From Pseudomonas marvdashtae (lineage in GTDB: Bacteria; Pseudomonadota; Gammaproteobacteria; Pseudomonadales; Pseudomonadaceae), in the NCBI RefSeq assembly GCF_014268655.2, contig NZ_JABWQX020000002.1:607128-671127 (forward strand): a DNA stretch of 64,000 nt, written 5' to 3'. Below, piece after piece: positions 1 through 64,000 of the stretch (position 1 is its first letter; each line of letters starts with the position of its first letter). The position numbers and the translations under genes were made by a program. The notes below the pieces were generated by a model, which ran no database searches, was not told where the DNA came from, and saw nothing but the letters and a program-made list of their open reading frames with translations.

Positions 1-2
1 CC

Positions 3-395
3 GACGCGGCGAAGAAATACGCCGTGGATGCGGAGAAAAAATTTGGCCCGCAACTGACCAAGCTCAAGGGCCTGGAAAGCAGTGCCAAGGGTATCCAGGA
101 TCGTCTGGTCGCCGGTGGTGACAAGATGGCCCAAGGCGAGCGCGAGCGCCTGGAGCTTGAATTCAAGCAGAAGGCCCGGGACTTCCAGTTCCAGTCCAAG
201 GAGCTGAACGAAGCAAAAGCTGTTGCTGACCGTGAAATGCTCAAGCAGCTCAAGCCGAAACTCGACAGCGCTGTGGAAGAAGTCATCAAGAAAGGTGGTT
301 TTGACCTGGTGTTCGAGCGTGGTGCAGTGATCGATGTCAAACCTCAATACGACATCACGCGCCAGGTTATCGAGCGCATGAATCAGCTGAAGTAA
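3..395 (+). CDS. ompH: OmpH/Skp periplasmic chaperone, 5' partial
   Basis: This is the 3' part of a Skp/OmpH-family gene. The frame is open from the first bases of the window, so the start lies upstream. The visible 130 residues are rich in Lys, Glu and Gln and predict long helices, as in the coiled-coil tentacles of Skp, followed by the conserved end with a DLVFERGAVIDV-type strand. Skp holds unfolded outer-membrane proteins in the periplasm on their way to the BAM complex. It ends 3 bases before lpxD, in the usual bamA-skp-lpxD-fabZ-lpxA-lpxB order. The signal peptide is outside the window. Confidence 0.9.
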   Translation, partial: DAAKKYAVDAEKKFGPQLTKLKGLESSAKGIQDRLVAGGDKMAQGERERLELEFKQKARDFQFQSKELNEAKAVADREMLKQLKPKLDSAVEEVIKKGGFDLVFERGAVIDVKPQYDITRQVIERMNQLK

Positions 396-398
396 TCC

Positions 399-1454
399 AT
401 GACAGCGACTATCAAGCTCGGCCAATTGGCCGAGTTCCTCGGCGCCACCCTGCGTGGCGACCCGGAGAAGGCAATTACTGGGCTAGCCACTTTGCAAGAG
501 GCTGGCCCAGCTCAGTTGAGCTTCCTGGCAAATCCTCAATACCGCAAATACCTGGCTGACAGCCGGGCTGCCGCGCTGTTGCTCAAGGCTGGCGATGCCG
601 AAGGGTTTGCCGGCGATGCGCTGATAGTGCCCGATCCGTACCTGGCGTATGCGCGCATTTCCCATCTGTTCGATCCCAAGCCGAAGTCGGCCGCTGGCAT
701 TCATCCCAGCGCGGTGATCGCGGCGGATGCCCTGGTTGACCCCTCGGCCAGCATCGGTCCTTTTGTCGTCATCGAAAGCGCGGCCCGAATCGGTGCCGGC
801 GTCACGCTGGGCGCCCATTGCGTCATTGGCGCACGCAGCGAGATAGGCGAAGGCGGCTGGCTGGCGCCACGCGTGACCCTGTACCACGATGTGCGCATCG
901 GCAAGCGGGTGGTGATCCAGTCCGGCGCTGTGCTGGGCGGTGAAGGGTTCGGTTTCGCCAACGAAAAAGGCATTTGGCAGAAGATCGCCCAAGTCGGCGG
1001 TGTCACCGTTGGCGATGACGTGGAAATCGGCGTCAATACCGCGATTGACCGTGGTGCCCTGGCCGATACCGTAATAGGCAATGGCGTCAAGCTCGACAAC
1101 CAGATCCAGATCGCCCACAACGTCCAGGTCGGTGACCACACCGCCATGGCTGCCTGCGTGGGCATCTCCGGCAGCACCAAGATCGGCAAGCATTGCATGT
1201 TGGCCGGTGGCGTAGGGCTGGTGGGACACATCGATATCTGTGACAACGTTTTCCTGACCGGCATGACCATGGTTACCCACTCGATTACCGAGCCGGGTGC
1301 CTATTCTTCCGGTACGGCCATGCAGCCGGCAGCCGAATGGCGCAAGAGCGCGGCGCGTATCCGCCAGCTCGACGACATCGCGCGGCGCCTGAAACAGATG
1401 GAAAAGCGTGTAGGGGACGTGACCCCTGGCGGCAATGCTTCATCAGATGGCTGA
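399..1454 (+). CDS. lpxD: UDP-3-O-acylglucosamine N-acyltransferase
   Basis: The product is 351 residues, the normal length for LpxD. It adds the second 3-hydroxyacyl chain to UDP-3-O-acyl-GlcN in the third step of lipid A synthesis. An N-terminal uridine-binding domain (about residues 1-100) precedes a run of hexapeptide repeats forming a left-handed beta-helix (about 100-300) and a helical C-terminal tail. The catalytic-type histidine lies in the segment [13 protein letters not shown] near residue 240. It starts 3 bases after ompH and is probably co-transcribed with it. Confidence 0.97.
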
Positions 1455-1559
1455 TACCATTTCCATATCAAGTGTGCACAGCCGTTAGGGCATCTTGATT
1501 TGCTAGCGGAGTGCGCGTCACTCGTGCGCTCCCAATCTTTACATAGGCTTCCCCCCGAA

Positions 1560-2000
1560 ATGATGGACATCAACGAGATTCGCGAATACCTGCCTCACCG
1601 TTACCCGTTCCTGCTGGTGGATCGGGTCGTGGACCTGGATGTTGAAGGCAAGCGCATTCGCGCCTACAAGAATGTCAGCATCAACGAGCCGTTCTTCAAT
1701 GGTCACTTCCCCGCGCACCCAATCATGCCGGGCGTATTGATCATCGAGGCGATGGCCCAGGCTGCCGGGATCCTTGGTTTCAAAATGCTCGACGTAAAGC
1801 CTGCCGACGGCACGCTTTATTATTTTGTCGGCTCCGACAAGCTGCGCTTCCGCCAGCCTGTCACCCCGGGCGATCAGTTGATCCTCGAGGCCAAATTCAT
1901 CAGCTGCAAGCGCCAGATCTGGAAATTCGAGTGCCAGGCTTCGGTCGACGGCAAGCCGGTCTGCTCCGCTGAAATCATCTGCGCGGAACGCAAGCTATGA
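1560..2000 (+). CDS. fabZ: 3-hydroxyacyl-ACP dehydratase FabZ
   Basis: A 146-residue hot-dog-fold dehydratase that removes water from 3-hydroxyacyl-ACP in fatty acid elongation. The active-site motif [17 protein letters not shown] is present, with His49 and Glu63 as the catalytic pair. The start chosen is the first of two adjacent ATG codons, giving the family-typical [17 protein letters not shown]. The frame stays open further upstream to a TTG near 1500, but that extension is not family-like. The stop overlaps the lpxA start by 4 bases. FabZ competes with LpxA for 3-hydroxyacyl-ACP, so the linkage is functional. Confidence 0.97.
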
Positions 2001-2773
2001 GTTTGATTGACCCTCGCGCAATCATCGATCCGACGGCCGTGCTGGCCGCCGATGTCGAGGTTGGCCCTTGGTCGATCATCGGCGCAGGTGTGGAAATCGG
2101 CGAGGGCACGGTGATCGGCCCCCACGTAATTCTCAAGGGGCCGACCCGGATCGGCCGGCACAATCGCATCTACCAGTTTTCGTCGGTAGGCGAGGACACG
2201 CCCGATCTCAAGTACAAAGGTGAAGAAACGCGTCTGGTCATCGGCGATCACAATGTGATCCGCGAAGGCGTGACGATTCACCGTGGCACCGTTCAGGACC
2301 GTTCCGAAACGACCCTGGGCGACCACAACCTGATCATGGCGTATGCCCACATCGGTCATGACAGCGTTATCGGCAACCATTGCATCCTGGTCAACAACAC
2401 CGCGCTGGCCGGCCACGTGCATGTGGACGATTGGGCGATCCTGTCCGGGTTTACCCTGGTCCATCAGTATTGCCATATCGGCGCCCACAGTTTTTCCGGC
2501 ATGGGCACGGCCATCGGCAAGGACGTTCCAGCCTACGTCACCGTGTTCGGTAACCCGGCCGAAGCCCGCAGCATGAACTTCGAAGGCATGCGCCGCCGTG
2601 GTTTCAGCGAAGAGGCAATTACCGCGCTGCGTCGGGCCTACAAGGTCGTGTATCGCCAGGGCCTTACCGTCGAGCAGGCGCTCGCCGAGCTGGCCGAGGC
2701 TTCGGCGCAGTACCCGGAAGTCGCGATCTTCCGCGATTCCATCCAGTCTTCGACCCGCGGCATCACTCGCTGA
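1997..2773 (+). CDS. lpxA: UDP-N-acetylglucosamine acyltransferase LpxA
   Basis: A 258-residue LpxA, which transfers a 3-hydroxyacyl chain from ACP to the 3-OH of UDP-GlcNAc, the first step of lipid A synthesis. Hexapeptide repeats fill about residues 10-190, followed by a helical C-terminal domain. The segment [14 protein letters not shown] carries the expected catalytic His (His121). The ATG overlaps the fabZ stop (ATGA), suggesting translational coupling. Confidence 0.97.
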
Positions 2774-2775
2774 CC

Positions 2776-3906
2776 ATGGCTAACGTGCGCGTTGCACTGG
2801 TGGCGGGAGAGGCTTCCGGTGACATTCTGGGCGCCGGTCTGATGCGCGCGCTCAAGGCGCAGCATCCCGCGGTGGAGTTCATCGGGGTCGGCGGACCGTT
2901 GATGCAGGCCGAGGGCTTGACCTCCTATTTCCCGATGGAGCGCCTGTCGGTGATGGGCCTGGTGGAGGTGCTCGGTCGCCTGCGTGAGTTGCTGGCCCGG
3001 CGCAAGAAGTTGATCCAGGCCCTGATCGAAGAAAAACCGGATGTGTTCATCGGCATCGACGCGCCGGATTTCACGCTTAACATCGAACTCAAACTGCGCC
3101 AGGCCGGCATCAAGACTGTGCATTACGTCAGCCCGTCGGTCTGGGCCTGGCGGCAGAAGCGGGTGCTGAAGATACGCGAAGGCTGCGACCTGATGCTGAC
3201 GCTGTTGCCGTTCGAAGCCAGGTTCTACGAAGAAAAGGGCGTGCCCGTGCGGTTTGTCGGTCACACCCTGGCCGACACCATTCCCCTGGAAGCCGACCGC
3301 GTGGCGGCGCGCCAGGCGTTGGGCCTGCCCGACGGTCCGTTGGTGGCGTTGATGCCCGGCAGCCGGGGCGGCGAGGTGAGTCGCCTGGGGGGCTTGTTCT
3401 TCGATGCGGCCGAACGTCTGCAAGCGATGCGTCCTGGCGTCCGGTTCGTCTTGCCGTGCGCCAGCCCTCAGCGGCGGGTCCAGCTTGAAGCACTGCTGGC
3501 CGGGCGCGATTTGTCGGTGACGCTACTCGACGGTCAATCCCATCAGGCGCTAGCGGCCTGCGATGCCGTGTTGATTGCTTCCGGCACTGCTACCCTTGAG
3601 GCATTGTTATTCAAGCGCCCGATGGTGGTCGCCTATCGCCTGGCGCCGCTGACATTCTGGATTCTCAAGCGCATGGTCAAGAGCCCTTACGTCTCGTTAC
3701 CGAACCTGCTGGCCCAGCGCCTGTTGGTGCCTGAATTGCTTCAGGACGACGCAACGGCCGACGCGCTGGCCAATACGCTTTTGCCGTTGATTGATGGTGG
3801 TGAAGAGCAGACGCGGGGCTTTGATGAAATTCACCGTACCTTGCGCCGCGACGCCTCCAACCAGGCGGCGGACGCGGTATTGACCTTGATTGGCGCAAAA
3901 CAATGA
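2776..3906 (+). CDS. lpxB: Lipid-A-disaccharide synthase LpxB
   Basis: A 376-residue GT19 glycosyltransferase that condenses UDP-2,3-diacyl-GlcN with lipid X to give the lipid A disaccharide at the inner membrane. It begins [16 protein letters not shown], the conserved LpxB start, and carries the later block [10 protein letters not shown] and the segment [15 protein letters not shown] typical of the family's donor-binding half. It starts 2 bases after lpxA and its stop overlaps rnhB by 4 bases. Confidence 0.97.
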
Positions 3907-4541
3907 ATCATGTGAAGCAGATGGGCCTGGACTTCAACCTGGTAGCCGAAGTCGAAGAGCTGGTGGCCGGTGTCGACGAGGTAGGTCGTGGTCCGTTGTG
4001 CGGAGCCGTGGTGACGGCTGCGGTGATTCTCGACCCGAACCGGCCGATCATTGGCCTCGATGATTCGAAAAAACTCACCGAGGCCCGTCGTGAAAGGCTC
4101 TACGACGAAATCTGCGAAAAAGCGCTGAGCTGGTGCATCGCCCGGGCCGAGGTCGAAGAGATCGACGAGCTGAACATCCTGCACGCCACCATGCTTGCCA
4201 TGCAGCGTGCGGTACAAGGCCTGCACATCACCCCGAGGCTGGCGATGATCGACGGCAACCGCTGCCCGAAACTGTCGATGCGCGCCGAAGCGGTCATCCA
4301 GGGCGACGGCAAGGTGCCGGCCATCGCCGCGGCTTCGATCCTGGCGAAAGTCAGCCGTGACCGGGAAATGACCGCTTTCGAATTGATCTACCCGGGATAC
4401 GGGATTGGCAGCCACAAGGGCTATGCGACACCGGTTCATCTGGAAGCCCTGGCACGCCTCGGACCGACACCCATTCATCGACGCTCCTTCGCCCCGGTGC
4501 GGCTGGCTTATGAAGCCCGTGATGGCTTGATCGAAATCTGA
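3903..4541 (+). CDS. rnhB: Ribonuclease HII
   Basis: RNase HII of 212 residues, which nicks RNA-DNA hybrids at embedded ribonucleotides. The active-site motif [15 protein letters not shown] gives Asp25 and Glu26; a further acidic residue follows in MIDGNRCP, and [13 protein letters not shown] is the family signature. The start overlaps the lpxB stop. An internal ATG at 3921 (MGLDFNLV) would give a protein closer to the usual 200 residues and is the main alternative. Confidence 0.95.
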
Positions 4542-4592
4542 GGTTCATTCCCCAGGTGGACAGCATGAGTTGCTGGCTGATGTTTTACCCAA

Positions 4593-4612
4593 GGCCCGGT
4601 ACAATCCGGGCC
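4593..4612 (+). terminator. Hairpin in the rnhB-dnaE gap, weak terminator
   Basis: GGCCCGG and CCGGGCC form a perfect 7-bp stem around the loop TACAAT, followed by TGGTTGTTTT. The T-tract is interrupted, so termination would be partial. It lies 33 bases before the dnaE start and could separate the lpx operon from dnaE. Confidence 0.45.
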
Positions 4613-4644
4613 TGGTTGTTTTCATGACTTAACGCAGGATCACT

Positions 4645-8166
<3,522 letters not shown>

Positions 8167-8316
8167 CGGCCAGGTGCCACTCTTGAACCCAGAGCGCCCC
8201 TGACCTCGACTCGAATTTTTAATCTCGACCTGAACGCGCCTCTCCCTTAAGGTAGGGCGCGAATAGACAACCGGCCGGCCCAAGCTCTCTTGGACGTCGA
8301 CCCAAGACGGACGCCT

Positions 8317-9264
8317 ATGAACCCGAATTTTCTAGATTTCGAACAGCCGATCGCCGACCTTCAAGCCAAGATTGAAGAGTTGCGCTTGGTCGGTAACGAC
8401 AATTCGCTGAATATCGGCGATGAAATCTCTCGGCTGCAGGACAAAAGCCGCACGCTCACCGAAGACATCTTCGGCAAGCTGACCAGCTGGCAGATCGCGC
8501 GTCTGGCGCGTCATCCGCGTCGCCCCTACACCCTGGACTACATTGAACACATCTTCACCGAGTTCGATGAGCTCCACGGTGACCGTCATTTCTCCGACGA
8601 CGCCGCGATTGTCGGCGGTGTCGCTCGCCTGGACGACCAGCCGGTCATGATCATCGGTCACCAGAAGGGCCGCGAAGTACGCGAGAAAGTGCGCCGCAAT
8701 TTTGGCATGCCGCGTCCGGAAGGCTACCGCAAGGCCTGCCGCCTGATGGAAATGGCCGAGCGCTTCAAGATGCCGATCCTGACCTTCATCGACACGCCGG
8801 GCGCCTATCCGGGTATCGACGCCGAAGAGCGCAACCAGAGCGAAGCGATCGCCTGGAACCTGCGTGTCATGGCACGCCTGAAAACCCCGATCATCGCCAC
8901 CGTGATTGGCGAAGGCGGTTCCGGCGGTGCGTTGGCCATTGGCGTCTGCGACCAGTTGAACATGCTGCAATATTCCACCTACGCGGTGATCTCGCCGGAA
9001 GGCTGCGCCTCGATCCTGTGGAAAACCGCCGAGAAAGCGCCGGATGCCGCTGAGGCCATGGGCATCACCGCCGAGCGTCTCAAAGGCCTGGGCATCGTCG
9101 ACAAAGTGATCGGCGAGCCGGTGGGCGGCGCCCATCGTGACCCAGCGGCGGCCGCGGCACTGGTCCGCGCCGAGCTGAGTTCGCAGTTGTCGATGTTGAA
9201 GAAGTTCGACAACGATGAACTGTTGACCCGTCGCTATGAGCGGTTGATGAGCTACGGTCTCTGA
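8317..9264 (+). CDS. accA: Acetyl-CoA carboxylase carboxyltransferase alpha subunit
   Basis: A 315-residue AccA that pairs with AccD to move the carboxyl group from biotin to acetyl-CoA. It starts [16 protein letters not shown], as in other Pseudomonas, and contains [20 protein letters not shown] and [14 protein letters not shown], which form the acyl-CoA pocket and oxyanion region. A TTG nine codons upstream stays in frame but adds residues not seen in the family. It follows dnaE after about 150 bases in which I recognise no gene. Confidence 0.97.
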
Positions 9265-9278
9265 TCTGAGCGCTGCAT

Positions 9279-9311
9279 CCATGTGGGGCGAGCTGTCTCG
9301 CTCCCACATGG
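9279..9311. repeat. REP-like hairpin between accA and tilS
   Basis: CCATGTGGGGCGAG and CTCGCTCCCACATGG are inverted copies (14-15 bases with one bulge) around a CTGT loop. The GTGGGAGCGAG core resembles the single REP sequences common in fluorescent pseudomonads. There is no T-tract, so it is not a classical terminator. It may stabilise the accA mRNA 3' end. Confidence 0.6.
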
Positions 9312-9333
9312 GCTCGTCCCAAGGCTGAATCCT

Positions 9334-10635
9334 ATGAACCCCGGCGTGGATCTGCCAACCCGTCTCCTCGCAGAGCTAGCCCCTTGGCGCGACGCCGCCA
9401 ACTGGCGCATCGCCTTCTCCGGTGGTCTCGATTCCACCGTCCTGCTGCATCTGCTCGTCTCCCTGGCAAAAAACCAAACCTTGCCTGCGCTAAGCGCTAT
9501 CCATGTGCATCACGGCCTCCAGGCTGTGGCTGATGCCTGGCCGGACCATTGTCAGCGGGTTTGCGAGGCGCTGGGAGTGCCGCTGCAGGTGGTCAGTGTC
9601 CGGGTTCGTCCCGGCGCCAGCGTCGAGCGCGCTGCCCGGGATGCGCGTTATGGAGCGTTCATCGCGGCGACGCATGACAACGACGCGCTGCTCACCGCCC
9701 AGCACCGGGACGACCAGGCCGAAACCCTGCTGTTTCGCTTGCTGCGCGGAGCGGGGGTGAGGGGTTTGTCGGCAATGCCGAGGCAACGTCCCTTGGGGCA
9801 GGGCCATTTGCTGCGGCCGTTGCTCGATGTGTCCCGCGCCGAGCTGCAAACCTATGCGGCGCAACAGGGCCTGAAATGGGTCGAAGACCCTTCCAACGAT
9901 GATCATCGCTACGCGCGCAACTACCTGCGCCAGCGAGTTTTTCCGGCATTGACCGAGCAATGGCCCCAGGCTTCGATGACCCTGGCCCGCAGTGCCGCGC
10001 ACCTGAGCGAGGCCCAAGGTTTGCTGGACGATCTGGCGCAGATCGATCTGGGGCGAGTCCTGACGCCTGGCGCGTTCGACTGGCTTGGATTGCGATCGCT
10101 TGAGCTGGCGCCATTGCAAGCATTGTCACCAGCCCGCCAGCGCAATGTCTTGAGCCATTGGTTGGCCTCGGTGACGAGGCTTCCCGACAGCGATCATTGG
10201 GCCGGCTGGGATTCGTTGCGTGATGCAAAGGAAGATGCCCATCCGGTCTGGCGATTGGCGGATGGCGAGTTGCACCGTTCAGGCGGACGAATCTTTTGGT
10301 TATCCGACCGCTGGTTGCGAGCGGTCGCGGGTCCTATTCAATGGCCTCGGATCGACTCGCCATTGTCGCTGCCGGGCAATGGCCGGGTGATGCTGCGCGG
10401 CGCGATTCCCGCCGGTCCGCTCTGCATCCGTTATCGCCAGGGCGGCGAAGTCATGCAATTGCCGGGGCGCGGCCACCGTGACCTCAAGCGTTTGTTCAAC
10501 GAAAGCGGCGTGCCGGCGTTCGCTCGTGGTCGATGGCCGCTGCTGTACCGTGGCGAGCAATTGCTGGCGGTGGCGAGCCTTGCGGGGCTCGACGGCAGTG
10601 CTGATCGCGGTTGGCAGTTGATCTGGCAGCCATGA
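9334..10635 (+). CDS. tilS: tRNA(Ile)-lysidine synthase
   Basis: A 433-residue TilS that converts C34 of tRNA-Ile(CAU) to lysidine using ATP and lysine, so that AUA is read as Ile. The ATP-pyrophosphatase P-loop FSGGLDSTVLLHLL lies near residue 30, followed by AQHRDDQAETLLFRLLRGAG and the C-terminal domain with MQLPGRGHRDLKRLF. The ATG at 9334 gives the family-like start. An upstream ATG at 9283 lies inside the preceding hairpin and is unlikely. Confidence 0.94.
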   Translation: MNPGVDLPTRLLAELAPWRDAANWRIAFSGGLDSTVLLHLLVSLAKNQTLPALSAIHVHHGLQAVADAWPDHCQRVCEALGVPLQVVSVRVRPGASVERAARDARYGAFIAATHDNDALLTAQHRDDQAETLLFRLLRGAGVRGLSAMPRQRPLGQGHLLRPLLDVSRAELQTYAAQQGLKWVEDPSNDDHRYARNYLRQRVFPALTEQWPQASMTLARSAAHLSEAQGLLDDLAQIDLGRVLTPGAFDWLGLRSLELAPLQALSPARQRNVLSHWLASVTRLPDSDHWAGWDSLRDAKEDAHPVWRLADGELHRSGGRIFWLSDRWLRAVAGPIQWPRIDSPLSLPGNGRVMLRGAIPAGPLCIRYRQGGEVMQLPGRGHRDLKRLFNESGVPAFARGRWPLLYRGEQLLAVASLAGLDGSADRGWQLIWQP

Positions 10636-10651
10636 AAGCCAAGATCTGGGT

Positions 10652-10680
10652 TTGAGCTGAAAGGGGCTTTCCGGTAGACT
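10652..10680 (+). promoter_or_regulatory. Candidate sigma-70 promoter upstream of pyrG
   Basis: TTGAGC and TAGACT are separated by 17 bases, a reasonable sigma-70 pair, just after the tilS stop. It would give an untranslated pyrG leader of about 250 bases. I see no gene in that leader (10681-10934). It ends in GC-rich sequence with a run of seven T near 10830 that lacks a convincing stem. The call is from inspection only. Confidence 0.4.
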
Positions 10681-10913
10681 ACGCTCCCTTCTTGATACAA
10701 CTTCTGTGGATTCGCCTGAATTGCAGGAGTTGCCGATTACCAAGCAGTCTTTGCTGGGCGATTCCAAAAAATGTGTAGCGAGCAACGTACCGGTGATTTC
10801 ACCTCCGGTCTGTCCCGACGCGGCGGTTTTTTTGAAAGGTGCACTGTGATTAATGCAGGTGATCGGGGGCTTCGGCCTTCCTTCGCTTTCCCCGGCGGCT
10901 CGGACCGCTTTAA

Positions 10914-13416
<2,503 letters not shown>

Positions 13417-13519
13417 TACGGCTTTCTCCGGTAAAGTACCGCTCGATAAACGCTCTGGCCTGCGGGCCGGGCGTTATCGTCGGCAAGCCTGCCCGCTGCT
13501 TTCTGCCCGCCGACGGTAA

Positions 13520-14860
<1,341 letters not shown>

Positions 14861-14942
14861 GCGGTAAATGGTAAAAAGACAGCGGATTTTGTCGCAAAGG
14901 TCGCCATGACGGCGGTTTTGCCTCTAATCTGATGCCTTATCA

Positions 14943-14974
14943 AGCACAAGCCTGGGTTCTCCAGGCTTCGTGCT
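14943..14974 (+). other. Strong hairpin in the eno-ftsB gap
   Basis: AGCACAAGCCTGG pairs with CCAGGCTTcGTGCT around the loop GTTCT: 13 bp with one bulged C. No T-tract follows, so it is probably an mRNA-stabilising or processing structure at the 3' end of eno. ftsB starts 58 bases later. Confidence 0.55.
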
Positions 14975-15031
14975 ATCAGACGCTTCAAAGTTTGGCATGG
15001 CGGTCTTTTTTCACTGGATACCTGATATTCG

Positions 15032-15310
15032 ATGCGCAGTCCCAATTGGTTGTTCCTTGTCTTGCTCTTGTTGCTGGCCGGCCTGCAGTACCGCCTGTGG
15101 GTGGGTAACGGCAGCTTGGCGCAAGTGGCCGACCTGACCCAGCAAATAGCCGATCAGCACGCTGAAAACGAAGCACTGCTGGAGCGCAATCGGGTAATGG
15201 ACGCCGAAGTGATGGAACTGAAAAAAGGCATGGAGACCGTGGAAGAGCGGGCCCGTCATGAGTTGGGCATGGTCAAGGAGGGCGAAACCCTCTATCAGCT
15301 CGCCCAATGA
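15032..15310 (+). CDS. ftsB: Cell division protein FtsB
   Basis: A 92-residue bitopic membrane protein: a short cytoplasmic start, one membrane helix (WLFLVLLLLLAGLQYRLWV) and a periplasmic coiled coil rich in Gln and Glu. FtsB forms the FtsQLB complex that controls septal wall synthesis by FtsWI. The eno-ftsB-ispD order is the usual gamma-proteobacterial context. Its stop overlaps the ispD start by 4 bases. Confidence 0.93.
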   Translation: MRSPNWLFLVLLLLLAGLQYRLWVGNGSLAQVADLTQQIADQHAENEALLERNRVMDAEVMELKKGMETVEERARHELGMVKEGETLYQLAQ

Positions 15311-16014
15311 GTATTCGTCTACCGGCCTTCTGGGCCGTGATTCCTGCCGCGGGCGTTGGCGCCCGAATGGCCGCGGACCGTCCCAAGCAATATCTGCAAC
15401 TGGCCGGGCGCACTATTCTCGAACACAGCCTTGGCTGTTTCCTCGATCACCCGACCGTCAAGGGCGTGGTGGTCAGCATTGCCCATGATGACCCTTACTG
15501 GCCGACCCTGGGTTGTGCCGACGACCCGCGCATCCAGCGTGTAGACGGAGGCGCGCAACGTTCGGACTCGGTGCTCAATGCCTTGCTGCATCTGCACGAG
15601 CAGGGCGCCGATGATCATGATTGGGTGCTGGTACACGATGCCGCCCGGCCGAACCTGGCCCGGGAAGACCTGGACACTTTGCTGGGCGAGCTGTCGATCG
15701 ATCCGGTCGGCGGTCTGCTGGCCGTCCCGGCGCGGGACACACTCAAGCGCGTCGATAAACACGGGCGCGTGCTGGAAACCGTTGATCGCAGCGTGATCTG
15801 GCAAGCCTATACACCGCAGATGTTCCGCCTCGGTGCCCTGCATCGGGCCTTGGCCGACAGCTTGGTGGCGGATGCGCTGATTACCGACGAAGCGTCCGCC
15901 ATGGAATGGGCGGGGCAGGCGCCTCGGTTGATCGAAGGGCGGGCCGACAACATCAAGGTCACCCGGCCGGAAGATCTGGAGTGGTTGCGTCAACGTTGGG
16001 CTAATCGCCGCTAG
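15307..16014 (+). CDS. ispD: 2-C-methyl-D-erythritol 4-phosphate cytidylyltransferase
   Basis: A 235-residue MEP-pathway enzyme that joins CTP and MEP to give CDP-methylerythritol. The N-terminal nucleotidyltransferase signature PAAGVGARMAADRPKQYL is present, as are VHDAARPN near residue 110 and the C-terminal NIKVTRPEDLE. It overlaps ftsB. ispF, acting two steps later, is 3 kb downstream, separated by the formaldehyde genes. Confidence 0.96.
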   Translation: MSIRLPAFWAVIPAAGVGARMAADRPKQYLQLAGRTILEHSLGCFLDHPTVKGVVVSIAHDDPYWPTLGCADDPRIQRVDGGAQRSDSVLNALLHLHEQGADDHDWVLVHDAARPNLAREDLDTLLGELSIDPVGGLLAVPARDTLKRVDKHGRVLETVDRSVIWQAYTPQMFRLGALHRALADSLVADALITDEASAMEWAGQAPRLIEGRADNIKVTRPEDLEWLRQRWANRR

Positions 16015-16050
16015 CCCACACGGGTTCAATACCCATGAAACCGCCGGCTC

Positions 16051-16947
16051 CTAACCGCGGTATTCCGGCCGCTGCGCCAACCCTTCCTTCAAGTAATCCA
16101 CCAACTTGCGCACCTTCGGCGACAAATGCCGCTGCTGTGGATACAACGCCCACACCGCCGTGTTGGGAGGCTGATGGGCTTGCAGCAGTGAAATCAACGC
16201 ACCGCTTTTCAAGTGCTCCAGCACGTAATAATCCGGAAGCTGGCACAACCCCACGCCTTGCAGCGCAGCGTCCAACACCGCCTGCCCACTGTTGCAACGC
16301 CAGTTTCCCTGTATCCGCTGCGAAAATTCCCGGCCGTTCTGTTCTAGCTGCCAGAGGTCGGAGCTGCCGATCAGGCAGTTGTGGCGACTCAGTTCAGACA
16401 AACTGTGGGGCCGGCCGTAGCGTTCCAGATAGGACGGTGAAGCGCACAGGTACATTTGCCGTGGCGCCAGGCGCGTGGCCACCAGGCGCGAGTCCTGTAA
16501 ACGGCCGAGGCGAATCGCCAGGTCCAGGCTTTCGTGGACCAGGTCCAGTGGCCGGTTGCTCAGTTCGATGTCCACCCGCAACTGCGGATAAATCCCCATG
16601 AACCGCGTCACCAACGGCACGATGAACCGTTCGCCGTAGGCCACGGCGCAGGTCATTCGAAGCATGCCCTTGGGTTCGCTGGTCAGGTCGCCCACCGCCC
16701 GCAATGCTTCTTCGCGTCCGTCCTGGAGGCGCTGGCAATGCTGCAAGAAGGTTTGGCCGGCTTCGGTCAGCGTTACCCGGCGAGTGCTTCGATAGAGCAA
16801 TCGTGTTTGAAGGCGCTCTTCAAGCCGTACGATTTGGCGACTGATATGGGACGAAGAAACCCCAAGGCGTTCGGCGGCGGCGGTGAATTGGCTGCATTCG
16901 GCCACGGCGACAAACTCATCGATTCCTTCCCAGCGGCTATCGGACAT
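16051..16947 (-). CDS. gfnR: LysR-family regulator of the adhC-fghA operon
   Basis: A 298-residue LysR-type regulator: N-terminal winged helix-turn-helix (FVAVAECSQFTAAAERLGVSSSHISRQI, split here: residues about 12-40) and a substrate-binding domain behind it. It is divergent from adhC across 107 bases. In P. aeruginosa the LysR gene at this place (GfnR) activates adhC-fghA in response to formaldehyde; the symbol is transferred by synteny, not by alignment. It converges with ispD, leaving 36 bases between them. Confidence 0.75.
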   Translation of the reverse strand: MSDSRWEGIDEFVAVAECSQFTAAAERLGVSSSHISRQIVRLEERLQTRLLYRSTRRVTLTEAGQTFLQHCQRLQDGREEALRAVGDLTSEPKGMLRMTCAVAYGERFIVPLVTRFMGIYPQLRVDIELSNRPLDLVHESLDLAIRLGRLQDSRLVATRLAPRQMYLCASPSYLERYGRPHSLSELSRHNCLIGSSDLWQLEQNGREFSQRIQGNWRCNSGQAVLDAALQGVGLCQLPDYYVLEHLKSGALISLLQAHQPPNTAVWALYPQQRHLSPKVRKLVDYLKEGLAQRPEYRG

Positions 16948-16973
16948 TGAAGATTATCCCTATACAGCAATAA

Positions 16974-18167
<1,194 letters not shown>

Positions 18168-18175
18168 GGTCGGTC

Positions 18176-19021
18176 ATGAGCCTGGAAAACATTTCCTGCC
18201 AGAAAAGCTTCGGCGGCTGGCACAAGCGTTACCGACACCGTTCCGAAGTGCTTGGTTGTGACATGGTGTTTGCCGTCTACCTGCCGCCGCAGGCCGAGCA
18301 GGGTCGCAAGCTGCCGGTGCTGTATTGGTTGTCCGGACTGACCTGCACCGACGAAAACTTCATGCAGAAGGCCGGGGCCCAGCGCTTGGCTGCCGAGTTG
18401 GGGCTGATCATTGTCGCGCCGGACACCAGCCCCCGTGGCGCCGACGTGCCGGGCGATCCGGATGGCGCCTGGGACTTCGGGCTCGGCGCGGGCTTTTATG
18501 TCAACGCCACGCAGGATCCTTGGGCGCGGCATTATCGGATGCATGACTACGTCGTGCAGGAATTGCCGGCGCTGGTCGAAGCCCATTTCCCGGCGTCTGA
18601 TAAACGTGGCATCAGTGGTCACTCCATGGGTGGGCATGGCGCGCTGGTCTGCGCGTTGCGCAACCCCGGGCGTTATCGCTCGGTATCGGCGTTTTCGCCG
18701 ATCAACAACCCCATGGATTGCCCATGGGGGCAGAAAGCTTTCTCCCGCTACCTGGGGGAAGACCGCTCGAAATGGCGTGAGTGGGATGCCTGTGCGTTGA
18801 TCGCCGAGGCCGGTGAAAAGCTCCCGCTGCTGGTGGATCAGGGTGATCGTGACGATTTCCTGGCCAACCAGCTCAAGCCCGAAGCCTTGCAACAAGCCGC
18901 CAAGGCGGCCGACCATCCTTTGGAACTGCGCCTGCAACCGGGCTATGACCACAGCTACTTTTTCATCGCCAGCTTCATCGATGAACACTTGCAACATCAT
19001 GCACGCGCCCTGAACGGCTAA
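18176..19021 (+). CDS. fghA: S-formylglutathione hydrolase
   Basis: A 281-residue esterase-D family alpha/beta hydrolase that splits S-formylglutathione into formate and glutathione, the second step after AdhC. The nucleophile elbow [10 protein letters not shown] lies near residue 148, an Asp follows in [10 protein letters not shown], and the His in PGYDHSYFF near 258. Substrate flows directly from the upstream gene. A terminator-like hairpin follows at 19035. Confidence 0.96.
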
Positions 19022-19034
19022 TGCAGGTAGAATC

Positions 19035-19064
19035 ACGCCCTGACAAAAATCGGGGCGTTTTTTT
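19035..19064 (+). terminator. Terminator of adhC-fghA abutting the ispF start
   Basis: ACGCCC and GGGCGT form a 6-bp stem with a 12-base loop, followed by seven T. The T-run touches the ispF ATG at 19065, so the gene has no room for a Shine-Dalgarno sequence. A TAGAAT -10-like box lies at 19028-19033. Confidence 0.7.
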
Positions 19065-19538
19065 ATGCGTATTGGCCACGGCTACGATGTTCACCGTTTC
19101 GCTGAAGGCGACTTCATTACTCTGGGCGGCGTGCGTATCGCACACGGCTTCGGGCTGCTCGCGCATTCTGACGGTGACGTTTTGCTGCACGCTCTGAGCG
19201 ATGCATTGCTTGGCGCGGCCGCCTTGGGCGATATCGGCAAATACTTCCCGGACACCGACCCGCAATTCAAGGGCGCCGATAGCCGCGTGTTGCTGCGTCA
19301 CGTGGTTTCGTTGATCCACGCCAAAGGCTGGAAAATCGGCAACGTCGACAACACGATCGTTGCCCAGGCGCCCAAGATGGCGCCACACGTCGAAGCGATG
19401 CGCCTGCGGATTGCCGAGGATCTGCAGGTTGAGCTGGACCAGGTGAACGTGAAAGCCACCACCACCGAGAAGCTTGGCTTCGTCGGTCGCGAAGAAGGTA
19501 TTGCCGTCCATTCCGTTGCGTTGTTGCTGCGCCCATGA
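19065..19538 (+). CDS. ispF: 2-C-methyl-D-erythritol 2,4-cyclodiphosphate synthase
   Basis: A 157-residue trimeric zinc enzyme that cyclises CDP-methylerythritol phosphate in the MEP isoprenoid pathway. It begins [12 protein letters not shown], with metal ligands Asp8 and His10, and carries [20 protein letters not shown] and [12 protein letters not shown]. The start is fixed by this conserved beginning, although seven T residues and a terminator stem lie directly upstream in place of a ribosome site. The stop overlaps truD by 4 bases. Confidence 0.96.
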
Positions 19539-20580
19539 CCGAACTCGAACTATTGGGCCCGCGGGCCTACGGTGAGTCGCTGGGCAGCGCGGTACTCAAG
19601 GCCACGGCGGAAGATTTCCAGGTCGATGAAGTGCTCGATATTCCGTTGAGTGGCGATGGCGAGCATTTGTGGATCTGGGTTGAAAAACGCGGCCTGAACA
19701 CCGAAGAAGCGGCCCGACGCATTGCCAAGGCTGCCGGGGTACCGTTGCGCACGGTCAGCTATGCCGGGCTCAAGGATCGCCAAGCCCTGACCCGCCAGTG
19801 GTTCAGCGTGCAACTGCCAGGCAAGGCCGACCCGGATTTGTCGGCGGCGGAAAATGAAACGCTGAAGATTCTCAAGACCGGTCGCCATCGGCGCAAGCTG
19901 CAGCGCGGCGCGCATTCGGCCAATGGTTTCACCCTGCGCCTGACCCAGTTCAAGGGCGACAAAGAGGCTATCGAAGCGCGTCTGCAACAGATTATTCGCC
20001 AAGGCATTCCGAACTATTTCGGCGCCCAGCGCTTTGGCCATGACGGTGGCAACGTCGTTGATGCCCGTGCCTGGGCTGCTCGTGGGGCATTGCCGGAGCA
20101 GCGCAACGTGCGTTCGCGCCTGCTGTCCACGGCCCGTAGCTTTCTATTTAACAAAGTGCTGGCGGCCCGGGTGGCCGATGGCACCTGGCAAACCGCCCAG
20201 GTAGGCGATTTGCTGGCGTTCACTGACAGCCGCAGTTTCTTCCCGGCGGGCGAAGCTGAATGCAGCGATCCGCGCCTGGCAATCCTCGATCTGCACCCGA
20301 CCGGGCCTCAGTGGGGCGAAGGCCCTTCGCCGACCGCTGGCGCGGTCTTCGAGCTTGAGCAGGCCGTCGCCGAAAGCGAGGCATCGTTGCGAGACTGGTT
20401 GATAAACGCGGGAATGAGTCACGAACGTCGCATCCTGCGACTGCCCATCGGCGGGCTGTCGTGGCATTATCCCTCGCCTGACATTCTGCAATTGGAATTC
20501 GTCCTGCCGGCCGGATGCTTCGCCACTGTCTTGGTGCGCGAACTCGTCGATCTGGTGCCGGTAGGGCAGACGGACAGCCC

Positions 20581-20593
<13 letters not shown>
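19535..20593 (+). CDS. truD: tRNA pseudouridine(13) synthase TruD
   Basis: A 352-residue TruD that makes pseudouridine 13 in tRNA-Glu. The catalytic Asp lies in the TruD motif [16 protein letters not shown] near residue 80; [15 protein letters not shown] is the second family block near 155. It is coupled to ispF by overlap and overlaps surE by 13 bases, part of a compact ispF-truD-surE-pcm-nlpD-rpoS series. Confidence 0.95.
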
Positions 20594-22007
<1,414 letters not shown>

Positions 22008-22233
22008 GCATTTATAAACGAGCGCTGAATTCCATGGCATGGGCTGTGTCTTACGGCTGCACCGGTCAGTCGAGCACTGGCCTGTCAAACAGCGTTCAAC
22101 AGCGTCGAGCAAACGTGTGCGGCGGCCTTTCGCGCTTCCTTTATAAAGGAGCGGTATCGGTCAGCCACGGGGCAACAGGTCTGCCTGGACAGGCAGCTAT
22201 CCATTTCTTCAGCCACCACAAAGGGAGCGGCGG

Positions 22234-23079
22234 GTGAGTCTCACAGTCATTGCGCAGCGTATGGGTATCACGAGCTTTAAGCGCCTGGTGACTGGCCTTC
22301 TCTTGAGTACCTTGCTGGTCGGTTGTTCCAGTACGCCATCGGGTAACGTCCGGGTGGTCGATCGCAACAATGCGACGCCACAACGTCCTACAGTGACGAC
22401 CGGCCAGTATGTAGTCCGTCGCGGCGATACGCTGTTTTCCATCGCTTTTCGCTACGGCTGGGACTACAAAGCCCTCGCGGCTCGTAACAACATTCCTGCG
22501 CCTTATACGATCCATCCGGGTCAGACAATTCGCTTTGATGGTCGCAGCGGTTCAACGCCGACCGCGGTCGTCACGCAGTCGGGTTCGACCCCTTCATCCT
22601 CGAGCAAAACCACGGTCATTCGTCGTCCGGCCGGTGCTGCAACGGCGACTGTACCGTCCGTCGCGAACAAGCCGGCGCCCGCGCCGATGCCTCCGGCAGG
22701 CCCCGCCCCGACCGGCTGGGGGTGGCCTTCTAATGGCGTTCTCATTGGAAAATTCTCTTCAAACGGTAGTTTGAATAAAGGAATTGATATCGCCGGGGAT
22801 TTGGGACAGCCTGTTTTAGCCGCGTCTGATGGCACGGTTGTGTACGCCGGGAGTGGTTTAAGGGGCTACGGCGAACTCGTGATCATCAAACACAGCGATA
22901 CCTACGTCAGTGCCTACGGTCACAACCGCAGGCTGTTGGTTCGGGAGGGGCAGCAGGTCAAGGTCGGACAGACAATTGCCGAAATGGGCTCGACGGGTAC
23001 GGACCGGGTGAAACTTCATTTTGAGATTCGCCGACAAGGTAAGCCCGTAGATCCGCTGCAATTCCTGCCACGTCGTTGA
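22234..23079 (+). CDS. nlpD: NlpD-type lipoprotein, LysM plus LytM domain
   Basis: A 281-residue outer-membrane lipoprotein with lipobox LLVGCSS, a LysM peptidoglycan-binding domain (VRRGDTLFSIAFRYGW, about residues 65-110), a Pro/Ser linker and a C-terminal LytM/M23 domain. The zinc ligands look absent: NKGIDIA replaces the His of HxGxD and KLHFE replaces HLHFE. It should therefore activate an amidase (AmiC type) and not cut wall itself. The start is GTG after AAGGGAG; an in-frame ATG lies at 22261. In this family rpoS transcripts often begin inside nlpD. Confidence 0.93.
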   Translation: MSLTVIAQRMGITSFKRLVTGLLLSTLLVGCSSTPSGNVRVVDRNNATPQRPTVTTGQYVVRRGDTLFSIAFRYGWDYKALAARNNIPAPYTIHPGQTIRFDGRSGSTPTAVVTQSGSTPSSSSKTTVIRRPAGAATATVPSVANKPAPAPMPPAGPAPTGWGWPSNGVLIGKFSSNGSLNKGIDIAGDLGQPVLAASDGTVVYAGSGLRGYGELVIIKHSDTYVSAYGHNRRLLVREGQQVKVGQTIAEMGSTGTDRVKLHFEIRRQGKPVDPLQFLPRR

Positions 23080-23185
23080 TTCAGTTGTCAGCCTGTTCCG
23101 TCACGTAGAGGGAACAGGCTCCAGCGTTGCCAAGGATAAAGGCGTCGCTCGAGCTTGAGGTCGAACTCACCAAAGGACTATAACA

Positions 23186-24193
23186 ATGGCTCTCAGTAAA
23201 GAAGTGCCGGAGTTTGACATCGACGATGAGGTGCTCCTGATGGACACCGGCATCGCTATGGATTCGATGTCGAATGATGAAGGGGCGACTCCACCTTCCG
23301 TTCGTGCCAAATCCAAACACTCCGCTTCACTTAAACAACATAAGTACATCGACTACACCCGGGCGCTGGACGCCACTCAGCTTTACCTCAACGAAATCGG
23401 TTTTTCGCCGCTGCTCTCCCCCGAGGAAGAAGTTCATTTTGCGCGCCTGTCGCAAAGCGGCGACCCTGCCGGTCGAAAACGCATGATTGAAAGTAACCTG
23501 CGCCTGGTGGTGAAAATCGCCCGACGTTACGTCAATCGTGGGCTTTCGCTGCTGGACCTGATTGAAGAGGGCAACCTGGGGCTGATTCGCGCCGTCGAGA
23601 AATTCGATCCTGAGCGCGGCTTCCGTTTCTCGACCTATGCCACTTGGTGGATTCGCCAGACCATTGAACGGGCAATCATGAATCAGACCCGGACCATCCG
23701 GTTGCCGATTCATGTGGTCAAGGAACTGAACGTGTACCTGCGGGCCGCTCGTGAATTGACCCAGAAACTCGACCATGAACCTTCGCCCGAAGAAATCGCC
23801 AACCTGCTGGAAAAACCGGTGGGTGAGGTCAAGCGCATGCTGGGTCTCAACGAGCGGGTTTCCTCGGTGGACGTTTCGCTGGGGCCGGATTCGGACAAGA
23901 CCCTGCTCGATACTCTCACCGATGACCGTCCGACCGACCCGTGCGAATTGCTCCAAGATGATGACCTGTCCCAGAGCATCGACCAGTGGCTCTCGGAACT
24001 CACGGACAAGCAACGGGAAGTGGTCATTCGCCGCTTCGGCTTGCGCGGTCATGAGAGCAGCACGCTTGAAGACGTCGGCCTGGAGATTGGTTTGACTCGG
24101 GAGCGGGTCAGGCAGATCCAGGTCGAAGGCCTCAAGCGCCTCCGGGAGATCCTGGAGAAAAATGGGTTGTCGAGCGAATCGTTGTTCCAATAA
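23186..24193 (+). CDS. rpoS: RNA polymerase sigma factor RpoS
   Basis: A 335-residue stationary-phase sigma factor. Region 1.2 begins [10 protein letters not shown], region 2 contains [18 protein letters not shown] and the -10 recognition stretch [17 protein letters not shown], and region 4 ends with the helix-turn-helix [20 protein letters not shown]. An N-terminal extension of about 55 residues before region 1.2 is typical of RpoS. It ends in a strong terminator, and rsmZ lies just downstream, as in other pseudomonads. Confidence 0.98.
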
Positions 24194-24214
24194 CACCTCA
24201 CGCAAGCACAGTAG

Positions 24215-24242
24215 AAAAAGCCCCGACTGGTTCGGGGCTTTT
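24215..24242 (+). terminator. rpoS terminator
   Basis: AAAAAGCCCCGA and TTCGGGGCTTTT form a perfect stem around the tetraloop CTGG, with T residues in and after the right arm. It lies 21 bases past the rpoS stop. Confidence 0.92.
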
Positions 24243-24293
24243 GCGTTTTCCGGCGGCAACTTTTCAAGTCCTACCTAATTTGTAGTTTCGGCT

Positions 24294-24311
24294 TGTAAGC
24301 CTTTGCCTAGT
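24294..24311 (+). promoter_or_regulatory. Candidate GacA upstream activating site of rsmZ
   Basis: TGTAAG followed by six bases and CCTAGT. The published GacA site is TGTAAG-N6-CTTACA, so the left half is exact and the right half only 3 of 6. Its position, about 190 bases before the rsmZ start, fits the known placement for rsm genes. A TTACGTAAG sequence just downstream may contribute. Confidence 0.55.
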
Positions 24312-24448
24312 GTTACGTAAGTGTTCGGTTTCCCGCTGATAGGATAGATGACTAACAAGGGCGTAGATTTTTTCTATTTCGTTGTTCTATAAGGATTTAT
24401 TGTTTGTGACTGAGGCGTTACAGCGGGAAAGGGGACGGACGAGCCCGA

Positions 24449-24476
24449 TTGCACTGGCGCGGCAAAATACTAATAT
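24449..24476 (+). promoter_or_regulatory. rsmZ promoter
   Basis: TTGCAC (24449-24454) and TAATAT (24471-24476) are separated by 16 bases. The predicted start falls 7-9 bases later at 24483-24485, exactly where the rsmZ-like sequence begins. Confidence 0.7.
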
Positions 24477-24484
24477 CAGTCCTG

Positions 24485-24616
24485 TGTCGACGGACAGACA
24501 CACCCACCAAGGACGATGGGCAGGAAGGACATCGCAGGAGCGATTCATCAGGACGATGAAAAGGATTAAAGGGATTAGGGAAAAAATGTGGGCGGGTCAA
24601 ACCGCCCCTTTTTTTG
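24485..24616 (+). ncRNA. rsmZ: Small regulatory RNA RsmZ
   Basis: An RNA of about 130 bases between rpoS and fdxA, the conserved rsmZ locus in Pseudomonas. It begins TGTCGACGGACAGACAC, which folds into a 5' hairpin with GGA in the loop, and carries eight GGA motifs (about 24492, 24511, 24523, 24527, 24537, 24551, 24563, 24572), several in stem-loops such as CATCGCAGGAGCGATT and TCATCAGGACGATGA. It ends in GGGCGG-GTCAAA-CCGCCC plus eight T. Family knowledge: it sequesters RsmA/RsmE under GacS/GacA control and so relieves repression of secondary metabolism and exoproducts. The 5' end is inferred from the promoter. Confidence 0.9.
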
Positions 24617-24642
24617 TCCGCGATTTGCCATGCTCGGAAAAG

Positions 24643-24668
24643 CAAAAAGGCCCGCAAGGGGCCTTTTC
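24643..24668 (-). terminator. fdxA terminator (bidirectional)
   Basis: AAAAGGCCC-GCAA-GGGGCCTTTT has T-tracts on both strands. It lies 17 bases past the fdxA stop and also backs up the rsmZ terminator from the other side. Confidence 0.88.
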
Positions 24669-24684
24669 AGTAAACGCTGGATAA

Positions 24685-25008
24685 TCAGCGTTCCAGATCT
24701 GCGATCTTGCCAGTCTTGCCATCCCACTCTTCGGCGTCCGGCAGGGCGTCTTTCTTCTCGGTGATGTTCGGCCAGATGTCCGCCAGTTCGGCGTTCAGCT
24801 CGATGAAGTTTTCCATGCCGGCTGGCACTTCGTCCTCCGAGAAAATGGCATTTGCCGGGCATTCCGGTTCACACAGGGCGCAGTCGATGCACTCGTCCGG
24901 GTGGATGACCAGGAAATTCGGCCCTTCGTAAAAGCAGTCCACCGGACACACTTCTACGCAGTCGGTGTACTTGCACTTGATGCAGTTGTCGGTGACGACG
25001 AAGGTCAT
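24685..25008 (-). CDS. fdxA: 7Fe ferredoxin FdxA
   Basis: A 107-residue ferredoxin with two cluster sites: [18 protein letters not shown] and [17 protein letters not shown], the [3Fe-4S][4Fe-4S] pattern of the Azotobacter FdI/FdxA family, plus the usual acidic C-terminal extension. The start [17 protein letters not shown] is fixed by the family. The frame stays open upstream to 25116, but that extension is not ferredoxin-like. It is an electron carrier of uncertain partner and lies next to mutS as in other pseudomonads. Confidence 0.96.
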
Positions 25009-25152
25009 TTCTAATTCTCTCCTCAGGCGGCTGCAGCGAAGCCCCTTCACGGCGGGGTCGCAAGGTTTGGGAGCGATAATCTGCAAACCCAGGCTAATAA
25101 GGTCGCAGCGTCCCAAACCGCGCGAGATTCTAACAGCTTGAAAGCTTGTGCG

Positions 25153-27732
25153 TTAGATCCGTGTCTTCAATGTATAGAGTAAATCCAGTGCCCGACGCGG
25201 GGTCATGTCATCAAGGTCAAGCTTGGCCAGTTCATCGAGCACCGGGTGCGGCAGGCTGGCGAACATGTCGCTTTGCTGCGGCACGGCTGGTTTGCCTTTG
25301 GTTGGTCGAGGTACTTCGTGCGGCAGGCTGGTGGTTTCCAGGCGACTCAGGTGCTCGCGGGCACGTGTAATGACGTCGCTTGGTACGCCGGCCAGCTGCG
25401 CTACTGCCAAACCGTAGCTCTGGCTGGCCGGGCCCGGCAGTACGTGGTGCAGGAACACGATGCGTTCGTTGTGCTCGGTGGCGTTGAGGTGGACGTTGGC
25501 CACCAGCGGCTGGCTCTCCGGCAACACCGTCAGTTCGAAATAATGCGTGGCGAACAACGTGTAGGCCCGCAACTGGGCCAGGCGTTCGGCCGCCGCCCAC
25601 GCCAGGGACAGGCCGTCGAACGTGCTGGTGCCACGGCCGACTTCGTCCATCAGCACCAAACTGCGCTCGGTGGCGTTGTGCAAGATGTTCGCGGTTTCGC
25701 TCATTTCCACCATGAAGGTCGAACGCCCGCCGGCCAAGTCGTCGCTGGAGCCGATCCGGGTGAAGATGCGGTCCACCAGGGACAGTTCGCAGCTCGCCGC
25801 CGGCACGAAACTGCCGATATGTGCCAGCAGCACGATCAGCGCGGTCTGGCGCATGTAGGTCGATTTACCGCCCATGTTCGGACCGGTGATCACCAGCATG
25901 CGGGTGTTGTCGTCCAGGCTCAGGTCGTTGGCCACGAACGGCGTGGTTAACACCTGCTCGACGACCGGGTGACGTCCCTGGCTGATGCGCATGCACGGCT
26001 CGCTGACGAAGCGCGGGCAGTTGAGGTCCAGGTTCAGTGCGCGCTCGGCCAGGTTGCTCAAGACGTCCAGCTCCGCCAGTGCGCCGGCGGTGTCCTGCAA
26101 CGGTGGGAGCTGGCTGATCAGGTCTTCGAGCAACGCTTCGTAGAGCATCTTCTCGCGGGCAAGGGCGCGACTCTTGGCCGACAGCGCCTTGTCTTCGAAG
26201 GCCTTGAGTTCCGGGGTGATGAAACGCTCGGCGCCCTTGAGGGTCTGGCGGCGAATGTAGTCGGCTGGGGCTTGCTCGGCCTGCTTGCTCGGCAGTTCGA
26301 TGAAATAACCGTGGATGCGGTTGTAGCCGACCTTGAGGTTGGCGAGGCCCGTTCGGGCCTTTTCCCGAGCTTCGAGGTCGATCAGGAACTGGCCGGCGTT
26401 TTCGCTCAACGATTGCAGCTCGTCGAGTTCGGCGTCGTAGCCGGTTTTCAGCACGCCACCGTCGCGGATCACCGCCGGCGGGTTGTCGATAATGGCTTTT
26501 TCCAGCAGTGCGGCCAGGTCCGGGTAGGTGCTGGTGGTGCGCGCCAGTTGTTGCAGGTGCGGCGCTTCGAGGTCAGTCATTGCCACCTGAAGTTCGGGCA
26601 ATGCGCCGAGGGCATCGCGCAAGCGCGCCAAATCGCGGGGCCGGGCGTTGCGCAAGCCGATACGGGCGAGGATCCGCTCGATGTCGCCGATTTCCTTGAG
26701 CTGCGGTTGCAACTGCTCGAAACGATAGCGGTCGAGCAGGCAGGTGATGGAGGTCTGGCGCGCCAGCAAAACGGTCAGGTCCCGCAGCGGACGGTTCAGC
26801 CAGCGGGTCAGCAGGCGGCTGCCCATGGCGGTCTGGCAGCGGTCGACCACCGATTGCAGGGTGTTGTCGCGCCCGCCGGCCAGGTTGGTGTCCAGCTCCA
26901 GGTTGCGTCGGCTCGCGCCGTCCAGCACCACCGTGTCATCCAGGCGTTCGTGACGCAGGCTGCGCAAATGGGGCAGGGCGGTACGCTGGGTTTCCTTGGC
27001 GTAAGCCAGCAGGCAACCGGCGGCGCCAATGGCCAAGGTCAGGTTCTCGCAACCAAAGCCCTTGAGGTCTTGTGTGGAGAATTGCTGGCAGAGACTTTTC
27101 AACGCTGAGTCACGCTCAAAATCCCACGGCGCCCGACGACGTACGCCACGGCGTTTTTCCGCCGGCAGGTCTTTGGGCCAATCATCGGGAATCAACAGTT
27201 CCACCGGGTTGACCCGCTCCAGCTCCGCCAGGAGGTTTTCCCAGCCCTTGATTTCCAGCACCGAGAAATTGCCGCTGGTGATGTCCAGCACCGCCAGGCC
27301 GAACAGGCGCTCATCGCCCAACACCGCAGCGATCAGGTTGTCCCGGCGTTCATCCAGCAAGGCTTCGTCACTGACCGTGCCCGGGGTGATGATCCGCACG
27401 ACCTGGCGGTCAACAGGGCCTTTGCTGGTGGCCGGGTCGCCGACTTGCTCGCAGATCACCACGGATTCGCCTAGCTTGACCAGCTTCGCCAGATAACCTT
27501 CCGCCGCGTGGTAAGGAATCCCACACATCGGAATCGCCATGCCCGCCGATTGCCCACGCGCCGTCAGGGTGATGTCCAACAGCTTGGCGGCTTTCTTCGC
27601 GTCCTCGTAGAAGATCTCGTAGAAATCGCCCATGCGGTAGAACATCAGCTGGTCGGGGTGCTGGTTCTTCAGGCGCCAGTACTGTTGCATCATCGGCGTG
27701 TGAGAGGACAGGTCGTTCACGGCGGTATTCAT
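25153..27732 (-). CDS. mutS: DNA mismatch repair protein MutS
   Basis: An 859-residue MutS. The mismatch-binding domain I begins [18 protein letters not shown] with the Phe-x-Glu region [12 protein letters not shown]. Connector, lever and clamp domains follow. The ATPase has Walker [18 protein letters not shown] near residue 620 and Walker [17 protein letters not shown] near 700. I start at the ATG giving [15 protein letters not shown]; sixteen upstream in-frame codons are not family-like. mutS is the left border of the accessory/tailocin region. Confidence 0.97.
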
Positions 27733-27934
27733 GGGTATCAGGGAAGCTCGTTGAAAGGTGTAGGGCAAAAGGAGGGGCATTGGCCCGGCTTTTCCGCGAT
27801 GGGTGCAAGGTTAACATGGGGGGTGGGGGGCGACCCAGGGATGAGTGCTTCGATAAGGTTAGTGAAACTGGGCTTTTGTCCTCCAAATTTGCCCTACATG
27901 TGGCGAAAAAATATCTGTGAAGCACGAACCAGGC

Positions 27935-27961
27935 AAAAAAAAGCCCGACGCATGGTCGGGC
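27935..27961 (-). terminator. Terminator of the 55-aa gene
   Basis: On the minus strand GCCCGAC-CATGC-GTCGGGC is followed by eight T (the A-run at 27935-27942). It lies 18 bases past the stop of the small gene at 27980. Confidence 0.88.
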
Positions 27962-27979
27962 TTCGCTTCAGTCTTGAAA

Positions 27980-28147
27980 TCAGGCTCGTTTCGCCTCGGC
28001 CTGCATCATGACCAGGTTTTGCTGCTTGGTAGCTTCCGTCAAAACCTCGCTATAAACACGCTTCTTTTGATCCGATTTCGCGTTACGAATAAAATCGGCG
28101 AAGGTGCTTTTGGTTCCTTTGGACAAGCCAAGCTTGATCGAAATCAT
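27980..28147 (-). CDS. Small protein of 55 residues, function unknown
   Basis: A short gene with an ATG 4-10 bases after CAGGAGGGC (a strong ribosome site) and its own terminator. The product begins MISIKLGLSKGTKSTFADF and is basic and helical, ending in QAEAKRA. It has no membrane helix, cysteine pair or recognisable DNA-binding motif. The ATG overlaps the stop of an upstream frame (28144-28275), the architecture of a coupled two-gene unit, but that partner lacks a start. I do not recognise the family; a phage-derived gene or an antitoxin-like partner are possibilities only. Confidence 0.7.
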   Translation of the reverse strand: MISIKLGLSKGTKSTFADFIRNAKSDQKKRVYSEVLTEATKQQNLVMMQAEAKRA

Positions 28148-28275
28148 AGATGCCCTCCTGACGGTGCTTCGAGCAAGGCCTCTAGGTCCGCCCGCGTGTG
28201 TTGCTCAGGGATATGGTAGTCAACCTTATCGACACCATAGTCTTGGATCCTTAAGTTGGAGCCGCTACCAATCCG
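28144..28275 (-). pseudogene. ORF remnant overlapping the 55-aa gene
   Basis: The minus-strand frame reads 43 codons ending in RADLEALLEAPSGGHL with a TGA that overlaps the next ATG (CTATGA). The amino-acid sequence looks protein-like (acidic, helix-forming), but there is no usable start codon between the upstream stop near 28276 and the end. It is probably the 3' tail of a gene cut by rearrangement. A start in other sequence or by frameshift cannot be excluded. Confidence 0.4.
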
Positions 28276-28560
28276 CTACTAAACGAGATGGGTGGCAGCT
28301 GTACGCAGGTTAGTAGACCGGGGATCCAAGGAACCGGCGCGCCCGAGGGCGCCCTGCGCACAGCTACCATTGAGCACAGGTAAGAAACACCAGGCTGAAT
28401 GGAGCAGTGAGCACCTTGGAATACCGAGCTACTAAACCCGATCACTGATGGGCAGTGATGGAGTCAAGGTACCGGTGGGGTCCAAGGCGCACAAGCCGAC
28501 GGATTCTGGCGTAGTTGTAGGCAGAGGCGCAAGAAAACGTAGCCTTGCGTCGCACATTTG
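28276..28560. other. Unexplained structured stretch with two degenerate repeats
   Basis: No convincing gene. Two units about 153 bases apart share GCTACTAAAC (28275 and 28428) and, 42-43 bases later, ACCGGGGATCCAAGG (28317) or ACCGGTGGGGTCCAAGG (28471). Unit 1 closes on itself (CTACTAAAC with GTTAGTAG). Unit 2 contains a perfect hairpin ATCACTG-ATGGG-CAGTGAT. Between them is GCGCCC-GA-GGGCGC. This could be a structured RNA leader of the minus-strand genes or decayed mobile-element ends; I cannot tell which. Confidence 0.4.
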
Positions 28561-28606
28561 AAGGACGGCTTTGGAGCCTTTTCCCAAGGGCGTGTAGGGC
28601 GATTCC

Positions 28607-28712
28607 GTGGCGAGGGAGCTTGCTCCCGCTGGGCTGCGCAGCAGACCCTTTTTTGTGAGCGCTTCGCACTGGAGCGCCAGCCCGGTCAAGCGGGAGCAAG
28701 CTCCCTCGCCAC
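28607..28712. repeat. REPIN (inverted REP pair)
   Basis: GTGGCGAGGGAGCTTGCTCC and following bases (28607-28629) and its exact 23-base reverse complement (28690-28712) flank a 60-base spacer. Paired REPs of this sequence class are abundant in P. fluorescens genomes and are mobilised by RAYT transposases (family knowledge). No RAYT gene is in this window. Confidence 0.9.
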
Positions 28713-28733
28713 AATGAATGCAACTGGCTGGAA

Positions 28734-28752
28734 TTGCATATTTATGCGAATC
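28734..28752 (+). promoter_or_regulatory. Candidate autoregulatory operator of the repressor gene
   Basis: GCATA-TT-TATGC (28736-28747) is a perfect inverted repeat inside TTGCATATTTATGCGAAT, about 40 bases before the repressor start. Its GCAT/ATGC half-sites match those over the tailocin promoter, so the same repressor probably binds both. TTGCAT (28734-28739) could be the -35 box. Confidence 0.55.
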
Positions 28753-28784
28753 AGCATTTGTCTTCCGCAAAAAGAACAAGCATT

Positions 28785-29528
28785 ATGCGCGTTATGCAAA
28801 AACGCAACGTTTCTATCGTATTAAGAGCATTGCTCGATCAGCACGGGATCTCCCCTACGGAGCTTCACCGGCGTACCGGCGTGCCTCAGTCCACTCTCTC
28901 GCGGATTCTCAGCGGCAAGATCGTCGATCCCTCGGATAAACACATCTCGAAGATCGCCGAATATTTCGCTGTGAGCACCGATCAGTTGCGCGGGCGCGCC
29001 GACATTGCGTCGGCCGGCGGCAGCCGTCGCGAAGAGCCGCATTCCGAACTCAAGGACATAAGCCTGTGGGACGATGACACGCCCGTCGAGGAAGACGAGG
29101 TGTCCGTTCCTTTTCTGCGTGAGGTTGAATTGGCTGCTGGATCAGGAAGATTCGTCATCGAGGAAAGCGAGCGCTCCAGCCTGCGCTTCGGCAAGCGCAG
29201 CCTGCGCCATAACGGCGTGCAGTTCGACCAGGCCAAGTGCGTGACCGTGCGCGGCAACAGTATGTTGCCGGTGCTGCGCGACGGTGCGACGGTCGGGGTG
29301 AATGCGGGCAAGTGTGGGATCGGCGACATCGTCGACGGTGATCTCTACGCCATCAATCACAACGGCCAGTTGCGGGTAAAGCAGCTTTACCGCCTGCCCA
29401 CCGGCATTCGCCTGCGCAGCTTCAACCGTGATGAACATCCGGACGAGGACTACACGTTCCAGGAGATGCAAGACGAACAAATCGTCATCCTCGGTCACGT
29501 CTTCTGGTGGGGCATGTACGCCCGTTAA
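28785..29528 (+). CDS. prtR: PrtR/CI-like repressor of the tailocin, S24 self-cleaving type
   Basis: A 247-residue XRE/S24 repressor. The N-terminal helix-turn-helix (about residues 10-70) contains RTGVPQSTLSRILSGK. The C-terminal LexA/CI-type peptidase has the cleavage site Ala118-Gly119 (ELAAGSGRF), nucleophile Ser159 in RGNSMLPVL and Lys199 in GQLRVKQLY. RecA filaments should trigger self-cleavage, linking DNA damage to tailocin production. The start could instead be the ATG at 28794 (MQKRNVSIVLRA), common among homologues; the one at 28785 is better spaced from AAAGAA. It is transcribed towards the cluster and ends in its own terminator. Confidence 0.92.
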   Translation: MRVMQKRNVSIVLRALLDQHGISPTELHRRTGVPQSTLSRILSGKIVDPSDKHISKIAEYFAVSTDQLRGRADIASAGGSRREEPHSELKDISLWDDDTPVEEDEVSVPFLREVELAAGSGRFVIEESERSSLRFGKRSLRHNGVQFDQAKCVTVRGNSMLPVLRDGATVGVNAGKCGIGDIVDGDLYAINHNGQLRVKQLYRLPTGIRLRSFNRDEHPDEDYTFQEMQDEQIVILGHVFWWGMYAR

Positions 29529-29545
29529 CCCCTGCGCTGTCAGAT

Positions 29546-29573
29546 AAAACCCGCCACCGTGCGGGTTTTTTTT
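29546..29573 (+). terminator. Terminator of the repressor gene
   Basis: AAACCCGC-CACCGT-GCGGGTTT followed by a run of T (eight in total) starts 18 bases past the stop. It isolates the repressor transcript from the tailocin promoter at 29659. Confidence 0.92.
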
Positions 29574-29614
29574 CGCCTCCTGATAACCCGCGACCCCGTA
29601 TCTGCAAGGGTTCC

Positions 29615-29684
29615 ATGCATTAGCGCATTCGACATGCATAAATAAATGCATTTACGCATTGACTGTATATGCATCCATGCATAT
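29615..29684 (+). promoter_or_regulatory. Cluster of five ATGCAT operator half-palindromes
   Basis: ATGCAT occurs at 29615, 29634, 29646, 29669 and 29677. The last two form a perfect palindrome, ATATGCAT-CC-ATGCATAT (29667-29684), sitting between the -35 and -10 boxes. The copy at 29646 with ACGCATT forms a second inverted pair that touches the -35. This layout is what a CI-like repressor needs to shut the promoter. Binding is inferred, not shown. Confidence 0.75.
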
Positions 29685-29687
29685 TCT
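29659..29687 (+). promoter_or_regulatory. Main tailocin promoter
   Basis: TTGACT (29659-29664) and TATTCT (29682-29687) with a 17-base spacer form a near-consensus sigma-70 promoter. It is the only strong promoter I see before the structural genes and is overlaid by the ATGCAT operators. The start point would be near 29694, giving a leader of about 295 bases before com. No gene is convincing in 29700-29985. Confidence 0.75.
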
Positions 29688-29910
29688 GTGTCCAAGCCGC
29701 TCGACAAAGCGGCTGGCAACGAAGCTCTTTAGTTCCACCAACAGGCAGCGATGAACCGGCCTTTAACGGTTCAGAGGGTTGGCAACTGACCCGGGTGTGC
29801 AGCGTAAAGCACCAGAAGCAGTTATCCGGCGGGCAGGGGCCGCGGTCGGAGGAACAATTTGAATGGATCCGTACCGCGCCAGTCGCGCCGAAAGATCAAG
29901 CGCATTACTG

Positions 29911-29935
29911 AAAAGCCTGGGCAACCGGGCTTTTT
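29911..29935 (+). terminator. Terminator-like hairpin in the tailocin leader
   Basis: AAAAGCC and GGCTTTT form a 7-bp stem around TGGGCAACCG, with five T at the 3' side. It lies about 220 bases into the transcript and 54 bases before com. It could attenuate transcription or be a site for antitermination. Confidence 0.5.
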
Positions 29936-29988
29936 GGAATGCCTGTGCCGCAAGGCGCTTCAAACCGCCGCCAATGGGAGGGCTTTCG

Positions 29989-30144
29989 ATGCTGAAGGAT
30001 TTCAGATGCGGTCACTGCAAAAGACTTCTGGCCCGCATGGGCGAGAACACCGAACTCCAGATCAAATGCTCCCGATGCGGAACGTTGAATCATGTGAAGG
30101 CCGTTGAGCCTCGAGTGAACGCCGGCGAGCGACATGAGCGCTAA
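29989..30144 (+). CDS. Com-like zinc-ribbon protein
   Basis: A 51-residue protein with two Cys pairs, CGHC (7-10) and CSRC (27-30), forming a zinc ribbon, then NHVKAVEP. This matches the phage Mu Com family, in which Com binds mom mRNA and activates its translation. The ATG at 29989 follows GGGAGGG; the frame is open further upstream without a family-like sequence. Its role in tailocins is not known to me. The last 80 bases recur almost unchanged at 30852. Confidence 0.8.
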   Translation: MLKDFRCGHCKRLLARMGENTELQIKCSRCGTLNHVKAVEPRVNAGERHER

Positions 30145-30931
30145 AGCTGCTTAATCAAAATCATCCGAATCAAAAGGTTATCTCATGAAAAAAGTTACCG
30201 TTGCTTCATTGCTGGGCTTGTTTCTATTTTCTGGCGCATTCGTTAACGCTTGGGCTGAAACCGCCCAATCCTGGAACTTGGCAAAAGATGTGATCTTCGC
30301 AAAAGAGCGTGTTGCGACAGGCTCGCCTTGGGCGTTCATGGAAAACACCTCTGGCGTGAATAATCCCGACAACTACATCCTTCTGCCGTCGTTTACGGCC
30401 GATGTATGTGGCGGAAGGCCTGCGACCTGCTGGCAAGACATTCCGTCCGGGGCTCACGTTACCGTTCACAAGGAAACCTATAACTACAGTGGAAACGGCA
30501 GCTTTACTGTTCCGCCAGGTAATGTGATTTTTCATCCTGGTATGAATAGTCAAACCATCATCCGCTGGACCAGTCCTGTCACCGGCGCCGTCAATATTCT
30601 GGGGCGTATCAACAGTATCCACAGCGCCTGTGGCGATGGTGTTGCATGGTCGCTTAACCAGGGCGGTGCGGTTCTGCAGTCGGGTAGCTTGGCCAAAGGT
30701 GCAGGGGCTGTTTTTTCCCTTAACAATGTATCGGTCACCGCCGCTGCGCCGATTTATTTCGTTCTTGATAAAAAGACTAATTACTCTTGCGACTCCAGCA
30801 CCATCGACATGCTGATAACCAAATAGCATTCATCGGTTCAAGCAAATACCCAACTCCAGATCAAATGTTTCCGATGCGGAACGTTGAATCATGTGAAGGC
30901 CGTTGAGCCTCGAGTGAACGCCAGCGAGCGA
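30053..30931 (+). repeat. 80-bp direct repeats (com tail) flanking a secreted-protein gene
   Basis: The segment 30053-30132 (end of com) and 30852-30931 match at 77 of 80 positions by eye. The 799-base period contains the gap after com and the 213-aa gene. The two genes that follow the copies are paralogues. This is a duplicated cassette or the product of recombination between com tails. Confidence 0.9.
30185..30826 (+). CDS. Secreted protein of unknown function, paralogue 1
   Basis: A 213-residue protein with a Sec signal peptide (MKKVTVASLLGLFLFSGAFV, cleavage after NAWA near residue 24). The mature part has conserved cysteine groups (VCGGRPATCW, HSACGDG, YSCDSS), many aromatic and Gly residues, and the block IIRWTSPVTGAVNILGRI, which suggests a beta-sandwich like those of carbohydrate-binding modules; this is inference. 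It sits inside the tailocin transcript between com and the holin. The paralogue at 30990 shares the cysteines and ends in the same SxDMLIT motif. I know no tailocin function for it. Confidence 0.8.
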   Translation: MKKVTVASLLGLFLFSGAFVNAWAETAQSWNLAKDVIFAKERVATGSPWAFMENTSGVNNPDNYILLPSFTADVCGGRPATCWQDIPSGAHVTVHKETYNYSGNGSFTVPPGNVIFHPGMNSQTIIRWTSPVTGAVNILGRINSIHSACGDGVAWSLNQGGAVLQSGSLAKGAGAVFSLNNVSVTAAAPIYFVLDKKTNYSCDSSTIDMLITK

Positions 30932-30970
30932 ACCGTGTGCGGGATAAACCCTGCACGCCTTACTCAATGA
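30852..30970 (+). pseudogene. Truncated second copy of com
   Basis: The frame reads QLQIKCFRCGTLNHVKAVEP, the C-terminal half of Com with only one of the two Cys pairs, then runs on to a TGA at 30968. No start codon or first Cys pair is present. It happens to be in the same frame as the preceding gene, just after its TAG. It is a remnant, not a working gene. Confidence 0.85.
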
Positions 30971-30989
30971 CATCCATCGAGGCAAGAAT

Positions 30990-31634
30990 ATGAAACTCCT
31001 GCAAAAAATCCTGCTGGCGACGGCGTTTCTGTCGTCCTTCGTATCCCTGAGTGCCAAGGCTGATACGGCCCTGTCGTGGAACCTGGCCCGGGACATGTAC
31101 CTGATGACCGAGGCCGCTCCGGCCAGCTCACCCTGGTCGTTCATGCAAAACAAATCGGGGGTGAATGCCTCGGCCAACTACACGCTCTTTCCGTCGTTCC
31201 AGGCCGGGGTCTGTAATGGCAAGCCCACTACCTGCTGGCGCGACGATGCGACGGGCGCTTGGATCTCCATTCCAAATGAAAGCTTCACCTTCACCGGCTC
31301 GGGCACCAGTTTCGTGTTCAAGCAGGGCGATGTAGCCACGCATCCCGGTACCAACAGCCAGAGCATTTTCCGCTGGGCCAGTCCTGTCACCGGCAATATC
31401 AACGTGCTGGGGCGGGTCAATGACCTGCATAACGCTTGCGGGGATGGTGTTGGCTGGTCGCTCAACCTGGGTGACACGGTGCTCCAGTCCGGGAGCCTGG
31501 CAAACGGCGGTAGCGCCACGTTCATGCTGAATAGCGTCGCAGTCACGCCGACGTCTTCGCTTTATCTGGTCATCGACAGGAAAGCCAACAACTCTTGCGA
31601 CGCGACCAGTCTCGACATGCTCATCACTCGATAG
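30990..31634 (+). CDS. Secreted protein of unknown function, paralogue 2
   Basis: A 214-residue paralogue of the gene at 30185, with a signal peptide ending SLSAKA near residue 24, a mature start DTALSWNLARDM, the cysteine groups VCNGKPTTCW, HNACGDG and NSCDAT, and the end SLDMLITR. By eye under half of positions are identical to paralogue 1, so the duplication is old or the copies come from different sources. It lies 47 bases before the holin. A periplasmic or secreted location is expected; function is unknown. Confidence 0.8.
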   Translation: MKLLQKILLATAFLSSFVSLSAKADTALSWNLARDMYLMTEAAPASSPWSFMQNKSGVNASANYTLFPSFQAGVCNGKPTTCWRDDATGAWISIPNESFTFTGSGTSFVFKQGDVATHPGTNSQSIFRWASPVTGNINVLGRVNDLHNACGDGVGWSLNLGDTVLQSGSLANGGSATFMLNSVAVTPTSSLYLVIDRKANNSCDATSLDMLITR

Positions 31635-31681
31635 CTTGTCGATTCTCTCGTTGTTAACCATCACCCCCCAGGAAGCCTGAC

Positions 31682-32032
31682 ATGACAAACGAGCAACAAG
31701 CGTTGCTGGACATGCCGATCTGGCTGGTCATCGTGCTCGCCTTGGTGGGCGGGGTGTCCGGCGAGATGTGGCGTGCCGACAAGGAGGGCGCCCGTGGCTG
31801 GCCGTTGCTGCGCCGCGTGGTTCTGCGCTCCGGCGCCTGCGTGGTCTGCGGCGTATCGGCAACCATGCTTTTGTACGCCCTCGGGATGTCGATCTGGAGC
31901 GCGTGCGCCCTGGGTTGCCTGACCGCCATGGCCGGTGCCGATGTGGCCATCGGTCTTTACGAGCGCTGGGTCGCCAAGCGAATCGGCATCGGCGAAGTCC
32001 CCCCGCGGGACGTTCCTCCCGACCACTCGTGA
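31682..32032 (+). CDS. Holin
   Basis: A 116-residue membrane protein with hydrophobic stretches PIWLVIVLALVGGVSGEMW, SGACVVCGVSATMLLYALGM and IWSACALGCLTAMAGADVAI and a charged tail, the pattern of phage holins. Its place at the front of the structural genes matches the P. aeruginosa R-pyocin order (holin first, PA0614 position). It should form pores that let the endolysin at 44001 reach the wall. Confidence 0.85.
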   Translation: MTNEQQALLDMPIWLVIVLALVGGVSGEMWRADKEGARGWPLLRRVVLRSGACVVCGVSATMLLYALGMSIWSACALGCLTAMAGADVAIGLYERWVAKRIGIGEVPPRDVPPDHS

Positions 32033-32068
32033 ACCCACATCGCTGATCCATAAAAAAGGAGGCGATCT

Positions 32069-32581
32069 ATGGCCGCCCTTATCGAAAAACCATCGCAGCT
32101 ATTCTTCGCCATTGCCCAGACGCTGCGCATCACCTATCCCACCTTGAAAGTCGGCAGCCCCCAGGAGTTCGATGGCACTGACGACCAACCCTGGGTGCTG
32201 ATTGCGATTGAGCGCGATGCACCCGGCCACCGTTCCAACAACGGGCGTATCGCCCATGTTCTGACGGTGTCACTGCAAGTGGTCATGGCCGTTCCAGGAT
32301 GGGACGCCTGCGACTTGGCCGCTGAACTGAAGCACTTGGTCATGGATAACCGCTGGGGCCTGTCGGGCGATCAATGCGACCTGCCCGCAGAGGTCGATGG
32401 CCTGCCATCCACCTTCATCAATCCGGCACGGGCCTACACCGCCTGGACCCTTTCCTTCAGCCAAACCCTGTACCTCGGCCCGATGCTGCTGGATGACCCG
32501 TTGGGCATCCCGAAATTTGCCCGCACCTGGGAAGTGTCGAACATCGACGACCCGGACCAATACACCGCACTCGAGGGTTGA
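32069..32581 (+). CDS. Tail completion/terminator-type protein (PA0615 position)
   Basis: A 170-residue soluble protein between the holin and gpV. In P2 this place is taken by the tail completion genes R and S, and in R-pyocins by PA0615. The N-terminal helix, the strand AHVLTVSLQVVMAVPG and the following helix AELKHLVM resemble small tail-terminator folds, but I recognise no signature. It has a good ribosome site (AAGGAGGCGATCT). The role is inferred from position. Confidence 0.65.
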   Translation: MAALIEKPSQLFFAIAQTLRITYPTLKVGSPQEFDGTDDQPWVLIAIERDAPGHRSNNGRIAHVLTVSLQVVMAVPGWDACDLAAELKHLVMDNRWGLSGDQCDLPAEVDGLPSTFINPARAYTAWTLSFSQTLYLGPMLLDDPLGIPKFARTWEVSNIDDPDQYTALEG

Positions 32582-32584
32582 GCC

Positions 32585-33196
32585 ATGTTCGATGCGTTTC
32601 TACGGATGCAACTGGGGCCGATCATCGAGCGCCTCGCGCAGATGGAAGCCGAGCTCGAGGACTTGCATCGGCGCGCCGACGGCGTTTGTCGCATCGGTGT
32701 CTGCCAGGAAGTCGATGCGGCTAGCAACACCTGCAAGGTCAGCCATGGCGGACTGCTGACCCCGGCGATCCGCTTTTTCAACCCGAGCGCCGGCGCTCAG
32801 AGCGAGTCGCGGATTCCGTCCGTGGGCGAGCAGTGCCTGTTGCTGAACCATGGCGGCGGCGATGGCGGCGGGCAGTCGGTGGCGCTGTTCGGCCTTAACG
32901 GCGGCCAGTTCCCGCCCGTCTCGACCGAGGCTTCGCTGACGCGTCGCCTCTACCAGGACGGTACGGAAAACGGCTACGACCATGCCAGCCATGTCCTGCA
33001 TTGGATGAACGGCCCGGCGACGTTCAGCGGTTCCCGTGAATCGCTCCAGTTGAGCGTTGGCCCATCGAGTCTGGTGATGACGCCGCAAACCATCGAACTA
33101 AAACTGGGCGCCGTCGGCGTTCGGCTCGACGCCGCTGGTGTGCACCTGAGCGGCCCGGTGGTGGATCACCAGGGGCGCGTCATCAGTACCGCATAA
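32585..33196 (+). CDS. Baseplate assembly protein V (central spike)
   Basis: A 203-residue P2 gpV-type spike. An N-terminal helix is followed by an OB fold (DGVCRIGVCQEVDAASNTCK; SVGEQCLLLNHGG), then a repetitive C-terminal part (ELKLGAVGVRLDAAGVHLSG) that should form the trimeric beta-helix needle piercing the target membrane. It is first in the V-W-J-I baseplate series and starts 3 bases after the preceding gene. Confidence 0.93.
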   Translation: MFDAFLRMQLGPIIERLAQMEAELEDLHRRADGVCRIGVCQEVDAASNTCKVSHGGLLTPAIRFFNPSAGAQSESRIPSVGEQCLLLNHGGGDGGGQSVALFGLNGGQFPPVSTEASLTRRLYQDGTENGYDHASHVLHWMNGPATFSGSRESLQLSVGPSSLVMTPQTIELKLGAVGVRLDAAGVHLSGPVVDHQGRVISTA

Positions 33197-33206
33197 AGGA
33201 TTTCCC

Positions 33207-33539
33207 ATGATTGGAATCGATCGCAATACCGGCGCGACGGTCGACGACTGGCTGCAATTTGTGCAGCGCGCCACCCGCGCACTTACCACGCCGTTGGGCA
33301 CTCGCCAGAAGCGGCCTTTGTATGGCTGCGCGTTGACCGAGTTGCTCGGGCAGAACCTCGGCGATGACTTGCTGATTCTTGCCCAGAGCCACGCCGCCCA
33401 AGCGTTCTACAACCCGCACAACGGCATCGACGATTTTGAGCCGCAGGTCATCGTCGCCAGCCGGCACGGTGCCGGATTGCTGCTGCGTTTCGCCGGCACC
33501 TGGAAAAACCGCAAACAGACTTTTGAGGTGGTGACATGA
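33207..33539 (+). CDS. Baseplate wedge protein W (gp25-like)
   Basis: A 110-residue homologue of P2 gpW/T4 gp25. It has the family features: an N-terminal MIGIDRNTGA start, the segment TTPLGTRQKRPLYG near residue 35 (the usual PLGSR motif) and an acidic strand near the end. It nucleates sheath assembly on the baseplate. The stop overlaps gene J by 4 bases. Confidence 0.92.
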   Translation: MIGIDRNTGATVDDWLQFVQRATRALTTPLGTRQKRPLYGCALTELLGQNLGDDLLILAQSHAAQAFYNPHNGIDDFEPQVIVASRHGAGLLLRFAGTWKNRKQTFEVVT

Positions 33540-34531
33540 GCATGTTGATTCCCGGCCAGAACCAACTGGCCGAACCAGCCATCGTCACCGTCGAAGCGTT
33601 CGAGGAGTTGCTCGCAGAGTTCAAGACCTTCGTGGTCGAGTACGTCGCCGCACGCTCTCCTGCAAGCGCCGCCAAGCTGGTGGACAGTCTCGAGAACGAA
33701 AGCGAACTGCTGACCCTGGCCCTCGAGGCGTTCTGCGTTCGGCTGCAAACCCACGAACGCAAATACAACGCCCGCATCAAGCAGATGCTGGCGTGGTGGG
33801 CGACGGGAACCAACCTCGACGCGCGCCTCGCGGACATGGGGCTGGAACGCCAATTGCTCGACCCCGGCGACCCAGCGGCATTTCCGCCCATCCCTCCGAT
33901 GTACGAAAGCGATGATGATGCGCGGTTGCGCTACTACCTGGCGCCGCACGCCCCGGCGGCCGGTTCGCGCATGCAGTATCGGCGGGAGATTTTTACCTTG
34001 GGTGAACGGCCAGTGGTGAACGTCGAAAACGCTTCGGCGGGTGAGGTGACGGTCACCTACACCTTCGCACCGGATGGTCATGCGGCGCAGATCAAGGACG
34101 GCAACGGTCGCCGTACGGCGCCCGGCGAAGTCACGGTCACGGTGCTCTCCCGAGAGGGCAATGGCACGCCATCCGAGGCGCTGCTCGACGGCGTCCGCGA
34201 GCACTTCGCCCGGCCTGATGTGCGACCGGAAACGGATCGGGTCATCGTGCAGGCCGCGCAGATCAAGAACTACAAAATCCGCGTCGTGGCGAAGATCAAT
34301 CCCGGCCCTGACTCCGGTCTCACCCAGGCTGCCGCACAGCGGCAATTGCAGGAATACGCCGAGGCGTGCCATCGCTTGGAAGGCCGGGTGGACCCGAGCT
34401 GGATCGACTACACGCTGCACAGCGCCGGCGCGGTTCAGTTGCAGATTCTCGAACCGCTTGCGCCGATTGTGACGACGGCTTTCCAGGCGCCGTACTGCAC
34501 GGGCGTCGAGGTCGAGGTGGATACGTTATGA
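33536..34531 (+). CDS. Baseplate wedge protein J
   Basis: A 331-residue baseplate_J (P2 gpJ/T4 gp6-like) protein. Typical segments are the helix with HERKYNARIKQMLAWWATG near residue 85, YESDDDARLRYYLAP, and the core VTVTVLSREGNGTPSEAL (about 200). It overlaps W at the start and I at the end (ATGA), so the baseplate genes are coupled. Confidence 0.94.
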   Translation: MSMLIPGQNQLAEPAIVTVEAFEELLAEFKTFVVEYVAARSPASAAKLVDSLENESELLTLALEAFCVRLQTHERKYNARIKQMLAWWATGTNLDARLADMGLERQLLDPGDPAAFPPIPPMYESDDDARLRYYLAPHAPAAGSRMQYRREIFTLGERPVVNVENASAGEVTVTYTFAPDGHAAQIKDGNGRRTAPGEVTVTVLSREGNGTPSEALLDGVREHFARPDVRPETDRVIVQAAQIKNYKIRVVAKINPGPDSGLTQAAAQRQLQEYAEACHRLEGRVDPSWIDYTLHSAGAVQLQILEPLAPIVTTAFQAPYCTGVEVEVDTL

Positions 34532-35172
34532 ATGACGATCAACCTCGCTTGAGCCTGTTGCCGGTGAACAGTTCGCCGCTGGAAAGAGCGCTGGACCTGG
34601 GCTTCGCCCGGTTGCTCGAGCGCATTGATCCGCCGTTTCCCGAGTTGATGAATCCGCTGGGAACGCCTTTGGGGTTCCTGCCGTATTTGGCGGCGGATCG
34701 TGGGGTCGGTGAGTGGGACGCGGAAGCCAGCGACCTGGAAAAGCGTCTGACTATTTCATTGTCCTGGCAAATCCAGCGCCAGGCCGGTACTCGCCAAGCG
34801 CTGAATCATGCCGTCGAGTCTATGGGATTCGTGCCGCATGTCACCGCCTGGTATGAGCAACAACCTAGTGCTCACCCCTACACATTTGATGTGCACGCGG
34901 TCATCGGTCGGAGTTGGTCCAGCGGCGATCATAATCGCTTGATACGGCGAATCAATGCCGCCAAGAGCGAGCGCGACCAGGCCACTATCACGCTCGTACA
35001 TCAAACGAGGGGCAGTCTGGCGCTTGCGTCAGCCTCCCATGGAGCATTGAGCGAAGCAGAACTGTTTCTGTGCGGGGCGCTGCCATCACTTGATTTTGAT
35101 GCACGGCTTATCAGCACCGGCTTTTTCCAACCCTACACCATTAACGATTACGACCTCAGGGCGCAGCCATGA
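34528..35172 (+). CDS. Tail protein I
   Basis: A 214-residue P2 gpI family protein, connecting baseplate wedge and fibre. The N-terminal signature SPLERALDLGFARLLERI and the segment LGFLPYLAADRGVGEWDA are characteristic. It starts at the ATG overlapping the J stop (MNDDQPRLSLLPV); the longer frame to 34366 is a shadow within J. The stop overlaps the fibre-base gene. Confidence 0.93.
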   Translation: MNDDQPRLSLLPVNSSPLERALDLGFARLLERIDPPFPELMNPLGTPLGFLPYLAADRGVGEWDAEASDLEKRLTISLSWQIQRQAGTRQALNHAVESMGFVPHVTAWYEQQPSAHPYTFDVHAVIGRSWSSGDHNRLIRRINAAKSERDQATITLVHQTRGSLALASASHGALSEAELFLCGALPSLDFDARLISTGFFQPYTINDYDLRAQP

Positions 35173-35699
35173 CAGAAGACATTACGCGCTTGGTTCGCTT
35201 CACTTCCGCCGGCCTGGCCGAAGTGTTAAAGGCGAAAAACCAAGGCTTGAAAGGTGAGATCACCCACATCGGGGCCGGCACCGCCCGCTACGATCCCAAC
35301 GGATCGGAAACGGCGCTTCGCAATGAACGACAGCGTGTGCCAATCGTGGATTACGAAGATCTGGATCCAGGGCAGCTGAGAATGGCAGCTTTGTTTGAGG
35401 GGCCGGATGAATATGAGATTGGCGAGTTCGGTTTCTATCTTTCTACCGGCACGTTGTTAGCGGTGTATTCGGTAGCTGGAAAGTTGCTGACCTACAAAGC
35501 GGCGGCCGCGCGAGTATTGCAAAAGTTCACGCTGGATATTTCACCGTTGCCGGCGCAAAGCGTCACGGTGGTGGTCGGGTCCGACAACCTGAATATTCTG
35601 TTGAGTGAAGAAATCGCCACGTTGGCTACCGCCAATATCGACAACATGGTGCGGCACGTTGGCCTGATGTTTCGAGTAATGGCGCTCGAAGCTAAATAA
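35169..35699 (+). CDS. Tail-fibre base (collar-domain) protein, short
   Basis: A 176-residue protein that is almost entirely an N-terminal tail-collar domain: FTSAGLAEVLKAKNQGLKGE, then THIGAGTARYDP and EIGEFGFYLSTGTLLAVYS. In most R-tailocins this domain starts a fibre of 500-700 residues; here it stops after the attachment part and ends in a short helix. It lies immediately after gene I, the H (fibre) position. The receptor-binding part may be the next gene. Confidence 0.85.
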   Translation: MTEDITRLVRFTSAGLAEVLKAKNQGLKGEITHIGAGTARYDPNGSETALRNERQRVPIVDYEDLDPGQLRMAALFEGPDEYEIGEFGFYLSTGTLLAVYSVAGKLLTYKAAAARVLQKFTLDISPLPAQSVTVVVGSDNLNILLSEEIATLATANIDNMVRHVGLMFRVMALEAK

Positions 35700-35723
35700 T
35701 CAAATAGTACAAGGAACCTGAAT

Positions 35724-36344
35724 GTGAGTCTGGAAACCACTATCGCGTCGCTGGTATCAGCGGCCAATAACTTGACCTCTGTGGTCAATGGAAAAATCGG
35801 CAGTATCAACACGACCATGGCCACGGCTTTGACACAGTTCAATGAGTGGCGAAGCCTGAAGGATGTAGAAGGGGATCCAACTGCCCTGGGCACGATTCGA
35901 CGCAACGTCTTGCAGGGGCATGTTCACGGGACAGGCGGCGTCTATGGTGCAACGGCACAAGGTGATTTTGTTTCCACCAACCTGGGTGCCAGCGCAAATG
36001 TATACATGCATTTCAAAGTACCGCTTAACATCAATACCAATTCGGAGATGTTCTGGTTCAATATCAAGGGCTACAGTTACGGCACAGCCAAAATAATCGA
36101 CGAAACGTTGGTGGGGTATTGCTACCAGCCCACTCGGGTCCTGCAAAACGCTTCGACTTTTGGAAACATGACCCCTTCTATCTATGTCGATACAAACGGA
36201 AATATTGTCATGCGAATTCTGATTCCAAACATTTATTACACCACCGTGCGCATTGACACCATGCGTGTGGGCAATGGTCGGTTGTTCAACCTTGGGGATT
36301 TGGTCACCAGGTTGTCGCTGGCCGAAACCGTCGTTTTCAGCTAA
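35724..36344 (+). CDS. Putative receptor-binding fibre tip
   Basis: A 206-residue protein starting at GTG (35724) after AAGGAACC; the overlapping ATG at 35722 is followed at once by TGA. The N-terminal 50 residues (MSLETTIASLVSAANNLTSV) predict a trimeric helix. The rest is beta-rich (ANVYMHFKVPLNINTNSEMF, GNIVMRILIPNIYYTTVRI). Base composition is more AT-rich than the neighbours, as is common for specificity genes under exchange. It probably forms the killing-spectrum determinant together with the base protein; this is inference from place and fold pattern. Confidence 0.7.
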   Translation: MSLETTIASLVSAANNLTSVVNGKIGSINTTMATALTQFNEWRSLKDVEGDPTALGTIRRNVLQGHVHGTGGVYGATAQGDFVSTNLGASANVYMHFKVPLNINTNSEMFWFNIKGYSYGTAKIIDETLVGYCYQPTRVLQNASTFGNMTPSIYVDTNGNIVMRILIPNIYYTTVRIDTMRVGNGRLFNLGDLVTRLSLAETVVFS

Positions 36345-36353
36345 GGAACGAAC

Positions 36354-36611
36354 ATGTCTGATCTTTCCAACAATGACACACCCGAAATTCCCCTGGCCGT
36401 ACCGTCGCCTGAAATCGAATGGGCTGCCATTCGCACGCGTCGTAATCAACTTCTGCGAGACACGGATTTTACCCAACTACCGGACTTCCCGGCGACAGAA
36501 GCCCAACTCGCCGAGATCAAGGCTTACCGCCAGGCCTTGCGAGACATCCCAGAAGCGGATGAGGAACCGTCCAGGCTGCGCTGGCCCGTGCTGCCAGATT
36601 TCATCAAGTAA
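36354..36611 (+). CDS. Tail fibre assembly chaperone
   Basis: An 85-residue protein with the motif WAAIRTRRNQLLRDTDFTQL followed by YRQALRDIPE and a terminal WP, the C-terminal domain of phage tail-fibre assembly chaperones. It is shorter than the 150-200 residues often seen, matching the reduced fibre. RBS AAGGAACG. Terminator-like hairpins follow. Confidence 0.85.
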   Translation: MSDLSNNDTPEIPLAVPSPEIEWAAIRTRRNQLLRDTDFTQLPDFPATEAQLAEIKAYRQALRDIPEADEEPSRLRWPVLPDFIK

Positions 36612-36617
36612 ACCACG

Positions 36618-36638
36618 ACCGCGAGAGCGGTTTTTTTT
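36618..36638 (+). terminator. Intrinsic terminator inside the tailocin operon
   Basis: ACCGC-GAGA-GCGGT with a run of eight T (36631-36638), right after the fibre chaperone. It would separate holin-baseplate-fibre from the sheath-tube-tape-measure block. Confidence 0.75.
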
Positions 36639-36650
36639 CGCCCGCATTGA

Positions 36651-36669
36651 GCCCCTAAATGGGGCTTTT
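36651..36669 (+). terminator. Second terminator-like hairpin before the sheath module
   Basis: GCCCC-TAAAT-GGGGC followed by TTTTG, 12 bases after the previous T-run. It is weaker, but in tandem with the first one. No promoter-like sequence is obvious between here and the gene at 36697. Confidence 0.6.
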
Positions 36670-36696
36670 GTGTTTTCGCATCTGGAGAGACCGTAG

Positions 36697-36924
36697 ATGC
36701 CCATTCGTAAGCATTACACCGTGCTGCTGCCATTTCCTATCGGTGGCGGCCACTGGTCGAGCGCCGGCCAGAAAATGGAGCTGTTGGATGTCGAGGCCAG
36801 TGCTTTGCGCAGTGCCGGTCGCCTCGAACTGACCGGCGTCCTGGATACGCAGAAACCGGCAGTTGACACGCAAGCCACCCCAACCACCCCGGCCAAAAAG
36901 GCCACCACCAAGAAGGCTGAATAA
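36697..36924 (+). CDS. Small protein preceding the sheath, DUF2635-like position
   Basis: A 75-residue protein with a compact start (HYTVLLPFPIGGGHWSSAGQ) and a low-complexity Thr/Ala/Lys tail (TPAKKATTKKAE). Mu-like contractile tails have a small protein of this size (DUF2635) directly before the sheath gene; identity is by position and size only. It has a weak ribosome site (GGAGAGAC) and ends 2 bases before the sheath gene. Confidence 0.6.
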   Translation: MPIRKHYTVLLPFPIGGGHWSSAGQKMELLDVEASALRSAGRLELTGVLDTQKPAVDTQATPTTPAKKATTKKAE

Positions 36925-36926
36925 CC

Positions 36927-38093
36927 ATGGCTGAGGTTTTGAACTTCGAGCACAACGGCATCACCGTCAACGCTACTGAGTCCCCTGAGGCCATGGGTGG
37001 CCTGGGCGATAACGTCATCGGTCTGGTCGGCACCGCACCGAACGCCAACGCGCTGATCCCGAAAAACACCCCGTTTCGCATCAACAGCTTTACCACCCAG
37101 GCCCAGTTGGACCCGACCGGTGCCGAGGCGGGGACGTTGTTCCACGCGGTGTACCAGATTCTCAAAGTGGTCAAGGTGCCGGTCTACGTGGTCATCGTCG
37201 AGGAGGGCGCGACGCTGGCCGATACGCAGAACAATGTGATCGGCGGTATCGAGGCGCAGACCGGGCGCAAGTTGGGGATGGCGGCGTTGAGTGGGGTCGC
37301 CGAAGACCTGACCATCATCGGCGCGCCGGGCTTCACCGGCACCAAGGCGGTGGCGAGCGAGTTCGCTTCGTTTGGCAAGCGCATCAAGGCCCGTGTGGTG
37401 CTCGACGGCAAGGACGTCTCGGTCGCCGATCAAGTGACTTACAGCCAGGAACTGGGCGGCGCCGACCTCGGTTTTGACCGTTGCCTGGTGGTGCACAACA
37501 TGCCGGCGGTGTATTCCAAGGCGGCGAAGAAAAACGTTTTCCTGGCGCCGTCGAGCCTGGCCATCGCTGCCCTCGCCAAGGTCAAGCAGTGGGAGAGCCC
37601 GGGCAACCAGGTGACCTACGCCGAAGACGTTTCCCGCACCGTCGAATACAACATCCTCGACACCTCAACCGAGGGCGATCTGCTCAACCGCTACGGCGTC
37701 AGCTATTACGCCCGAACCATCCTCGGCGGCTTCTCGCTGTTGGGTAACCGCTCCATCACCGGCAAGTTCATCAGCTACGTCGGCCTGGAAGATGCCATCA
37801 GCCGCAAGCTGGTGAAGGCCGGCCAGAAAGCCATGGCCAAGAATCTGACCAAGTCGTTCATGGACCAGGAGGTCAAGCGCATCAACGACTGGCTGCAAAC
37901 CCTGGTCGCCGACGAAACCATTCCTGGCGGCAGCGTTTACCTGCACCCGGAATTGAACAGCGTCGAGAAGTACAAGAACGGCACCTGGTATGTGGTCATC
38001 GACTACGGCCGCTACGCGCCAAACGAACACATGATTTATCAACTCAATGCCCGCGATGAAATCATCGAGCAGTTCCTGGAGGACGTTCTCTAA
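36927..38093 (+). CDS. Contractile tail sheath protein (FI)
   Basis: A 388-residue P2 FI-type sheath. It has an N-terminal segment FEHNGITVNATESPEAMGGL, the middle domain (NAGTLF-like region: TGAEAGTLFHAVYQILK), and the conserved C-terminal polymerisation domain NDWLQTLVADETIPGGSVYL near 310-330 and IDYGRYAPNEHMIYQLN. Sheath contraction drives the tube through the target envelope. It overlaps the tube gene by one base. Confidence 0.96.
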   Translation: MAEVLNFEHNGITVNATESPEAMGGLGDNVIGLVGTAPNANALIPKNTPFRINSFTTQAQLDPTGAEAGTLFHAVYQILKVVKVPVYVVIVEEGATLADTQNNVIGGIEAQTGRKLGMAALSGVAEDLTIIGAPGFTGTKAVASEFASFGKRIKARVVLDGKDVSVADQVTYSQELGGADLGFDRCLVVHNMPAVYSKAAKKNVFLAPSSLAIAALAKVKQWESPGNQVTYAEDVSRTVEYNILDTSTEGDLLNRYGVSYYARTILGGFSLLGNRSITGKFISYVGLEDAISRKLVKAGQKAMAKNLTKSFMDQEVKRINDWLQTLVADETIPGGSVYLHPELNSVEKYKNGTWYVVIDYGRYAPNEHMIYQLNARDEIIEQFLEDVL

Positions 38094-38599
38094 TGTTTAC
38101 CAACCGCGTAAGACAGGCCATCGCGGCCACCCTGCAAGGCCTGCCATTGTCGGCGACCGTGGAAGAATTCACGCCGCCGAAAATTGAATTCGAAATGGAA
38201 GAGATGCGCGGCGGGCGCTTCATTGGCGAGGAAATGGCCAAGAGCGGCAAGGCGCTGACCGCCAAGCTGGTGCTGCAAGGCGTCGGCCCGGAAATCATGC
38301 TGGCCCTGGGCGTGAGCGTCGGCGATGACATCCTGCTGAATGTGCGCGAAGCCGGGCAGGATCAGGACGGCAACACGTGGTTTACCTACCACACGGTGGG
38401 CGGCAAGTTGAAGTCCCTGGACGAAGCTGCGTTGAAGATGAACGACAAACCCACCACCACCCTCGAGCTGGCCTGCCGCACCTATAACCGTCTGGAAAAC
38501 GGCATCCCGGTGATCGACATCGATGTGCGCACACAGAAGTTCGTGCTCAACGGCGTCGACATTCTTGGCGATGCCCGCCGTGCGGTATTGCTGCCCTAA
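38093..38599 (+). CDS. Tail tube protein (FII)
   Basis: A 168-residue P2 FII-type tube subunit: MFTNRVRQAIAATLQGLPLS, then the strand ENTP-like region IEFEMEEMRGGRFIGEE typical of the FII family, and the end IDIDVRTQKFVLNGVDILGD. It stacks as hexamers to form the tube. It is translationally coupled to the sheath (TAATG). A strong hairpin follows before the next gene. Confidence 0.95.
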   Translation: MFTNRVRQAIAATLQGLPLSATVEEFTPPKIEFEMEEMRGGRFIGEEMAKSGKALTAKLVLQGVGPEIMLALGVSVGDDILLNVREAGQDQDGNTWFTYHTVGGKLKSLDEAALKMNDKPTTTLELACRTYNRLENGIPVIDIDVRTQKFVLNGVDILGDARRAVLLP

Positions 38600-38617
38600 G
38601 CCAGAAACCTGGCGGCT

Positions 38618-38652
38618 GACCCGATCTGTGGACGCGTGTTCGTCCACGGGTC
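38618..38652 (+). other. Strong hairpin between tube and chaperone genes
   Basis: GTGGACG-CGTGTT-CGTCCAC (perfect 7-bp stem) is nested in GACCC...GGGTC. There is no T-tract. It sits in a 79-base gap after the two most abundant structural proteins and may stabilise their mRNA or lower expression downstream. Confidence 0.65.
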
Positions 38653-38678
38653 GCTCGCCATTCAGCAAGGAATACATC

Positions 38679-39254
38679 ATGTCCTGGACACCTCCTGTTC
38701 ACGTCCTGTTGTCGCCGATCACGGGTGACGATGGGACGCAAATCGAACAACTGCAACTCAAGCCGCTGTACTACGCCGCGCAAAAAGACGCCCTGGCCCG
38801 TGCCGGCGATGGCGAAGACGATCAGTTCTTCGAACTGGCCAAGCTGGCGACCGGCCTGTCCCTCAAGGAGCTGGATCAACTCAAGCGCCCGGACTACGTG
38901 AGCATCGCGCAATACGTACACGAAATGTCCACGCGCCCGACCTCCCACTTCTTGGAACAGGTGGATGGCGCCCCCGCCGATCCCGACCAGGTGCAACTGC
39001 TGCAACCCCTCGACGTCGCGGGCCGCAGCCTGACCTCGTTGACCCTGGAAATGCCCGTGCTGCGGGCCACCAAGGCGATGAAAAAACTGAAGACGGCCAA
39101 GGAACGCGCCGAGTTCATCACGGCCCATTGCACTGGCCTGATGCTTCCCGACCTGGCCTCGCTGACCGTGCCCGACTGGACGCAACTTCAGGTACGCATC
39201 GACGATTTTTTAAACAAACCGGCGGACTTCTTTCGGAGCGCGACATCGAATTGA
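38679..39254 (+). CDS. Tail assembly chaperone E (short product)
   Basis: A 191-residue P2 gpE/phage TAC-type chaperone at its usual place between tube and tape measure. Helical, with SLKELDQLKRPDYVSIAQYV and, near the end, TQLQVRIDDFLNKPADFF. I start at MSWTPPVHVL, after CAAGGAATACATC; the frame is open upstream within the tube gene without meaning. A slippery heptamer near its end allows a longer E-E' product. Confidence 0.88.
   Translation: MSWTPPVHVLLSPITGDDGTQIEQLQLKPLYYAAQKDALARAGDGEDDQFFELAKLATGLSLKELDQLKRPDYVSIAQYVHEMSTRPTSHFLEQVDGAPADPDQVQLLQPLDVAGRSLTSLTLEMPVLRATKAMKKLKTAKERAEFITAHCTGLMLPDLASLTVPDWTQLQVRIDDFLNKPADFFRSATSN
39209..39215 (+). other. Programmed -1 ribosomal frameshift site
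   Basis: T TTA AAC in the E reading frame (codons TTA at 39210, AAC at 39213) is the classic X XXY YYZ slippery sequence, extended upstream by more T. A -1 slip continues as QTGGLLSERDIELIL into the E' frame and gives a fusion of about 232 residues. A stem (ATCGA...TCGAT) lies about 30 bases downstream as a possible stimulator. Confidence 0.85.
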
Positions 39255-39376
39255 TCCTCGATGTGGTGCCGCTCATTTACTCGGTGAGTGAAGCGGAAAT
39301 CCTGGAGTGGGACGCCGGCAAGGCCTTGCGCCGATACGACATCGCGATCACTCGCCTTGGCGTGAAACAGGAGTAG
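39215..39376 (+). CDS. Tail assembly chaperone extension E' (frameshift product)
   Basis: This frame encodes LLSERDIELILDVVPLIYSV and ends ITRLGVKQE, with codon use and composition like a real gene although it overlaps E by 40 bases. It has no start codon with a ribosome site of its own; an internal ATG at 39128 lies deep in E. It is made as the C-terminal part of E-E' after the -1 shift at 39209, as in P2 and lambda (G/GT). Confidence 0.82.
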   Translation, partial: QTGGLLSERDIELILDVVPLIYSVSEAEILEWDAGKALRRYDIAITRLGVKQE

Positions 39377-39382
39377 CGCCCA

Positions 39383-41431
39383 ATGGCGGACGATAGATAT
39401 TCCCTCAGATACGCAGCCTTCGATAAGAGTGGGTTAGCGGCTCCAAATGCCAGCCCCACGAGCAATTTGATTATTTCCGCCGGCGATCGGCTGCCAGGAT
39501 TCAACCTGGCGCTGGAAAACCTCGGGCTCAAGCTCGGCCTTCTGACCACGGCGGTCGAGTCGCTGACCTTGAAACTCTCGGTGCAGCGCGCCTTCTTCCA
39601 GACGATGGGCGCTGGCGCCAAAGGTGAATCGGCCAATGATCCTAAAGGTAAGGCGGGGCGCGGTATCGAACCGCCGGCGCTGTTGAAACCCGCGATTGAA
39701 ATGGATTCGGCCATGGCCGACCTCAAACAGGCCGGCCAATTCACGCCTCGCCAGATTGCCGAGATGGCTGAGCCAACCCAGCGTATTGCCAGCGCGCCAT
39801 TGGTAGCGGCCGGCGGAACCACGGCGGTTGAGCTGGTGAGGATGCAAAGCCTGGCCGCCAAGAATGGAATTGGCAGTGAACTGCCCAATGCCTCGGACCG
39901 GCAATTGGCACTGTTGCGGTTTGCCAGTGATGCAGGCGTGACCGCCTCGACGTTCAGAATGCCGGCCATGGACGCCGCCGAGATGCTGCTTGGCTGGCGT
40001 ACTTCCATGAAGCTCAGCGCAGGGAAAGCGTTTGATCTGGCGGACGCGACCAACCACCTAGGCAAGATCAGCGGTGGTGCAAAAGCGAGTGATATCGGCA
40101 CCGTGTTGCAACGTGACGGTGCGGCGGCGACTTCGGTAGGCCTGCAGCCAGAGCAAGCCGCGGCGTTGACAGCGGCGATTCTCAACACCGGTACGCAACA
40201 AGCTGAAGCTGGCGCGGCGCTTGATAGTTTTACGACTGCGCTGGGCAAGGGCAATCAAGTCTCCGCGACTGAACAAGCGGCCTGGAAGCGACTGGGGCTG
40301 GATTCCAAAGAGGTGGCGAGCGGCCTGCGCGACAAGGACGCCGCGCCGGGGACGGTGATGTCCGTGCTTGCAGCGTTGAACGCGCAGCCGGCCGACAAAC
40401 GCACGAACCTTGCGTCTTCGCTGTTTGGCACCGGGAATGAGGCGGTGCTGCGCATGGCGCAGAAACTGGACGATGTGAATGCGGCCTTCTGGCAGGTGAA
40501 AGCTCCAGGCCAATACGCCACTTCACAACTGGGCAATGACGGCTCGGTGAAGCAGGACGCGCTGGCGCTATCGAATACCCTGCAAGGCCGGTTGAACGTC
40601 TTTAACGCCAGCAACGAACGGCTGTCGTTGGCCGCTGGCAATGCCGTGGCGCCTGTCATGGACAGCTCGTTGCAATGGCTCGGTTCGCTTAACGACGGCA
40701 TGAGCGAGTTGGCCGAAACTTCACCCAAAGCCACCGCTGCCATTGTACTGGTCGGTGCGGCGCTCAAACCGCTGGTGGGCGCGCTGCTTAAAGCCATCAC
40801 CGATGAGCTGAGCAATCGAGCGGCCAAGCGGATATTGGAGCCCGCGAGCGCTGCGAAAGCCGAGGTTGGCGGGAGCGTCGGTCGTTCCCTGCGAGGCATG
40901 AATACTTCAGCGCGCTCGTTGCGCTTCATGCCCGGAGCGCCTGTTCTCGGCGCCGTCCCCCAGTTGGTCGAAGGCGCAGTTAACGGCGACGTCCAGATGA
41001 TTGGCGCAGGCCTGGGAGCTGCAGGCGGCGGCTGGGCCGGAGCTTCGGCAGGTGCAACTGCGGGCGCCACGATCGGCACCTTTTTCGGTCCGGGTATCGG
41101 CACCGCCATAGGTGGAGCCCTCGGCGCGATTGTCGGCGGTCTGGCGGGAAGCTGGATCGGCGGTGAGTCGGGTTCCTGGCTGGGCGAGAAGCTCGCCTCG
41201 CCCGTCGACAAACTCCCCCCGGCTGATCAAACCACGAGAGGGCTGCCCCAAGCCCAGGCCGCCACCCAGCAAAACGCCCTGACCGCGAACATCTACATCA
41301 ATGGCCAAGACCAGGCCAGCGCCGCTCAATTGGCGAACCTGGTGGTGCAACAAATCACCAGCCAATTCCAACTCATGCCTAATTCACTTGCCATGCGCAG
41401 TGATGCGGCCCTGACTGACGGAGTGACCTGA
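39383..41431 (+). CDS. Tail tape measure protein
   Basis: A 682-residue tape measure, whose length sets the tail length. It is Ala-rich and helical, with a hydrophobic helix KATAAIVLVGAALKPLVGAL near 455-475, a Gly/Ala-rich membrane-like block (about 535-600, GASAGATAGATIGTFFGPGI) and a short Gln/Asn-rich end. At roughly 1.5 A per residue this predicts a tail near 100 nm, in the R-pyocin range. Its ATG comes 6 bases after the E' stop. Confidence 0.94.
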   Translation: MADDRYSLRYAAFDKSGLAAPNASPTSNLIISAGDRLPGFNLALENLGLKLGLLTTAVESLTLKLSVQRAFFQTMGAGAKGESANDPKGKAGRGIEPPALLKPAIEMDSAMADLKQAGQFTPRQIAEMAEPTQRIASAPLVAAGGTTAVELVRMQSLAAKNGIGSELPNASDRQLALLRFASDAGVTASTFRMPAMDAAEMLLGWRTSMKLSAGKAFDLADATNHLGKISGGAKASDIGTVLQRDGAAATSVGLQPEQAAALTAAILNTGTQQAEAGAALDSFTTALGKGNQVSATEQAAWKRLGLDSKEVASGLRDKDAAPGTVMSVLAALNAQPADKRTNLASSLFGTGNEAVLRMAQKLDDVNAAFWQVKAPGQYATSQLGNDGSVKQDALALSNTLQGRLNVFNASNERLSLAAGNAVAPVMDSSLQWLGSLNDGMSELAETSPKATAAIVLVGAALKPLVGALLKAITDELSNRAAKRILEPASAAKAEVGGSVGRSLRGMNTSARSLRFMPGAPVLGAVPQLVEGAVNGDVQMIGAGLGAAGGGWAGASAGATAGATIGTFFGPGIGTAIGGALGAIVGGLAGSWIGGESGSWLGEKLASPVDKLPPADQTTRGLPQAQAATQQNALTANIYINGQDQASAAQLANLVVQQITSQFQLMPNSLAMRSDAALTDGVT

Positions 41432-41814
41432 TGCGTCAGCAAATGGCGTTGGGCAGTTTCATTTTCGGGCTGTCTCGCAATTTCGCCTACCACTCCCTGG
41501 TTCGTACCTCGGACGGTGGCTGGAAAAGCATCGACATCCTCACCAGCAAACCCAAGTCCAGCCAGGTCGGCCAAGGCCTGCAAGGGCTGACGATTACCGG
41601 CAAGTCCATGTACGCGACCGCCATGGATCGACTCGATGAGCTGCGTGCATTGCAAGCGCTGCGCATCCCTTTGCCGCTGGTGGACGGCATCGGCCGCAAC
41701 TGGGGCTTGTGGCAAATCAACAAGGTCTCGGAAACCCAGACCGAGATCATCGACGACGGCACCGCGATGGTGGTTGGCTGGGTGATTGAATTGACGGAGT
41801 TCGCCAATGCGTAG
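41431..41814 (+). CDS. Tail protein U
   Basis: A 127-residue P2 gpU family protein, with ALGSFIFGLSRNFAYHSL at the start and IGRNWGLWQINKVSETQTEI near 90, the family block. It overlaps the tape measure stop by one base and gene X by 8 bases. It acts in tail completion. Confidence 0.93.
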   Translation: MRQQMALGSFIFGLSRNFAYHSLVRTSDGGWKSIDILTSKPKSSQVGQGLQGLTITGKSMYATAMDRLDELRALQALRIPLPLVDGIGRNWGLWQINKVSETQTEIIDDGTAMVVGWVIELTEFANA

Positions 41815-42019
41815 GGTTCGAAGCATCGCCGGCGACTCGGTGAATCTGTTGTTGTACCGCGAGCTCGGACGTTGTGATGACGCCGCCGAAGAAGCGCTCT
41901 GGCGGCTGAATCCGGGGCTGGCGGAATGGGGTCCGGTATTGCCTGCGGGCGTGTGGGTCGTCCTGCCGGAAGTGGAGCTCAAACCGGTTGCAACCCCATC
42001 GGTTTCGGCCTGGGATTAA
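41807..42019 (+). CDS. Tail protein X (LysM-like)
   Basis: A 70-residue P2 gpX protein: VRSIAGDSVNLLLYRELG, then RLNPGLAEWGPVLPAGVWVV, a short LysM-like fold that binds the inner baseplate. It overlaps U and ends 9 bases before gene D. Confidence 0.93.
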   Translation: MRRVRSIAGDSVNLLLYRELGRCDDAAEEALWRLNPGLAEWGPVLPAGVWVVLPEVELKPVATPSVSAWD

Positions 42020-42028
42020 GGAGGCGAC

Positions 42029-43045
42029 ATGTCATTGGGTTTTACACCTGCGGTAGAAATTTATGGCGCGAACGCCGCGCTGCTCAACCAGCGATTGCTC
42101 AGTTGGACGCACATCGATGCGGCGGGTATCGAGTCCGATCAACTGACGCTCACGCTCAGCCTGGAAGGGCTCGAGGGACTGCCCAGCCTTGAGGGGAAAA
42201 TCGGCTTGCGGGTCGGTTACCAAGAGTCCGGGCTCGTGGATAAAGGTGAGTTCGTCGTGACCCGGCGCACACCGACATTGTTTCCCCTGCGCCTGACATT
42301 GGTGGCGACGGCGGCGCCGTTCAGCGCGTCGGACCAGACCGGTTTCAAGCAGCGCCGATCTGTCAGTCACGGCCCGACGACTCTGGGGACGTTGTTTCGT
42401 CAATTGACCTCGAGGCACGGATTTTCCCCTCGCGTCGCCCCCGAGTTGTCGCTGATCAAGATCGAGCACATCGACCAGTCCAACGAAACCGACATGGGAT
42501 TCCTGACTCGGCTGGCCCATCGTTACGACGCGGTCGCCAAGCCGATCAACGAGTTGTATGTGCTGGCACGTCGCGGCCAGGCGAAATCGCTGTCGGGCAA
42601 AATCCTCCCGGACACAAAGCTGTCGGTGACGACGAACAATCGTCCAGGTGACCAAGCCTTTGTCTCTGCGGTTCTTGATGAAGCGGCCCGGGCGAAATAC
42701 CAGGGCTGCAAGACCACTTGGTGGGATGCGGTGGCGGGCAAAGCGCGTGTCGAAGAAAGCGGTATCGCGCCATTCAAGACGCTGCGTCAGCGCTTCCAAA
42801 GCGCAGACGATGCCCGCGCCGCCGCTGAAGGGGAGGTACGCCGGATGATGCGCGAAGCGCTCAAGGTCACCATTGAATGCCCTGGCAATCCGGCGTTATC
42901 CGCAGAAGGCATCGTGCTGCTTGACCCAACCTGGCCGGATTTCATGCGCGGCCGCTGGTCGATCGACAAGGTCACCGCCAGCGGCGACCGGGAAAAAAGC
43001 TACCGCTGCAAGATCGAGGCGACTTGTCTGGATGCGAGGGGCTGA
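42029..43045 (+). CDS. Late control protein D (baseplate hub)
   Basis: A 338-residue P2 gpD/T4 gp27-like hub protein on which the V spike sits. Family blocks include WTHIDAAGIESDQLTLTLSL near 25, HIDQSNETDMGFLTRLAHRY near 155 and the C-terminal RGRWSIDKVTASGD. RBS AAGGAGGCGAC. It is the last gene of the plus-strand structural series before the inverted gene. Confidence 0.94.
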   Translation: MSLGFTPAVEIYGANAALLNQRLLSWTHIDAAGIESDQLTLTLSLEGLEGLPSLEGKIGLRVGYQESGLVDKGEFVVTRRTPTLFPLRLTLVATAAPFSASDQTGFKQRRSVSHGPTTLGTLFRQLTSRHGFSPRVAPELSLIKIEHIDQSNETDMGFLTRLAHRYDAVAKPINELYVLARRGQAKSLSGKILPDTKLSVTTNNRPGDQAFVSAVLDEAARAKYQGCKTTWWDAVAGKARVEESGIAPFKTLRQRFQSADDARAAAEGEVRRMMREALKVTIECPGNPALSAEGIVLLDPTWPDFMRGRWSIDKVTASGDREKSYRCKIEATCLDARG

Positions 43046-43127
43046 CATTTGTTACCAGTGCACGTCGATCCAGCTAAAACGAACTGCTCGCGGTGTCTGG
43101 AGTAATCAAGTGCCGGCTTGGCGGCGT

Positions 43128-43937
43128 TCACCTATTAAGCATCCGTCGCGCGTCATCAAGGCTGATCTTCTCAATAATATGTCCCGGAACCTTGGAATCC
43201 GCGGACAAGTTATAGACCTGAAAGTCGTCGCTGACGATGTGCTCGGACATCAGTTTCAAGGAAGGCAGAATCCGGGTGCCGTAATGCTGGTCCAGTCCGC
43301 AAGGCGAGCGTTTGCTTTCCGATGTTTCATAGAATCGGCCAGCCGCCTGATTCAAGTCGAAGCCGACTAGGAAAACCTTGTTGAAACCCAGATGGTAGGC
43401 AGTTTGTAGGGCGAGATACATGACCGTTCGAGCATCGAAGCAGCCAAGGGACATGTCTTTGCTGAAGCCAATGTCCTTGCTTCGCTTGCTCAAGAGAAAA
43501 CTGTCCCTGACAAGCGATTCCTGCGGGTTGAATAACGTTGTAAACATTGAGGCCCTGGGGGCCTTTTTCAAGCCGAAGGCGTTCCCGTTGGGCTTGGTTT
43601 GGACGATGTCGAACTGTTCCTCCCACAACGCAACGTTTTCACTGATTTGCATTGCGGTTGCGAAGAGTTCCGGCTGTTGAAGCGGGAAGTTGGTATCCGA
43701 GCATATGTAGAAAAAGGGCTTGGTGCCGGCTTGGCTGAACATGGATATAGCGCCGTTCATGGTAATCATCGGCACGGTTGAAAACTCTTCTATCGGGAAG
43801 CCTCTCGCCGAGTTGCCTGAGGCGATGATAAAAACCGGGCCACTTTTTATGTTCTTGCATTCACTGAAACTGGTCTGTTTAAAAGATGCAGCTGTTTCTG
43901 CGATGAGCGCTTTGCCCAGATTTTTCGCCCTGCTCAT
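43128..43937 (-). CDS. LPS-core-type sugar transferase-like protein, antisense in the tailocin
   Basis: A 269-residue protein inside the tailocin but on the opposite strand. The N-terminal nucleotide-binding motif VFIIASGNSARGFPIEEF and the later block TVMYLALQTAYHLGFNKVFL with GFDLN resemble WaaZ/RfaZ-type LPS core proteins, DUF115 proteins and GT42 sialyltransferases, which share a GNGPS-like start. There is no signal peptide or membrane helix. Composition is visibly more AT-rich than the neighbours, suggesting separate acquisition. R-tailocins bind LPS, so modification of the producer's own LPS is an attractive role, but this is inference. The exact family is uncertain. Confidence 0.6.
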   Translation of the reverse strand: MSRAKNLGKALIAETAASFKQTSFSECKNIKSGPVFIIASGNSARGFPIEEFSTVPMITMNGAISMFSQAGTKPFFYICSDTNFPLQQPELFATAMQISENVALWEEQFDIVQTKPNGNAFGLKKAPRASMFTTLFNPQESLVRDSFLLSKRSKDIGFSKDMSLGCFDARTVMYLALQTAYHLGFNKVFLVGFDLNQAAGRFYETSESKRSPCGLDQHYGTRILPSLKLMSEHIVSDDFQVYNLSADSKVPGHIIEKISLDDARRMLNR

Positions 43938-44000
43938 GTACGTCCCATTTTGTTATTCAAATGATCGACGATGCCCTTCAACCTCGTTAAGGAAATCGCC

Positions 44001-44546
44001 ATGCCCATCACGCAAGCCCAACTGCTGCGTATTCTTCCAAACGCCGGCGCCAGTGCCGGCGTTTTTGCACCTGTCCTGAACATCGCCATGGGCCGTTACC
44101 AGATTATCGGCCTCAAGCGTGTCGCCGCGTTTATCGCCCAGGTCGGCCATGAGTCCGGCCAGCTACGTTATCTACGGGAGCTGGGCAACGATGTTTATTT
44201 ATCAAAGTATGACACCGGTCGGCTGGCTTCGTGCCTGGGTAATACGCCTGAAGCGGACGGTGACGGTCAAAGGTACCGGGGGCGTGGGCTGATCCAGATT
44301 ACCGGTCGGGCGAACTACCAGGCTTGCGGTGAGGCGCTGGGCCTTGATCTGGTCGCGGAACCGGCGCTGCTGGAGCAACCCCAGTGGGCCGCGCTTTCGG
44401 CTGCGTGGTTCTGGGCCTCACGGGGGCTTAATCCTCTCGCGGACGCCGGCGATTTCGACGCGATCACCCGGCGAATCAACGGCGGCCAGAACGGCGCCGC
44501 GGACCGCCAGGTTTTATATGGGCGAGCGCTGCGGGTGCTGGAATGA
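44001..44546 (+). CDS. Endolysin, glycoside hydrolase family 19
   Basis: A 181-residue GH19 lytic enzyme. AAFIAQVGHESGQLRYLREL carries the catalytic Glu, and YRGRGLIQITGRANYQACGE is the family signature. It should cut peptidoglycan after the holin opens the membrane and so release the particles. The ATG at 44001 follows AAGGAAATC; ten in-frame upstream codons are dismissed. It overlaps the Rz gene by 4 bases. R-pyocins use the same enzyme class at this place (PA0629 position). Confidence 0.93.
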   Translation: MPITQAQLLRILPNAGASAGVFAPVLNIAMGRYQIIGLKRVAAFIAQVGHESGQLRYLRELGNDVYLSKYDTGRLASCLGNTPEADGDGQRYRGRGLIQITGRANYQACGEALGLDLVAEPALLEQPQWAALSAAWFWASRGLNPLADAGDFDAITRRINGGQNGAADRQVLYGRALRVLE

Positions 44547-45058
44547 ACCCGGCCCTGCTGAGGTTTCTGCCTCTCACCGCCGTGGTTTTTTTGCTGCTGA
44601 CGACCAGCGTGGCCTGGAAAATCCAGGACTGGCGTTACGGCAAGACGTTGGCCGAGCTGGCCAATTCCCACGCTGAAACCCTGAGAAAGATGAGCGTTGC
44701 AGCGGCCGCTTCGCAGCAAAGAGAAACAGAAAGACGCCTCGCCCTCGAACAGCAACTTTCCGCCAGCGAGCAAATCCACTACCGAGCCTTGAGCGATGCC
44801 CAACGTGACCAGGATCGCTTGCGCGATCGCCTTGCTACTGCCGATGTCCGGCTGTCAGTCCTCCTCGACGCCGACGATGTTGCCGCCGGCTGTGCAGTGC
44901 CTGCCGCCCCCGGCGCCAGCGGCATGGATCATGGTGCCCCACGCGCCCGACTTGACCCGGCGCATGCTCAACGAATTATCGCCATCACCGACGCGGGTGA
45001 CCGTGGACTGATTGCGCTGCAGGCTTGCCAGGCTTACGTCAGTGCGCTGGGCCGGTGA
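44543..45058 (+). CDS. Rz-like inner-membrane spanin
   Basis: A 171-residue protein with one N-terminal membrane helix (RFLPLTAVVFLLLTTSVAW) and a periplasmic coiled coil rich in Ala, Glu, Gln and Arg (about 30-100), the Rz/i-spanin layout. It pairs with the lipoprotein encoded inside it to fuse inner and outer membranes in the last step of lysis. It begins in the endolysin stop (ATGA). Confidence 0.87.
   Translation: MNPALLRFLPLTAVVFLLLTTSVAWKIQDWRYGKTLAELANSHAETLRKMSVAAAASQQRETERRLALEQQLSASEQIHYRALSDAQRDQDRLRDRLATADVRLSVLLDADDVAAGCAVPAAPGASGMDHGAPRARLDPAHAQRIIAITDAGDRGLIALQACQAYVSALGR
44796..45011 (+). CDS. Rz1-like outer-membrane spanin, embedded in Rz
   Basis: A 71-residue lipoprotein in the +1 frame, wholly inside the Rz gene. 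MPNVTRIACAIALLLPMSGC is a type II signal with lipobox PMSGC, followed by a Pro-rich stretch (CLPPPAPAAW), both hallmarks of Rz1. A fully nested o-spanin is known from lambda. It follows the ATG at 44796. Confidence 0.87.
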   Translation: MPNVTRIACAIALLLPMSGCQSSSTPTMLPPAVQCLPPPAPAAWIMVPHAPDLTRRMLNELSPSPTRVTVD

Positions 45059-45129
45059 TCTGCCGAGCCTTGCATGCTTCGGATGGTCGTGTACGGTAGG
45101 CCCCAATCGCGTCGAATCAGGAGAGCTTC

Positions 45130-45630
45130 ATGGACGACATTACCGAACTGGCCGCTGAATTGGGCAGGCGCCTGCAGCTGCTCAATGCCCATGTCACCAC
45201 CGCCGAGTCCTGCACCGGTGGTGGGATTGCCGAGGCGATCACTCGGATCCCGGGGAGTTCGGCCTGGTTCGAGGCAGGGTTTGTCACCTATTCCAATCGT
45301 CAGAAAACCCAGCAGTTGGGCGTGCCCGACGGGCTGTTCGAGAAGGTCGGCGCGGTCAGCCGCGAGGTGGTGGAAGCCATGGCGCGGGGTGCCCAGCAGA
45401 AAAGCCTGGCGCGTTTTTCCGTGGCGGTCAGCGGCGTGGCCGGGCCAGACGGGGGCTCGCCGAGCAAGCCGGTGGGCACCGTATGGCTCGCCTGGGGCGT
45501 TGGCGAGGCGCTGTTCAGCGAGCAGCGATTCTTTCCAGGCAACCGCGACGAGGTCCGCCGACAAACGGTGAAGGCCGCCCTAGACGGGCTGTTACAACAT
45601 GCCGCCGCAGAAATCTCAAATCAGGGGTAG
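45130..45630 (+). CDS. pncC: CinA C-terminal family nicotinamide-nucleotide amidase
   Basis: A 166-residue PncC-type amidase, corresponding to the C-terminal domain of CinA, which deamidates NMN in NAD recycling. The active-site block [20 protein letters not shown] lies near residue 22, followed by [20 protein letters not shown] and [20 protein letters not shown]. It lies directly upstream of recA in pseudomonads and marks the right border of the tailocin insertion. Confidence 0.95.
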
Positions 45631-45657
45631 GCGATCCTCAATCGCTGTGGAATAATA

Positions 45658-45673
45658 CTGGCTACTTATACAG
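45658..45673 (+). promoter_or_regulatory. LexA (SOS) box of recA
   Basis: CTGG-CTACTTAT-ACAG, one mismatch from the consensus CTGT-N8-ACAG, about 40 bases before the recA start. Extended, it reads TACTGGCTACTTATACAGG. LexA should repress recA here. Confidence 0.75.
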
Positions 45674-45713
45674 GTGTTGGCCGTCAGGCCTTATTGATTA
45701 CGTGAGGACTTTA

Positions 45714-46766
45714 ATGGACGACAACAAGAAGAAAGCCTTGGCTGCGGCCTTGGGTCAGATCGAACGTCAATTCGGCAAGGGTGCCGTAATGCGTATGGGC
45801 GATCAGGACCGCCAGGCTATTCCTTCCATCTCCACCGGCTCCCTGGGCCTGGACATCGCGCTTGGCATCGGCGGCTTGCCAAAAGGTCGTATCGTTGAAA
45901 TCTACGGTCCTGAATCCTCCGGTAAAACCACGCTGACCCTGTCCGTGATCGCCCAGGCTCAAAAAGCCGGCGCGACCTGCGCCTTCGTCGACGCCGAACA
46001 CGCCCTGGACCCGGAATACGCCGGCAAGCTGGGCGTCAACGTCGACGACCTGCTGGTTTCCCAGCCGGACACCGGTGAGCAAGCCCTGGAAATCACCGAC
46101 ATGCTGGTGCGCTCCAACGCAGTTGACGTGATCATCGTCGACTCCGTGGCGGCACTGGTACCGAAAGCTGAAATCGAAGGTGAAATGGGCGACATGCACG
46201 TGGGCCTCCAGGCTCGCCTGATGTCCCAGGCCCTGCGCAAGATCACCGGTAACATCAAGAACGCCAACTGCCTGGTGATCTTCATCAACCAGATCCGCAT
46301 GAAGATCGGCGTGATGTTCGGTAGCCCTGAAACGACCACCGGCGGTAACGCACTGAAGTTCTACGCCTCGGTTCGCCTGGACATCCGCCGTACTGGCGCG
46401 GTGAAAGAAGGTGATGAGGTTGTCGGCAGCGAAACCCGCGTCAAAGTGGTGAAGAACAAGGTGGCATCGCCGTTCCGTCAGGCTGAATTCCAGATCCTCT
46501 ACGGCAAGGGCATCTACCTCAACGGCGAGATGATCGACTTGGGGGTGCTGCATGGCTTCGTCGAGAAATCCGGCGCCTGGTATGCCTACAACGGCACCAA
46601 GATCGGCCAGGGCAAGGCCAACTCGGCCAAGTTCCTGGCGGATAATCCGGAAGTTGCCGCTGCCCTTGAGAAGCAGTTGCGTGACAAGCTGTTGAGCCCG
46701 GTTGCCGACGTCAAGTCCGTGGCTAATCGGGAAACTGCAGAGAATCTGGCTGACGCTGACATCTGA
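45714..46766 (+). CDS. recA: Recombinase RecA
   Basis: A 350-residue RecA. Walker [13 protein letters not shown] lies near residue 66, the L1/L2 DNA-binding loops include [20 protein letters not shown] and [16 protein letters not shown], and the start is [20 protein letters not shown] after GTGAGGA. The open frame extends upstream across the gap but is not RecA. It acts in recombination and as co-protease for LexA and, here, probably the tailocin repressor. recX follows in the same direction. Confidence 0.99.
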
Positions 46767-46774
46767 TCGATCCG

Positions 46775-47242
46775 ATGACCGCCGTACTCGATACCCTCGT
46801 CGCGGTGCGGCGAACCGCAATGGACCTGCTCGCCAGACGTGAGCACGGTCGAGTTGAGCTGACGCGTAAATTGCGTCAACGCGGCGCCCCCGACGAGTTG
46901 ATCGACACGGCCCTCGACCGTTTGACGGAAGAGGGTCTGCTGTCGGAATCGCGTTACCTCGAAAGCTTTGTCTCTTACCGCGCCCGGTCCGGTTACGGTC
47001 CGATGCGGATTCGCGAGGAACTTGGCCAACGCGGCTTACAACGTCCGGATATCGAACTCGCCTTGCGCGAAAGCGGTATCGACTGGCAAGAACAGCTAAC
47101 GGACACCTGGCGGCGCAAGTTTTCAGGGCATCTGCCCATCGATGCACGGGAGCGAGCCAAGCAAGGGCGTTTCCTGGCGTATCGAGGATATTCCATGGAA
47201 ATGATCAATCGCTTGTTCAGCGGTCGCAGCCTGGATGACTAA
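46775..47242 (+). CDS. recX: Regulatory protein RecX
   Basis: A 155-residue helical RecA inhibitor with the family repeats: [40 protein letters not shown] and [15 protein letters not shown]. It starts 8 bases after recA and probably shares its LexA-controlled transcript. It ends at a strong terminator. Confidence 0.96.
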
Positions 47243-47244
47243 AC

Positions 47245-47280
47245 AAACGGCCCGCTATTTCGATAGCGGGCCGTTTTTTT
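47245..47280 (+). terminator. recA-recX terminator
   Basis: AACGGCCCGCTAT-TTCG-ATAGCGGGCCGTT is a perfect 13-bp stem with a UUCG tetraloop, followed by seven T. It also covers the 3' end of the convergent gene at 47288. Confidence 0.96.
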
Positions 47281-47287
47281 ATGGGGT

Positions 47288-48406
47288 TTAGGAAACCTTG
47301 ATCGGATCCCAGGTAAGGGGGTGGACCTCGGTGGCGGGCTGGGCCCAGTTTTCTGACAGGTTGATATAATCCACCAGCTCTCTTAACCGGCCGTGATCAC
47401 GGGCGTTGAAGGTAAATGCCAGTCGGGTCAGATGGCTGAACGGGGCTTCCTCCGGCTCCTCGCCGCTGTAGGCGTGTTGGTGGAAACAGTCGTTCAGGCA
47501 CAGATCGGCAAAATCAGCCTGCATCCGCTGCAACGCTTGTTCGTTGAGCGGGTGGTGCATACGGATCACGAACTGATGCTTGAGCCAACGGCTGGAGTGG
47601 AAGTTGCGGTAGAACTGGTTGATTTCCTCCACGGCGTCCTCGGCATTGTGCACCAGGCGCATCAGCTTCATGTCGGTCGGCAGGATGTAGCGGTTTTCCT
47701 CGAGCTGTTCGCGGATGAAATCCAAGGCGCCTTGCCAGAACTTTCCCCCGGGAGCGTCCAGCAGCACCACCGGTACCAACGGGCTTTTACCCGTCTGCAC
47801 CAGCGTCAACACTTCCAGGGCCTCGTCAAGGGTGCCAAACCCGCCTGGGCAGAGCACCAGGGCATCGGCTTCCTTGACGAAAAACAGCTTGCGAGTAAAG
47901 AAGAAGTGGAACGGCAGCAGGTTCTGCGTACCCTCCACGGTGGGGTTCGCGTGCTGTTCGAAAGGCAGGGTAATGTTGAATCCCAGGCTGTGTTCACGCC
48001 CCGCACCTTCATGGGCCGCAGCCATGATGCCGCCGCCCGCGCCGGTGATGACCATCATGTCTGACCGAGCGAGCGCCGCGCCCAGCTCCCGTGCCAAGCC
48101 ATACAGCGGATGTTCGATGGGAGTCCGGGCCGAGCCGAAGACCGTGACTTTGCGCCGACCCTTGAATTGTTCGAGCGTGCGAAACGCATGTTCCAACTCG
48201 CGCAACGCCTGGAGCGTGATCTTGGCGTTCCAGCGATTGTGATCTTCCTGGGCCATGCGCAGCACGGTCAGGATCATGTCTCGATAAATGGGCAGGTTAG
48301 GGCTGTTGGGTGATATCAGGTTGAGTTGCTCTTCGACCTTGCGGGTGAGGTCGTGGCCATGGTTTTCAAAATGACGACTGAGCAGGTCATTCGGTTTGTA
48401 CGGCAT
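47288..48406 (-). CDS. LOG-family nucleotide 5'-monophosphate nucleosidase (PpnN/YgdH-like)
   Basis: A 372-residue TIGR00730/LOG-type Rossmann protein. The nucleotide-binding start VTVFGSARTP, MVITGAGGGIMAAAHEGAGR and the signature LCPGGFGTLDEALEVLTLVQ (catalytic Arg/Glu region) are all visible. N- and C-terminal extensions make it closer to PpnN (nucleoside monophosphate nucleosidase in E. coli, about 450 residues) than to the short cytokinin LOG enzymes. Older annotations call it lysine decarboxylase, which is not supported. RBS GAAGGAGAC. Confidence 0.85.
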   Translation of the reverse strand: MPYKPNDLLSRHFENHGHDLTRKVEEQLNLISPNSPNLPIYRDMILTVLRMAQEDHNRWNAKITLQALRELEHAFRTLEQFKGRRKVTVFGSARTPIEHPLYGLARELGAALARSDMMVITGAGGGIMAAAHEGAGREHSLGFNITLPFEQHANPTVEGTQNLLPFHFFFTRKLFFVKEADALVLCPGGFGTLDEALEVLTLVQTGKSPLVPVVLLDAPGGKFWQGALDFIREQLEENRYILPTDMKLMRLVHNAEDAVEEINQFYRNFHSSRWLKHQFVIRMHHPLNEQALQRMQADFADLCLNDCFHQHAYSGEEPEEAPFSHLTRLAFTFNARDHGRLRELVDYINLSENWAQPATEVHPLTWDPIKVS

Positions 48407-48747
48407 TCAGTGTCTCCTTCTGAACAGAACCCCCGGCCCGAACGAGAGATTCGCCAGGGCCACGACACGTCCTGTGTCGTTGTCAGTCCGGGCCTGTGCC
48501 CGGGCATCAAACTGGCTAGGCGCGATGTGCAGCAAGGCGAGCAAGCCATCCAGCAGATTCTGTTTTCTTCCCTTGGATGAAAAAAAAACACACGTCGGCA
48601 TCGGTGAGGGCAGCCTCGTTCTGCCCGTCATAAGGCGATACTTTGAATCTAGTCCCTTGTGTCGATCTTCGCTTTCTCGATCATGACGTTCGAAAGTAAA
48701 GGTTTGCAACTGACGAATGCTCAACCGCTGGTCAGGTCACCGACCGG

Positions 48748-48868
48748 ATGAGTCTTGAAGAGGAGTATTGCTACCGATTGGAGGGCAAGGAATGGCGCTC
48801 GCGCTTTGCAGGCGCTGGTGGCGGAGTTGCGCGCCGACGATGAACAACGGCGCGCTCGCTCGGGTTGA
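48748..48868 (+). pseudogene. Possible frameshifted small gene
   Basis: The rest of 48407-48747 shows no gene. Here ATG opens MSLEEEYCYRLEGKEW, then the frame continues poorly, while the +1 frame reads RALQALVAELRADDEQRRAR up to a TGA at 48868. Joining them would need a 2-base addition or 1-base loss near 48800 and would give a 40-residue acidic helical protein. It ends exactly at the stop of the convergent gene. A decayed gene, a sequencing error or chance are all possible. Confidence 0.25.
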
Positions 48869-49291
48869 TTATTTCTTGGTCTTGGCCGGTTTCGGGCAGT
48901 CCGATTCCTGGAAGCGTTCGGTTGCGACCGGGCGGTTGGTTTTCACCTCGGTGAACTCGTAGCGCATGGTTGCGCCCTTGGCCATCAGCTTGCGGAAACC
49001 TGGATTGGTACACACGGTGGAGCCCAGCTGGAAATACACGGCCTTGGGGTCTGCGCGCATTTTCTGGGCATGGCTGCTTTGCACGCTGAGGTGATTGACC
49101 AACTCGGTGCCTTCGACGGTATACCCTTGGTCGAGAATGTCTTCGTTGATGGCTCGCGGCGTGCCGACGCTGCTTTGCGTGGCTACGTTTTGCAGCATCT
49201 TGTTCAGTTCGAGTTCTTTCAGCGACGCGGCCTGAGCGCTGATGGACGTCGCCAGCAAAACGGCAACGGTAGGGACGATAAGGCGCAGCAT
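48869..49291 (-). CDS. QsregVF-family secreted protein (PA3611-like)
   Basis: A 140-residue protein with a signal peptide (MLRLIVPTVAVLLATSISAQ, cleavage after AQA). The mature part has SVGTPRAINEDILDQGYTVE and ELVNHLSVQSSHAQKMRADP, blocks I recognise from the quorum-sensing-regulated virulence factor family of P. aeruginosa (PA3611), plus a Cys pair (TVCTNPG, ESDCPK). It is periplasmic or secreted; molecular function is unknown. PA3611 also lies near recA-recX. Confidence 0.85.
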   Translation of the reverse strand: MLRLIVPTVAVLLATSISAQAASLKELELNKMLQNVATQSSVGTPRAINEDILDQGYTVEGTELVNHLSVQSSHAQKMRADPKAVYFQLGSTVCTNPGFRKLMAKGATMRYEFTEVKTNRPVATERFQESDCPKPAKTKK

Positions 49292-49474
49292 GAAACTCTC
49301 CTGGTTCAGTAACTGGTGGTTCGACCGGTCACGTGACTGTGCGTTCAGTGGCGGCGATTATAGGGGAGCCTGGGTAGACGGTACAGGTTTGCGCGCTCTG
49401 GTAGACTGCCGGTCTTCATTGCCCTGCCGAGTGTTGTTCGTGTCGAGTTTTCCTGTCTGTGGGCGTTGCCCGCG

Positions 49475-50218
49475 ATGAACCATGCCCCTAACGCCGTAGC
49501 CCGCTTGCGCGACCAGCGCATCGATGAAGGCATCAAGCCGATTCAGGCCCGGGGCTGGCGCGCGCCTCGTTGCAGCGCATGCCGAGTGATCGTAAGCCAT
49601 TGCTTGTGCGCCTGGCGCCCGAGCGTCGAGACCCGCTCCGGGGTCTGCCTGATCATGACCAACAAGGAAGTCTTCAAACCGAGCAACACCGGTTGGCTGA
49701 TTGCCGATGTGGTGCATGACAATCATGCGTTCATCTGGTCGCGCACCGACGTCGATGAGCAACTGTTGGCGCTGCTGGGCGATCCGCAATGGCAACCGTA
49801 CCTGGTGTTTCCTGGCGAATACGTCGAACCGTCGCGAGTCACCCATACGGTTGATCTCGATCACTCCAAGCGTCCTCTTTTCATTCTTCTGGACGCCACC
49901 TGGACGGAAGCGCGGAAGATGTTCCGCAAGAGTCCTTATTTTGACCGTTTGCCTATCTTGAGCCTGTTGCCCAACAAGCTGTCGCGCTATCGCTTGCGGC
50001 GCTCCTCCCGTAGCGAGCACCTGTGCACTGCCGAAGTTGCTGCGCTGTGCCTGGAGTTGGCGGGAGACAGTGACGCGGCGTCGGCCCTGGACGCCTATTT
50101 CGATGTGTTCAGCCAGCATTACCTCGGTGCCAAGTGCCAGCAAGAGGTGAACGTATCGACCCCGGCCCATGCCGAGTTGCAGCCCTTTGTCCGTGCGGCT
50201 CACGAGGTGTTGGCCTAA
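49475..50218 (+). CDS. tRNA-uridine aminocarboxypropyltransferase, DTW domain
   Basis: A 247-residue DTW-domain protein (TapT/YfiP type) that puts a 3-amino-3-carboxypropyl group on uridine 47 of tRNAs. An N-terminal zinc-binding Cys cluster (CSACRVIVSHCLC), the DTW block LLDATWTEARKMFRKSPYF near residue 135, and RLRRSSRSEHLCTAEV are visible. The ATG at 49475 is preferred over a TTG three codons upstream. Confidence 0.87.
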   Translation: MNHAPNAVARLRDQRIDEGIKPIQARGWRAPRCSACRVIVSHCLCAWRPSVETRSGVCLIMTNKEVFKPSNTGWLIADVVHDNHAFIWSRTDVDEQLLALLGDPQWQPYLVFPGEYVEPSRVTHTVDLDHSKRPLFILLDATWTEARKMFRKSPYFDRLPILSLLPNKLSRYRLRRSSRSEHLCTAEVAALCLELAGDSDAASALDAYFDVFSQHYLGAKCQQEVNVSTPAHAELQPFVRAAHEVLA

Positions 50219-50434
50219 TAGTGGCCCATACTCGATACAGCAGTGGCCGTGCTGCTTGACCACCCCGGCTTCGCTGGGCATGCTTGGCGCCGACCAGGGT
50301 GCGGCCAAAAGTTTGAAACGCTGTGATTGGCGTTGAACGTGCCCCTGTGGATACCGCTGCGTGGTGGTGTCTTGAGTTGTTTGGCGAGGCACGAATGCAT
50401 CGGGCCTGCCACTAAAAACAGGATCATTTGAAAA

Positions 50435-51088
50435 ATGGCCACATACGAAATCCTGATTGCCGATGATCACCCGCTTTTTCGCAGCGCGTTGCATCAGGCA
50501 GTGACCCTGGGCCTTGGCTCGGATGTCCGGTTGACGGAGGTGGCCAGCATCGCGGAACTGGAAACTCGATTGGCTGAGAAGGCCGACTGGGACCTGGTGC
50601 TGCTGGATCTGAACATGCCCGGCGCGTATGGCTTCTCTGGCCTGGTGTTATTGCGCGGACAGTATCCGCAGATCCCCGTGGTAATGGTGTCGGCTCAGGA
50701 AGAGGCTTCGGTGATGGTCAAGGCCCGCGAGTTCGGTGCCAGCGGGTTCATTCCCAAATCCAGTTCGCTGGAAATGATTCAGGCGGCCGTAAAGGCCGTC
50801 CTCGATGGCGATGTGTCCTGGCCGCCGCAGGCGTTCGAAGCGGTGAGCGTGTCGGCGGAAGCCAAGGCTGCCAGCGAAGGGTTGGCCAGTCTGACGCCGC
50901 AGCAGTTCCGAGTGCTGACCATGGTCTGCGAAGGCCTGTTGAACAAGCAGATTGCTTATGAATTGAACGTGTCGGAGGCGACCATCAAGGCTCATGTCAC
51001 CGCCATCTTCCGCAAACTCAACGTGCGTACCCGAACCCAGGCGGCGTTGTTGTTGCAACAACTTGAGTCAATTTCGCCGCAGTCGTAG
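50435..51088 (+). CDS. erdR: LuxR-type response regulator ErdR
   Basis: A 217-residue NarL/FixJ-type regulator. Receiver domain: acidic pair in LIADDHPLFR, phospho-acceptor Asp near 56 in LVLLDLNMPGA, Lys in FIPKSSS. C-terminal LuxR helix-turn-helix: MVCEGLLNKQIAYELNVSEA and HVTAIFRKLNVRTRTQA. Its place next to dgkA is that of ErdR (PA3604), known for control of ethanol oxidation and acetate use; the name rests on synteny and overall look. The 216 bases upstream contain no gene I recognise. Confidence 0.85.
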   Translation: MATYEILIADDHPLFRSALHQAVTLGLGSDVRLTEVASIAELETRLAEKADWDLVLLDLNMPGAYGFSGLVLLRGQYPQIPVVMVSAQEEASVMVKAREFGASGFIPKSSSLEMIQAAVKAVLDGDVSWPPQAFEAVSVSAEAKAASEGLASLTPQQFRVLTMVCEGLLNKQIAYELNVSEATIKAHVTAIFRKLNVRTRTQAALLLQQLESISPQS

Positions 51089-51108
51089 CGTGGAATTCAC
51101 GCTTTTTT
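51087..51108 (+). terminator. erdR terminator overlapping the stop
   Basis: AGCGTG-GAATT-CACGCT with six T. The stem starts within the TAG stop codon. Confidence 0.8.
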
Positions 51109-51158
51109 GACTGGGTTTACACTAGCTTCTCCACTCCTTTCGATCAGTTGCCTACTCT

Positions 51159-51521
51159 ATGTCACCTTTTAAAGGCCAAACCGGCCTGAAACGCATCCTC
51201 AATGCCTCCGGCTATTCCCTGGACGGGCTGCGTGCCGCTTTCGTCGGCGAAGCCGCATTCCGCCAACTGGTCCTGCTCAACGTCATCCTGATTCCGCTGT
51301 CGTTCTTCCTGAATGTCAGCCGTGTCGAACAAGCGTTGTTGATCGCGGTCTGCCTGCTGGCCCTGATCGTCGAGCTACTCAATTCAGCAGTGGAGGCGGC
51401 GATCGACCGTATTTCCCTCGAGCTGCACCCGCTGTCGAAGAACGCCAAGGACATGGGCAGTGCCGCCCAGTTTGTCGCCCTGACGATGATTGCGTTGGTG
51501 TGGGGCCTGGTACTGCTTTGA
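51159..51521 (+). CDS. dgkA: Diacylglycerol kinase
   Basis: A 120-residue trimeric membrane kinase that recycles diacylglycerol to phosphatidic acid. It has an N-terminal amphipathic helix and three membrane helices, with EAAFRQLVLLNVILIPLSF and the signature LIVELLNSAVEAAIDRISLE containing the catalytic Glu. It ends 3 bases before the convergent finR stop. Confidence 0.97.
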   Translation: MSPFKGQTGLKRILNASGYSLDGLRAAFVGEAAFRQLVLLNVILIPLSFFLNVSRVEQALLIAVCLLALIVELLNSAVEAAIDRISLELHPLSKNAKDMGSAAQFVALTMIALVWGLVLL

Positions 51522-51524
51522 GTC

Positions 51525-52451
51525 TCAGGCGATGGCCGGCAGGACGATTTCGTCGCTGCGCTGGACCCCTGCGGTAAATGCCCGGCACAACTCGAGAAAT
51601 TCACGCATGGCCGAGGTCTGGTATTTTTGCTTGTGCCAGATGAAGTAGAACTGCCGCGCCAAATCCATGTCCGGCGTTTCCACGGCCACCAGGCTGCCGC
51701 GGCGAAAGGCATCACGCAAAGCCAAGCGAGAGATACAGCCGATCCCCAGGCCGGATTCCACGGCGCGTTTTATCGCTTCGGTGTGCTCCAGCTCCAGTCG
51801 AATGTTCAACGCGCTGCGGTGGTGGCGCATGGCCTGATCGAAAGTCAGCCGGGTGCCGGAACCCTGTTCACGCAGGATCCAGGCCTCATGGGTCAATTCC
51901 TCCATGGTCGCCTGCCCGCGCTTGGCCAGTGGATGCTGGGGCGCGCAGAACACCACCAACTCATCCTCGACCCAGCTCTGCACCTCGATGTCCGGGTGGC
52001 TGCAGTCGCCTTCGATTAGACCCAGATCAATTTCGTAGTGGGCAACCTGGTGCACGATGTTGGCAGTGTTTTGTACGTGCAGCTTCACCTGGCTTTCCGG
52101 ATGGCGCTGCATGAAACCGCCGATCAGCAGGGTCGCCAGGTAATTGCCAATCGTCAGCGTGGCGCCGACCGCCAGTGAGCCGAAGCCGGACTTGCCGTTG
52201 AGCAGGTCTTCGATTTCCTTGGCCTGGTCCAGCAACGCCACGGCCTGTGGCAACAACTGTTTACCCAAGGCGTTGAGGCTCAGGCGCTTGCCGGCGCGGT
52301 CGAAGAGTTGGCAGCTGGATTGGCGCTCCAATTCAGTGATGGAGGTGCTGGCAGCCGACTGCGAAAGATTGAGCAGACCCGCGGCACGGGACACGCTCTC
52401 TTGCTGGGCGACGGCGACGAAGACTTGAAGTTGACGTAGAGTAAATCGCAT
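51525..52451 (-). CDS. finR: LysR-family regulator FinR
   Basis: A 308-residue LysR regulator, with MRFTLRQLQVFVAVAQQESV, the helix-turn-helix AAGLLNLSQSAASTSITELE and a substrate-binding domain (LAVGATLTIGNYLATLLIGG). It is divergent from fprA across 122 bases, exactly as finR and fprA in P. putida and P. aeruginosa, where FinR activates fprA in response to superoxide/NADPH stress. The start is the ATG nearest the helix-turn-helix; the frame stays open 25 codons further upstream. Confidence 0.9.
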   Translation of the reverse strand: MRFTLRQLQVFVAVAQQESVSRAAGLLNLSQSAASTSITELERQSSCQLFDRAGKRLSLNALGKQLLPQAVALLDQAKEIEDLLNGKSGFGSLAVGATLTIGNYLATLLIGGFMQRHPESQVKLHVQNTANIVHQVAHYEIDLGLIEGDCSHPDIEVQSWVEDELVVFCAPQHPLAKRGQATMEELTHEAWILREQGSGTRLTFDQAMRHHRSALNIRLELEHTEAIKRAVESGLGIGCISRLALRDAFRRGSLVAVETPDMDLARQFYFIWHKQKYQTSAMREFLELCRAFTAGVQRSDEIVLPAIA

Positions 52452-52573
52452 ATCTATATAACCGATAACCCTTATCTTAATAATCCATTTAACAGATATT
52501 GTCGCCGCCATTAGAATGCGATGCAATTGCGCAGATTATCGGCGCAGGCATCATTTCCAGGAGTCCCCCGTAC

Positions 52574-53353
52574 ATGAGCAACATGAACCACGAGCGTGTC
52601 CTCAGTGTTCATCACTGGAACGACACTCTGTTCAGCTTCAAGTGCACCCGCGATCCGGGCCTGCGCTTCGAGAACGGTCAGTTCGTGATGATCGGCCTGC
52701 AGCAGCCCAACGGCCGCCCGCTTATGCGCGCTTATTCGATTGCCAGCCCGAACTGGGAAGAGCATCTCGAATTCTTCAGCATCAAGGTCCCCGACGGCCC
52801 GCTGACTTCTCAGTTGCAGCACCTGAAGGAAGGCGACGAGATCATCATCAGCAAGAAGCCTACCGGCACGCTGGTGCTGGACGACCTCAAGCCAGGCAAG
52901 CATTTGTATCTGCTCAGCACCGGTACCGGCCTGGCGCCCTTCATGAGCGTCATCCAGGATCCGGAAACCTACGAGCGTTTCGAAAAAGTGATCCTGTGCC
53001 ACGGCGTGCGTTACGTCAATGAAGTCGCCTACCGTGAGTTCATCACCGAGCACCTGCCGCAGAACGAATTCTTCGGCGAAGCGCTGCGTGACAAGCTGAT
53101 CTACTACCCAACCGTGACGCGCGAGCCCTTCGAGAATGAAGGCCGCCTGACCGACCTGATGCGCAGCGGCAAGCTGTTCCGCGACATCGGCCTGCCACCG
53201 ATCAACCCCCAAGACGACCGTGCGATGCTGTGCGGCAGCCCGAGCATGCTCGACGAGACCAGCGAAGTGCTCAACAGCTTCGGCCTGACCGTTTCGCCGC
53301 GTATGCGTGAGCCGGGGGATTACTTGATCGAACGAGCGTTTGTGGAAAAGTAA
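52574..53353 (+). CDS. fprA: Ferredoxin-NADP reductase FprA
   Basis: A 259-residue FAD enzyme that moves electrons between NADPH and ferredoxin. FAD site RPLMRAYSIASP, NADP site LLSTGTGLAPFMSVIQD, a second nucleotide block AMLCGSPSML, and the C-terminus YLIERAFVEK typical of the family. It starts MSNMNHERVLSVHHWNDTLF (an inner ATG three codons on is possible). The regulator finR is divergent. The seven-iron ferredoxin FdxA elsewhere in the window is one possible partner. Confidence 0.97.
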   Translation: MSNMNHERVLSVHHWNDTLFSFKCTRDPGLRFENGQFVMIGLQQPNGRPLMRAYSIASPNWEEHLEFFSIKVPDGPLTSQLQHLKEGDEIIISKKPTGTLVLDDLKPGKHLYLLSTGTGLAPFMSVIQDPETYERFEKVILCHGVRYVNEVAYREFITEHLPQNEFFGEALRDKLIYYPTVTREPFENEGRLTDLMRSGKLFRDIGLPPINPQDDRAMLCGSPSMLDETSEVLNSFGLTVSPRMREPGDYLIERAFVEK

Positions 53354-53364
53354 GTCGCAGTCCA

Positions 53365-53406
53365 TAAAAAGCCCGCGCCGCCTGAATAAGGTCGCGCGGG
53401 CTTTTT
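53365..53406. terminator. Bidirectional terminator between fprA and trmO
   Basis: AAAAAGCCCGCGC and GCGCGGGCTTTTT form the stem, with T-tracts on both strands, serving the convergent fprA and trmO genes. Confidence 0.92.
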
Positions 53407-53417
53407 CGTTTCCAGGC

Positions 53418-54116
53418 TTATTTGCCCGCCGGAACCACTTCCAGCACGCGAATCACGCCGGGCTCCGGGTAATGCCAGCGTACGTCCAGGTCCCAGAACT
53501 GCGCGCCATATTCCCGTTCGGCTGTAGGAATCTGGTACGCCGGGCGGGGGTCCTGCGCCAGGCATTGCTCAACCAACTCCACCAACGGCTCGTCGAGGCG
53601 CAAGGCGTGATCGCGGGCTTGAAGCAAGGCTGAGTCCGCCCATTGCACTGGGATCAGGCCAGGCGCTGCGCTGGCGATGTCGTTGGAGGCTGAGCCGACG
53701 ATGTCGGCATAGGGCACGTAGGGCTTGATGTCCAGCACGGGCGTACCGTCCAGCAAGTCAATGCCCGAGATCCACAGCCGGTCGGCTTCTATCCGATCCA
53801 ACTTCACCACCGACTGGCCGATTCCATTGGGACGATGGGTGGCGCGGGTGGCGAACACGCCCATGGATTTGTTGCCGCCCAGGCGCGGCGGCCGCACTTT
53901 CAAGCGTGGCTTGTCCTCCAGGGCCTGGTGGAACAGAAACAGCAGCCAGACATGACTGACCTGCTCCAGGCCCTGCACCGCGTCGCCCTGATCGAACGGC
54001 GCCACCAGCTCCAGCACGCCGCGCGCGGCAGGGGCCAGTTGTGGTTGGCGCGGGATGGCGAACTTCTCCTTGAAACAGGAGCGGACGAAGCCGATGGGGG
54101 AGACGTTGTAGGTCAT
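53418..54116 (-). CDS. trmO: tRNA t6A37 N6-methyltransferase TrmO
   Basis: A 232-residue TsaA/TrmO protein that methylates t6A37 in certain Thr tRNAs. It begins MTYNVSPIGFVRSCFKEKFA (family start) and carries GLEQVSHVWLLFLFH, FATRATHRPNGIGQSVVKLD and DLLDGTPVLDIKPYVPYAD, the usual blocks. The frame runs further upstream into the repeat region but is not coding there. Confidence 0.93.
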   Translation of the reverse strand: MTYNVSPIGFVRSCFKEKFAIPRQPQLAPAARGVLELVAPFDQGDAVQGLEQVSHVWLLFLFHQALEDKPRLKVRPPRLGGNKSMGVFATRATHRPNGIGQSVVKLDRIEADRLWISGIDLLDGTPVLDIKPYVPYADIVGSASNDIASAAPGLIPVQWADSALLQARDHALRLDEPLVELVEQCLAQDPRPAYQIPTAEREYGAQFWDLDVRWHYPEPGVIRVLEVVPAGK

Positions 54117-54125
54117 TTCAAGCGC

Positions 54126-54183
54126 TTCAAGTTGCAAGCTACAAGCCGCAAGCTTTGAACTTGTCGCTTGAAGCTTGTCGCTG
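54126..54183. repeat. Degenerate 7-base CAAGCTT-type repeats
   Basis: Between the start of trmO and the stop of the YehS-like gene lie about eight imperfect copies of AAGCTTG/CAAGCTA-type heptamers in both orientations (such as GCAAGCTACAAGCCGCAAG). The two halves can pair. Runs of this type occur in intergenic DNA of fluorescent pseudomonads. No coding role is apparent. Confidence 0.6.
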
Positions 54184-54187
54184 CTGT

Positions 54188-54649
54188 TTAAGCTCTGACG
54201 CGTAGCGTCAGGCCCTTGAGGAAGTTGCGCAGCAACTGGTCGCCACACGGGCGGTAATTGGTGTGGCCGAACTTGCGAAACAGCGCGCTCAGTTCCGGCT
54301 TGGACACTGGGAATTCGGCAGCCTTGAGGATGGCGTGCATGTCGTCTTCCTTCAGCTCGAAGGCGACGCGCAGTTTCTTCAGGATGATGTTGTTGGTCAC
54401 CGGCACTTCGATTGGCTGCGGCGGACGGCTTTCGTCCTTGCCGCGCTTGAAGATCACCAGGCCATCGAGAAAATGCGCCATGACCTCGTCAGGGCAGAAC
54501 ACGAAGCCTTCTTCCTCGTCTTTCTTGAGGTAGCCGGCGAGGTCTTCCAAGGAAACCTCCAGGCCGCCCAGCTTGATGATCTCGATGACTTTCTTGTCGC
54601 TGGTGTCGAGCATGTAGCGCACGCTGCGCAGTACGTCGTTGTGAATCAT
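54188..54649 (-). CDS. DUF1456 (YehS-like) protein
   Basis: A 153-residue protein made of two similar halves, each beginning with a helix of the type NDVLRSVRYMLDTSDKKVIE / NNIILKKLRVAFELKEDDMH, as in YehS/DUF1456. Each half contains the segment SLEDLAGYLKKDEEEGF or similar. I start at MIHNDVLRSVRYML; a second ATG six codons upstream is less likely. Cellular role unknown. Confidence 0.88.
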   Translation of the reverse strand: MIHNDVLRSVRYMLDTSDKKVIEIIKLGGLEVSLEDLAGYLKKDEEEGFVFCPDEVMAHFLDGLVIFKRGKDESRPPQPIEVPVTNNIILKKLRVAFELKEDDMHAILKAAEFPVSKPELSALFRKFGHTNYRPCGDQLLRNFLKGLTLRVRA

Positions 54650-54706
54650 GTGTGCAGTCCTGATCAATCGACAGTGGGCGCCGCGCTTCGCTGCGGCGCC
54701 GGAAAA

Positions 54707-55417
54707 TTAGAATTTCTCTTTGGCAGACAGGTAGCGCCACTGGCCCAGCGGCACCTTGCCGATGGAGACGCCGCCGATGCGGATCCGGCGGATGGCGACG
54801 ACCTTGAGGCCGACCGCCTGGCAAAACAGCGCGATCACGCCCGGTTGCGGGTTCTTCATGGCGAAGCGCAGGCGGTTCTCGTTCTGCCAGCTGGCCTTGA
54901 CGGCCGGCAGCTCCTTGCCCTTGTAGGTCAGGCCATGGTTCAAGCGATTGAGACCATGGGCGACCATTTCGCCTTCCACTTCGACCACGTATTCCTGCTC
55001 GATCTTGGCCGCGTCGGCGGTGAGCTTGCGCAGGATCTTCCAGTCCTGGGTGAACACCAGCAGGCCGCTGGCCCCAGCCTGCAAGTCGGCGCTGGCGGTC
55101 AGGCGCAGGAAATGCCCCTTGAGCGGGCGCTTGCCGAAGCGATGTTCATCGCTCAGGCTCTGCGGTCCAAGGGAGGCCATCGCGGTGTCTACATCCATGC
55201 CCACCGGGGCGTTCAGCAGGAGTGTCACTGGCTCCGGCGCGGTAGCCTTGGCCTCGGGGTCGAGTTCGACCTTCTGGGTCGTCACCTTGAACTGCGGCTC
55301 ATCGATCACTTCGCCATCCACGGTGACCCAGCCGCCCTCAATGAACAGCTCAGCCTCCCGACGGGAACAGCCGACGAGTTCGATGAGGCGTTTGGAGAGA
55401 CGAATCGGGTCAGTCAT
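54707..55417 (-). CDS. RsuA/RluF-type rRNA pseudouridine synthase
   Basis: A 236-residue protein with an N-terminal S4 RNA-binding domain (RLSKRLIELVGCSRREAELF) and a pseudouridine-synthase domain. The catalytic-site block reads ASADLQAGASGLLVFTQD, where the family usually has GRLDxxTxGLLLLTND: the Asp is kept, but the preceding Arg and the Thr are changed. The family's C-terminal block PGVIALFCQAVGLKVVAIRR is intact. Specificity (RluF-like by length) is uncertain, and activity should not be taken for granted. Confidence 0.82.
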   Translation of the reverse strand: MTDPIRLSKRLIELVGCSRREAELFIEGGWVTVDGEVIDEPQFKVTTQKVELDPEAKATAPEPVTLLLNAPVGMDVDTAMASLGPQSLSDEHRFGKRPLKGHFLRLTASADLQAGASGLLVFTQDWKILRKLTADAAKIEQEYVVEVEGEMVAHGLNRLNHGLTYKGKELPAVKASWQNENRLRFAMKNPQPGVIALFCQAVGLKVVAIRRIRIGGVSIGKVPLGQWRYLSAKEKF

Positions 55418-55500
55418 GACGGGGGCCGTAACAAAAAGAGGGTGGGCATTGTACCTGCCTGGCGCCGGTTAATCGCGGGTCCATTTGCCTCATGCAACTA

Positions 55501-55974
55501 TTAGCCGCGTCCAGCCCTCAGGCCAGGCTGTTTGTAACGCATGTGCAGCAGTGGGTAGGGCTGGTTCATGCCATCTCTTGGCGAGCGCCCGACCACTTCG
55601 AAGCCTTGCTTGAGATAAAAGCCCAGCGCCTGCGGATTCTGTTCGTTGACGTCCAGTTGATTGGCGTTCAGATGCTCCATGGCGTAGCGCAGCAACTGTT
55701 TGCCCAAGCCCTGGCCGCGGTGTTCAGGACCGATGAAAAGCATCTCGACCTTGCCGGCCGCCACCCCGGCGAAACCGGTGATGCGCTGGCGTTTGTCTCG
55801 CGTGCAGATGAGCATTACCGCATCCAGGTAGCGGGTGAGCACCAGGTTCTTCAACAGCTCGATGTAACTGTCCGGCAGGAAGTCATGGGTGGCGCGTACC
55901 GACGCTTCCCAGACACGGGTCAATTCCTGATAGTCGCTCGGTTTCGGTGTGTGGATGACCGAATGCTGACGCAT
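55501..55974 (-). CDS. GNAT-family N-acetyltransferase (YjaB-like)
   Basis: A 157-residue GNAT protein: KVEMLFIGPEHRGQGLGKQL is the acetyl-CoA motif A, and NPQALGFYLKQGFEVVGRSP is motif B. The start MRQHSVIHTPKPSDYQELTR with VWEASVRATHDFL is like YjaB/YiaC-type lysine acetyltransferases. The substrate is unknown. Confidence 0.85.
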   Translation of the reverse strand: MRQHSVIHTPKPSDYQELTRVWEASVRATHDFLPDSYIELLKNLVLTRYLDAVMLICTRDKRQRITGFAGVAAGKVEMLFIGPEHRGQGLGKQLLRYAMEHLNANQLDVNEQNPQALGFYLKQGFEVVGRSPRDGMNQPYPLLHMRYKQPGLRAGRG

Positions 55975-56017
55975 GTCCGCCTGTTCCTTGTGGTGGATGT
56001 CTCCATACGATAGCCGT

Positions 56018-56051
56018 AAAAAAGCCCCGCATCTTGTTGCAAGAGCGGGGC
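56018..56051 (-). terminator. rimO terminator
   Basis: On the minus strand GCCCCGC...GCGGGGC (7-bp stem, 14-base loop) is followed by six T. It lies about 90 bases past the rimO stop and before the GNAT gene. A fragment resembling a REP end (GGCTCCCTCGCCAC) sits between, near 56100. Confidence 0.85.
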
Positions 56052-56137
56052 TTCAGGATTTTTTTGGGGCTGGCAGGCGGGTGGCTGAAAACAGCCTGTG
56101 GCTCCCTCGCCACAACAGCAGCCCCGCCTTGTCTGGA

Positions 56138-57478
56138 TCAACCGATCTGTTCAGCCCACAAATCGTACTCGTCGGCGTCGGTCACCTTGCACCAGACCTT
56201 GTCGCCTGGCTTGAGGTTGCTGCCGTTGTCGATGAACACGTTGCCGTCGATTTCCGGGGCGTCGAAGAAGCAGCGGCCCACGGCGCCTTGTTCGTCGACC
56301 TCGTCCACCAGCACTTCGATTTCGCGGCCGATGCGCATTTGCAGGCGTGCCGAGCTGATGGCCTGTTGATGCGCCATGAAACGATCCCAGCGGTCCTGCT
56401 TGACGTCGTCCGGCACCACGTCCAGGTCCAGGTCGTTGGCCGGCGCGCCGTCAACCGGCGAATACTGGAAGCAGCCGACGCGGTCGAGTTGGGCTTCGGT
56501 CAGCCAATCCAGCAGGTACTGGAAGTCTTCTTCGGTTTCGCCAGGGAAGCCGACAATGAAGGTCGAACGGATGATCAGGTCCGGGCAGATTTCCCGCCAG
56601 TTCTTGATGCGCGCCAGGGTCTTGTCTTCGAAGGCCGGGCGCTTCATGGCCTTGAGGACTTTCGGGCTGGCGTGCTGGAACGGGATGTCCAGGTACGGCA
56701 GGATCTTGCCGGCGGCCATCAGCGGGATCAGCTCGTCGACATGCGGGTACGGATAGACGTAATGCAGGCGGACCCAGACGCCGAGCGTGCTGAGGGCTTC
56801 GCACAGTTCGGTCATGCGGGTTTTCACCGGCGCGCCGTTCCAGAAACCGGTGCGGTACTTGATGTCGACGCCATAGGCGCTGGTGTCCTGGGAAATCACC
56901 AGCAGTTCCTTGACGCCGGACTTGACCAGGCGCTGGGCCTCGTCGAGCACATCGCCCACCGGGCGGCTCACCAGTTTGCCGCGCATCGACGGGATGATGC
57001 AGAAGCTGCAGCTGTGGTTGCAGCCTTCGGAGATCTTCAGATAGGCGTAGTGACGCGGGGTCAGCTTGATGCCTTGCGGCGGCACCAGGTCGATCAGCGG
57101 GTTGTGGTCCTGGCGCGGCGGTACCACGTCGTGCACCGCATTGACCACTTGCTCGTACTGCTGCGGACCGCTCACCGACAACACGCTTGGGTGCACGTTA
57201 CGGATGTTGCCTTCTTCCACGCCCATGCAGCCGGTGACGATGACCTTGCCGTTTTCCTTGATGGCTTCGCCGATCACTTCCAGGGACTCGGCCTTGGCCG
57301 AGTCGATGAAGCCGCACGTGTTGACCACAACCACGTCGGCGTCCTGATAGGTGGACACAACGTCATAGCCTTCCATGCGCAGCTGGGTGAGGATGCGCTC
57401 GGAGTCGACCAAAGCCTTCGGGCAACCCAGGGATACGAAGCCAACCTTTGGATTGGCTGACGCGGGAGTGGTGGACAT
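56138..57478 (-). CDS. rimO: Ribosomal protein S12 methylthiotransferase RimO
   Basis: A 446-residue radical-SAM enzyme that methylthiolates an Asp of ribosomal protein S12. The N-terminal MTTase domain begins [19 protein letters not shown], the radical-SAM Cys triad is in [20 protein letters not shown] near residue 150, and a C-terminal TRAM domain follows ([20 protein letters not shown]). The start [14 protein letters not shown] is chosen; the frame is open 29 codons upstream without family features. Confidence 0.97.
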
Positions 57479-57763
57479 GTCTAACCTCGGTGTAGGGGAG
57501 ATCGTCTCTTGCCGAGACAGGGCGCCTGACGCGCCTCTGATCAAAAAGTGCGCAATTCTATCCATGGCCGACGCACTTGACCAGCTTTATGCGGGTTTAT
57601 GCAGGGAAATGCGACGAGTGCTGCGCTATGCTTCGCGCCTTTACTTCTTGAAGAATTCCTACAGTCAATAAAACGTCTGTAACAATGCGTAAAAAAGCCC
57701 ATGCTGGCTCACACGGCATGGTGCTTCGTTCAAGAAGACGCGTCAGCAAACCAGGAGTATTGG

Positions 57764-59665
57764 ATGGGTCACGCAAGTAGTCAGGCGGCGGACGCCGGGC
57801 ATTCGGCAGCGAAACCGCTGAGCATGCTGGTCGCGGCGGTTGGAGTGGTTTATGGCGACATCGGCACCAGCCCGTTGTACACCCTCAAGGAAGTGTTTTC
57901 CGGTGCCTATGGCGTGCCCGTCAATCACGATGGGGTGCTGGGGATCCTGTCGCTGATCTTCTGGTCGTTGATCTGGGTCGTGTCGATCAAGTACATGATG
58001 TTCGTCCTGCGGGCCGACAACCAGGGCGAGGGCGGGATCATGGCACTCACCGCCCTGGCGCGGCGGGCTGCGGCGGGAAGGGCGCGGCTGCGCACGTTGC
58101 TGGTGATCTGCGGCTTGATCGGCGCAGCGCTGTTTTACGGCGACAGCATGATCACGCCAGCGATCTCGGTGCTTTCGGCGGTCGAAGGCCTCGGCCTCGC
58201 ATTCGAAGGCATCGATCATTGGGTGGTGCCGCTGTCGGTGGTGGTGCTCGTCGCACTGTTCCTGATCCAGCGCCACGGCACCGCGCGGATCGGCATTCTG
58301 TTCGGCCCGATCATGGTGACCTGGTTCCTGGTGCTCGGCGCCCTCGGCGTCTATGGCATCAGCCAGCATCCGGAAGTGTTGCAGGCTGTGAGCCCGGCCT
58401 GGGCCGTGCGGTTCTTTGTTGTCCATCCGGGCATGGGCGTGGCGATTCTCGGCGCCGTGGTGCTGGCGCTGACCGGCGCCGAAGCGCTGTACGCCGATAT
58501 GGGCCACTTCGGTCGCAAACCGATTGCTCGTGCCTGGTTCATCCTGGTTCTGCCCGGCCTGATGCTTAATTATTTCGGCCAGGGCGCCTTGCTGCTCGGT
58601 GATCCGGAAGCGGCGCGCAACCCGTTCTATCTGCTGGCGCCGAGCTGGGCGTTGCTGCCGCTGGTGGGGCTGTCGACGCTGGCTACGGTGATTGCTTCGC
58701 AAGCGGTGATTTCCGGTGCGTTTTCCCTGACTCGCCAGGCGATCCAGCTCGGTTACATCCCGCGCATGTACATCCAGCACACTTCCAGCGCCGAGCAGGG
58801 CCAGATCTACATCGGTGCGGTGAACTGGTCGCTGATGGTCGGCGTGGTGCTGCTGGTGCTCGGTTTCGAGTCCTCTGGTGCGTTGGCGTCGGCCTACGGC
58901 GTGGCGGTGACCGGGACGATGCTGATGACGACGATCTTGGTGTCCGCCGTGATCCTGCTGCTGTGGAAATGGCCGCCGTTGCTGGCGGTCCCGGTGCTGT
59001 TCGGTTTCCTGCTGGTGGACGGGCTGTATTTCGCCGCCAACGTGCCGAAGATCATCCAGGGCGGTGCGTTCCCGGTCATCGCCGGCATTGCCTTGTTCGT
59101 GTTGATGACAACGTGGAAGCGCGGCAAGCAATTGCTGGTCGATCGCCTCGACGAAGGGGCGTTGCCGCTGCCGGTCTTCATCAGCAGCATCCGCGTACAA
59201 CCCCCTCACCGGGTACAGGGCACGGCGGTGTTCCTGACCGCGCGTTCGGATGCCGTGCCTCACGCGTTGTTGCACAATTTGCTGCACAACCAAGTGCTGC
59301 ATGAGCAAGTGGTCTTGCTGACAGTGGTGTACGAAGACATTCCCCGCGTACCGCCGCAACGGCGCTTCGAAGTCGATGCCTACGGCGAGGGATTCTTCCG
59401 GGTCATCTTGCATTTCGGCTTTACCGACGAGCCGGACGTGCCCGAGGCCCTGAAGTTGTGCCATCTGGACGAGCTGGATTTCAGTCCGATGCGCACCACT
59501 TACTTCCTCAGCCGCGAGACGGTCATCGCCTCCAAGCTCGAAGGCATGGCCCGCTGGCGCGAATCGCTGTTCGCTTTCATGCTGAAGAACGCCAACGGTA
59601 ACCTGCGCTTCTTCAACCTGCCATTGAACCGGGTGATCGAGCTGGGGACGCAGGTCGAGATGTAG
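57764..59665 (+). CDS. kup: Low-affinity potassium transporter Kup
   Basis: A 633-residue KUP/Trk-D type K+/H+ symporter. [20 protein letters not shown] is the family signature at the first membrane helix; about 12 membrane helices fill residues 15-440, and a cytoplasmic C-terminal domain of about 180 residues follows. The ATG at 57764 comes 7 bases after CCAGGAG; the frame extends 21 codons upstream without family support. The upstream gap contains an imperfect hairpin (GCCCATGC...GCATGGTGC). Confidence 0.95.
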
Positions 59666-59677
59666 ACCGGGAACAAC

Positions 59678-59712
59678 AAGCCCTCGTTGCCTTGCGGCGG
59701 CGGGGGCTTTTT
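59678..59712 (+). terminator. kup terminator
   Basis: AAGCCC and GGGCTTTTTT form the ends of a stem with an imperfect GC-rich middle and six T. It lies 13 bases past the kup stop. Confidence 0.75.
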
Positions 59713-59750
59713 TGTGGGCGATGCATATGTTGATGCCAAACCAAAAAACT

Positions 59751-59774
59751 TGTGGGAGCGGGCTTGCTCGCACA
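59751..59774. repeat. Single REP element
   Basis: TGTGGGAGCGGGCTTGCTCG (extended by CACA) is an imperfect palindrome of the commonest P. fluorescens REP type. It stands alone, with no inverted partner nearby. Confidence 0.8.
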
Positions 59775-59804
59775 GAGGGTTGTGTATAAGCGGCGATCAC
59801 AAAT

Positions 59805-59838
59805 AAGCCCCGGCAACTCGAAGGCTGCTGGGGCTTTT
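59805..59838. terminator. Hairpin downstream of the virJ-like gene
   Basis: AAGCCCC and GGGGCTT (7-bp stem, 18-base loop) with TTTT on the plus side and a weaker TTATTT on the minus side. It lies 18 bases past the minus-strand stop at 59856 and probably ends the mprF-virJ transcript. Confidence 0.6.
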
Positions 59839-59855
59839 GTCAGGCGGGTAGCCGC

Positions 59856-61145
59856 TTATTGTTCGGCTGTCTTGTTCTGCCGCTTGTTGATTTCATCGAT
59901 CAACCGCTTGGCCAGGGCCGGGTAGTTTTCGTCGAAGTGGTGTCCGCCAGGTAGCTTGATGGCCTCGCCGACGGCTGTCTTGTCGGTGCAACCGCTTTCG
60001 TCGGCTTCTTCAGCACCATAGATGCAGACCACTTTTTCGGCGGGCAGCTTGGCCATTTCCGGGCCGGTGGCGGCTTCGGTGCCAGCGTTGCCGAGCCAGC
60101 CTTCCACTTCGATCTCGAAACTGCCAGTGCGGGCGAAGGCGAGCAGGATGATTGCATCGACCCGCTGCTGCTCCGTCGCAGGCAAGCGGTTGTAGATCGC
60201 TGGCAGCACATCGGCGCCGAAGGAGTAACCGGTCAGGATGAAGCGCTTGGTGCCCCAGATCTGGCGGTAGTGCTGCATCAACTCGGTCAGGTCGGCCGCG
60301 CTTTGCTCCGGGCTCTTGTGCTGCCAGTAATAGCGCAGGGTGTCGATGCCCACCACCGGGTAGCCGATCTTGGCCATTTCATCGGCCACGTCGCGGTCGA
60401 GGTCACGCCAGCCGCCGTCTCCGGAAAGGAACAACGTCACGGTATCGCGGGCCTGGCTGGCAGGGATTTCCACGACTGGAATGCTCAGGCCACCCTTGCC
60501 CTTCTCGGCGCCCACCAGGATCTTGCGCAGCTCGTTGTTCAGCACCTGCGGCAGATTGATGTCGTAGTCGCTGATGCTGGTTTCGGCGTTGCGTTGATCG
60601 CGTACGAAGCCGGCACTGGTGTCGTCGGGGTTATCGTTCCAGGCCACCAGCCAGCGACCGTGTGCCGCGCTTTTCGGCAACAGGTGCGTGCAGCCAGGTT
60701 TTTCCAGGGCCAGGTCCACCGAGATGGCCTGGGCCTTGTCGTCTTTCTGTTCGGCCAGCCAGCGCCAGGCCAGCACCGCGCCAGGGCCGATGCCGCTGAC
60801 CAGCGTGGCCGGGCCTTGGAGCTGTCTCAGGCCAGCCTGCAGGGCGCGGCCTTGGAGCATGCAGTCCTTGGGCAGGATCACTTGGACAATCTCGGCCGAG
60901 CCGCTGCGGCTGAGGGTGGTCAACTGCGTGTCGCTGAGCTTCTGGTCCTCATTGACCGCCACCAGCGCGTGGGCGCGGGACTTGGTGCCGGGCGTGATCC
61001 GCGTCATCGACACGCCGTCGGCGGGTTCCAGTTGTTCCAGGGTTGGTTGCGGGGCCGGACGGTTCCAGTACCAGTAGCCGCTACCGAGAATCACCGCCAG
61101 CACCAGCAGGGCGGCCACTACGTATCGCCAGGAGCGTTGCATCAT
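59856..61145 (-). CDS. VirJ/AcvB-like periplasmic lipid hydrolase
   Basis: A 429-residue protein with an N-terminal membrane anchor or signal (VVAALLVLAVILGSGYWYW) and two domains: a VirJ-like N-terminal part and an alpha/beta hydrolase with LFLSGDGGWRDLDRDVADEM, the nucleophile elbow LTGYSFGADVLP near residue 305, and a His in LPGGHHFDENY. In P. aeruginosa the gene next to the MprF homologue (PA0919) removes alanine from alanyl-phosphatidylglycerol, and AcvB does the same for lysyl-PG. The same role is likely here because the start overlaps mprF by one base. Confidence 0.88.
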   Translation of the reverse strand: MMQRSWRYVVAALLVLAVILGSGYWYWNRPAPQPTLEQLEPADGVSMTRITPGTKSRAHALVAVNEDQKLSDTQLTTLSRSGSAEIVQVILPKDCMLQGRALQAGLRQLQGPATLVSGIGPGAVLAWRWLAEQKDDKAQAISVDLALEKPGCTHLLPKSAAHGRWLVAWNDNPDDTSAGFVRDQRNAETSISDYDINLPQVLNNELRKILVGAEKGKGGLSIPVVEIPASQARDTVTLFLSGDGGWRDLDRDVADEMAKIGYPVVGIDTLRYYWQHKSPEQSAADLTELMQHYRQIWGTKRFILTGYSFGADVLPAIYNRLPATEQQRVDAIILLAFARTGSFEIEVEGWLGNAGTEAATGPEMAKLPAEKVVCIYGAEEADESGCTDKTAVGEAIKLPGGHHFDENYPALAKRLIDEINKRQNKTAEQ

Positions 61146-63787
61146 CAGCGTTTCACCAATCCAGTCAGGCCGCCCGCAATCAGGGCGGCGGTATCGGCCA
61201 GTGCCACCAGCGGATCGAGTCCGGCGGGCACGGCCATGTAACGAGGTTCCCAGTCAGGCTGGAATTTGTCTTTGAAGCGGCGCAGCCCTTGGAAATTGTA
61301 GAGCTGCTCGCCACGGCGAAACACCATCGAACCCAGGCGCTGGGCCAGTGGTGCGCCGCGACGTGGTTGCAGGCCCGAGAGTGGGACCATGCCGAGGCTG
61401 AAGCGGGCGTAATCGTGGTTTTTATAATGCTGGATCAAGCCGACCATCATGAATTCCATGGTCAGTTTCGGAGCGTCGGGGTGCGCGCGCATCAGGTCAA
61501 GGCTGGCCAGCTCGTGGTTGTGGGTTTCCAACAGATTGGCGAACGCCACCGGGCGACCTTCGAAACGAATCACGGCGATGCGGAAATGCTTGAGGTAGTC
61601 GTTGCTGAAACGGCCCAGGGAAAAGCCTTTCTCGCGCACATTCTTGCCGGTCAGCCAGGCATCGGAAATGACCTTGAGTTCATCCATCGGCGCCTGGCCT
61701 GGCTCATGGATCTCCAGCGACAAGCCATCACGGGTGCCACGGTTCCAGGTGTAGCGCAGGTCCTTCATCTCCTTGCCCTTGGCTTCGAGATCGAAACGCT
61801 TGAGATCCACGCGCGCTTCTTCGCCAAGCTTGATCGCGGTCAGGCCGATGTCCATGTAGTACGGCAGGTTCTCGGCGCGCACTTGATAAAACACCGGCCT
61901 GGCGTGGTAGATGTCGCACAGGTCACGGAACTGCCAGATCATTTCCGCGCGCTGCAGGCTTGGCCCGATCGGGTCGTACAACGCCACCAGGCTACGGCCA
62001 CGGCGGGCATACATCAGGAAGGCTTCATCGTTGGGATGAAACAGCAACGCCTTGTCGCCGGTCAGCGCGAGGCCACCGTCGGGCTGCGAAGACGCCATGA
62101 GAATCGTCTTGGCCCGCTCCAACTCTTCTGCCGTGGGCAGGTGGATCACCGGTCGCGCGGTACGCAGCAGCCAGGTCAGCGACACCACCACCAGCAGCAC
62201 CGCGGCGCCCAGCAATGAGCGCAGGCCGCGAGGGGCATCGGCGTCCAAGGTGAACTGCCACCACAGTTGATGGCTGTAGGGCACGTCCTGATAGGCAAAC
62301 AACAGCAACCAGATCGACGCGCCCAGCACGCATAGGCTGGCGATCAGGAACAGTGGCGAAAACGGCAGCTCGGTCAGGCGACTCGGCCGATAGAAGGACC
62401 GCCGGAACACCGCCAGCAGGGCAGCCGTCAGGGTCAGCAGCGTGGCTTCTTCCCAGTCGAAACCCTTGAGCAGCGAGAGCAGGGCACCAACCAGCAGCAG
62501 GACGGTGGTCAGCATCCAGGCGGCGGACAGGCGACGGCGCAAGCCTTGGGCCAGCAACAGGCACAGCACGCCCACCAGGCTGGCGCCAAAGTGCGAAGCG
62601 TCTACCAGTCGATGGGGGATCAGGAAGCCGATGTGCTCCAAGCGGGTGTCGATCTCGGGCGTCACGCCGGAAAACAGCAGCACCACGCCGGACAGAAACA
62701 CCAGCACCGCCAGGATCGGCGCGGCGAAACCCGACGCCGCCCGCAGCGTCTGGCGGGTCTGGAACAATCGTTGCGCCTCATTGATCAGCAGCAACACGCA
62801 CGCCACCAGCATCGGCAGCAGCACATAGATCAAGCGATACAGCAACAACGCGGCGGCAAGTGGCGCGGCCCCCAGTTTGTCGGCAAACGCGGCCAGCAGG
62901 ATCGCCTCGAACACCCCGACGCCGCCCGGGACATGACTGAGTACGCCGGCCGCCAACGCCAACAAGTACACCAGCAAGAAGGGACCGAACGGTGGCGCCT
63001 CAGGCAGCAACAGGTATAGGACCGTGGCGGCGGCCGCGACATCCAGAGCGGTGATGACCAATTGCAGGAACGTCAGGCGTCGGCCTGGCAGGCGCAAGGT
63101 CCGGCGACCGGCCTTGACCAGGAGGCTGTCCCGCAAAGGTTGCTCCGGCAGGCGACGGCGGTAGATACCAATGGCCAACATGGCGGTCAGCAGCAATACG
63201 GCGACAGCGATCGAGCCCAGCAAAGCGGCTGGAAGGTGCAAGGCCGCAGATGCGGCGGGCAGGTTGCTCAAGGTTGCCAGCGCCGCCAACGGCGGCAGCG
63301 CGCAGCCCAGGGACAGGCTGGCGAACAAGGTCATGTGGGCAACGTCCGCCGCCCCCAGGCCATGTCGGGCATACAACCGGTAGCGAACCGAACCGCCCGA
63401 GAGCAGCGAAAGGCCAATGGCATTGCCGATGGCGAACGCACTGAAACCACCCAGGACCAGGGTCTGTGGCGGCAGCTTCACGCCGGCGTAGCGAGTGGCG
63501 GACCACTCATAGCCCAGCAGAATGATGAAACCGGCCACGGTGGCGGCGATCGCACCGAGCAGGGCCGGCCTCGGCACCTCCAGGATAGCGTCGTGAAGGG
63601 CGTAGAGGTCGAGTTCGCTGAGGAGATGCCGGCAAGCAATCAAGGCAATCGCGAACAGCAGTAACGTGACAGCGAGGCCGATCGGTTGGCGGTACTGGCT
63701 GATCCGATCCAGCCAGCGCAATCGCTCGGCCTTGATCGGTTGTGTCGCAGTAACAGTGTCTTGTGAGTCAGACGAGTGGGCGCGCAT
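61145..63787 (-). CDS. mprF: Aminoacyl-phosphatidylglycerol synthase/flippase MprF
   Basis: An 880-residue MprF. About 14 membrane helices (residues 30-550) form the flippase, with VPGGVGVFEAILLAAFADKL in the central part. The C-terminal cytoplasmic DUF2156 domain, with DKALLFHPNDEAFLMYARRG, transfers an amino acid from tRNA to phosphatidylglycerol. It reduces membrane negative charge and sensitivity to cationic peptides. The homologue in P. aeruginosa makes alanyl-PG; which amino acid is used here cannot be read from the sequence. The ATG at 63787 follows AGAGGTGA; a TTG one codon upstream is possible. Operon with the hydrolase that follows. Confidence 0.94.
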   Translation of the reverse strand: MRAHSSDSQDTVTATQPIKAERLRWLDRISQYRQPIGLAVTLLLFAIALIACRHLLSELDLYALHDAILEVPRPALLGAIAATVAGFIILLGYEWSATRYAGVKLPPQTLVLGGFSAFAIGNAIGLSLLSGGSVRYRLYARHGLGAADVAHMTLFASLSLGCALPPLAALATLSNLPAASAALHLPAALLGSIAVAVLLLTAMLAIGIYRRRLPEQPLRDSLLVKAGRRTLRLPGRRLTFLQLVITALDVAAAATVLYLLLPEAPPFGPFLLVYLLALAAGVLSHVPGGVGVFEAILLAAFADKLGAAPLAAALLLYRLIYVLLPMLVACVLLLINEAQRLFQTRQTLRAASGFAAPILAVLVFLSGVVLLFSGVTPEIDTRLEHIGFLIPHRLVDASHFGASLVGVLCLLLAQGLRRRLSAAWMLTTVLLLVGALLSLLKGFDWEEATLLTLTAALLAVFRRSFYRPSRLTELPFSPLFLIASLCVLGASIWLLLFAYQDVPYSHQLWWQFTLDADAPRGLRSLLGAAVLLVVVSLTWLLRTARPVIHLPTAEELERAKTILMASSQPDGGLALTGDKALLFHPNDEAFLMYARRGRSLVALYDPIGPSLQRAEMIWQFRDLCDIYHARPVFYQVRAENLPYYMDIGLTAIKLGEEARVDLKRFDLEAKGKEMKDLRYTWNRGTRDGLSLEIHEPGQAPMDELKVISDAWLTGKNVREKGFSLGRFSNDYLKHFRIAVIRFEGRPVAFANLLETHNHELASLDLMRAHPDAPKLTMEFMMVGLIQHYKNHDYARFSLGMVPLSGLQPRRGAPLAQRLGSMVFRRGEQLYNFQGLRRFKDKFQPDWEPRYMAVPAGLDPLVALADTAALIAGGLTGLVKR

Positions 63788-63860
63788 CAATCACCTCTTG
63801 AGCTATGCGCGACAGGATGGGGGTATCCAGCCAAGTTACCAATCCCTGCGGCGGAAAATA

Positions 63861-63879
63861 ATTACAAAATATTTGTAAT
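63861..63879. promoter_or_regulatory. 19-base palindrome upstream of mprF
   Basis: ATTACAAA-ATA-TTTGTAAT is a perfect 8-bp inverted repeat about 75 bases before the mprF start, in AT-rich DNA. This looks like a regulator-binding site. I cannot assign the protein. Confidence 0.55.
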
Positions 63880-63902
63880 GGAGTCTTTTTCGACACACAC
63901 AA

Positions 63903-63931
63903 AAAAGGCCACTCTTTCGAGCAGCCTTTCT
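63903..63931 (-). terminator. tRNA terminator
   Basis: On the minus strand AAAGGC...GCCTTT with an inner pairing CTCGAAAGAG, followed by six T, just after the tRNA 3' end. Confidence 0.8.
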
Positions 63932-63938
63932 TGATATT

Positions 63939-64000
<62 letters not shown>

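Follow-up and report, generated by a model that had tools for sequence, protein, structure and literature searches.

A WaaZ-like, probable LPS glycosyltransferase gene antisense between the tail and lysis genes of a Pseudomonas R-tailocin: a possible conversion gene retained from a prophage

Introduction

Linked immunity genes accompany bacteriocins such as the S-type pyocins and the colicin M-like proteins, and a gene that protects the producer beside a killing gene in a tailocin cluster would be analogous to them. For tailocins, no linked immunity genes are known according to the available portion of PMC8319346. Cognate immunity genes for effectors injected by contractile systems are mentioned in the available portion of PMC12961389, and in that of PMC10598620 it is stated that no such immunity proteins have been identified. 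The accessible parts of these last two accounts do not include an LPS-modifying gene in R-tailocins, and no description of an LPS glycosyltransferase gene within a tailocin cluster was found in the partial texts among the matches listed from the open-licence literature. Tailocin sensitivity of P. syringae has been tied to O-antigen loci in the accessible part of PMC12608077, and the mutS-cinA interval is presented as a tailocin/prophage site of fluorescent Pseudomonas in the accessible part of PMC2647930. A gene for LPS modification that is conserved in tailocin clusters would be a concrete single-gene candidate that is amenable to deletion. If the reading favored below is true, tailocins would have taken over surface conversion from prophages as one of their functions, and the prediction of tailocin host range and resistance would be affected.

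Results

A WaaZ-like gene lies antisense between tail and lysis genes

The window, that is the whole stretch of 64,000 nucleotides of Pseudomonas marvdashtae DNA that was analyzed, contains a tailocin locus bordered on the left by a minus-strand gene (25153..27780) which we take to be mutS and on the right by a plus-strand gene (45130..45630) which is presumably cinA; a gene that we take to be recA also lies to the right of the lysis genes. The following genes of the cluster are all on the plus strand. A presumed fibre N-terminal/collar-type gene (35169..35699), named from its position, has matches of 80-98% in 7 of 42 other tailocin regions and is followed by a short fibre tip gene, fibA (35724..36344, 206 aa), whose identity as a fibre we infer mainly from its position in front of the tail assembly chaperone gene (36354..36611; PF16778, E 7e-19). 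The best PHROG matches of fibA are of unknown function (E 7.5e-8) and a tail-fibre family appears only at E 0.098. The gene at 36927..38093, which we take to encode the tail sheath, is 98-99% identical across the four tailocins described below that bear the WaaZ-like gene. The last tail gene is baseplate hub/late control D-like (42029..43045; phrog_52 (tail), E 6.6e-95, with PF05954 below the cut-off). The lysis genes encode a GH19 chitinase-type endolysin (43971..44546; PF00182, E 1.2e-11), which likely starts at 44001 as judged from the starts of related endolysins, and an Rz-like spanin (44543..45058; PF03245, E 1.1e-4, with 22.9 bits narrowly below the cut-off of 25.4). Capsid genes were not recognized by eye in the tailocin cluster of the window.

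With the baseplate hub gene on one side and the lysis genes on the other, an ORF of 269 codons with an ATG start runs antisense on the minus strand from 43937 to 43128. An initial annotation had placed a gene on the opposite strand within the tailocin at exactly 43128..43937 and had described it as AT-rich, and both statements are borne out: the GC content of the WaaZ-like gene (waaZ for short) is 0.507 (50.7%) versus 0.600 (60.0%) for the whole window, and the 1-kb bin 43001-44000 has a value of 0.511. Of 100 loci with copies of this gene that were tried, 97 could be measured (L034, L067, and L068 were without a usable ORF) and in 72 of them the copy lies at least 3 points of GC under its own locus; low GC is therefore not peculiar to the tailocin copies. 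A divergent gap of 63 bp (43938..44000) separates the waaZ start codon from the likely endolysin start, and a promoter of waaZ, if there is one, must be confined to this gap or to the interior of the endolysin gene. A simple scan of 42900-44300 detected neither a consensus match for a sigma70-type promoter nor a terminator.

The gene is single-copy in its own genome and a protein search yielded 350 homologues at E<=1e-3. Among the three intact tailocin copies (window, L131, and G146) dN/dS ranges from 0.11 to 0.16, and the range widens to 0.11-0.26 once the broken copy of L133 is counted; these ratios are rough, several dS values being above 1. A chance ORF on the antisense strand is ruled out by the homologues and the dN/dS values, and as far as these sequence comparisons indicate, waaZ seems to be under purifying selection in tailocins. 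Elsewhere in the window, a pair of similar ORFs of 213 and 214 aa, whose starts by eye resemble signal peptides, occupies 30185-31634 between a repressor-like gene and the tail genes; the first ORF is in a low-GC stretch.

The product is a probable LPS glycosyltransferase

Among the best 120 of the 350 homologues, the usual source names are lipopolysaccharide biosynthesis protein, Kdo-III transferase WaaZ, and KDO transferase-3. The protein matches the WaaZ model TIGR04437 with an E-value of 2e-27 and 96 bits, five relatives obtain 90-107 bits, and Salmonella RfaZ obtains 462. As the equivalog cut-off is 200 bits, filing the protein as a true WaaZ orthologue was rejected, and because its score is about half of that cut-off, Kdo transfer by this protein is only putative. 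It shares the invariant SG, NG, D, GxDL, RFY, and NLS columns with WaaZ (RfaZ), the KdoIII transferase of the enteric core, but it is 24% identical to Salmonella RfaZ and, unlike waaZ proper, its gene is located outside any waa cluster. In a Pfam scan up to E 10, MptE-like (DUF115/MptE-like, PF01973) was the sole family to appear, at 21.4 bits and under the gathering score of 34.6; Salmonella RfaZ likewise stays below this score with 22.8 bits. A predicted model has the GT42-like/Maf/MptE fold found in solved members, and it resembles the DUF115/MptE-like and Maf motility-associated glycosyltransferases as well as the GT42 sialyltransferases CstI/CstII in fold alone, with about 12-18% identity in structural alignments to DUF115/Maf/GT42 members. 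PHROG gave a weak sialyltransferase match (E 0.005), and no match up to E 10 was obtained when solved structures were searched by sequence. From the resemblance to WaaZ/DUF115/GT42 proteins that had been noticed initially, a distant WaaZ homology and the fold, which is not unrelated to that of glycosyltransferases, are thus retained, whereas the DUF115 assignment does not reach the Pfam threshold. Homology and predicted model together suggest that the gene product is probably an LPS glycosyltransferase and that it is likely to modify LPS. A known anti-phage defence gene was ruled out, as none of the PADLOC model families matched up to E 1.

The slot between hub and endolysin in other tailocins

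A first survey comprised 40 tailocin regions fetched via the baseplate gene together with L131, L133, and the window. Four tailocins (window, L131, L133, and G146) hold waaZ in the identical slot and orientation, with a gap of 929-1112 bp between hub and endolysin genes. Among the 39 tailocins lacking waaZ, 15 have this endolysin next to the hub at gaps of 13-253 bp, and 24 have no match to this endolysin after the hub within the stretch covered. For a second survey, 100 regions upstream of cinA were taken in list order (G019, G172, G227, and G404 were passed over). An endolysin or Rz match was obtained in 86 of these regions, and hub and endolysin were both present in 30, the gaps measuring 11-253 bp in 25 of them and 362-2836 bp in the other five, of which G146 holds waaZ and the remaining four, G179 among them, hold plus-strand frames. 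Codon-scored gene calling indicated an antisense slot gene that we judged credible in 2 of the 100 regions, namely waaZ in G146 and, in G319, a gene for a SASA acetylesterase (PF03629, E 2.6e-45). In a set of 47 tailocins (49 regions, L228 and L231 being repeat contigs of L131 and L133), the only antisense genes judged credible inside the clusters are waaZ (window, G146, L131, and the broken copy of L133) and the SASA gene of G319. Frames on the minus strand across from endolysin or tail genes, including a long high-GC frame in L199, were judged to be artefacts, and so was L322:1-934, which has no Pfam family and overlaps a plus-strand frame.

waaZ alleles and fibres are grouped differently

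The waaZ alleles of the window and L131 are 85% identical over the 215 aa compared (dS 0.49; 81% over the whole match) and those of G146 and L133 are 88% identical over 174 aa (dS 0.25), with 67-71% identity between the two groups. A common fibre tip (93-96%) is present in the window, G146, and L133, and the fibre of L131 is unrelated and has 763 aa. The grouping by waaZ, {window, L131} and {G146, L133}, is thus discordant with the grouping by fibre, {window, G146, L133} and {L131}, in the four cases available. At 73% identity or more, the fibre tip was detected in 13 of 398 genomes; 4 of these carry a WaaZ-like gene, in two cases within the tailocin and in two elsewhere, and 9 have none. In L133 (L133/L204, IMG/VR 2600254930) the waaZ copy is broken and the fibre and matched structural genes look intact; the break may also be a sequencing error. 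As 9 of the 13 tip genomes lack the gene and the L133 copy is broken, waaZ is not required for living with this fibre.

Among the 40 baseplate-fetched tailocins, 7 come from genomes with this tip (in G319 and G035 assigned from a tip on another contig) and one of these carries waaZ, compared to none of the other 33, which are too few cases for any claim of enrichment. When either antisense cargo (waaZ or SASA) is counted, the comparison, chosen post hoc, is 2 of 7 tip genomes versus 0 of 33. The initial annotation had proposed that the gene travels with the fibre genes and had suggested looking for co-variation of its alleles with the fibre tip. Such co-variation was not seen in the four tailocins compared, the fibre is located about 7 kb away from waaZ, and co-travel is contradicted by these sequence comparisons, on few cases. 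The claim of a fibre-linked self-resistance factor is weakened accordingly.

Relatives occur on chromosomes and viral contigs

Among 398 genomes sampled from the genus, 95 encode a WaaZ-like relative, the own genome being one of them, and among 30 of these 95 that were taken as loci with flanks of about 1.5 kb, two relatives reside in tailocins, the own copy and that of G146. On GTDB contigs, 68 loci with relatives were collected. None of them matches the tailocin structural genes of this window and three have an endolysin or Rz match near the relative, in a marker test employing the window genes only, which unrelated tailocins or prophages would escape. L038 is in fact close to prophage-type lysis and tail genes. 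An L,D-transpeptidase gene is nearby in 24 of the 68 loci and an Omp85 gene in 8, the remainder being scattered, and the relatives examined are mostly single genes at several, scattered chromosomal sites. Of twenty neighbour-family representatives of chromosomal relatives, a Pfam scan assigned 17 to families, all of them outside LPS biosynthesis, and left 3 without a family. Membership in an LPS biosynthesis cluster was ruled out, since the neighbours in the window are tail and lysis genes and LPS families were not encountered among the 20 representatives scanned.

Two distant Klebsiella matches were the plasmid relatives found, and five annotated phage records (two Campylobacter phages and three Salmonella records) showed about 27-28% identity. 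L131 and L133, the tailocins bearing the WaaZ-like gene, were themselves obtained from viral contigs, and relatives are further carried by the viral contigs L132 and L340. On the contig of L132 (also numbered L230) there are a portal gene, DUF3383, and a tail-collar fibre; its relative is antisense between this fibre and a DUF2514 gene, a position that resembles the tailocin slot. In L340, which was detected with the alignment, a 53% identical relative (4631-6813 region) is located just downstream of a gene that by eye is repressor-like. The L340 contig is 112 kb long, and a spot beside the repressor is typical of lysogenic conversion.

A tree of 126 rows was built, to which the best 120 of the 350 homologues contributed candidates from P0001-P0040 minus P0010 only, omitting identical sequences, those shorter than 200 aa (L133 included), and L034, L067, and L068. 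The copies of the window, L131, and G146 fall within a clade of 15 rows (support 100/99), whose other 12 rows are of undefined context and which includes no chromosomal row. This clade is nested in one of 47 rows (100/100), together with the L132 copy and copies from genomes which, from their species names, we take to belong to the P. syringae group.

Discussion

Our main reading, to which we assign a probability of roughly 0.55, is that waaZ is a moron retained from a P2-like prophage that turned into an R-tailocin, and that it encodes a WaaZ-type, LPS-altering transferase likely serving the exclusion of phages and foreign tailocins. Its relatives on two viral contigs, its own orientation, and its dispensability for particle formation, as indicated by its absence from most surveyed tailocins, are as expected for a phage- or prophage-borne moron. 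With the LPS and O-antigen conversion genes of prophages it has in common that it is a single gene of low GC and own orientation, placed between tail and lysis genes or, in a relative, beside a repressor-like gene; it differs from them in that the window gene is part of a tailocin cluster where no capsid genes were recognized by eye, and conversion would be its presumed effect. Donor sugar, acceptor, timing, and benefit we infer as follows. A P2-like prophage with a conversion cargo gene would have become an R-tailocin and kept this gene, whose enzyme would most likely move a Kdo-like sugar (a CMP-activated ulosonic/nonulosonic acid) onto the LPS core of the host. The orientation against the tail operon suggests expression in uninduced cells, and during the SOS response transcription of tail and lysis genes would run over the antisense waaZ. 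Changed LPS would alter how phages and tailocins that bind LPS adsorb. The clone would most likely benefit by excluding phages and foreign tailocins, and protection against the producer's own particles would be a possible, non-obligatory part. A chromosomal origin with later capture by phage and tailocin is possible, because most of the relatives examined reside at chromosomal sites without tailocin markers. The lack of a promoter consensus in the scan and the break in one of the four tailocin copies likewise speak against the main reading, and at half the equivalog cut-off Kdo transfer stays putative. As judged from its sequence, waaZ is a good but unproven candidate for a gene that alters tailocin or phage sensitivity.

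Two other explanations have to be weighed against a retained prophage gene. waaZ might be a mobile Pseudomonas determinant of LPS, consisting of a single gene, which came to rest in a permissive intergenic slot and whose benefit, such as phage resistance or interaction with plants or insects, is unrelated to the tailocin. The frequency of relatives in the genus, their mostly chromosomal, scattered, and single occurrence, the low GC of most copies relative to their loci, and the small number of surveyed tailocins with waaZ are all consistent with such a passenger. However, in the tree the copies of the window, L131, and G146 belong to one supported clade of 15 rows, 12 of them of undefined context and none chromosomal, and slot and orientation are identical in four tailocins; one clade and a constant slot and orientation suggest co-inheritance and not repeated accidents, and we regard this explanation as somewhat unlikely. 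The enzyme could also be, in line with the self-resistance proposed in the initial annotation, a dedicated, immunity-like factor masking the LPS feature bound by the producer's own fibre, so that siblings survive the burst. Such a role would fit the stable position in four tailocins, the signs of purifying selection, and the fibre tip common to the window, G146, and L133, three of the four tailocins with waaZ. In the available portion of PMC8319346, LPS figures as the receptor of tailocins or as a shield, and mutations in lipid-asymmetry and LPS-transport genes raise self-sensitivity. Yet a self-intoxication screen in another strain, reported in the same portion, had none of its 9 hits within the tailocin cluster (PMC8319346). 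Against self-resistance there is also the lack of any WaaZ-like gene in most genomes with the tip, the pairing of the gene with an unrelated fibre in L131, the failure of the alleles to track the fibre in four cases, and the broken copy beside an intact-looking fibre in L133. Linked bacteriocin immunity genes differ from waaZ in this respect, as no linkage of waaZ to fibre type was seen. A role as a dedicated self-resistance factor thus appears quite unlikely.

The presence of a SASA gene in the antisense slot of a related tailocin hints at a cargo site for surface modification. An extension of this idea would be that R-tailocins at mutS-cinA offer an antisense slot between tail and lysis genes to interchangeable glycan modifiers (WaaZ-like or SASA), which would form a swappable, tailocin-linked resistance module protecting the producing clone against its own tailocin or those of rivals; we hold this to be unlikely. 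The SASA gene of G319 (L257:1267-2076, plus strand in the locus and antisense in the tailocin) has a GC content of 0.55 and a start that by eye resembles an export signal, and the G319 genome encodes this fibre tip on another contig (86%) and lacks a WaaZ-like gene. In G179 (L314:2776-3660), a plus-strand ORF between hub and endolysin has a sub-threshold B_lectin match and, from its sequence, possibly encodes a lectin-like bacteriocin inside the tailocin cluster. In the hub-endolysin gap of G395 there is a low-GC ORF of 325 aa (L335:2526-3503, minus strand in the locus) with a borderline match to DUF6242.
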